From positions 1 through 34,053 of the forward strand of contig JABFXN010000006.1 of assembly GCA_013361705.1 (NCBI GenBank): a DNA stretch of 34,053 nucleotides. Direction: 5' to 3'. Below are positions 1-34,053 of this stretch, one piece after another. Numbering within the stretch: position 1 is the stretch's first letter; every line of letters begins with the position of its first letter. The stretch comes from Acidobacteriaceae bacterium. GTDB taxonomy: Bacteria > Acidobacteriota > Terriglobia > Terriglobales > Acidobacteriaceae. The translations under genes were made by a program, and so were the position numbers. The notes under the pieces are model-generated. The model did no database searches. It was not told where the DNA came from and saw nothing but the letters and a program-made list of their open reading frames with translations.

Positions 1-99
1 CGTGATCGCTGCCGTCAGCGTCGTCTTACCGTGATCGATATGTCCAATCGTTCCCACGTTTACGTGCGGCTTCGACCGGTCAAATTTCTCCTTCGCCAT
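1..99 (-). CDS. tuf: Elongation factor Tu, N-terminal fragment (cut by window edge)
   Basis: Delivers aminoacyl-tRNA to the ribosome as a GTPase. Only the first 33 codons are present, because the gene runs off the left edge. The reverse strand reads [20 protein letters not shown] followed by the P-loop [13 protein letters not shown], which is the hallmark EF-Tu N-terminus (G1 motif GHIDHGKT). The ATG lies at 99-97, after a purine-rich GGAGAAGAAG ribosome binding site. It is the last visible gene of the rpsL-rpsG-fusA-tuf order, with only 55 nt between the fusA stop and this start, so it is presumably co-transcribed. Identity is essentially certain even though only the fragment is visible. Confidence 0.97.
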
Positions 100-154
100 C
101 TTCTTCTCCGTCCTTAGCTTCTAAGAATTCTTGAATCTGTCTTTGACTGCAGGC

Positions 155-2242
<2,088 letters not shown>

Positions 2243-2366
2243 TTTAGTTCTTCTCTTCTGCGAGCTTTCGCTCGCGGTTGCTTCCTAGTTGACTCCGGCG
2301 CATTGCTGCACCGGTACGACTCTTACTTCTTGGCTGCGGCGGGTATTACCCCGCCGCAGACGAAAA

Positions 2367-2876
<510 letters not shown>

Positions 2877-2938
2877 TCAAGCAGCCAGGCTTTTGCCTCA
2901 GGCCACATCCGCAGCCCTTGGCGGTTAAAACTCAACGA

Positions 2939-3322
2939 CTACTTCGCAGCGGCCTTCGGACGCTTGGCGCCGTACTTCGAACGGCTTTGCTTACGATTGG
3001 CAACGCCAACCGAATCCAGCGTGCCGCGCACGACGTGGTAACGAACACCCGGTAGATCCTTCACACGGCCACCGCGGATCAGCACAATCGAGTGCTCCTG
3101 CAGGTTGTGGCCAATGCCCGGGATATACGTCGTCACTTCGATTCCGTTCGTCAGGCGGACACGAGCCACCTTACGCAGAGCCGAGTTCGGCTTCTTCGGG
3201 GTCTGGGTGTACACACGGGTGCAGACTCCACGACGCTGGGGCGAACCCTGCAGCGCGGGGCTGGCCGTCTTGTAGCGGGGCGCCGTGCGGCCCTTCTTCA
3301 CGAGCTGATGAAACGTAGGCAC
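2939..3322 (-). CDS. rpsL: 30S ribosomal protein S12
   Basis: Decoding-centre protein of the 30S subunit. At 127 residues it has the usual length and begins [12 protein letters not shown]. It contains [17 protein letters not shown] (residues 41-57) and [12 protein letters not shown] (85-96). Lysines at the two positions classically mutated in streptomycin resistance (K43 and K88 in common numbering) are both present, so this allele reads as the ancestral, drug-sensitive type; D89, methylthiolated in many bacteria, is also present. The start is GTG at 3322, supported by an AAGGAG ribosome binding site about 8 nt upstream. It is the first gene of the str operon; its likely promoter lies at 3875-3903. 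Confidence 0.98.
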
Positions 3323-3943
3323 TCTAAAACTCCTTGCAAATCGCTTCCAAACTACTTAACCGGCAAGTCCGGAGCCCGCAATAAGCCCCAGAACCGCCGT
3401 CCAACCAAAACCTTGCGCACTCGCGCAAAATCTCCAGACACCGTTCCCGGCATCCAGACGAAGCCCACAGCTTCGCATTCCTATTACCCACGGCCCATCC
3501 CGCAGCCAAGGGGCACCACCAAACCAACCAAGCGAATAACAGTCGACGGTGGCCAGGTCTCTCCGCCCGCAAACACACCCTGAGCTTTCACTCAAAGCAT
3601 TCCGCAGACCAGCCCGACTCCGTTTCGCTGTTCCGGCCCACATAGCCCATCCAGGGAGGAGGGTGTCGCAGGCTCGATCGAGGGGTTCGCATCCGTCAAG
3701 GCTATCCACCTCGACATTGCGATATCTCTATTCTATCCGGAATTTCGCACAGGGTTTTCCACCGGTTATCCCCAGTGATCCCTCCCCGCACAGAGCTTTT
3801 TCTGCCCTACCCGCCGCCGGGGGCTCACTTCTGCCCACACACGGACGAGTTCCGGAAATACGCGGAACCTCCAAACAATACCAAGAAGTGCAAAAAGAGT
3901 CAATTTTGTTGGGGCCGGACGGCCGACCGCCATCACACAGTTT
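3323..3943. other. 621-bp intergenic region: long leader of the str operon
   Basis: No convincing protein gene is found here. Open frames on both strands are rich in Pro, Arg, Trp and Cys in ways typical of random translation of GC-rich DNA, lack good ribosome binding sites and match no family I recognise. The stretch holds a clear promoter for the minus-strand str operon at 3875-3903. A second possible -10 (TAGAAT on the minus strand, in the plus-strand stretch ATTCTA near 3730-3736) has no good -35. If the first promoter is used, the rpsL transcript has a leader of roughly 550 nt. Confidence 0.6.
3875..3903 (-). promoter_or_regulatory. Sigma-70-type promoter for the str operon
   Basis: On the minus strand the sequence reads TTGACT, a 17-nt spacer, then TATTGT. 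The -35 is at 3903-3898 and the -10 at 3880-3875. The -35 matches consensus at five of six positions and the -10 at four of six. The predicted start is near 3868. It points at rpsL and lies just after the stop of the upstream minus-strand gene (3944). The prediction is from the sequence alone. Confidence 0.6.
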
Positions 3944-4711
3944 TCAGTGGGAGTGAAAGAGCCTGTGGTTGACGTCGGGCCAGAACTCCTTGATTAAATC
4001 GCTCACGCCATCCAGGGCGACGGAAGTAACCCAGTGCTGGCCGGTCTTGGTCCAGGTCCGTTCCCGGCTGGGATAATACAGATCGGCGATCCCCGCCGCG
4101 GCGCCATTGCCGACCACCTCTCCAAAATTAAATCTGCGGTGGTCACTATCCGTACGCGTCACAACCAGCCGTGAGAGCGAATAACCTGTCCGCTTTACCA
4201 GCCCACCATGTCCCAGGGTGTAGTAACGCGGGTCCTGCCGCGCAATCGCCGGGACCACCGCCTCTGACATCAGGTTGCCGCCTACATTATCGGCAAAGCT
4301 ATGCCAGTAGTAGCGTCCGTATCCTGCAGTGCCCTGGTGAAACTCCGGATAGGAGTTCTGGGCCAAGCCAACCCCGGCCATGATGCCGACATAGGCGAAT
4401 GCCGAATAGTCGAAGCTGTCCTGTGCCATCAGCTTGAACTTCTCCTGCGGCGAGAGCGGCAGCAACACCTGATCCGCCGACACCGAGCGGAAGTTGGGCA
4501 AAACGCCGAGAATCCGCTTGGTTTGCTGACCGTTATCAGGATGGACCATTGCCTGCGATTGCGGCTGGGGCGAATCCGGAAGCGAAGAAGAAGCCGCTTC
4601 CTCTCCATATATCGCCGGTGAAAGGACTATACCGCCCGCAAGCACGAGGGAACCGACGAACCGCGTACAACGCGCCAGAGTTGTTTTCAAAAAGGAGTTC
4701 CTCTTTCTCAA
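3944..4711 (-). CDS. Exported acidobacterial protein of unknown function
   Basis: I do not recognise a characterised family. The 255-residue frame has a positively charged N-terminus, a hydrophobic segment (about residues 17-34, FVGSLVLAGGIVLSPAIYG) and then a low-complexity SSLPDSPQPQSQ stretch. LPDSP-like segments after signal peptides recur in exported proteins of Acidobacteria, as I recall. The remainder (about 75-255) is rich in Gly, Tyr and Asp, with blocks such as AIARQDPRYYTLGHGG and YWHSFADNVGGNLMSEA, compatible with a membrane-associated or outer-membrane protein. The longest start is TTG at 4711; a TTG at 4690 is better placed after an AAGAGGA site. It is divergent from the S9 peptidase gene. 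Likely surface or periplasmic; function unknown. Confidence 0.75.
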   Translation of the reverse strand: MRKRNSFLKTTLARCTRFVGSLVLAGGIVLSPAIYGEEAASSSLPDSPQPQSQAMVHPDNGQQTKRILGVLPNFRSVSADQVLLPLSPQEKFKLMAQDSFDYSAFAYVGIMAGVGLAQNSYPEFHQGTAGYGRYYWHSFADNVGGNLMSEAVVPAIARQDPRYYTLGHGGLVKRTGYSLSRLVVTRTDSDHRRFNFGEVVGNGAAAGIADLYYPSRERTWTKTGQHWVTSVALDGVSDLIKEFWPDVNHRLFHSH

Positions 4712-4712
4712 G

Positions 4713-4729
4713 AGACGCTGGGAGCGTCT
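4713..4729. promoter_or_regulatory. Perfect 7-bp hairpin in the divergent spacer
   Basis: AGACGCT (4713-4719), loop GGG, AGCGTCT (4723-4729). It sits immediately upstream of the TTG start at 4711 and in front of the divergent S9 peptidase gene. It lacks a T-run, so it is not an obvious terminator. It could be an operator half-site pair or a leader hairpin on the minus-strand transcript. Confidence 0.4.
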
Positions 4730-4800
4730 AACTGATTCTCTTCCATAAACGGAATATGAACCATTTCCACTCGCGGTTCCCAGCCACTATTCTGAGACGT

Positions 4801-6867
4801 ATGCGTACGATCGCCGCCGCTATCCTGTTCTCCGCCGCACTTCTGCCGGCGCTGGAGAGCTCTCGTATCGCGGAACTGCTTGCGGACCTTGCCCGGGTCC
4901 GGACGCCTTCAGCCTCCATGCTCTCCCCCGACGGGAACTATGTTGCGTGGGTTGCGCCTAGCACGGCCGGTGATCAGTTGCACCTCTCCGCCTCCAATGG
5001 CGGAGGGGAAGACCGTATTCTGTCGCCCGGTGGCAATGAACTGAAACCCGCCTGCGCCAGCAAGAGCCCAACCTGGGGTCCGGACTCGAAGACCCTGGCC
5101 TTTCTCTCTAACTGTTCCCCGGACGGTAAACGCCAGAAGCAGTGGGAGCTCTACCTCTGGACTGCATCCGACAACCGATTCCAACAGCTCACGACCTTAA
5201 AGGGAGCGCTTGCCAAACCGGCTTTCTCTCCTGACGGACACTCCGTCGCTTTTCTCTTTGTCGAGAATGCCACCCGTACGGCGGGAGCGACCTCGGCCAT
5301 GAAACCTCCAGCCGGCGTGATCGGCGAAGATGGCATCGAGATCCAGCGGGTCGAGAAGGTTGATCTTGTCGACCGCAGCCTGCAGTACGCCGTCACACCT
5401 GCCAATCTGCATGTCTATGAGTTCTCCTGGTCATCCGATTCGCAGAACATCGTCTTTATCGCGGCCAATCCTCCGGGAGAAAACAACTGGTGGGTAGCCA
5501 AGCTCTATAACCTGTCTCTCAAAAAGGCAGGAGAAGCCTGCGATGGGCTGGGATGCAGAGCCTACTACACCGCTCCTTCGGTCGTGGTCGACCCTCAAAA
5601 GGCTCCGGGACCGCTCCATGGACTCCAGATCGCAGTTCCCCGCTTCTCACCCGACGGTAAGACGATCGCCTTTATCGGCGGCCTGATGTCTGACGAAGGT
5701 TCGAACGGCGGCGATGTCTACCTCGTTCCCTCAACGGGTGGGGACGCCCGGAACATCACCGAAGGGCGCAAATCGACTCCCTCCTGGATCGACTGGGCTG
5801 ACAACACCCACCTCGTGGTGAGCGAACACCAGCGCGGACAGGCTCATCTTGGCATTCTCTCCACCTCCGGCTCGGATATGCCGATCTATCACCTCACGCT
5901 GCCGGAATCGATCGCCTCCGGCCAGTCGGCCATGTCGGTCTCTGTCTCCATACCAAGCAAGAAGATGGCGCTCATTCGCCAGTCTTTGAATATGGCTCCG
6001 GAAGTCTGGGCGGGCGAAATGAAGAACCTGAAGCAGATCTCGCACCTCAATGACACATTGAAGCCGCTGAACGGTAGGGCCGAGTCCATCGAGTGGAAGA
6101 ACGACAACTTCGACGTGCAGGGCTGGCTGACCCTGCCTGCCAACTACGATCCGGGTAAGAAGTATCCCCTTATCGTCTCCGTCCACGGCGGCCCCTCCTC
6201 TGAGATCACCTCCCGTTATGGCGGCGAGCCGGCGCTCTTCTCAGCCTTGGGCTACTTTGTTTTCCAACCCAACCCACGTGGTTCCTATGGCCAGGGAGAG
6301 TCATTCACCCAGGCCAACCGCAAGGACTTCGGATATGGCGATCTGCGCGATATCCTGGCAGGCCTTGATGCAGTCGAAAAGCGATTTCCCGTCGACACGG
6401 AGCGCGTCGGTGTTATGGGCTGGAGCTATGGCGGATTTATGACCATGTTCTCCATCACCCAGACCAATCGCTTCAAGGCAGCAGTCTCCGGGGCTGGCAT
6501 CTCCAACTGGCAGAGCTACTATGGAGAAAACTCGATCGACCAGTGGATGATTCCCTTCTTTGGATCGTCGGTCTACGACGATCCGGCGGTGTACGCCAAA
6601 TCTTCGGCGATCAACTACATCAAAAATGTAAAGACTCCCACTCTGATCATTGTGGGTGACTCTGATGGCGAGTGCCCCATGCCGCAGTCATTTGAGATGT
6701 GGCACGCGTTGCGCGACCTCGGAGTGACCACGCAACTCATCGTCTATCCCGGAGAAGGTCATCATTTCGCCGATTCGGGGCATAATACCGACCGGCTGGA
6801 GCGGACTCTGCGCTGGTTTGAAGAAAAGATGCCCGCAAAAACTGATTCGAGCAGCGCGATGCAATAG
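4801..6867 (+). CDS. S9-family prolyl oligopeptidase-like serine peptidase (exported)
   Basis: Hydrolase of the dipeptidyl-peptidase/acylaminoacyl-peptidase type, probably periplasmic. The N-terminal part is a TolB/DPP-type beta-propeller with repeated SPDG/SPDGK-like blade motifs; the C-terminal alpha/beta-hydrolase domain has VSVHGGPSSE, the nucleophile elbow GWSYGGF, GDSDGECP and GEGHHF. Numbered from the longer start at 4756, the triad would be Ser557, Asp637 and His669. I chose ATG 4801 because it gives a compact signal peptide (MRTIAAAILFSAALLPALES); ATG 4756 would add 15 residues. Neither has a good Shine-Dalgarno, but a TATTCT at 4788-4793 ends 7 nt before 4801, which could mean a leaderless transcript. 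It is divergent from 3944-4711. Confidence 0.93.
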   Translation: MRTIAAAILFSAALLPALESSRIAELLADLARVRTPSASMLSPDGNYVAWVAPSTAGDQLHLSASNGGGEDRILSPGGNELKPACASKSPTWGPDSKTLAFLSNCSPDGKRQKQWELYLWTASDNRFQQLTTLKGALAKPAFSPDGHSVAFLFVENATRTAGATSAMKPPAGVIGEDGIEIQRVEKVDLVDRSLQYAVTPANLHVYEFSWSSDSQNIVFIAANPPGENNWWVAKLYNLSLKKAGEACDGLGCRAYYTAPSVVVDPQKAPGPLHGLQIAVPRFSPDGKTIAFIGGLMSDEGSNGGDVYLVPSTGGDARNITEGRKSTPSWIDWADNTHLVVSEHQRGQAHLGILSTSGSDMPIYHLTLPESIASGQSAMSVSVSIPSKKMALIRQSLNMAPEVWAGEMKNLKQISHLNDTLKPLNGRAESIEWKNDNFDVQGWLTLPANYDPGKKYPLIVSVHGGPSSEITSRYGGEPALFSALGYFVFQPNPRGSYGQGESFTQANRKDFGYGDLRDILAGLDAVEKRFPVDTERVGVMGWSYGGFMTMFSITQTNRFKAAVSGAGISNWQSYYGENSIDQWMIPFFGSSVYDDPAVYAKSSAINYIKNVKTPTLIIVGDSDGECPMPQSFEMWHALRDLGVTTQLIVYPGEGHHFADSGHNTDRLERTLRWFEEKMPAKTDSSSAMQ

Positions 6868-7025
6868 CGAGCAAGTTCAAGATCGACACACGGGTGTGAC
6901 GGAGTTGCGACGAATGACTCGTGGTGGCAATGTTTTCAAGAGGAAGACCTGCTGCTTACCATTTGCCGCTCTACCCGTCACCTTTTACACTGAAGCTTAG
7001 GAATTCCAAGCAATGGCGGTATGGA

Positions 7026-7058
7026 CCGTTCGGCGCAGATTCCTGCCGAACGGGGAGG
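7026..7058 (+). promoter_or_regulatory. Hairpin abutting the ribosome binding site of the 7063 gene
   Basis: A perfect 9-bp stem CCGTTCGGC (7026-7034) / GCCGAACGG (7045-7053) with a 10-nt loop ends inside the strong ribosome binding site GGGGAGG (7052-7058), four nt before the ATG at 7063. The last two G of the stem are the first two of the Shine-Dalgarno. Such a leader hairpin can affect initiation or transcript stability. No T-run follows. Confidence 0.5.
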
Positions 7059-7062
7059 TTGA

Positions 7063-9312
7063 ATGCGGCGGTTTGTTCTTCTTGCTTTTCTGGTGATGTT
7101 CTTTATTCCTGTCAGTGTCTCGATCACGGGATGCTCGCGCAATAAGAGCAGTGCCGTCTACTGTAACGGCGGCGATTCCGGTATGTTGACCGGCCAGATC
7201 ACCACCATTAACCTTGAACCCCGCCTGACCGGCGTTTCTTTGTCCAGTGGACAGATGGGTAGCGTTGGCACCGCCAGCGCCACTGATTGCAAGGGCAACA
7301 GTGTCAGCGTCAGCAACTTCACCTATGCAAGCTCGGATACGACCCACACGCTGGTTGATGTGAATCCGTCCACCGGACGCCTCTGCGCCGGAAGCTGGAA
7401 CCGTAACAGCGCCGGCGGCATTGCAGATTACACCTACTGCAACAGCACCAGCCTCACGGGAACCGCGACCGTCACCGCCAGCGCCGGTGGCGCGACCAGT
7501 AATTCGGTTACTGTTTATGTGCATCCCATCATCGGCAGTGTTGCCCTGACTGGGATATCTCAGACGGATTGCGTATCCCAAGGGAAAGCAATCACCCTCG
7601 CGGCTGATGCATTTGACACGTCTGGCAATGCGATCAGCTCGAGCATCGTTGGTAAATTTACCTTTGCCGCACAAACCTCCGGCATCGTGACCATTGATGA
7701 AAATGGTGTAGCAACCGCCGCTCAGCCTGGATCGACTCTCATTACGGCCAGTATCTCGAATGCGACCTCGACGGCGGGCTACTTCTCCACCTGCCCGCCG
7801 ACCAGCATCGCCCTGAACATCCCGGGCAGCAGCTCCACGAGCGTCAATGTCAACCCGAACACCACGCAGCCGATCACGGCAACGGTGCTCGACAAGAACA
7901 ACACGACGCTCACCAATCTGACGCTGACCTACGTCTCCACGACACCCCGCACCATTCCGGCGGCCACCGGTTCCGTTACCCCGACCTTTCCCGGCGCTGC
8001 GGCGATTACGGCGTTCTGCTTGCCGCCGACATGTAATCCGTCCCCGACGGACCGCGTGGGCCTCTTCGGCAATGGAAAACCGGTCGCGTCGAATAACATC
8101 AGCGTCACCACAACCGGTCTGAGCAGCAACTATCTGTACCTGGCCAGCACGCAGTCGCAATACGTCACGCAGATCGACATGACGACCGGCAACCTCGGCG
8201 CCACTCTCCGTCTGCCGTACGTGCCGAACTCGATGCAGCTCTCGACTGATGGAGCGGCCCTGTACCTGGGCACCAGCAACGAGATCATTACGCTGAATGC
8301 GACCTCGAATGCCATCACCAAGGAAGACACCTCCATCTCCGGCCGAGTGATCTCGGTCTCGCCGGACTCAGGTACGGTCGTCATCACCGATCCAAGCCGT
8401 AAGCTCATCTACCTATACACTTCTGCCGGTGTCGTCAGCTCCACCTATGGCGGTGTAGCGACCCTCGCTGCATGGTCAACCGACAGCACGACCGTGTACA
8501 TCACGACGGCGGATAACCAGCTCATCACCTATTCCACGCCTGCCGGCTGGCACGTTATCGACAACTCCGGTCTCACGGCCGTAAACGATGTTGCTGTTAC
8601 CGTACCGTCGGTTGGCGCTTACTTCGCCGGCTCGACAGCCACGGTCGGCCACACGTACTGCCATAAGACCACCTACTCCGGCACCGCCGTAAGCTCCATC
8701 GAGTACTTTCCCATCGCGGGAGGCACGGCAAGCACGGTCGCAGCTCCTCTGGATCGCATCGCCGCAACGAACGATGGCGCTCATATCCTTGGCGCACGGA
8801 TGCTCTCGGGCGTTCCCCAGATCACCGACATCGGCGTCTCCATGCCGATCGGAGGCTCGACGCAAGGAGGAGCCTGCCCCACGGCCAGTGGTGCTGTTCC
8901 CAACTTCACGCAGAACAGCCTGAACACCTATGCCACGACCGCTAGCGGAACGGCGGTTACAAGCATCGTTCCGGCCTCAAATTCAACGGTTGCTTTTGTG
9001 ACCTACTCTGCGGGGGCAACGGCATCTCCCGTAGTCCCGGCCTACTTTCCTTCGACGGGAACGGTCTCCAACATTGCTCTGGCAACCACCTCCGGCAAAT
9101 CGGCACCCACCGCCCCGGTAAGTGGTGTGTTCAGCGCCGATGACGCAACCTTCTTCGTCAGCACGGCAGGCGACAACCAGGTCCACCTCCTTACCAAGGG
9201 AACGGCGGCTTACAGCGATACCCGTCAGCTCGATCCCAAGCTTCCGGCCTTCAGCGGCAGCGGGTACTCCGTGCCTGACCTGATCGCTGCCAAGCCGCGT
9301 ACCTTCCAATAA
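7063..9312 (+). CDS. Large lipoprotein with Ig-like (BIG2) repeats and a beta-propeller
   Basis: A 749-residue surface or periplasmic lipoprotein. The N-terminus is Arg-Arg followed by a hydrophobic segment and the lipobox ITGC, with Cys24 as the lipidated residue. About residues 50-350 form three Ser/Thr/Ala-rich Ig-like units (bacterial Ig-like group 2 type: a claim about levels, then 'VTIDENGVATAAQPGSTLIT'-style repeats). Residues about 355-740 show repeated beta-propeller strands (LYLASTQSQYVTQIDMTTG, SPDSGTVVITD, FSADDATFFVSTAGD) like YVTN-type propellers. The start is secured by GGGGAGG four nt before ATG. It follows the S9 peptidase after 195 nt and has its own hairpin leader, and ends at a strong terminator. 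Exact ligand or role is unknown; adhesion or cell-surface structure is a guess. Confidence 0.88.
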   Translation: MRRFVLLAFLVMFFIPVSVSITGCSRNKSSAVYCNGGDSGMLTGQITTINLEPRLTGVSLSSGQMGSVGTASATDCKGNSVSVSNFTYASSDTTHTLVDVNPSTGRLCAGSWNRNSAGGIADYTYCNSTSLTGTATVTASAGGATSNSVTVYVHPIIGSVALTGISQTDCVSQGKAITLAADAFDTSGNAISSSIVGKFTFAAQTSGIVTIDENGVATAAQPGSTLITASISNATSTAGYFSTCPPTSIALNIPGSSSTSVNVNPNTTQPITATVLDKNNTTLTNLTLTYVSTTPRTIPAATGSVTPTFPGAAAITAFCLPPTCNPSPTDRVGLFGNGKPVASNNISVTTTGLSSNYLYLASTQSQYVTQIDMTTGNLGATLRLPYVPNSMQLSTDGAALYLGTSNEIITLNATSNAITKEDTSISGRVISVSPDSGTVVITDPSRKLIYLYTSAGVVSSTYGGVATLAAWSTDSTTVYITTADNQLITYSTPAGWHVIDNSGLTAVNDVAVTVPSVGAYFAGSTATVGHTYCHKTTYSGTAVSSIEYFPIAGGTASTVAAPLDRIAATNDGAHILGARMLSGVPQITDIGVSMPIGGSTQGGACPTASGAVPNFTQNSLNTYATTASGTAVTSIVPASNSTVAFVTYSAGATASPVVPAYFPSTGTVSNIALATTSGKSAPTAPVSGVFSADDATFFVSTAGDNQVHLLTKGTAAYSDTRQLDPKLPAFSGSGYSVPDLIAAKPRTFQ

Positions 9313-9334
9313 CCAGGGAACATGCTCCAAAGAG

Positions 9335-9360
9335 AAACGCCCGGAAGGTTCCGGGCGTTT
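9335..9360. terminator. Strong bidirectional terminator
   Basis: A 12-bp perfect inverted repeat AAACGCCCGGAA (9335-9346) / TTCCGGGCGTTT (9349-9360) with two central bases. The GC core is flanked by A/T on both sides, so RNA from either strand ends in a U-rich tail. It serves the 7063-9312 lipoprotein on the plus strand and nusB on the minus strand, which converge here. Confidence 0.9.
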
Positions 9361-9392
9361 CTTATTTACGATCGATTCCCAGCACCACTTCT

Positions 9393-9827
9393 CTATTGCA
9401 AACGCTTCTCCAGAACTTCTTTTGCGATCGCGTCCAGCACTCCGTTCAGAAAGTTGATGCTCTCCGGGGCCGAGTACTTGCGTCCGATCTCGAGTGCCTC
9501 ATTGATGATGATTGGCGCGGGCGTTGCACGAAAGGCTAACAGTTCACCGGTAGCCATCCGCAGAAGGTTGCGATCGACGACGGCCATGCGTTCCAGCTTC
9601 CACCGCTCCGAATGGCTCTCAATCAGCTTGTCGATCTCGTCCTGCCGTTCCGTGGCAACGCGAAAGAGATCTTCGGCGAATCCGCGGGCCTCCTCATCGA
9701 CTTCCTTCTCTTCCCGCGAGCTCCAGAAGACCTTGCGGACTTGTTCCGGAGTCTGCTTGCCTAGATCGCTCTGGTAGAGCATCTGCATCGCCATTTCGCG
9801 GCCTTTACGACGTGTTCCTGCTGCCAT
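9393..9827 (-). CDS. nusB: Transcription antitermination factor NusB
   Basis: Binds boxA RNA with NusE (S10) and promotes antitermination of rRNA operons. At 144 residues it has family length. The N-terminus MAAGTRRKGREMAMQMLYQSDL contains the RR-AR-ALQ/MQMLYQ helix typical of NusB, and the C-terminal half carries WKLERMAVVDRNLLRMATGEL and APIIINEALEIGRKYSAPESINFLNGVLD, the most conserved part of the family. The ATG (9827-9825) overlaps the ribH stop as TGATG, indicating translational coupling. The ribH-nusB order is a common bacterial arrangement. It ends shortly before the terminator at 9335-9360. Confidence 0.97.
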   Translation of the reverse strand: MAAGTRRKGREMAMQMLYQSDLGKQTPEQVRKVFWSSREEKEVDEEARGFAEDLFRVATERQDEIDKLIESHSERWKLERMAVVDRNLLRMATGELLAFRATPAPIIINEALEIGRKYSAPESINFLNGVLDAIAKEVLEKRLQ

Positions 9828-10672
9828 CAGGCACCTACCTTCTTACGGATCGACGCCATTTCAATGGCAGCAATCGCTGCTTCAAATCCCTTATTGCCCG
9901 CCTTCACGCCAGCACGGTCCAGAGCCTGCTCCAGTGTCTCGCAGGTCAGCACGCCGAAAGCGTGCGGAATCCCGGTCTCCTGCTGACTCTGCCCGATTCC
10001 CCGCGCCACCTCGTTGTAGATGGCCTCGTAGTGTGCGGTCTCGCCGCGCAGCAGCAGCCCCAGCGTAATGATGCCGTCAAAACGCTTCTGTTCTGCGAGC
10101 GTACGTGCCGCCGAAGGGATCTCCCAGCATCCCGGCACGCGAACGATCTCGATATCGCTACGGCTAACGCCACTGCGCAGCAGCCCATCGAGCGAGCCCT
10201 GCAGCAGGCGATCGGTAATGACGGCATTCCAGCGAGCCACGACAATGGCGAACTTCATGCCGGTAGCAATCAGGTCGCCTTCGATAGCAACCGGCTTGCC
10301 CTTGACCGGGTCGTCCCACTCCCAAAAGCCGATTGTCATGCCGCCAACCGGCTCGGCGGTAAACAGGCGCGACTTCCAGGGTTGCAGAGCAATCTCGGTC
10401 GGCGCGGGCGCTTCATTTGCCGCAGCCCATGCCTTAACGGCCTCGTAGACACCGTCAAGCTGGGTTACTTCTACCAGCAGCGGCGGAGCTTTGGGCTCCC
10501 TGCCGGTCACAAACTCGATATTCCCCAGCGGCGCACGGAACGGAGCACCCTTGCCTCCGTCCAGCTCCCAGCCTTTTCCGGGCTCGAACCCAAGCGCCTC
10601 AAAAAGACTCGTCAACCGCTCAAAATCCTTGGCGGAAGGCACGCTCCGCACCAGCGTCAACCCCTTGATCAT
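9827..10672 (-). CDS. ribH: 6,7-dimethyl-8-ribityllumazine synthase with an N-terminal VOC-like domain
   Basis: The C-terminal half (about residues 135-281) is a complete lumazine synthase: FAIVVARWN substrate loop, VPGCWEIP, the GLLLRGETAHYEAIYNEVARG block with the catalytic-type His, PHAFGVLTCETLEQA and NKGFEAAIAAIEM. It condenses 3,4-dihydroxybutanone phosphate with the ribitylamino-uracil in riboflavin synthesis. Normal RibH is about 150-160 residues; here about 130 extra N-terminal residues read like a VOC/glyoxalase-type domain (LTLVRSVPSAKDFERLTSLF, EALGFEP, NIEFVTGREP, VEVTQLD, EWDDPVKGKPVAI). No stop or frameshift separates the two parts. The start ATG 10672 is only 36 nt from the divergent gene. 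The domain assignment of the N-terminal half is less certain than that of RibH. Confidence 0.93.
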   Translation of the reverse strand: MIKGLTLVRSVPSAKDFERLTSLFEALGFEPGKGWELDGGKGAPFRAPLGNIEFVTGREPKAPPLLVEVTQLDGVYEAVKAWAAANEAPAPTEIALQPWKSRLFTAEPVGGMTIGFWEWDDPVKGKPVAIEGDLIATGMKFAIVVARWNAVITDRLLQGSLDGLLRSGVSRSDIEIVRVPGCWEIPSAARTLAEQKRFDGIITLGLLLRGETAHYEAIYNEVARGIGQSQQETGIPHAFGVLTCETLEQALDRAGVKAGNKGFEAAIAAIEMASIRKKVGA

Positions 10673-10680
10673 AAGGCTCT

Positions 10681-10701
10681 ATTGTACGGCCTTGCTATTC
10701 T
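10681..10701. promoter_or_regulatory. Compact divergent promoter region between ribH and the 10709 gene
   Basis: The two start codons are 36 nt apart. On the plus strand TATTCT (10696-10701) ends 7 nt before the GTG at 10709. On the minus strand TACAAT (10686-10681) ends 8 nt before the ATG at 10672. Both are good -10 candidates with no ribosome binding site between them and the start, which would give leaderless or nearly leaderless messages. No consensus -35 is visible for either. Confidence 0.45.
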
Positions 10702-10708
10702 AGATATT

Positions 10709-11254
10709 GTGTTGAAGCTCTTCGTTGCCCTTCTCGCCGTCTCCCTCTCCCTGCCTCTCCTTAATGGCTGCCGCAGTAGTGCATCGGCCGCCAGTCTTGG
10801 CATGGGCAGCACCCTCGACCGTCAGCAGATGGAAGAGATCCGTGTTGAGCTCGACCGCGAGATTCCTCCTCCTTCGAAGAACCGCTACCTCACCATCCAG
10901 GATCTTTCTAACTGGGAGAACCCGGCGATCACCGTGCAGGAGAACATGGTCTCGCTTCACGTACTGATGGCGGACGCGAACCCCTCCGAGTACGGTAAGG
11001 GCACGATGATCCGGCCGGTGGCCGCGCGCAAGCAGGAGCTCACCATCCGCGTTGCCGATCTTCCCGCGGCGCTCAATGCCATTCCTCGCGCTGCCTGGCC
11101 TTATGGCCGCGTCATCGCAATCGAGGAGGCACATGACGCCCCACTCGCCGTGCGACCGACCATCCGCCGCAATATGGAAAAGGCCATGCAGACGCTCAAC
11201 GAGCTAGGCATCGTCATCAACGAGTGGAATACACCGAGCAGCTCATCCCGCTGA
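10709..11254 (+). CDS. Small lipoprotein of unknown function
   Basis: A 181-residue protein beginning at GTG 10709 (TTG 10712 is the alternative). The signal sequence (VLKLFVALLAVSLSLPLLNGC) ends in the lipobox LNGC, with Cys21 as the lipidation site. The mature part has no family I recognise; visible stretches are MEEIRVELDREIPPPSKNRY, VSLHVLMADANPSEYGKG and RIRVADLPAALNAIPRAAWPYG-like segments, and a Ser-rich end. It looks like a soluble biopolymer-transport-like (ExbD-type) fold only in its 'LxxLxxxG' ending, which is too weak to call. The reading frame is open far upstream, but that part is antisense to ribH and should not be counted. Divergent from ribH; followed by the VOC gene 5 nt after its stop. 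Confidence 0.75.
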   Translation: MLKLFVALLAVSLSLPLLNGCRSSASAASLGMGSTLDRQQMEEIRVELDREIPPPSKNRYLTIQDLSNWENPAITVQENMVSLHVLMADANPSEYGKGTMIRPVAARKQELTIRVADLPAALNAIPRAAWPYGRVIAIEEAHDAPLAVRPTIRRNMEKAMQTLNELGIVINEWNTPSSSSR

Positions 11255-11259
11255 CAACC

Positions 11260-11667
11260 ATGACCAATCGATCTGCTCCGCCCACTTCGGTGATTCCAGT
11301 CCTTCGCTTTCCAGACATCGTGGCGGTAGCAGCGTGGCTGAAGACGGCATTTGGATTTCGGGAACGTCTGCGTGTCGGTGGCAACCATCGCATCCAGATG
11401 CATGCTTCGGGTGGACATATCATCCTGCATCAGGCGGAAGTTGAGCCAGCGCGGAGCGTCTCGATCATGGTGCGTACTGACCGGATCGATGAACTCTTTG
11501 CAAACGCTATCGCGCATGGAGCGATTGCGTTAAGAGATCCTCAGACCCACATGTATGGCGAACGCCAATGTACATTGCAGGATCCCTTCGGGCAGGTCTG
11601 GGACTTCACTCAGACGATTGAAGATATCGATCCGGCAAGCTGGGGTGGCGAAGCAATCGAGCTCTAG
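11260..11667 (+). CDS. VOC-family protein (glyoxalase/bleomycin-resistance-like)
   Basis: Small vicinal-oxygen-chelate fold protein of 135 residues. It shows the paired beta-alpha-beta modules of the family: VIPVLRFPDIVAVAAWLKTAFGFRER in the first half, VSIMVRTDRIDELFANAIAHGA in the second, then the DPFGQVWDFTQ ending typical of 'DPFGHxW' proteins. Members include antibiotic-binding proteins and small-molecule isomerases or dioxygenases; substrate cannot be read here. ATG 11260 starts 5 nt after the upstream stop; an ATG at 11224 in the same frame would overlap the upstream gene and adds residues unlike the family. It is probably co-transcribed with the lipoprotein gene. Confidence 0.85.
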   Translation: MTNRSAPPTSVIPVLRFPDIVAVAAWLKTAFGFRERLRVGGNHRIQMHASGGHIILHQAEVEPARSVSIMVRTDRIDELFANAIAHGAIALRDPQTHMYGERQCTLQDPFGQVWDFTQTIEDIDPASWGGEAIEL

Positions 11668-11729
11668 GATGTACCTAAGCTTGCACCGCCGGGCATGCAC
11701 CTTGTACCCTCACCCTGAACCCTGTGCCC

Positions 11730-13265
11730 ATGCCTGCGACTATCCATACGACCGCCCTGGCCGTCTTCTGCGCCTTCTTCGTCCTTGTCACGCTCGCTGG
11801 ATTTTGGGCCGCCCGTTGGCGGCGTCCGGACGGCGGCATTCATTCGCTGGAAGAGTGGGGCCTGGCCGGCCGCAGCTTCGGCACATGGATCACCTGGGTC
11901 CTCATCGGTGGCGATCTCTATACCGCGTATACCGTCATCGCCGTTCCTTCGGCGTTGTATGGTGGTGGCGCCATGGCCTTCTTCGCGGTGCCCTACGCCA
12001 TCATCGCTTATCCGTACATGATGATGGTCCTGCCCCGGCTGTGGGCTGTGAGCCATCGCCATGGTTATGTCACCTTCGCTGACTTCGTCCGCGGACGCTT
12101 TGGAAACCGTGCGCTGACCATCGCCATCGGCGTTACCGGAATTCTGGCGCTGATGCCATATATCGCGCTGCAGCTCGTCGGTATGCAGGCGGTGATCGCT
12201 GCTATGGGCGTACATGGCGAGTGGCCATTGGTAGCGGCATTCATTATCCTTGCCGCCTACACTTATTCCTCGGGGCTGCGCGCGCCCGCAATCATCGCCA
12301 TCGTGAAGGACATCATGCTGTACGTGATGGTCTTTACCGCCATCATTGTTCTTCCGCTCAAGCTCGGTGGCTACGGACATATCTTCTCTACGGCTGCGGC
12401 GGCGCTTGCAACCCATAAGCCTGCAGGCTCTCTGCTGTTGAAGCCGCCGCAATACCTGGCTTACTCCTCGCTGGCAATCGGATCGGCCATTGCGCTGATG
12501 CTTTACCCGCACACTGCCACGGGTGTGCTTTCAGCGAAGAGCGCCAACGTCGTACGCCGTAACGCCGCGCTGCTGCCTGCATACAGCTTCCTTCTCGGGC
12601 TGATCGCGCTGCTTGGATATGTCGCACTGACTGCGGGCATTGCACCGAAGACCGCTGCCGGCACGCTGGATAGCAGCGCCGTTGTCCCGACGCTCTTCGT
12701 GTCGATGTTTCCTGGCTGGTTCTCAGGCTTCTGCCTTGCTGCCATCGGCATCGGCGCCCTCGTACCTGCAGCCATCATGTCGATCGCTGCAGCCAATCTC
12801 TTTACCCGTAATCTGCTGGCGGAGGTCATTGGCCGTCATCTGACTCCTGCGCAGGAGTCCAATACGGCCAAGATCGTCTCTCTGGTCATCAAGTTCGGAG
12901 CGCTGATCTTTGTGCTTCTGGCCTCCTCTTCGTATGCGATCGAGATGCAGTTGCTTGGCGGTATCTGGATCGGACAGATCTTCCCTGCCGTGGTGCTCGG
13001 CTGCTTCACCCGCAAGCTGCATCCATGGGCTCTCTTCTCCGGCTGGGGAGCTGGCATGATTACGGGCACGTGGATGGCATGGTCGCTGCAACTCAAGAGC
13101 TCGGCGTATCCGCTACATCTCTTTGGGCAGACGTATACGATCTATGCTGCGATTCCGGCGCTGCTGGTGAATCTTGCGCTTGCCCTGGCTCTCACGCCGC
13201 TCTTCAACGCGTTAGGACTGTGCAAGGGAACGGATCAGACGCGACCGGAAGACTACATCGCGTAA
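11730..13265 (+). CDS. Sodium:solute symporter (SSS family, MctP-like)
   Basis: Polytopic inner-membrane transporter of 511 residues with about 13 hydrophobic segments. The N-terminus carries the SSS signature region (LEEWGLAGRSFGTWITWVLIGGDLYTAYT, followed by PYAIIAYPYMMMVLPRLW and FVRGRFGNRAL), and the middle includes KDIMLYVMVFTAIIV, GSAIALMLYPHTATGVLSAKS and AAIGIGALVPAAIMSIAAANLFTRN. This arrangement most resembles the monocarboxylate/amino-acid type (MctP, YhjB) of the family. Substrate is an inference. ATG 11730 is preferred over GTG 11724. No ribosome binding site is obvious. It ends at the terminator 13289-13319, and the next gene is convergent. Confidence 0.92.
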   Translation: MPATIHTTALAVFCAFFVLVTLAGFWAARWRRPDGGIHSLEEWGLAGRSFGTWITWVLIGGDLYTAYTVIAVPSALYGGGAMAFFAVPYAIIAYPYMMMVLPRLWAVSHRHGYVTFADFVRGRFGNRALTIAIGVTGILALMPYIALQLVGMQAVIAAMGVHGEWPLVAAFIILAAYTYSSGLRAPAIIAIVKDIMLYVMVFTAIIVLPLKLGGYGHIFSTAAAALATHKPAGSLLLKPPQYLAYSSLAIGSAIALMLYPHTATGVLSAKSANVVRRNAALLPAYSFLLGLIALLGYVALTAGIAPKTAAGTLDSSAVVPTLFVSMFPGWFSGFCLAAIGIGALVPAAIMSIAAANLFTRNLLAEVIGRHLTPAQESNTAKIVSLVIKFGALIFVLLASSSYAIEMQLLGGIWIGQIFPAVVLGCFTRKLHPWALFSGWGAGMITGTWMAWSLQLKSSAYPLHLFGQTYTIYAAIPALLVNLALALALTPLFNALGLCKGTDQTRPEDYIA

Positions 13266-13288
13266 TGTTTCTGTCGTAAGAACAAACG

Positions 13289-13319
13289 AAAAGAGATCGA
13301 GCTTCACTCGATCTCTTTT
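13289..13319. terminator. Bidirectional intrinsic terminator
   Basis: Stem AAAAGAGATCGAG (13289-13301) / CTCGATCTCTTTT (13307-13319), loop CTTCA, followed by further T. The A-tract on the other side makes it usable in both directions. It separates the convergent symporter gene (plus) and the 2-hydroxyacid dehydrogenase gene (minus). Confidence 0.93.
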
Positions 13320-13325
13320 TTGTTT

Positions 13326-14306
13326 CTAATACCCGGCTTCGCCAACTACGTTTTCCAGTGGTTCGCCCTTGAGATATCGTTCAATCTGTTTCCCGATAAA
13401 ACCGAAGCCGCGTTCCATGAAGTTCGGCGTTAGACCAGCGATATGCGGTGTAATCAGGCAATTCGGCGCACTCCAGAGAGGATGCCCCTCGGGCAGAGGT
13501 TCCGGATCCGTCACATCCACCGCCGCGCGGATCTTGCCTTCCTCCAGCACTGCAACCAGATCATCAGTGACCACGATCGGTCCGCGGGCGGCGTTGATCA
13601 GGAGCGCCCCCTTCTTCAAACGTTCCAGACGTTCCCGTCCGAACATGCCCTGAGTCTCCGCAGTCAGGGGCAGCAACAGCACGACCACATCCGCCTGCGG
13701 CAGCAGTGCGTCCAGTTCGCCGATAGCGTGCACTTCCACCGGCTCTGTCCGCGCCGAACGTGCGACACGGATCACATTCTTCACACCAAAGACCTTCAAC
13801 TTTTCTTCGGTTGCCGCTCCAATCGATCCGTAGCCGACGATCAATACCGTCCGGCCCCAAAGTTCTTCGCTGAGCACGCGATAGCGTCCGCGGGTGTGGG
13901 TTCCCTCAGAAACGAAGGGATTGCGCAACTTCGAGTCTCCGATCCACCTTCTCTCTTCCTGGCCTTTGACATATACCGGCAGCCACTTCAGTGAGGCCAG
14001 GATGGCCGTCATCACCCACTCGCTGGTCGACACATCATGGATGCCGCGTCCGTCGCACAAGGTCATGCCATCGCGCCGCCAGGGCAGAACCCAATCGACA
14101 CCGGCCATGGGGGATTGCATAACCTTCACCCCCTGCACAAACGGCATCTGGCCCTCCGCTTCGACGCGATTGAAAGGCAGCACCCAGAATTCGACCTTGA
14201 TCGCCTCCCGCAGGTCCTTCGGCAGCCTAACCAGCTCAATACCATTCTTCGGAAAAAACTCCAGTAACTCCTCCGGAAGATCCGCCTGCACCCCGACACG
14301 CACCAT
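13326..14306 (-). CDS. D-isomer-specific 2-hydroxyacid dehydrogenase
   Basis: NAD(P)-dependent oxidoreductase of 326 residues. The Rossmann motif VGYGSIG is at about 157-163, the catalytic Arg is in NAARGPIV (about Arg241), the Glu in DPEPLP (about Glu269) and the His in ITPHIAG (about His288). The N-terminal substrate domain is intact. Members reduce or oxidise glyoxylate, hydroxypyruvate, phosphoglycerate or similar; this one cannot be narrowed down. ATG 14306 is chosen because a GAGAGGGA ribosome binding site lies 5-12 nt upstream; a longer frame to 14333 exists. Convergent with the symporter, divergent from rpsT. The neighbouring monocarboxylate-type transporter makes a hydroxyacid substrate plausible, but this is inference. 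Confidence 0.94.
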   Translation of the reverse strand: MVRVGVQADLPEELLEFFPKNGIELVRLPKDLREAIKVEFWVLPFNRVEAEGQMPFVQGVKVMQSPMAGVDWVLPWRRDGMTLCDGRGIHDVSTSEWVMTAILASLKWLPVYVKGQEERRWIGDSKLRNPFVSEGTHTRGRYRVLSEELWGRTVLIVGYGSIGAATEEKLKVFGVKNVIRVARSARTEPVEVHAIGELDALLPQADVVVLLLPLTAETQGMFGRERLERLKKGALLINAARGPIVVTDDLVAVLEEGKIRAAVDVTDPEPLPEGHPLWSAPNCLITPHIAGLTPNFMERGFGFIGKQIERYLKGEPLENVVGEAGY

Positions 14307-14341
14307 TTGCGATTCCCTCTCTCTACGAATCACCCTAGTCC

Positions 14342-14370
14342 TTGCACCTTATATCAAATTCCCGTATTCT
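14342..14370 (+). promoter_or_regulatory. Sigma-70 promoter for rpsT
   Basis: TTGCAC (14342-14347), 17-nt spacer, TATTCT (14365-14370). Predicted start near 14377, giving a leader of about 78 nt before the rpsT ATG at 14455. Both boxes match consensus at four or five of six positions and the spacing is ideal. Confidence 0.75.
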
Positions 14371-14454
14371 TAAGCCTCGTAGGGAATGTGGCGCGTGAGT
14401 AGCCGCAGCCTCTCCCAAATCCCCGACAATCGGGTTGAAAGAAAAGGTTTATCG

Positions 14455-14784
14455 ATGGCGAATCACGTCTCCTCTCTCAAGCGCGCACGTCAGACGGAGC
14501 GCAAGACTGCGGTCAACCGCGCTAACAAATCCAAGCTGCGCGGTTCGCTCCGCGAGCTTCGCGAGTCCCTCGCCGCTGGCGACGCGACTGCATCAGCTGA
14601 GCAGTTCAAGGCCACCGTTTCGGTGCTCGACAAGTCCGTCCAGAAGGGCGTGCTGCACAAGAACACGGCTTCCCGTTACAAGAGCCGTCTGGCTGCCCGC
14701 CTGAAGACTGCGGCCACCACGACTCCCGTCGCTGCTACCGCCACCAAGGCCAAGCCGGCGAAGAAGGCTGCCAAGAAGGCCTAA
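14455..14784 (+). CDS. rpsT: 30S ribosomal protein S20
   Basis: Helical 16S rRNA binding protein of the small subunit. The true start is ATG 14455, giving [26 protein letters not shown], which is the family N-terminus; an AAAGG ribosome binding site sits 8 nt upstream. At 109 residues it is longer than the usual 85-90, because of an Ala/Lys/Thr-rich tail (about 83-109, ending [12 protein letters not shown]). The core ends in [16 protein letters not shown], as in other S20 proteins. Monocistronic: promoter at 14342-14370, terminator at 14804-14827. The extended basic tail is common in high-GC relatives and may bind RNA. Confidence 0.96.
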
Positions 14785-14803
14785 GCTGTTTCGATCTCTC
14801 TGC

Positions 14804-14829
14804 AAGCCCGCTCTTTGGAGCGGGCTTTT
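14804..14829 (+). terminator. Rho-independent terminator of rpsT
   Basis: Stem AAGCCCGCTC (14804-14813) / GAGCGGGCTT (14818-14827), loop TTTG, followed by TT. It lies 19 nt after the rpsT stop and directly before the 115-bp repeat copy at 14839. Confidence 0.9.
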
Positions 14830-14838
14830 GCGTTTCCC

Positions 14839-14953
14839 TAGAGCATTTTTCCTGCAGGTGTAGTGCAGGGCTCGTGCATCAATGGGCGTTTTCCGCAATG
14901 AAAACGCCGCTGCACGCTCCCCCGGGATACCCAGCAACAGGGAAAATGCTCTA
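14839..14953 (+). repeat. 115-bp inverted-repeat element, copy A (MITE-like)
   Basis: Starts TAGAGCATTTTTCCTG and ends CAGGGAAAATGCTCTA, which are inverted repeats matching at 15 of 16 positions. The centre has a perfect 9-bp stem GGCGTTTTC (14885-14893) / GAAAACGCC (14900-14908). Both ends carry TA, as expected if TA is the target duplicated by IS630/Tc1-type transposases. It aligns along its length with the reverse complement of copy B (16274-16389). Its right end supplies the TAG stop of the neighbouring minus-strand gene. No coding capacity. Confidence 0.85.
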
Positions 14954-16330
14954 TCTATCTTCATCGCCCCCGGTAAGGTGGATTCTCGTCTCTCCCGGGC
15001 GGGGTGCCGCAGACAGGGCATGCTGGAGCTCCTTCTTCTCCTGTGCCGTCGGCTGAGGCAGGTTGAAGATCTCAATCGTTCGTCCCTCTGCGACAGCCAG
15101 GTGCGAGCCATCGGGTGACAGGTCAAAGTTCAGGCCCGCTTGCTGCGGAGGAACGGCGAGAATCTTCGCCAGCGGACGTCCGCTGCTGGTCTGGTAGACC
15201 TGAATCTCCTGCCCCTGCACCGTCTCAGGCGTGTTGGAGCTGGGACCGCTTCCCATGATGCTCAGAAGGCGGCTATAGGCAAAACGTCCCGCCTGAGCGG
15301 CGGTTTTCATGGACGGCGAATTGGATTCCCCCGCCAGCACCATCAACCATAGAGCCTTTCCTTCGAGATCAAACGCCCCGATCTCGGAGTGCGCCACATC
15401 GCCGCGACAACCTAGCCCAATAAACTCGAAGCTGCTCACAAACGCTGCCAAAGGAGGGCAACTGGTCTCCAGCCCCGCGAGGTCCACTGCCTGCCCGCCA
15501 CCATACGGCTTCCACTCAAATCCCCAGTGCTGGCTGTCCTCCCGCACCAGATCCAACAGTCCGGCAGAAAGCATGGGAACCGCAGCGGCGCCGGCAAAGT
15601 CCGCGTCTCCTCGAACCTGATAGACGATCGATCCATCCCTCTCTACCTGCTCCACAAAAATGGCCTTCGTCTTCAGCCGCTGTTTCAACTTGCCTGGATC
15701 CCCTTTCAGAGAATCAGGCTGTTCCTGCATCTCAATCTGCAGGAAGGTCCCATCCGGACTGACACCAATCCCTTTGAATGCCCCTTCTGCAATCAGGAGC
15801 TCTTTGTCTACGAACGGCTTGTCCGCCTTCAGCGCTTCAAGAGGAGAGAAAGTGGAAAGCCGTCCGCGAATTCGCAGCAGAAACTGTCCTCTGCCCAACC
15901 GCCAGAGATAGCGCCATCCATCGTGCAGACGCCACTTCGTCTCACCGACAACCGTCCCCGAGGGAAGCTCGATGAGCTGTGCCTTCACCATCCGATCTTC
16001 ATCGGTCTCCGGGTCGTCGACGATACGCGGCAGCAGCTCCTTGACCGGGGAGGTCACCAGCAGGTGGCTCTCATCGACGAAGTCGATGGTCTGGTACACG
16101 GTGCGATCCAGAAGGAATCTGGGTTGCGGCAGTATCAATCCCAGATCGATGCGAAGATCAGCCTTTTGCGTCTTTGGGACCGGAGGCTGGTTGGGCGATG
16201 TTTTCTGCTGTCTTGGCGGTTGCAATGGAATCTGAGCCTGCGCAAACAGAACCGTATGCATACAGAGCACGGCTAGAGCATTTTTCCTGTTGATGGGTAC
16301 CCCGGAAGAGGCGCGCGGCGGCGTTTTCAT
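14951..16330 (-). CDS. Exported propeller-like protein bracketed by two repeat copies
   Basis: I do not recognise a named family. From ATG 16330 it has 459 residues: a basic n-region (MKTPPRASS...INRKN), hydrophobic ALAVLCMHTVLF and an AQAQ cleavage region, so it is probably exported. GTG 16270 or ATG 16261 are later possible starts. The mature protein opens with a Pro/Gln-rich stretch, then strand-rich sequence with SPDG motifs (GIGVSPDGTFLQIE, NFDLSPDGSHLAVAEG), suggesting a WD40/TolB-like propeller. Oddity: the N-terminal codons up to about residue 19 lie inside repeat copy B and the TAG stop is formed by the end of copy A, so the gene is fused to inverted repeat copies at both ends. No good ribosome binding site is seen for any start. 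Confidence 0.75.
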   Translation of the reverse strand: MKTPPRASSGVPINRKNALAVLCMHTVLFAQAQIPLQPPRQQKTSPNQPPVPKTQKADLRIDLGLILPQPRFLLDRTVYQTIDFVDESHLLVTSPVKELLPRIVDDPETDEDRMVKAQLIELPSGTVVGETKWRLHDGWRYLWRLGRGQFLLRIRGRLSTFSPLEALKADKPFVDKELLIAEGAFKGIGVSPDGTFLQIEMQEQPDSLKGDPGKLKQRLKTKAIFVEQVERDGSIVYQVRGDADFAGAAAVPMLSAGLLDLVREDSQHWGFEWKPYGGGQAVDLAGLETSCPPLAAFVSSFEFIGLGCRGDVAHSEIGAFDLEGKALWLMVLAGESNSPSMKTAAQAGRFAYSRLLSIMGSGPSSNTPETVQGQEIQVYQTSSGRPLAKILAVPPQQAGLNFDLSPDGSHLAVAEGRTIEIFNLPQPTAQEKKELQHALSAAPRPGETRIHLTGGDEDR

Positions 16331-16389
16331 TGCGGAAAACGCCAATAGATGCCGAATCCCTACACCACACCTACGGGAAAAATGTTCTA
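16274..16389 (-). repeat. 115-bp inverted-repeat element, copy B
   Basis: Starts TAGAGCATTTTTCCTG, identical to copy A, and ends CGGGAAAAATGTTCTA, 14 of 16 to the inverted start. The central stem GGCGTTTTC (16320-16328) / GAAAACGCC (16335-16343) is perfect. TA at both outer ends. It is in the opposite orientation to copy A, so the two form a large inverted pair around the gene at 14951-16330. Confidence 0.85.
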
Positions 16390-16498
16390 TTCCCGAGATC
16401 GCATTGGCCCATCGTATCTGCATCGTTGCGTGTGACTCCCACTCTTTCATAACGACGCTCTCACCCGCCACTCCCCTCAGGTGTGCGACATTGAAGAG

Positions 16499-17419
16499 AT
16501 GGCCCGTTCACACAGCCGAGCATCAGGATTTCTGGCCTGCGCCGCCGCGGGCACCTTCTGGGGCATGGGTTTTTACTTTGGCAAGATCGCCCTGGCCGAG
16601 ATGGCCGTAGGGCACATGGTCTTCTATCGCTTCCTGTTCGCCACCCTGGCCATGATTCCCGTCGTGCTGACACGGCGGCCAGGGCTCTCGCGCTCCGGAT
16701 GGGGGACGCTGCTACTGGGCACTTTCCTCGGAATTCCGCTGCAATTCCTCCTGCAGTTCAAGGGACTCTCACTTACGACCGTTTCCCATGCCGCCCTGAT
16801 GGTGGGCACGATGCCAGTCATTCTGGCCGTTGGGGCTACTCTCTTTGCGCACGAGCGCCTTGACTGGGTCGGTTGGTCTTCTTTAGCCGTCTCCACTACC
16901 GGTGCGGCACTGATCGCCACGGGAGGACGCCACAGCCATGCCGTAGGCGATCCTACGCTTGCCGGAGACCTCCTGGTGGTTCTTTCCCTGCTGATCGCTC
17001 TCTTCTGGGTTCTCTGTAACAAACGACTCATGGGGAGCCATTCCGCACTGGTGGTCACCGCCTACGGCCTCGTGAGCGGCATGCTGATGCTCTGCCTGAT
17101 TGTGCCCGCGATCTATGGCATGCCTCCGGTGCATGGCATCTCCCTGAAAGCCTGGCTCGCTCTCGCCGCCAGCGGCCTTTTGTGCACGGCTGCCTCCACC
17201 TTCCTGTGGAACTACGGTATTGCCCATATTCCCGCATCTCAGGCCGGCGTCTTTCTCAACATGGAGCCGCTCATGGGATCTATCCTCGGCGTTACTCTTT
17301 TGAGAGAGACGCTAGGACCTACCGGCATCACAGGCGGCGTGCTGATCCTCATGGCCGCTATCACCCTTACCACCAAGTCCAGAGCTCGCGTCAAAGAGCC
17401 GGACTGTATCCCTACTTAG
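16499..17419 (+). CDS. EamA/DMT-superfamily permease
   Basis: Inner-membrane transporter of 306 residues with about ten hydrophobic segments in two EamA repeats: the first begins FLACAAAGTFWGMGFYFGKIAL and the second LVVLSLLIALFWVLCNKRLMG. The second half ends NMEPLMGSILGVTLLRETLGPTGITGGVLILMAAI, the conserved 'EPL...E...G..LI' signature of drug/metabolite exporters. Substrate unknown. ATG 16499 is chosen; GTG 16481 would add six residues, and neither start has a strong ribosome binding site. The next gene starts 17 nt after the stop, so the permease may be co-transcribed with the HAD hydrolases. Confidence 0.9.
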   Translation: MARSHSRASGFLACAAAGTFWGMGFYFGKIALAEMAVGHMVFYRFLFATLAMIPVVLTRRPGLSRSGWGTLLLGTFLGIPLQFLLQFKGLSLTTVSHAALMVGTMPVILAVGATLFAHERLDWVGWSSLAVSTTGAALIATGGRHSHAVGDPTLAGDLLVVLSLLIALFWVLCNKRLMGSHSALVVTAYGLVSGMLMLCLIVPAIYGMPPVHGISLKAWLALAASGLLCTAASTFLWNYGIAHIPASQAGVFLNMEPLMGSILGVTLLRETLGPTGITGGVLILMAAITLTTKSRARVKEPDCIPT

Positions 17420-17435
17420 TACCTAGAGAGTTCGC

Positions 17436-18359
17436 TTGCAGCAATCACCACGCCTCATCGCCATCGATATTGACGGCACCCTGCTTCCGCCGGAGGGCAA
17501 AGTCACGCAACGCGCCATCGATGCATTGCTGCGTACCCAGGAAGCCGGCATTCACATCGCCATTGCCACAGGCCGGCGGCACTGCTATGCGTTGCGCGTA
17601 CTGCGAGAGATTGGCCTGGCGCCACACAATACGCTTATCTCTTCCAACGGAGCGGTACTGCGCAACTTCAACCACGAGTTGCTGCACCGGTCGACACTCT
17701 CGCGCGATACGTCACTCTGGCTCGCACAGCATCTCGCTGATTTCCGCAACACGCTGGTTCTCACCTTCGACCTTGTCGGACCCGATGGCGAAGATGCCCG
17801 CGGAGCCCTCGTGGTTGAGCATCTCGACCATCTGCATCAATCCATCAGCCGCTGGATGATCGCCAACGAGCCTTATATCTCCCATGTCAACCCGATCGAA
17901 GATGCCCTTACCGGCGATTCGCCAATCCAGGCGATGCTCTGCGGCACCATCGATCACATGCAGCAGGCCGAAGCTCACCTGCTCGCGCATGAGCATGTTT
18001 ACTCCGCCAATCACGATGCCCACGAACGGCTGCACACAGCTCGCGTCGCCATCCACCGCACGGAGTATCCGGAGCGCGATCTCTGCATCGTCGACATTCT
18101 TCCTGCCGGATGCTCCAAAGGCATTGCCCTGGAGCGGCTCGCCCGCAGCCTGAATCTTCCAATGGGGCAGACACTCGCTGTCGGCGATAACTGGAACGAT
18201 CTTTCGATGCTGCAGACCGCGGGGAGCGCGGCTCTAATGTCCAACGCTCCACCGGATCTGCTCGCTCTTGCTCGCCGGCACAAATGGCGTGTTCTGCCAC
18301 CTCATACTGAGGATGGCGTCGCGCAGCTTCTGGAAGGTTTGCTCGGTACGGCAAAATAA
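17436..18359 (+). CDS. Cof-type HAD-superfamily phosphatase
   Basis: Phosphohydrolase acting on small phosphorylated metabolites, cytoplasmic, 307 residues. HAD motif I is DIDGTLL with the nucleophile Asp11 and acid/base Asp13; motif II is in the ISSNGA region; motif IV is GDNWNDLSML near residue 250-267, where the acidic residues bind magnesium. A C2-type cap domain lies between, as in the Cof/YidA/YkrA group. The start is TTG 17436, chosen because AGAGAG lies about 5 nt upstream. It is followed after 3 nt by another, unrelated-type HAD phosphatase. Substrate cannot be predicted. Confidence 0.92.
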   Translation: MQQSPRLIAIDIDGTLLPPEGKVTQRAIDALLRTQEAGIHIAIATGRRHCYALRVLREIGLAPHNTLISSNGAVLRNFNHELLHRSTLSRDTSLWLAQHLADFRNTLVLTFDLVGPDGEDARGALVVEHLDHLHQSISRWMIANEPYISHVNPIEDALTGDSPIQAMLCGTIDHMQQAEAHLLAHEHVYSANHDAHERLHTARVAIHRTEYPERDLCIVDILPAGCSKGIALERLARSLNLPMGQTLAVGDNWNDLSMLQTAGSAALMSNAPPDLLALARRHKWRVLPPHTEDGVAQLLEGLLGTAK

Positions 18360-18362
18360 AGT

Positions 18363-18971
18363 ATGGACACGAATTCTCTCGCTCTCCCAGCCGGAAACTT
18401 CAAAGCCTACCTCTTCGATATGGACGGCACCATCGCCGATACCATGCCGCTGCATTTCGTCTCCTGGACGCAGGCCGTGGAAGAGGCCGGCGGCACCTTT
18501 CCGGAAGACCTTTTTTATGCGTGGGGCGGCGTTCCCCTCATCGGGGTGGTGGAGAATCTGAATCGGCATTTCGGCTATAAGCTCGATCCAGCCGCGGTTG
18601 CCCATCGCAAGGAGGACCTGTATCTCAGCATGCTGGACCAGGTCACACCTGTAGCCTCGGTGCTCGAACATGTCCATGCGCAGTACGGCAAAATCCCCTT
18701 CGCCATCGTCTCCGGATCTCCGCGCGATTCCATTCGCCGGACGCTCACTGCGCTTAATCTGCTGAGCTACTTCCCTGTCATCGTCGGCGCTGAAGACTAC
18801 AAGCAGGGGAAACCCAATCCCGAACCCTTCCTGACGGCCGCCGCGCGGCTAAACGTCGAGCCGGTAGATTGTCTCGTGTTCGAGGATGCCGATGCCGGTA
18901 TCCGGGCCGCCGAGGCCGCCGGAATGCAATGGATCCACGTCCCTACCTACCGCCCCACCCTGCAATCCTGA
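18363..18971 (+). CDS. HAD-superfamily phosphatase/phosphoglucomutase-like (YqaB type)
   Basis: A 202-residue HAD protein with motif I FDMDGTIADT (Asp19 and Asp21), a helical C1-type cap (residues about 30-90), motif II IVSGSP, a Lys in KQGKPNPEPF and motif IV VFEDADAGIRAAEAAGM. The pattern fits the beta-phosphoglucomutase/YqaB fructose-1-phosphatase branch. It starts 3 nt after the preceding HAD gene, so both are in one transcript. It is not a duplicate: cap type and motifs differ. Its end touches the first TetR-type half-operator. Confidence 0.92.
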   Translation: MDTNSLALPAGNFKAYLFDMDGTIADTMPLHFVSWTQAVEEAGGTFPEDLFYAWGGVPLIGVVENLNRHFGYKLDPAAVAHRKEDLYLSMLDQVTPVASVLEHVHAQYGKIPFAIVSGSPRDSIRRTLTALNLLSYFPVIVGAEDYKQGKPNPEPFLTAAARLNVEPVDCLVFEDADAGIRAAEAAGMQWIHVPTYRPTLQS

Positions 18972-18980
18972 ACTTGTTCA
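18969..18980. promoter_or_regulatory. TetR-type operator site O1
   Basis: TGAAC-TT-GTTCA, an inverted repeat with the same half-sites as the site at 19023-19034. It overlaps the stop codon of the upstream phosphatase gene. Centre-to-centre distance between the two sites is 54 bp. Confidence 0.6.
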
Positions 18981-19020
18981 AAATTTTGCAACTCTAGCAT
19001 TCCCCGGCTGCATCTACTAA

Positions 19021-19036
19021 ACTGAACGCGTTCAGT
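19021..19036. promoter_or_regulatory. TetR-type operator site O2 (16-bp perfect palindrome)
   Basis: ACTGAACGCGTTCAGT is perfectly palindromic, with core TGAAC-GC-GTTCA at 19023-19034. It lies 27 nt before the ATG of the TetR-controlled membrane-protein gene. The position over the promoter and the presence of a TetR gene in the same operon suggest autorepression. Confidence 0.8.
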
Positions 19037-19063
19037 AAGGCGCGCCGAAAGGAGAACCACACC

Positions 19064-19486
19064 ATGTATCTCGTCGGTTGCTATATCGCCTATCTGCTGC
19101 TCAGCCTTGTCACTGTCGTCTGGGTCGCACGAACCCTTCATAAGAACGGCCGCGTCTTTCTGCTCGATGCCTTTCACGGCAACACCGGGTTGGCCGATTC
19201 TGTAAATCATCTCCTCGTCGTGGGCTTCTATCTCATCAACATCGGCTATGTGACGCTGGCTCTTCGTGAAGGCAATCCGGTCACAAATGTGCAGCAGGCC
19301 ATTGAGTTGATCAGCACCAAGATCGGAACCGTTCTGCTGATTCTGGGCCTGATGCACTTCTTCTATATCTTTCTCTTCAACCGCGCGCGGAAAGCCGCGC
19401 GTCACCCCAAGACTCCGGCGGAGCAGGCATACTACACTCAACGCTTTGCACCGCAGCAGGCAGAACCGCAGACCAACACACAATGA
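19064..19486 (+). CDS. Small membrane protein in a TetR operon
   Basis: A 140-residue protein with three predicted membrane segments (about 2-22, 48-67 and 85-107), a basic loop between the first two and a polar tail with an RKAARHPKTP segment and Gln-rich end. I cannot assign a function. ATG 19064 is preceded by AAAGGAG with 9 nt spacing. Its stop overlaps the start of the TetR gene (ATGA at 19483-19486), which makes a tight two-gene unit under the palindromes at 18969-19036. Proteins under such regulators are often transporters or stress-related membrane proteins, but nothing in this sequence shows which. Confidence 0.85.
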   Translation: MYLVGCYIAYLLLSLVTVVWVARTLHKNGRVFLLDAFHGNTGLADSVNHLLVVGFYLINIGYVTLALREGNPVTNVQQAIELISTKIGTVLLILGLMHFFYIFLFNRARKAARHPKTPAEQAYYTQRFAPQQAEPQTNTQ

Positions 19487-20154
19487 CCACCAAGACGCAG
19501 AAAGCCGAAGAGACGCGGGCGCTGATCCTCTCCACGGCGCTCGCTCTTTTTCGTGAGCAGGGCTTTGAGAAAACCACCATGCGTGAGATCGCTGCCGAGG
19601 CCGGTGTCGCTCTGGGAGCAACGTATTACTACTTCGCCTCAAAGGACGCGCTTGTTCTTGCTTTCTATGCTCAATCACAGATGGAGCTTGAGCCGCTGCT
19701 TGCCGAAGTGCTTGCCCGCAAACATAAAAACCTTCAGGCCCGCCTGCATGCCCTCATCACCACCAAGCTCGAGTACTTCCGGCCGAACCGTTCGCTACTT
19801 TCGGCCTTAGCAGCCCATACCAACCCCGGCCATTCGCTCTCGCCTTTCAGTGAAGACTCCCGCGCTATCCGGGAGCGTGATATTCAAAGCTTCCAGCAAG
19901 CCCTCGATGCCGATAAGGTGAAATACCCAGCCGACCTCGCGCCCCACCTTCCGGCTGTGCTTTGGATCTACCAGATGGGCATCATCCTTTACTGGGTCTA
20001 CGATCAAAGCCCTTCGCAGCGCCGCACGTTCAAGTTGCTGGAGAAATCGTTGCCCATTGTCACCAGACTCATTCAGGTCTCTACACTTCCGCTCATGAAG
20101 CCGCTCCGCAAACTCACGGTTGAGCTGCTTGAGACTATCTATGGTCCCGACTAG
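19483..20154 (+). CDS. TetR-family transcriptional regulator
   Basis: Ligand-responsive repressor of 223 residues. The N-terminal HTH is typical: EETRALILSTALALFREQGFEKTTMREIAAEAGVALGATYYYFASKDAL (residues about 8-57), with the YYYF and K residues of the DNA-contacting helix. The C-terminal ligand domain is divergent and does not identify the inducer. It is translationally coupled to the membrane-protein gene (ATGA overlap), and the palindromes TGAAC-N2-GTTCA upstream of the operon are its likely operators. The adjacent DUF1440-like gene may also belong to its regulon. Confidence 0.95.
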   Translation: MTTKTQKAEETRALILSTALALFREQGFEKTTMREIAAEAGVALGATYYYFASKDALVLAFYAQSQMELEPLLAEVLARKHKNLQARLHALITTKLEYFRPNRSLLSALAAHTNPGHSLSPFSEDSRAIRERDIQSFQQALDADKVKYPADLAPHLPAVLWIYQMGIILYWVYDQSPSQRRTFKLLEKSLPIVTRLIQVSTLPLMKPLRKLTVELLETIYGPD

Positions 20155-20155
20155 C

Positions 20156-20167
20156 GTGCCATGGCAC
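20156..20167. promoter_or_regulatory. 12-bp palindrome GTGCCATGGCAC
   Basis: Perfect palindrome that starts 2 nt after the TetR stop codon and sits 55 nt before the next ATG. It has no T-run, so it is more likely a protein-binding site or chance than a terminator. Confidence 0.35.
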
Positions 20168-20200
20168 ACTCTAGCAACCCGGCACGCAATTCCGCCCTCT

Positions 20201-20218
20201 CATCTCCCGCAGGAGATG
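20201..20218 (+). promoter_or_regulatory. Hairpin sequestering the ribosome binding site
   Basis: CATCTCC (20201-20207), loop CGCA, GGAGATG (20212-20218): a perfect 7-bp stem whose 3' arm is the Shine-Dalgarno GGAG of the gene starting at 20223. Translation should be low unless the hairpin is opened. Confidence 0.5.
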
Positions 20219-20222
20219 GAAT

Positions 20223-20777
20223 ATGTCGAATCGACCTAACCTTGCCCGAGGGCTTCTGATTGGCGCGACTGCCGGGATTGCCGCAACCCTCGTCATGGAT
20301 CAGTTTCAGAAATTTGCGACGGCCGGACAGAGGGCCATCGAAAAGCAAAAGAAACTTGCCGAAGGCGAGTCAAAATGGGCAATCGCGCATGAGCGGGTAG
20401 CGCAAGAACAACAGGAACAGCATCAGGAAGACTCCACAGAAAAAGTAGCCCGCCATATCTCGGAGGCTGTAGGAACCCGGCTTCCGGATGATCAGAAGAG
20501 GCATGCGGGACAGGCGGTGCACTACGCCTTCGGCACCCTTATGGGAGCGGTATACGGTGTAGCAGCAGAGCTTGCTCCGGAGGTCACCACCGGCGGCGGA
20601 ACGGCCTTTGGCACCCTGCTCTTTCTCGGTGCAGATGAGGTCGCCGTACCTGCCTTCAAGCTTTCCCCTCCTCCGAACATGACTCCCGCAGGCGCCCACC
20701 TGCAACACTGGGCTGCTCACGTTGTTTATGGAGGCACCCTGGAATTGACACGCAATCTGCTCCGCCGTCTTGCATGA
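20223..20777 (+). CDS. DUF1440-like (YagU-type) protein
   Basis: A 184-residue probable membrane-associated protein. It has an N-terminal hydrophobic segment (LARGLLIGATAGIAATLVMDQF), a charged Gln/Glu-rich stretch (about 40-80) and a Gly-rich C-terminal half (YAFGTLMGAVYGVAAELAPEVTTGGGTAFGTLLFLGADEVAVPAF, then HWAAHVVYGGTLELTRNLLRRL). The pattern fits the DUF1440/YagU family, which is involved in acid tolerance in E. coli; that role is only a family hint. ATG 20223 is clear, after GGAG. It follows the TetR gene on the same strand. Confidence 0.75.
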   Translation: MSNRPNLARGLLIGATAGIAATLVMDQFQKFATAGQRAIEKQKKLAEGESKWAIAHERVAQEQQEQHQEDSTEKVARHISEAVGTRLPDDQKRHAGQAVHYAFGTLMGAVYGVAAELAPEVTTGGGTAFGTLLFLGADEVAVPAFKLSPPPNMTPAGAHLQHWAAHVVYGGTLELTRNLLRRLA

Positions 20778-20783
20778 AGCACA

Positions 20784-21299
20784 ATGGAAGGTATGGCACA
20801 GGACCTCGCTGGAACCTTCCTCTCTTTTTCAGAACGCCGCATGGGCCTTGCGGTGAAGAACATTCACGACTGCATCGCCCGGCTCACCGACGATCAGCTT
20901 TGGCAGCGTGGCGGCGACTATGAAAACTCAGTCGCCAATCTCCTGCTGCATCTGGCCGGAAACATTCGCCAGTGGATCATGCACGGCGTCGCAGGAAATC
21001 CTGATATCCGTCAGCGCGACGAAGAGTTTTCGCTCACGATTCGTATGCCGCGTGAGGCAGTATTACGCATCTTCGACACGACTCTGGAGGAAGCGCGGAG
21101 GGTCATCGCCGGTCTGCCTCACGATGACCTGATGACAGTCACCGACCCGCAGCCAGGCGCCAGTTGGGGAGCGGTCACAAAGATGGAAGCCATCTACCAG
21201 GTCGTAGGTCATCTGCAGCAACACACCGGTCAGATCATTCTGCTTACCAAGCAGATGACCGCCACAGATCTGGATCTCACGATGCCGAGAAAGCGCTAA
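20784..21299 (+). CDS. DinB-superfamily (DUF1572-like) protein
   Basis: Four-helix-bundle metalloprotein family of 171 residues. Conserved features are FLSFSERRMGLAVKNIHDCIARLTDDQLW, LLLHLAGNIRQWI with a metal-ligand-type His, and IYQVVGHLQQHTGQIILLTK with two further His, the usual triad of the DinB fold. Activity (thiol transferase-like or other) cannot be predicted. ATG 20784 begins 6 nt after the previous stop; ATG 20793 is an alternative. It is the last gene of the plus-strand cluster and ends 4 nt before the AT-rich inverted repeat. Confidence 0.88.
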   Translation: MEGMAQDLAGTFLSFSERRMGLAVKNIHDCIARLTDDQLWQRGGDYENSVANLLLHLAGNIRQWIMHGVAGNPDIRQRDEEFSLTIRMPREAVLRIFDTTLEEARRVIAGLPHDDLMTVTDPQPGASWGAVTKMEAIYQVVGHLQQHTGQIILLTKQMTATDLDLTMPRKR

Positions 21300-21413
21300 G
21301 AAATTGAATAAATGGATGATTGAATAATTGAATGATGATAGTCGGAAGGGCCAGATGTGGATGACTCACCGAAGAGATTCAATTATTCAATCCTTCAATT
21401 ATTCGATTCTCCT
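21300..21413. terminator. AT-rich long inverted repeat between convergent genes
   Basis: GATTGAATAATTGAAT (21318-21333) is exactly repeated as the reverse complement ATTCAATTATTCAATC (21377-21392), with further imperfect pairing out to about 21300 and 21412. The loop is about 43 nt. The stretch is far more AT-rich than its surroundings and lies between the convergent DinB-like and VWFA genes, so it probably ends both transcripts. The internal repeats of GAATAATTGAA suggest it could also be a degenerate mobile or simple repeat. Confidence 0.6.
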
Positions 21414-21416
21414 CTG

Positions 21417-22568
21417 TTATTCAACTTCTCTCCGTGCCGTATAACCATCACGCGCAATGATGGAGTACTTGAGCTGCTTGCCCTTTTCATCCACCATCTT
21501 CAGTGGCTGACCCTCGTTATCGACCAGCGTCACCTTGATCTTGCGATAGGTGCCGTCCTGGTTGGGGTTGGAGGGCTTGTAGCTCAGCACGTACTGGTTG
21601 CGGATGGAATCGTTGATCGACGCGAAAATATCCGGCAACGCTCCCTGGAACTGCGGGAAGAACGACAGGCCGCCTGTCATCGAGGCAAAGGTCTTCATCT
21701 GATTGTCGGCCTGTAGGTAGTCCAACCGCTGGATGCCGCCCATACCGGGCTCAGCCATCGTACGCACTAGCTGGCCGGTGCCGATGGCGAAGATAGTGAC
21801 ATTGGGCGTGGCCTTGATCTTCTTCAGAATGGTGTCGAGGTTGATCTTGGAGAAAGTATCTCGTCCGCTGCCCACCAGGACGATGTACTTACGGCCCTCG
21901 ATCCGGCTCACGCGGTCCAGCGTCTCATACAGCGCGTCAAAGAGGTTGGTATCACTGAATCCTGGAATCGTCAGGGTCTCCAGCGCCTGCATCGTCATCA
22001 TCTTGTCTTTGGTGAAGTCAGTCAGGATGCGGGTACGGAGGTCGTAGGTGATGACGGCGATGTAGTCGTCCTCTTTCAAAGAACGGAAGAAGGCCGCAGC
22101 CGTGTTTTGCATGTCCTGGATGAAGTACCAGTTGTTCGAGGCAAACTCCAGCAGCATCACCGCCGTGATGGGAGCCTTCATCGTCCGTAGATCGCTCACC
22201 GGCTGCGGTACACCGTCCTCGGTCACGCGGAAGTTCCCTGCCTTCAGCCCAGGGACGAACTGCCGATTCTTGTCGAGCAGTACGCTAACATCCACGGTCA
22301 CTACTGGCACATTGACGCGGATTACCGGTAGATCCAGTCCTTTGGGATTCTTGATCTTCTCCTCAGCAGGAGCGGGCGGAGGCGGCGCCGCATCGTCCTT
22401 CGGTTGCTTCTTTTTCAGCACGATGCCGTCGTTCTGCTGGACCGGGCCGCTGTCATCTCCTGTAGGTGCCGGCGTTGTCGGCGGCTGTTGCGCCACGACT
22501 GTACCTGCAGACAAAACAATTCCCAGAACTGCAGCAACTGCCAAACGAATAAGGTCTCGCATGTTCAT
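21417..22568 (-). CDS. VWFA-related Acidobacterial-domain protein (exported)
   Basis: Exported protein with a signal peptide (MNMRDLIRLAVAAVLGIVLSAGTVVAQ) and a Pro/Ala/Asp-rich linker (about 30-90). The VWFA-type domain (about 110-370) includes the sequence VRVTEDGVPQPVSDLRTM-like lead-in, ALETLTIPGFSDTNLFDALYETLDRVS and KYIVLVGSGRDTFSKINLDTILKKIK. This fits the VWFA-related Acidobacterial family (TIGR03436). Odd point: the canonical MIDAS DxSxS is replaced by LLEFASNN, so metal binding may be lost. ATG 22568 (then 22562) is preferred over 22592 because it gives the compact signal peptide. It may be co-transcribed with the sigma factor gene 78 nt upstream. Confidence 0.9.
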   Translation of the reverse strand: MNMRDLIRLAVAAVLGIVLSAGTVVAQQPPTTPAPTGDDSGPVQQNDGIVLKKKQPKDDAAPPPPAPAEEKIKNPKGLDLPVIRVNVPVVTVDVSVLLDKNRQFVPGLKAGNFRVTEDGVPQPVSDLRTMKAPITAVMLLEFASNNWYFIQDMQNTAAAFFRSLKEDDYIAVITYDLRTRILTDFTKDKMMTMQALETLTIPGFSDTNLFDALYETLDRVSRIEGRKYIVLVGSGRDTFSKINLDTILKKIKATPNVTIFAIGTGQLVRTMAEPGMGGIQRLDYLQADNQMKTFASMTGGLSFFPQFQGALPDIFASINDSIRNQYVLSYKPSNPNQDGTYRKIKVTLVDNEGQPLKMVDEKGKQLKYSIIARDGYTARREVE

Positions 22569-22645
22569 CGATATCGACTCTACTCCACTCACGGCTCAAA
22601 GGTGTACCGCGGGCAGATGGAGTATCCCATCCATGTAGACGAGCT

Positions 22646-23197
22646 TTAAACGGAAATGTTCTGCTTGCGACAGGTGCAGTCGATGCAGCCATGCTCGGAG
22701 CAGGCGCCACAGGTTCTGGTCAGCTGCTTCCGCAGCGATGCCCTTGCCCGATGAGCCCTAACGGCGGCATTCCCGGCAGAGATTCCCTGTTCTGCAGCAA
22801 ACTGCTGCAATGGCTGCTCCCCAAGATCGACGGATTTCAATAGATCAGCGTAATTCGCTGGGAGCTGATCCAGAACTTTGCTTAGGCACGCACAGATTTC
22901 ATTTCGAAGATCGGGAGCTGGAATCACCTCGGCTTCCAGCTCTTTTCCCCAGGCCGAAAGCGCCTTGCTCTCCGTCGTCTTACGACGGTACTGGTCGATG
23001 ACAGCATTGCGGAGAATCCGATAAAACCATGCCACCACAGACTCTTCATCCTGCGGTGTCCCCTCGGACTTCAGAGCGCGCAGGTAAGCGCCCTGCAGCA
23101 GGTCCTCGGCAAGCCCCTGGTCCTGGACGCGGCGACGCACAAACCCCAGGAATTGCTGCCTATGCGACAAAAGCGTATTCAGATTTGTCTCAGTCAT
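22646..23197 (-). CDS. ECF sigma factor with cysteine-rich tail (CorE/ECF44-like)
   Basis: A 183-residue sigma factor. Region 2 (about 10-75) includes HRQQFLGFVRRRVQDQGLAEDLLQGAYLRAL and AWFYRILRNAVIDQYRRK; region 4 (about 108-160) has LPANYADLLKSVDLG and GISAGNAAVRAHRARASLRKQL. The C-terminus holds CGAC-SEHG-CIDCTC with Cys at 163, 166, 171, 174 and 176, and the linker has CxC at 102-104. A Cys-rich C-terminal domain plus a linker CxC is the signature of the CorE group of Myxococcus xanthus, where metal binding replaces an anti-sigma. No anti-sigma gene is present here, which fits. The frame is open upstream to 23317, but residues before MTETN do not look like sigma factor and overlap the small peptide gene, so ATG 23197 is chosen. 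A Shine-Dalgarno is lacking. Confidence 0.92.
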   Translation of the reverse strand: MTETNLNTLLSHRQQFLGFVRRRVQDQGLAEDLLQGAYLRALKSEGTPQDEESVVAWFYRILRNAVIDQYRRKTTESKALSAWGKELEAEVIPAPDLRNEICACLSKVLDQLPANYADLLKSVDLGEQPLQQFAAEQGISAGNAAVRAHRARASLRKQLTRTCGACSEHGCIDCTCRKQNISV

Positions 23198-23216
23198 CAC
23201 AAATATTGGATTAGAA

Positions 23217-23247
23217 CCGCGGAGGAACGAATCACGCCCCTCCGCGG
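23217..23247 (-). promoter_or_regulatory. Hairpin between the Cys-rich peptide gene and the sigma gene
   Basis: A perfect 9-bp stem CCGCGGAGG / CCTCCGCGG (23217-23225 and 23239-23247) with a 13-nt loop. On the minus strand it follows the peptide stop (23260) and ends 19 nt before the sigma ATG. It is not followed by a T-run, so it is probably a processing or attenuation hairpin, not a full terminator. It contains GGAGG and its complement CCTCC. Confidence 0.55.
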
Positions 23248-23259
23248 ACGGTTCAAGGT

Positions 23260-23337
23260 CTAACGGCGGCTGACACAGTTGCAAATCGGGCAGGTGCAGG
23301 TGCTTCCGCAGGGGCAATTGTCACATTTCAGACGCAT
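23260..23337 (-). CDS. 25-residue metallothionein-like Cys-rich peptide
   Basis: A very small gene, reading MRLKCDNCPCGSTCTC then PICNCVSRR. Seven of 25 residues are Cys (5, 8, 10, 14, 16, 19, 21), spaced CxxCxCxxxCxCxxCxC, with no aromatic residues, as in metal-thiolate peptides. The ATG at 23337 follows a GGAGAG ribosome binding site at 5-6 nt spacing, which is the best start signal in this neighbourhood. It lies 62 nt upstream of the CorE-like sigma factor on the same strand. The pairing with a sigma factor that has its own Cys-rich tail suggests metal buffering or sensing. Random occurrence of seven Cys in 25 codons with a good ribosome binding site is unlikely, but protein expression is unproven. 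No family name is known to me. Confidence 0.7.
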   Translation of the reverse strand: MRLKCDNCPCGSTCTCPICNCVSRR

Positions 23338-23395
23338 TGGACTCTCCTTTCGACCGGGGCCATCCCGGTTTCTGTCCGTAAAGACGCAGAGAACC

Positions 23396-23441
23396 GTTAC
23401 CGATTACACTTCCTCGTCAAGTTACCTGTGACACTTCTTCG
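23396..23441. repeat. Tandem direct repeats upstream of the Cys-peptide/sigma operon
   Basis: Two 21-bp units, GTTACC-GATT-ACACTTCCTCG (23396-23416) and GTTACC-TGTG-ACACTTCTTCG (23421-23441), match at 17 of 21 positions with a 25-bp period. They lie 59-104 bp upstream of the minus-strand peptide gene and 58 bp before the plus-strand peptidase gene, in the shared divergent spacer. Reading on the minus strand they begin CGAGGAAGTGT or CGAAGAAGTGT and end GGTAAC. They may be regulator or sigma-factor sites. Confidence 0.55.
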
Positions 23442-23498
23442 CTAACTGGCCGAAAAACGATCCGTCGAATCTCGTACACTGCTCTTTAAGTTAAACCG

Positions 23499-25247
23499 AT
23501 GTTCCGAGCCGCCCTAGCTTTCGTCCTGGTCACCCTCCCGCTGACGGCAATTGGCCAATCAGCGGCCACGGTCCCTCCTGCGTCCGCGAGTTTCTATCCG
23601 CTGAAAGATGTCCATCGGGGGCAGCATGCCACTGCATGGACGGTCTTCGAGGGCATCGCTCCTGAACCAATGGATGTTGAGATCCTCGGCCTGCTCCGCA
23701 ACGCCATCGGGCCGGGACAGGACATGATTCTCGCGCGTCTGCATGGAGCAAAGCCGGAGTACACCGGCGTAGTTGCCGGAATGTCCGGATCCCCGGTATA
23801 CATCGATGGCAAACTGCTGGGTGCGCTCAGCTACCGGATCGGCCAGTTCAGTAAGGAACCCATCGCCGGCATCACGCCCATTGAGCAGATGTGGCAGGTG
23901 CGCAATTCCGCTCTCCCCGTGATTCCTGCCACCCCGGCCGCCACCCCAGGAGCCTCGGATCCTACGCCTCGTCCAACATCCACCTCAGGTGAGATTGTCC
24001 CGATGGAGACCTCACTTGTTTTCACTGGCTTCTCACAAGACACGGTGGCTCTGTTCCGGGATCGCTTTACCGCGCTGGGTCTAAACCCTGTGGCCGGCAT
24101 CGGTTCGGCGTCGCCTGGGGAGAAACAGCCTGAGCCGATCGTGCCCGGCTCGGCCGTCTCCGCCATTCTGGTCGACGGCGATCTCTCGATCGCCGGCACA
24201 TGCACAGTCACGTATGTCGACCCGAAGCAGTTGCTCGCCTGTGGCCACCCGATCACGCAGTACGGCAACATCTCCATGCCGATGACCAAGGCCCAGGTAC
24301 TGGCCACGCTTTCGTCACCCCTGAACTCCTTCAAGATCGTGAATACGACGGAGACCGTCGGCGCCTTCACTCAGGATCGGGCATCGGCCATCCTTGGCCA
24401 GTTCGGCCAGACTGCGGAGATGATTCCCGTCACGGTTGCACTCAATGGCGGCAAGCCGATGCACTTCCGGGTCCTCAACAACCGGGAGCTTACTCCTCAG
24501 GCTCTGCTGGCCTCGGTTTATCAGGCGATTCATGGAACCAATACCTACGCGTCGGAGCTGTCCTATCGGGTGAGTGGAACGATGAACCTCGCCGGTTATC
24601 CGCCGGTAAGCTTCTCTACGGTGGCTGCGCAGACAGAACTCGCTCCTGCCGCGATTGTTGCGGCTCTCGCCGTCAATGACCGCTTCCAACCCATCTATAA
24701 CTCTCCGGCCGAACAGCCAACGATCACCGCTCTGAACCTGAAGGTGGAGACGCTTCCAGGCCGCCGCACAGCCCAGCTTGAAGCAGCGCGCCTCAGCGTC
24801 GTCGAAGCCTCCGCCGGTGACGAGATCACCATCGAGACAACGGTCACTCCCTATCAGAGCGCCGCGAGGATCATTCGTATCCCGGTAAAGCTGCCCTCCA
24901 CGCTCGACCCCGGGCCGGTGCGCATTCTGGTCTCAGATGGAGCTACCCTCGACCGTCTGCTTGCCCAGCAACTGCCCTCGTCGCTTCCCCTGCGCGACAC
25001 CATCACGCAACTCAATGAGCGGCATCCGAACGATCGGGTTTATGTGACAGTGCTGGACCACGCGGCTCAAGCGGTCGTCAACGCGCAGGCGCTACCCCAG
25101 GTCCCACTCTCTATCGCCAATATCTACCAGCCGCTTCAGGACTCGCGGCGTATGAACCTCAACGGAGAAAGCCTGCGCGAAGCCGGCTCAGCCCCCACCG
25201 ATAACGCCCTGACCGGTTCCCAGGTTCTGACTCTGAATATCCGCTAA
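23499..25247 (+). CDS. SpoIVB-type S55 peptidase-like exported protein
   Basis: A 582-residue protein with a signal peptide (MFRAALAFVLVTLPLTAIGQSAA). The region about 33-130 has YPLKDVHRGQHATAWTVFEG and VVAGMSGSPVYIDGKLLGALSY, the hallmark of the SpoIVB peptidase S55 family; by analogy with GDSGGP the nucleophile would be Ser96. The rest is a longer acidobacterial type extension with repeated beta-strand regions (LACGHPITQYGNISMPMT, a second conserved S55-like GHP motif). SpoIVB cleaves in the sporulation pathway, but this organism type does not make spores, so another role is expected. The next gene starts immediately after the stop (TAA then ATG at 25248), indicating co-expression. Divergent from the Cys-peptide/sigma operon. 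Confidence 0.88.
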   Translation: MFRAALAFVLVTLPLTAIGQSAATVPPASASFYPLKDVHRGQHATAWTVFEGIAPEPMDVEILGLLRNAIGPGQDMILARLHGAKPEYTGVVAGMSGSPVYIDGKLLGALSYRIGQFSKEPIAGITPIEQMWQVRNSALPVIPATPAATPGASDPTPRPTSTSGEIVPMETSLVFTGFSQDTVALFRDRFTALGLNPVAGIGSASPGEKQPEPIVPGSAVSAILVDGDLSIAGTCTVTYVDPKQLLACGHPITQYGNISMPMTKAQVLATLSSPLNSFKIVNTTETVGAFTQDRASAILGQFGQTAEMIPVTVALNGGKPMHFRVLNNRELTPQALLASVYQAIHGTNTYASELSYRVSGTMNLAGYPPVSFSTVAAQTELAPAAIVAALAVNDRFQPIYNSPAEQPTITALNLKVETLPGRRTAQLEAARLSVVEASAGDEITIETTVTPYQSAARIIRIPVKLPSTLDPGPVRILVSDGATLDRLLAQQLPSSLPLRDTITQLNERHPNDRVYVTVLDHAAQAVVNAQALPQVPLSIANIYQPLQDSRRMNLNGESLREAGSAPTDNALTGSQVLTLNIR

Positions 25248-27398
25248 ATGAAGCTAAAGATTCTATCTCTCCTACAAATTGCTGCTGTTACTACACTTAG
25301 CGCACAAGGAACACGTCAGTGGACACAGTCTCGCTATGACGAGTTCGAACGCGGCAAACCGAACGGAGTCGCGATCCGCTCTGATGGCAGCTTGTTGCCG
25401 GCACCGTCTACTCGCCTCGTCTTTACCAGTGATGGCAACTACCTGTGGACCACTGCGGTAGATGCCGCCGGCAATACCTACCTGGGAAGCGGAGCTCTTT
25501 CTGGCGGAACCGCAGCCGTCCTGAAAATAGACGGCCAAGGAAAATCCGAAAAGATATTCGAAACAAAAGAGATGGCTATCCAGGCAGTGCGCGTCGCCGC
25601 AAATGGAAAGCTTTATGCCGCTACCTCTCCGGATGGCAAGATCTATCGGATTGATGGGCCCGGCCAATCGTCGGTGGTCCTGGACACAACAACCCTTCCC
25701 GAGAAACCTAAGTACCTGTGGGATATCGGGTTGTCCCCCAAGGGCGAGATTTATGTCGCTACTGGAGCTCCAGCAGCCGTTTATAAGCTGACTCCCGGCG
25801 GGAAACCCGAGCTCCTGCTCAGGTCGGGCGACCAGCATATTCGTTGCCTGCTGCTCGGTCCTGACGGAACGCTCTATGCGGGCTCCGATGGCGCGGGTGT
25901 GATCTACCGCATCAAGCCGGGTGAGAAGCCATTTGCAATTTATGACGCACCGCGGCACGAGATTACAGCCCTGGCTCTGGGTGCTGATGGCATGCTCTAT
26001 GCGGCAGGCGTCGGCGACAAGCGCACCCCAAACCTTCCTCCCCTTCCTGTACAGGGGAATCAAGCGGTCTCGGTCACCATTCTTCCCGGCTCGGCTAACG
26101 CCGCATCCTCCAACACCCTGATCCCCGAGGGATCAGAGATCTACCAGATCGCTCCGGATGGAACGCCACGCCGCTTGCTAACGCTGCGCGAAGATGTGAT
26201 CTATGCCCTCACGATGCGCAGCGGCCAGCTACTCATCGCCACCGGCAATCGCGGACGCATCTACGCCACGGATCCTGCAGTTCCTGGTGTCTTCACGGAT
26301 ATCGCCCACCTTGACGCCTCTCAGGGAATGGCTTTCGCTCCAACGGCAACTGGAGTCTACATCGCGACCAGCAACTCGGGCCGGCTGTTCCGCCTGGAAG
26401 ACAAACCGGCGGTGAGTAATACGTACCTATCCGATGTTTTTGACGCCGGCATCTTTTCGCAATGGGGCCGGATCGAGCTGCGGGGGTCCCAGACGGCGGA
26501 GCTCTACCTCCGTTCCGGAAACGTCGAGAACCCTGAAATCAACTGGACCGATTGGACAAAGGTCACCCCAAATACAAAACCTTCTACTTTAACGAACGCT
26601 CGCTATGCTCAATGGAAAGCGGTACTTAGCCCCGATTCCAAAATCGACTCGGTGACGTTGAACTACCTTCCTAAAAACCTGGCTCCAATGGTCGACGACC
26701 TGGTAGTGCAGGGGGGAGCCCGAATGAATCCGCAACCTGCGGCACAAGGGCAGACGGTACAGATCACATTCCCGCGCGCGAGTGCGAATCCCGGATTCGT
26801 CATCCCCCAGGACCCGAACCCTCCCTTGATCGCACAGAAGGACAAGAACTCGATCACCGCCCGGTGGACGTCCCATGACGATAACGGGGACAACCTGATG
26901 TATTCGATCTATTACCGGGGAGACAACGAGACAACCTGGCGATTGCTGAAAGACCAGATCAACGAAAAGTATTACTCATGGGACGCGGCGCAGCTTCCGG
27001 ATGGAGGCTATACGCTGCGGGTTGTCGCATCTGACGCGCCTAGCCATAATCCCGGTGAGACTCTCACGGGAGAACGGGTCAGTGAACGTTTCGAAGTCGA
27101 CACCACGCCTCCTGTTCCAGGCCAGTTGACGGCAACGATGGCGAATAACCAGATTCACGCTTTGCTGGAAGCGACCGACGCCACTTCAGCCATTGATCAC
27201 GCCGAGTATTCTCTCGATGCGGGACCGTGGCAGTATCTGGAACCCGCAGGCAAACTGTCGGACTCGCCCACGGAGCACTACGACTTTACCCTGCCGGTAA
27301 CCGGATCGGCGGCTGAACACACCCTGGCGGTGCGGATCTACGACCGGTTTGAAAACGTAGCAACCGCGAAGACGGTTATTCGGTCCGCCGGTCGATAA
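25248..27398 (+). CDS. Exported beta-propeller protein with C-terminal Fn3-like repeats
   Basis: A 716-residue protein with a signal peptide (MKLKILSLLQIAAVTTLSAQG). Residues about 50-380 show NHL/YVTN-like repeats: SDGSLLPAPSTRLVFTSDGNYLW, ANGKLYAATSPDGKIYRIDG, LSPKGEIYVATGAP, GPDGTLYAGSDGAGVIYRI, and GADGMLYAAGVGD, giving a six- to seven-bladed propeller. Residues about 530-620 contain ARWTSHDDNGDNLMYSIYYRGDNETTWRLL, a fibronectin type III-like segment, and the end (about 650-716) has another Ig-like segment. It begins directly after the S55-like gene, so the two are translated together; the protein may be its partner or substrate (inference). Its last 23 nt overlap the end of fliM on the other strand. 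Confidence 0.85.
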   Translation: MKLKILSLLQIAAVTTLSAQGTRQWTQSRYDEFERGKPNGVAIRSDGSLLPAPSTRLVFTSDGNYLWTTAVDAAGNTYLGSGALSGGTAAVLKIDGQGKSEKIFETKEMAIQAVRVAANGKLYAATSPDGKIYRIDGPGQSSVVLDTTTLPEKPKYLWDIGLSPKGEIYVATGAPAAVYKLTPGGKPELLLRSGDQHIRCLLLGPDGTLYAGSDGAGVIYRIKPGEKPFAIYDAPRHEITALALGADGMLYAAGVGDKRTPNLPPLPVQGNQAVSVTILPGSANAASSNTLIPEGSEIYQIAPDGTPRRLLTLREDVIYALTMRSGQLLIATGNRGRIYATDPAVPGVFTDIAHLDASQGMAFAPTATGVYIATSNSGRLFRLEDKPAVSNTYLSDVFDAGIFSQWGRIELRGSQTAELYLRSGNVENPEINWTDWTKVTPNTKPSTLTNARYAQWKAVLSPDSKIDSVTLNYLPKNLAPMVDDLVVQGGARMNPQPAAQGQTVQITFPRASANPGFVIPQDPNPPLIAQKDKNSITARWTSHDDNGDNLMYSIYYRGDNETTWRLLKDQINEKYYSWDAAQLPDGGYTLRVVASDAPSHNPGETLTGERVSERFEVDTTPPVPGQLTATMANNQIHALLEATDATSAIDHAEYSLDAGPWQYLEPAGKLSDSPTEHYDFTLPVTGSAAEHTLAVRIYDRFENVATAKTVIRSAGR

Positions 27399-28263
27399 GG
27401 TGAGCGCCTCGGCGCTCGCCTACCGCGATTGCACTGGCCGTCCAAACGCGTTCGCCTGAGATGACAAAAAGGAAGTCTGTGCCTTCATTGATTCCGGTGC
27501 GCACAATGGCGCCCGGCTCCAGCCCGACGATCTCCTGGGCGGTGACTTTGAAGGGAAGGGTTTCCAAGGCCCCCTCGATGTTCATGTTCGAAAGGCGCGT
27601 GCGTAGAATCTGCCGTGTCGCCGGATTCTGCACCCTCTTACTGTCCTGCCGCACCAGTTCGCGCAGCACTGTCTCGCTGACCGCGGTCGCCAGAGCAATC
27701 TGCATCACACCGCTCATGTTGCCGATGTGCATCCGGTAGGTGACGCACAGCATGTCTTCGGTGCGGGGAAAAAGTCTGCCCAGGGTGGCGGGAAGAATGC
27801 GCTGGCCATACTCGCTGCGCAAACCGCACTGGGCCCAGAGCTGATTCAACTCTCCGCATAGACGAGTCATCAGAATGTCCATGATGGCGACATCAATATC
27901 GGTCAGCTCGCGGGGCTCTTCAATATCATCCGTGTCCACCCCTCCAAGTCCGAGATGAATCACGGGGGCAATCAGCTTTAGCTCCATTGAAATGATGGCT
28001 GCGCCTTCCACAGGGGAGAAATGGCAGAACGAAAAATAGGTGTTGTCTACATCGATGTTCTCGAGCAGCGTCGTAAAGACCTGGCGCTCGGCACCCATCA
28101 TGCTGATCTGGACGTTGGCCCCCAACCAGGCGGAGAGACTCAGACTGAACGTTCGTGAAAACGCCTGGTTCAGCTCCTGAAGGGCCTGCATCTGCGCCTT
28201 CGTAATCGTCTTCCGGGTTGCCAGGTTAAGTGTTGTTGGGGAGTTTGTCGTGCCCATGCCCAT
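27376..28263 (-). CDS. fliM: Flagellar motor switch protein FliM
   Basis: C-ring protein of 295 residues. The middle domain is recognisable (QALQELNQAFSRTFSLSLSAWL; GVDTDDIEEPRELTDIDVAIMDILMTRLCGELNQLW), and the C-terminal SpoA domain reads LPFKVTAQEIVGLEPGAIVRTGIN ... ERRGAHLID. The N-terminal EIDALL peptide, which binds phosphorylated CheY in enteric FliM, is missing, so chemotactic switching may differ. ATG 28263 (or 28257) is chosen because residues before it do not look like protein; the frame is open to 28359. It is divergent from two small SpoA genes, and its 3' end overlaps the propeller gene by 23 nt. Confidence 0.88.
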   Translation of the reverse strand: MGMGTTNSPTTLNLATRKTITKAQMQALQELNQAFSRTFSLSLSAWLGANVQISMMGAERQVFTTLLENIDVDNTYFSFCHFSPVEGAAIISMELKLIAPVIHLGLGGVDTDDIEEPRELTDIDVAIMDILMTRLCGELNQLWAQCGLRSEYGQRILPATLGRLFPRTEDMLCVTYRMHIGNMSGVMQIALATAVSETVLRELVRQDSKRVQNPATRQILRTRLSNMNIEGALETLPFKVTAQEIVGLEPGAIVRTGINEGTDFLFVISGERVWTASAIAVGERRGAHLIDRRTE

Positions 28264-28374
28264 ATCGATACACATGAAGGGCCATGCCCGGACCGGGAAT
28301 TTGAGAGATCTCTTATTAACGTTACCTAAGACCCGAATCGGCCAAATGGCACCGGACATGCTCCACTACCAGGC

Positions 28375-28692
28375 ATGGAAAGTGTAGTCGAGACCGAAAA
28401 CCCCAGCTCCCCCGAACTTGGAGCAAGTGAGCAGAACCCGGCTCCGGAAGAGTGGACTTCCCTGGCGCACCTGTCGGTCCCACTCTCGGTCTCGATCCCT
28501 CTCCCTCATATTTCTCTCGGGGGGTTGATGGCACTGGCCCCAGGTCAGATCCTGGTGAGCCACTGGCCCACTAACCACGATGTACCCCTGAGTGCCGGGG
28601 ATGTATTTGTGGCAATGGTCGACTTTGAACGGGTCGGGGACCAGCTTGGTGTTCGTCTTTCCGGTTTCCAGATGAAAGCGCAGACGACATGA
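28375..28692 (+). CDS. Small SpoA-domain protein (FliN-like), first of a pair
   Basis: 105 residues with an N-terminal Glu/Pro/Ser-rich tail (about 1-30) and a C-terminal SpoA/surface-presentation domain: LSVPLSVSIPLPHISLGGLMALAPGQIL, VPLSAGDVFVAMVDFERVGDQLGVRLSGF. This domain builds the C-ring base with FliM. Overlap with the next gene is ATGA (28689-28692), so the two are coupled. The acidic N-terminal tail is unlike typical FliN. It may be a specialised FliN or a paralogue; its role is only inferred from the adjacent fliM. Start ATG 28375 lacks a strong ribosome binding site. Confidence 0.75.
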   Translation: MESVVETENPSSPELGASEQNPAPEEWTSLAHLSVPLSVSIPLPHISLGGLMALAPGQILVSHWPTNHDVPLSAGDVFVAMVDFERVGDQLGVRLSGFQMKAQTT

Positions 28693-28946
28693 GCGAAAAA
28701 TTCCATGATCTGCGTCTGCCGTTGACCCTATGCTTCGGCACACGAAACATGCCGCTGGGAGACGTGCTGGAACTTACCCAAGGCGATGTATTTTCTCTGG
28801 AACGGACGCTCGACGAACCTGTCCGCATCCTTGCCGGAGGAAAAGAGATCGCAAAAGCAGAGGTTGTGGCGGTGGACGGCAATTACGCCGTCCGCATCCT
28901 GTCCACTACTGCATCAGAGACTCTTCAGACGAGCGCGAACGAATAA
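28689..28946 (+). CDS. fliN: FliN-like SpoA-domain protein, second of a pair
   Basis: 85 residues, essentially only a SpoA domain: LRLPLTLCFGTRNMPLGDVLELTQGDVFSLERTLDEPVRILAGGKEIAKAEVVAVDGNYAVRIL, the classic FliN pattern (D-x-L, G-D, V-x-I-x-V-x-G, A-x-A-x-V, G-x-x-A-V-R-I). Coupled to the previous gene by an ATGA overlap. Its 3' end overlaps the convergent glycosyltransferase gene by 41 nt. Normal FliN is about 110-130 residues, so this is a short version without the N-terminal extension. With FliM it could complete a C-ring; it could also serve a secretion system. Confidence 0.82.
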   Translation: MSEKFHDLRLPLTLCFGTRNMPLGDVLELTQGDVFSLERTLDEPVRILAGGKEIAKAEVVAVDGNYAVRILSTTASETLQTSANE

Positions 28947-29961
28947 CCTGATCCACGGCATACGGCGCGCGATGCTGCGTCGAATGGAAGTGGCGCACCT
29001 GCAACTCGCCCAGCAGACCGATTCCGATCATCTGAATACCGGCCAGGACAAGTACACCGGCGAATCCCATCGCTGGGCCATGTGCGGCCATGATGTGCTG
29101 GTGCAGAAAAAGCTTAAGCACAGCGAGCCAGAGCGTAATCGCTCCGCCGGTGACAAATCCCGCCAGACCGATGCGGCCAAAGAAGTGCAGCGGCCGCGTC
29201 ATGTACTTCAACAGGAAGCGGATCGTCAGCAGATCAAAGAAGACGCGGATGGTGCGTGAGATGCCGTAGTGACTCTTGCCATGCTCACGATTGCTGATCT
29301 TAATCGGCAACTCGCAGATGCTGGCGCCATACCAGCTTGCTAGTGCGGGGATAAAGCGGTGCATCTCGCCATAGAGCGGGATGGACTGAATCAACTCGCG
29401 GCGGTACGCCTTGAAGGTCGTGCCAAAGTCGTGGATCTCTACACCGCTGAGGCGCGCCATCGCCCAATTAGCGATACGTGACGGAATCTGGCGCATGACA
29501 ACATTGTCGAGACGGCGTGCGCGCCATCCGCTGACCACGTCGTATCCCTCCTCCAGCTTGGCGAGGAAGAGCGGGATCTCCGCGGGATCGTGCTGCAGAT
29601 CGCCGTCCATGGAGAGGATGAAGTCTCCCTGGGAATGATCAAACCCGGCAGCCAACGCCGACGTCTGGCCGAAGTTGCGTCGCAGCTTGATTACGACGAC
29701 GCGACTATCGACTGCGGCTACCTCACGCAGCAGACGGTAAGTGCGGTCGCGCGAACCATCGTCCACGAAGACAAGCTCAAAGCTGTCACCGACCTGCTCC
29801 ATCACCGCTTTCAGACGGTCATACAGCGCGGTGACGCTCTCTTCTTCATTGTGAAACGGCACGACGACGGAGTATTTAGGCACGGTTGTTAGTTTACCCC
29901 TTTGAGGCTTGCTTTGCTGGGAGTTAGGCGTTTCATCAAGGGCAGGTTTTCCCGCGCCCAT
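28906..29961 (-). CDS. Family 2 glycosyltransferase (GtrB/ArnC/DPM1-like)
   Basis: Polyprenyl-phosphate sugar transferase-type membrane enzyme of 351 residues. GT-A features are VVVPFHNEEESV, LVFVDDGSRDRTYRLL, the metal-binding MDGDLQHDP (DxD) and HDFGTTFKAYRREL; two C-terminal membrane segments (about 250-275 and 290-315) follow. This is the pattern of enzymes that move a sugar onto undecaprenyl phosphate for surface polymers. ATG 29961 is the longest start; GTG 29883 (before PKYSVVVPF) would begin at the domain itself. Convergent overlap with the FliN gene. Confidence 0.93.
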   Translation of the reverse strand: MGAGKPALDETPNSQQSKPQRGKLTTVPKYSVVVPFHNEEESVTALYDRLKAVMEQVGDSFELVFVDDGSRDRTYRLLREVAAVDSRVVVIKLRRNFGQTSALAAGFDHSQGDFILSMDGDLQHDPAEIPLFLAKLEEGYDVVSGWRARRLDNVVMRQIPSRIANWAMARLSGVEIHDFGTTFKAYRRELIQSIPLYGEMHRFIPALASWYGASICELPIKISNREHGKSHYGISRTIRVFFDLLTIRFLLKYMTRPLHFFGRIGLAGFVTGGAITLWLAVLKLFLHQHIMAAHGPAMGFAGVLVLAGIQMIGIGLLGELQVRHFHSTQHRAPYAVDQVIRSRSSEESLMQ

Positions 29962-30138
29962 CGTCTCGCGTCATTCCTGCCAGCCGGTTAAAGCTCTCTC
30001 CTCGGTCTGAAGAAACCCACTCCCCTGCCCTGAGTGGCAGCGGTTTAAGACATAAGTCACAGAAAAGAGGTCCTCAACTAGGTTCCACCCCGTGGACAAA
30101 GGCTACCTGCCCTCTGGCATGATGGAGACAGATATCCT

Positions 30139-30570
30139 ATGGCCCGCAAATTGATCGCCGCGGCGGTTGCAATTGTTCTTCTGTGGTTTGGCTACGTCAG
30201 CTATACCAATTGGCGCAAATCCCATTCCATGGCAAACGGCGAAATCACCTCCGTCAATGACGGAAGTACGCAGACACCGACTCCTGCCGCAAGCGAGCCT
30301 GAAAAACCGAAGACGACGATCACCCCAGCTCCACCTTCCTCCTCGACTCAGCCGATCGTCATTCAGCCGTCAGCGCCTGTGACGGACTCTCAGCAGCCCA
30401 ATGCTGTAAACGGCGCTCGTTTTGGGGGTTCCGGCAAATATCAGGTCTACCGTCAGGGCAATATCACTTACCGCATCGACACGGAGACAGGCCAGGAGTG
30501 CATCCTGCTCGCCACCAACGAAGAGTGGAAGAAACCGCAAGTCTACCAGCGCGGTTGCAAGACAAGATAA
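30139..30570 (+). CDS. Membrane-anchored protein of unknown function
   Basis: 143 residues: one membrane segment (about 4-24, LIAAAVAIVLLWFGYVSY), a Pro/Thr/Ser-rich linker (about 40-90) and a small C-terminal domain (about 95-143) KYQVYRQGNITYRIDTETGQECIL...EEWKKPQVYQRGCKTR with two Cys. The end domain could be periplasmic, with the Pro-rich stretch spanning the envelope. I know no family. ATG 30139 has GGAG about 11 nt upstream. It is followed 8 nt later by repeat copy C. Confidence 0.75.
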   Translation: MARKLIAAAVAIVLLWFGYVSYTNWRKSHSMANGEITSVNDGSTQTPTPAASEPEKPKTTITPAPPSSSTQPIVIQPSAPVTDSQQPNAVNGARFGGSGKYQVYRQGNITYRIDTETGQECILLATNEEWKKPQVYQRGCKTR

Positions 30571-30578
30571 GAGCTACT

Positions 30579-30693
30579 CAAGAGCTTTTCCCGGTTACTG
30601 GGTATTCCGGAAGAGCATACAGCGGCGATTTCATTGCGGAAAATGCCCATAGACGCAGAAACCCTACATCCCACCCACAGGAAAAATACTCTT
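30579..30693 (-). repeat. 115-bp inverted-repeat element, copy C (degenerate)
   Basis: Aligns along its length with copy B and has the same orientation, including the central stem (GGCGATTTC 30624-30632 / GAAAATGCC 30639-30647, one mismatch and one wobble) and the right end CAGGAAAAATACTCTT. The left end is more decayed and the TA termini are changed. It sits in the short gap between the 30139 gene and the LanC-like gene. Confidence 0.8.
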
Positions 30694-30699
30694 TCCGCC

Positions 30700-32148
30700 T
30701 TACAGCCTTGAGCTCAGTGGAAAGGGATTATCAGGCCATGTGATCGGTTGCCAATCGCTGGAGCCGGCAACAGCCGCATGCAATAAAGCGCTTCCGATTC
30801 CGGCGGCACCAAACGAATATCCCGTCTCCCACGTATCGAACGGCGCAGGAACGTGGCTATAGCTGTCATACCAACGGCTGCGGTGACCGTAGAAGTCCAT
30901 CATCTGGATAATCTCCTGCCCGATACGATCCACCGCTTCCCTGTACCGCGTATCCCGTGTCACCTTCCCCATGCCCAGCAGGAATTCCATTACGCCCGCC
31001 TTGCCCGAGTGCTGGCAGAGCGAATTCTCTTCTGGCGCCATCGTCGTCAACGGGCGCTGTAGTGCACTCAGAATGCCGTCAGCCAGCTTCTCCGACATCT
31101 GGAAGAAGGCATTATCGGCGGTAACTTTGTGCAGCTGATAAAACAGGCGCGCAGTTCCGGCTGCTCCCTCGCTGAAGCCGATTTGAAACGCGGCCGGCTG
31201 CGCAGGAACGCAATACGGAATCAGAACGCCTTCCTTCTGCCGGCAGGCAACACGTTCAATACGAAGTGCGCCTTCGCGGGCCGCCTGCAGATAGTCAGCC
31301 TGTTCGGTATCCTCATACGCCCGAGCCAGTGTGTAGGCAATGCCCGCGGCGCCGTACTCAAAGTTGGGGACATAAGTTCCATCTGTCTGCTGAATCCGGC
31401 GGGATGGCAGTTCACTCGGGTGGACGCCGGTGCCCGAATCCTGCAAAGCAACTAATCGGTCGGCACCCTGCGCTGCTACATGACGGTAGCCGGAGGCATT
31501 CAGGATCTGCGCGGCATACAGCAGATAGAGGATGACGCTGCTATCGCCCGCGATGCTCGATGTCTCAGACCAGCTAACACCGTCACTGTCGCGGATTGCT
31601 GACTCGCTCAGATAACCGGTGATGGCGTCTGCCGCATGTTTAATGGATGTGTCTCGACTGATGCGCCAAGTCTCCGTCAGCGCAAACCCCACGCCGGCCA
31701 GTCCATCGTAGAACGAGTGCCTGGTCCCGGGAGTTGCCTCCGGAGCCCGCAGCATCTGCGGCCAGGTAGCGGAGAGAAAGCGGGCGCCACTTACCGCATC
31801 TTCAAGGTAAGTGGCGTCTCCGGTAGCTGTATACATTTCAAGAAGGAAGAGGAGAATTCCCGCGCTTCCCCGGCGAATGTTTCTGCTTTGCACCGCGGAG
31901 AGCTCGCGGCTGGGATGAATCGGCTCGGGCAGCCAATACTTCCCCTGCGATGTCTTCATCTCTCCGGCACGGATCCACCGCGCAGCTTCCCTGGCGCCAT
32001 GTAACAAATCGTTACGCGCATGTGCAGACGGCATCTTTGCCGGAACCGCCAACGCCGGCAGCGAGCAGCCCACAACCGCGGAAGCAAATGCGCTCTTGAG
32101 AAACGAACGCCTCGATCGATCCTGCTGCAGCAGATGTAACCGGTACAC
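30700..32148 (-). CDS. Tat-exported LanC-like protein
   Basis: 482 residues with a (alpha/alpha)6-barrel LanC-like pattern: repeated glycine-rich turns at RRGSAGILLFLLEMY (92-106), SFYDGLAGVGFALT (145-158), FEYGAAGIAYTLARAY (263-278), FSEGAAGTARLFYQL (325-339), CQHSGKAGVMEFLLGM (378-393) and YSFGAAGIGSALLH (444-457). The N-terminus has the twin-arginine motif RSRRSFLK (11-18), then a hydrophobic stretch with VVGC (Cys28), so it is exported and perhaps a lipoprotein. The canonical zinc ligands of LanC are incomplete: the Cys of the WCYG motif is absent and CH is CQH. It follows the CHRD gene after 44 nt, with a GTG start preceded by AAGGAG. Lanthionine synthesis is not implied; no lantibiotic precursor is seen. 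Confidence 0.85.
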   Translation of the reverse strand: MYRLHLLQQDRSRRSFLKSAFASAVVGCSLPALAVPAKMPSAHARNDLLHGAREAARWIRAGEMKTSQGKYWLPEPIHPSRELSAVQSRNIRRGSAGILLFLLEMYTATGDATYLEDAVSGARFLSATWPQMLRAPEATPGTRHSFYDGLAGVGFALTETWRISRDTSIKHAADAITGYLSESAIRDSDGVSWSETSSIAGDSSVILYLLYAAQILNASGYRHVAAQGADRLVALQDSGTGVHPSELPSRRIQQTDGTYVPNFEYGAAGIAYTLARAYEDTEQADYLQAAREGALRIERVACRQKEGVLIPYCVPAQPAAFQIGFSEGAAGTARLFYQLHKVTADNAFFQMSEKLADGILSALQRPLTTMAPEENSLCQHSGKAGVMEFLLGMGKVTRDTRYREAVDRIGQEIIQMMDFYGHRSRWYDSYSHVPAPFDTWETGYSFGAAGIGSALLHAAVAGSSDWQPITWPDNPFPLSSRL

Positions 32149-32192
32149 GGTTCTCTCCTTGCCCTGCTACTTCCTCAACTCGACTTGTCCGG

Positions 32193-32639
32193 TTATTCCT
32201 TGACGACTTGGCCGCGAATTTCCCCACCTGGATTCGCAGCGGTATGGAGGTTAAAGTACCACTTACCGTCCAACAGGTCTTTCGCTTGTTCCTGCGATAA
32301 GGTCGCCGTACCTTCCAATGGACTCTCAATCGGGTTTGCCTTGACTGGAACCTGTGGCTTTGCGTTGACGCCTTCGGCTGCCGGTCCGTGGAAGTGTGCT
32401 GCGGTGACCGGTCCAGTCAGGTCCTTGAAGGTCACACGATATTTCAGCTCGCCTGTGTCCGTGTCCAGCGTTGCGGTCAATGTGCCAGTACCGGTGACAT
32501 CGTTTGCCGGCACTTCATGGGAGCCTGCTAAATCAGCTTTCAGTGAGATCTGCGCTGCGAAAGCACCCACCGAACCAAGGGACAAAACGGCGGCTGCGAC
32601 AACGAAACGCATCTGGGTTCGAATCTCTAGAAAAGACAT
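32193..32639 (-). CDS. CHRD-domain exported protein
   Basis: 148-residue protein with a signal peptide (the hydrophobic FVVAAAVLSLGSVGAFAA) and a CHRD domain: LSHEVPANDVTGTGTLTATLDTDTGELKYRVTF-like strands, AAHFHGPA, and GKWYFNLHTAANPGGEIRGQV, the repeat typical of PF07452. CHRD proteins are usually extracellular or envelope beta-proteins of unknown precise role. ATG 32639 has a GAGAGGA ribosome binding site; ATG 32612 is an inner alternative. It is the first gene of a two-gene unit with the LanC-like gene (44 nt gap). Confidence 0.93.
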   Translation of the reverse strand: MSFLEIRTQMRFVVAAAVLSLGSVGAFAAQISLKADLAGSHEVPANDVTGTGTLTATLDTDTGELKYRVTFKDLTGPVTAAHFHGPAAEGVNAKPQVPVKANPIESPLEGTATLSQEQAKDLLDGKWYFNLHTAANPGGEIRGQVVKE

Positions 32640-33145
32640 ACGGTTTCCTCTCTCAACTGCAACAAGTTAGAGGGCCTGAACGGCCGGAATGATGCTTCCA
32701 GGCAGCGTTGCGCTCGGCATCGCTCGAGAAACACAAAGATTCAAATGTCGGGAAGAAGTGCCGCTCAAAAATGCGCGCGCTCAACCTGCCGGAAGCCAAA
32801 AGGGCTTAGCGGGAGCAACAACAACGCCTATCGGAACGACGCATCATGATCGTGCTAGTAGAGTCCGGACTGCTCGACGTCAAGCGAATGGACCTCTCCG
32901 ATAAAAAGGGCGGAGTTCGAACGAAGTACGTTGCTTTTCTTCTGGCCTCGAACTTTGGTAAGACCTTAGATCGTCACCCGACACAACGCTGGTCATGCCT
33001 TTTCAAATCTGAGAAAGTTCAGCAGGTACAGCAGATTTCTGCTCCCGATCTCCTGCTGTTTCAAATTCATTCAGCCTTTTAGGAAAGCCCTGTTTCCTTT
33101 GTGTTTCATCAACGGAAAAAATCCAATAGAGGGACAAAATTTTCA

Positions 33146-33175
33146 TTGACCCTTGTCTGTCGAGACCCCTATAGT
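33146..33175 (+). promoter_or_regulatory. Sigma-70 promoter of the TonB-dependent receptor gene
   Basis: TTGACC (33146-33151), 18-nt spacer, TATAGT (33170-33175). Predicted start near 33182, giving a leader of about 68 nt. The -35 matches five of six and the -10 five of six. Confidence 0.75.
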
Positions 33176-33215
33176 TCCCTCCGAATTTTGGCAGCGATCA
33201 ATCATGTTCCCCAAA

Positions 33216-33228
33216 TTGGTCTGACCAA
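33216..33228. promoter_or_regulatory. GntR/FadR-type palindrome in the receptor leader
   Basis: TTGGTC-T-GACCAA, a perfect 6+6 palindrome with one central base. The pattern T-N-G-T-N3-A-C-N-A fits operators of the FadR branch of GntR regulators. It lies downstream of the predicted start and 21 nt before the ATG, so a bound repressor could block transcription or elongation. Confidence 0.55.
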
Positions 33229-33249
33229 AATATCGTGAAGGAGCTTTGT

Positions 33250-34053
33250 ATGACTTTTGGCCAACGACGTAAGATAACGTGTGTTTTTGCGTTCCTTCTT
33301 CTCTTCGTGACTGCACTAACACTCTCTGCACAGACAGGCGGGACCGCCAGTCTTCAGGGAGCCGTAACCGACCCCACAGGTGCCGCCATCTCTGGCGCGA
33401 ATGTCACAATCACCAATACCGATACCAAAGTTGCGCGCAATACCGTCACCGATACCGAAGGCCGCTATTCCCTTCCCAATATTCCTCCGGGGCCTTACAG
33501 TCTGACGGTCTCCGCAACATCGTTCAAGGGCTACTCCCAGACAGGCCTTGTTCTTGAAGTTGGCAGCAGCATCACCATCAACCCCTCCCTCAGTGTCGGT
33601 ACCTCTACCGAAACGGTGGAAGTGGCGGCATCCGGCGTCGCCATCGAAACAGAATCGGCAACCTACAAACAGGTCATCGATCAGAAGCGCATCACAGAGC
33701 TTCCGTTGAACGGACGCCAGGCAACGCAGTTGGTTCTGCTCACAGGCGGATCCGTGGTTGCACCCAGCAGTGACATGGTCGGTTCGAAAAACTACATCAC
33801 TTCGGTCGTGATCTCAGTCGCTGGATCGCAGGGTAACTACAATAACTATCTGCTCGACGGCGGTGGTTATACCGACAACTTCACGAACGTGAACCTTCCG
33901 TTCCCCTTCCCGGACGCGTTGCAGGAATTTTCGGTCGAATCGAACTCACTGCCGGCGCGTAATGGACTTCACCCTGGCGCTCTGATAAACGCCGTCACTC
34001 GGTCCGGCACCAATCAGTGGCATGGTTCAGCCTTTGAGTTCATCCGCAATAAC
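33250..34053 (+). CDS. Oar-like TonB-dependent receptor, N-terminal part (cut by window edge)
   Basis: Outer-membrane receptor with an N-terminal carboxypeptidase-regulatory-like domain. The frame is open to the window edge (268 codons). A signal peptide of about 30 residues (MTFGQRRKITCVFAFLLLFV...LSAQ) is followed by the regulatory-like domain: LQGAVTDPTGAAISGANVTITN, TVTDTEGRYSLPNIPPGPY and LTVSATSFKGYSQ. Then comes the plug region with RITELPLNGRQATQLVLLTGG and NYLLDGGGYTDNFTNVNLPFPFPDALQEFSVESN. ATG 33250 has AAGGAG with 6 nt spacing. Acidobacteria have many such receptors. No TonB box is needed in the visible part; substrate unknown. Confidence 0.95.
   Translation, partial: MTFGQRRKITCVFAFLLLFVTALTLSAQTGGTASLQGAVTDPTGAAISGANVTITNTDTKVARNTVTDTEGRYSLPNIPPGPYSLTVSATSFKGYSQTGLVLEVGSSITINPSLSVGTSTETVEVAASGVAIETESATYKQVIDQKRITELPLNGRQATQLVLLTGGSVVAPSSDMVGSKNYITSVVISVAGSQGNYNNYLLDGGGYTDNFTNVNLPFPFPDALQEFSVESNSLPARNGLHPGALINAVTRSGTNQWHGSAFEFIRNN

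Follow-up and report, generated by a model that had tools for sequence, protein, structure and literature searches.

The peptide gene and the sigma factor gene

The window, that is, the whole stretch of 34,053 nucleotides from an Acidobacteriaceae bacterium that was analysed here, contains on its reverse strand a gene of only 25 codons, located directly upstream of a gene that encodes an ECF sigma factor of the CorE type. The two genes have the same orientation, and 62 nt separate the peptide gene from the ATG of the sigma gene. The features of this locus, all on the minus strand, are the following.

22646-23197 (-): gene of a CorE-type ECF sigma factor, 183 aa, with the Pfam domains Sigma70_r2 and r4_2, a CxC motif and a Cys-rich domain (CRD)
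22670-22711 (-): CRD, C163-x2-C166-x4-C171-x2-C174-x-C176, with the spacing of CorE (copper)
22886-22894 (-): linker motif Cys102-Ala-Cys104, with neither Cys varying among 32 aligned proteins
23217-23247 (-): G+C-rich hairpin with the arms CCGCGGAGG and CCTCCGCGG, between the peptide gene and the sigma gene, with no clear T-run
23260-23337 (-): gene of a seven-Cys metallothionein-like peptide, 25 aa, recognised by conservation, linkage and selection
23342-23348 (-): ribosome-binding site AGGAGAG, 4 nt before the ATG of the peptide gene, with similar sites in relatives
23353-23369 (-): leader stem-loop ACCGGG-ATGGC-CCCGGT, between the promoter and the ribosome-binding site
23383-23408 (-): predicted CorE-type promoter, with the -35 element TGTAAT at 23403-23408, a 16-nt spacer and the -10 element CGTC at 23383-23386

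The peptide, MRLKCDNCPCGSTCTCPICNCVSRR, has seven Cys (28% of its residues) with the spacing CxxCxCxxxCxCxxCxC. It has the form of a metallothionein, being short and Cys-rich with CxC and CxxC motifs. It is the sole ORF of the whole window that passes a filter for Cys-rich mini-ORFs, and a simulation of 2.04 Mb that follows the base order of the window yields none. The coordinates, strand and Cys spacing of this gene, which a preliminary description of the DNA had reported, were confirmed, and so were its ribosome-binding site and the 62-nt distance to the sigma gene. Judged by its sequence and by that of its relatives, the 25-codon gene is genuine, and it is probably translated.

Neither Pfam nor NCBIfam holds a family that matches the peptide at E≤10. 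Among 36 members of the peptide group, no match was found to Pfam at E≤1e-3 or to NCBIfam at E≤0.1; three Pfam metallothionein models are each weakly resembled by one of these members, with a best E of 0.0029. The peptide itself matches no model of a described metallothionein family. Ec-1 of wheat is a zinc protein. Its structure (PDB 2kak) was the better of two solved-structure matches at E≤10, and the first part of Ec-1 has the six-Cys core of the peptides, CxCGxxCxCxxCxC; however, Ec-1 is a plant protein, and the similarity, with E 0.065 for the profile and 6.2 for the peptide, is too weak to establish homology. A likeness to the copper metallothionein of Neurospora crassa was not borne out, as this protein was absent from the two solved-structure matches at E≤10.

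CorE needs no anti-sigma factor to sense copper. CorE and CorE2 of Myxococcus xanthus, formerly ECF44, are now placed in ECF238. The sigma factor of the window matched PF04542 (E 8e-13), PF08281 (E 9e-6) and, besides these, only the related PF04545; it is composed of the sigma2 and sigma4 domains only. It carries the Cys pattern of the CorE type, with both the linker CxC and the C-terminal CRD. The preliminary description had listed Cys163, 166, 171, 174 and 176 together with the linker CxC, and all of them are present in the 183-aa protein; the Cys of the CRD are invariant in the 32 aligned sigma proteins. The CorE-type signature that had been claimed for this protein is also general among its kin: in the best 80 of 328 named relatives, the linker CxC is found at 80 of 80 loci and the full CRD with the CorE spacing C-x2-C-x4-C-x2-C-x-C at 79. 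This spacing is that of Cys181, 184, 189, 192 and 194 of CorE, of which Cys189 matters most when copper activates the factor (PMC3107203; this and the other papers cited here were available in part). In CorE2, which responds to Cd and Zn, the metal specificity is set by an additional Cys that immediately follows the first Cys of the motif as quoted in PMC9023288 (available part). A CorE2-type Cys after the second Cys of the CRD was found neither in the sigma factor of the window nor at any of the 79 loci with a matching CRD. Sigma factors with a CRD were already listed for four Acidobacteria in the available part of the CorE paper (PMC3107203).

Within the same genome, the closest other sigma factor is distant (E 1e-10). 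The immediate neighbours of the sigma gene are the peptide gene, a gene for an acidobacterial VWA protein (TIGR03436) and a divergent gene (23499-25247, plus strand) for a 582-aa protein with a weak likeness to the SpoIVB peptidase S55; no anti-sigma gene was found among them, and no ribosome-binding site is visible before the sigma gene. The likeness to CorE and CorE2 extends to this missing anti-sigma match and to the copper genes found under a shared promoter at related loci (see below), but the sigma gene of the window sits behind a metallothionein-like gene. Elsewhere in the window, a 482-aa protein (30700-32148, minus strand) resembles lanthionine synthetases (LanL and LanM models, E ~1e-25, below the cut-off) and has, by eye, a twin-Arg-like N-terminus. 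A 281-aa protein (9827-10672, minus strand) has, also by eye, a lumazine-synthase-like C-terminal part and an extra, glyoxalase-like N-terminal part.

Occurrence of the peptide gene and selection on its codons

The peptide gene was sought in three samples, which overlap in organisms. In 120 genomes of the family, the sigma gene was found at E≤1e-20 in 15 genomes and at 16 loci, nine of which have a Cys-rich mini-gene beside it. A profile built from these nine sigma-adjacent peptides, a design that favours adjacent matches, gave 10 matches at E≤1e-3 in the same 120 genomes, and nine of the 10 adjoin a sigma gene. The remaining peptide gene (genome G034, C6:161104-161175, minus strand, locus L161) lies 131 kb from its sigma gene. 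Three further matches of the profile in these genomes are weak (E 0.04-0.09). In the phylum sample of 297 genomes, 37 were sigma-positive and 25 new loci were read; two of these, L065 and L066, which are without the CxC/CRD, were dropped, and a mini-gene is present at 10 of the remaining 23.

The third sample consists of the 80 best loci from a scan of named genomes that gave 328 sigma relatives. With a strict filter, a mini-gene was found at most 400 nt upstream of the sigma gene in 27 of these 80 loci, against a background of a single match in the 493,671 bp of flanking sequence that lie beyond 1.5 kb (expected number 0.06). In all, 35 of the 80 loci have a mini-gene, which is co-directional with the sigma gene in 22, divergent in 11 and elsewhere within 1.4 kb in two. 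Of these 35, 32 were found by script, with starts set by the ribosome-binding site, and three (L103, L109 and L140) by eye, having been recognised in the promoter-match output; L143, whose CRD is aberrant and which lacks a promoter match, is counted among the 32. At the other 45 of the best 80 loci, no peptide gene was found in the stretch searched. The short form of the peptide has 22-26 aa, and some members consist of just 22 residues. Conservation of the peptide upstream of CorE-type sigma genes, which the preliminary description had proposed as a check, was accordingly looked for in related genomes and found in all three samples (9/16, 10/23 and 35/80 loci).

The layout of the two genes follows kinship. 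On a tree of 81 sigma proteins, with the layout coded as three labels, six changes suffice, compared with a mean of 29.8 when the labels are shuffled. The part of the tree that includes the window has 26 rows, of which 21 are co-directional, four are without the peptide and one is divergent, although support for the fork that defines it is weak (84/32). Of the 11 divergent rows, nine belong to one group of 11 rows, made up mostly of Bryobacterales-like or unplaced Terriglobia, plus one Nitrospira. One Gemmatimonadales row is co-directional, and none of the 15 rows labelled Myxococcota has the peptide. The nearest named kin of the window is Terriglobus albidus (L068), which has the same gene pair.

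Selection was examined in three groups of related peptides. The Cys codons are kept 7/7 in each group, with swaps between TGC and TGT at four, six and three of the seven, while amino-acid changes are seen at 11 of 17, 10 of 14 and four of 15 of the other codons. The pS exceeds the pN in 25 of 26 pairs, which are not independent; for the window against L068, pS is 0.26 and pN is 0.02, and for the window against L067, there are zero silent changes and one replacement. A lack of conservation or of purifying selection, which the preliminary description had named as findings that would speak against the gene, was looked for and not found. The peptide could still be read as an open frame that arose by chance ahead of the sigma gene, since it has just 25 codons and no family match. 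We reject this reading and give it next to no chance, in view of the adjacency under the strict filter, the selection on codons and the simulation without passes; conservation, the ribosome-binding site and the promoter described below also argue against it.

Shared promoter, copper genes and RNA features

An alignment of near relatives suggested a promoter pattern, TGTAA[T/G]-N16(17)-CGT[C/T]. It is present upstream of 33 of the 35 peptide genes of the best 80 of 328 loci, that is, of 25 of the 27 found with the strict filter and of all eight others, and the spacer is exactly 16 in 24 of the 25 promoter-bearing strict-filter genes. L069, L011 and L012 have CGTG instead of CGT[CT]. Two biases lie outside the pattern searched for: a G or C precedes TGTAA in 64 of 64 sites, and a C stands three bases behind CGT[CT] in 55 of 64. 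The peptide gene of G034, 131 kb from its sigma gene, also has the promoter. When the variant TGTAA[TGA] was allowed, a match was found in the fetched stretch at 30 of the 38 sigma loci drawn from the genome samples, most of them before a peptide gene, a Cu-ATPase/YHS gene or an HMA gene. These sites come from loci picked for their sigma gene, a point that counts against the reading given below, and the pattern is a predicted target of this sigma factor.

In the window, a looser form of the pattern gave two matches where 0.5 are expected; the second (25944-25967, spacer 14) was set aside, as it lies inside the ORF 25248-27398. A strict match at L004, another ECF locus of the same genome, was set aside as chance because no gene with a ribosome-binding site lies behind it. 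A promoter profile made from sequence alone was insensitive on genomes and did not return the known site of the window; therefore a genome-wide regulon was not obtained, and our promoter counts refer to loci inspected. At four Bryobacterales-like loci (L127:5630-6994, L144, L111 and L110), a gene just downstream of the sigma gene lies behind a promoter-like match and encodes 423-456 aa, including a His-rich stretch and the phrase FGSGTSVNPASW (FSSGTSLNPASW in L110); no Pfam or NCBIfam model matches the L127 copy at E≤1e-5. Small CCCH-ending proteins are encoded behind a CorE-type promoter match downstream of the sigma gene at L125 (5615-5779) and L099, and are perhaps another thiol-rich target.

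What is new here is one predicted promoter that is common to peptide genes and copper genes. At other CorE-type loci it precedes genes for YHS/HMBD Cu-ATPases, CopZ-like HMA proteins and cupredoxin-like proteins, the families having been assigned from chosen examples, in which the CopZ models matched below their cut-offs. In the genome of the window itself, it precedes the gene of an 817-aa CopA-type ATPase on another contig, C314. This ATPase scores 600.6 bits with the model of copper-translocating ATPases, TIGR01511 (cut-off 397), and 390.8 bits with the cadmium-family model, whose cut-off of 313.5 it also passes. It has the motifs CPC, YN-x4-P and M-x-x-S-S, which we take to speak against Zn/Cd specificity. 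The shared promoter, which in this genome also precedes the CopA-type ATPase gene, suggests a regulatory link and points to copper, which is probably the metal of this system.

The promoter was found at six of 22 CopA-type loci in 19 sigma-bearing genomes and at none of 30 in sigma-lacking genomes (Fisher p 0.0037, a value that overstates independence because three of the six positives, G000, G347 and G384, are close relatives). Both sets were hand-picked from the family and phylum samples. The first comprised 20 genomes, reduced to 19 as G293 has no ATPase match, and G355 contributes three and G015 two of the 22 loci; the second comprised 34 of the genomes shown without a sigma match, with 36 ATPase matches, of which 30 were examined, three of them with less than 1500 bases upstream. 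In 13 of the 19 sigma-bearing genomes, the promoter was not found at the ATPase; the regulon therefore differs among species and copA is not always a member. The strict promoter was also not found in the stretches fetched at six PF07732 (multicopper oxidase) loci of the genome of the window.

The hairpin behind the peptide gene folds more strongly than expected, with a z of -3.5 in the window and between -2.7 and -4.3 in a set made up of the window and eight co-directional relatives selected for comparison. Against 60 shuffles per gene, the RNA behind the peptide gene folds more strongly (z≤-2) in 30 of 36 cases, which include nine of the 11 divergent layouts; no significant hairpin was found behind the distant peptide gene of G034 (z -0.7). 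The hairpin at 23217-23247 looks like a terminator or attenuator, or a stabiliser of the peptide message. In the leader, a stem longer than in shuffles (p≤0.05) was found in 24 of 44 distinct peptide leaders, compared with seven of 46 leaders where the same promoter precedes another kind of gene, one of the seven being that of the CopA-type gene of this genome. The L067 leader has the same stem as the window (6 bp, p 0.035). Across many peptide leaders and some cupredoxin-like and CopZ-like leaders, the sequence shifts and the stem is kept. Our guess is that this stem-loop may protect the mRNA.

A putative copper-response operon and its alternatives

We interpret the window as an autoregulated copper-response operon, in which a minimal copper metallothionein would be commanded by a CorE-type sigma factor and would damp this factor by removing copper; we put the probability of this reading at roughly 0.78. 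A rise of cytoplasmic copper would lead to its binding by the C-terminal Cys-rich domain and the linker CxC of the sigma factor. The active factor would direct RNA polymerase to TGTAA[T/G]-N16-CGT[C/T] before the peptide gene and would use the same promoter at the gene of the CopA-type copper-exporting ATPase elsewhere in the genome. Many transcripts may stop at the hairpin behind the peptide gene, or gain protection from it, and at co-directional loci the remaining ones would read through into the sigma gene. The seven thiols of the peptide would bind copper, probably Cu(I), and buffer it until its export by the ATPase. The peptide would in this way lower free copper, and the sigma factor would be switched off again. 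The functional pair proposed in the preliminary description gains support from the linkage, the shared promoter and the CopA-type ATPase under it, and its suggestion that the peptide buffers metal fits the evidence; delivery of the metal, which it named as the alternative, is treated below as a less likely role.

The same module could instead serve zinc or cadmium, with a CorE2-like response of the sigma factor and a Zn/Cd metallothionein as the peptide. The Cys core shared with part of wheat Ec-1 would agree with this, weak as that match is (profile E 0.065, peptide E 6.2), and so would the score of the ATPase above the cadmium cut-off. However, the ATPase scores far higher with the copper model (600.6 against 390.8 bits) and has the three motifs named above, the other genes under the promoter are of the CopZ-like, cupredoxin and Cu-ATPase kinds, and the specificity Cys of CorE2 (PMC9023288, available part) is absent from 79 of 79 matching CRDs. 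On the CRD spacing and the ATPase scores, we consider zinc or cadmium unlikely. A role of the peptide as a copper chaperone, which would hand copper to the sigma factor or to the ATPase and not store it, would suit the genetic pairing with the sigma gene and the similar thiol-rich sites of the two proteins; the Cys content of 28%, the lack of a match to a chaperone family and the 45 of the best 80 of 328 sigma loci without a peptide gene nearby argue against it and leave it quite improbable.

It is about as improbable that the peptide is a cis-acting leader ORF, whose nascent chain would sense the metal and, with the hairpin, set the output of the sigma gene. Copper-responsive leader ORFs of such a kind exist: CruR (DUF2946) is a short Cys-bearing ORF that heads a copper-homeostasis operon (PMC9426467, available part). 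The peptide of the window is likewise a short Cys-rich ORF at the head of an operon, followed by a strong hairpin and by a sigma gene without a visible ribosome-binding site, and its co-directional layout is in itself compatible with such a role. CruR, however, acts in cis, whereas the peptide genes are also found divergent from the sigma gene (11 of the best 80 of 328 loci), elsewhere within 1.4 kb (two of 80) or, in G034, 131 kb away with Cys-rich peptide and promoter still kept. At those loci the peptide gene cannot be a leader of the sigma gene, which disfavours this reading. The strong folding in nine of 11 divergent layouts also speaks against it, and the peptide, having no Pfam or NCBIfam match at E≤10, has none to DUF2946.

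We therefore return to the copper metallothionein. The peptide most likely works like a metallothionein and stands, in the profile comparisons, outside any described metallothionein family. SmtA is a small thiol-rich bacterial metallothionein under a metal regulator. MymT of M. tuberculosis is a metallothionein controlled by RicR (PMC10141476, available part). The peptide, with its putative metal binding, is likewise small, thiol-rich and under an apparent metal regulator, but it differs from both in its lack of a Pfam or NCBIfam match, in its apparent control by a sigma factor and in its short form of 22-26 aa. Metallothioneins joined to CorE-type sigma factors were not found in the available parts of the literature searched, which included PMC3107203, PMC8999054, PMC10141476, PMC8103513, PMC9023288 and PMC9426467, and an earlier mention is possible; the word metallothionein is absent from the text of the CorE paper (PMC3107203). 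It is a tentative idea, to which we give somewhat less than even odds, that the peptides are minimal copper metallothioneins of bacteria, a large group not described before, and that in co-directional loci they replace an anti-sigma factor.

If this idea is correct, the sigma factor would make its own competitor for copper, and its activity would be set by the contest of two thiol clusters encoded in one operon. A metallothionein-like gene placed before the sigma gene, with a promoter common to copper export genes, would make for a feedback loop that is direct and can be tested. The promoter code TGTAA[T/G]-N16-CGT[C/T] would then predict a copper regulon in many Acidobacteria; in the same genome it has already led to a further likely member, the CopA-type ATPase on another contig. 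The peptides would add to the bacterial metallothioneins a group, spread over Acidobacteria and found at one Nitrospira and one Gemmatimonadales locus, that escapes the profile libraries used (Pfam and NCBIfam). They suggest that this soil bacterium and many of its relatives buffer copper by a simple means that has been overlooked until now.
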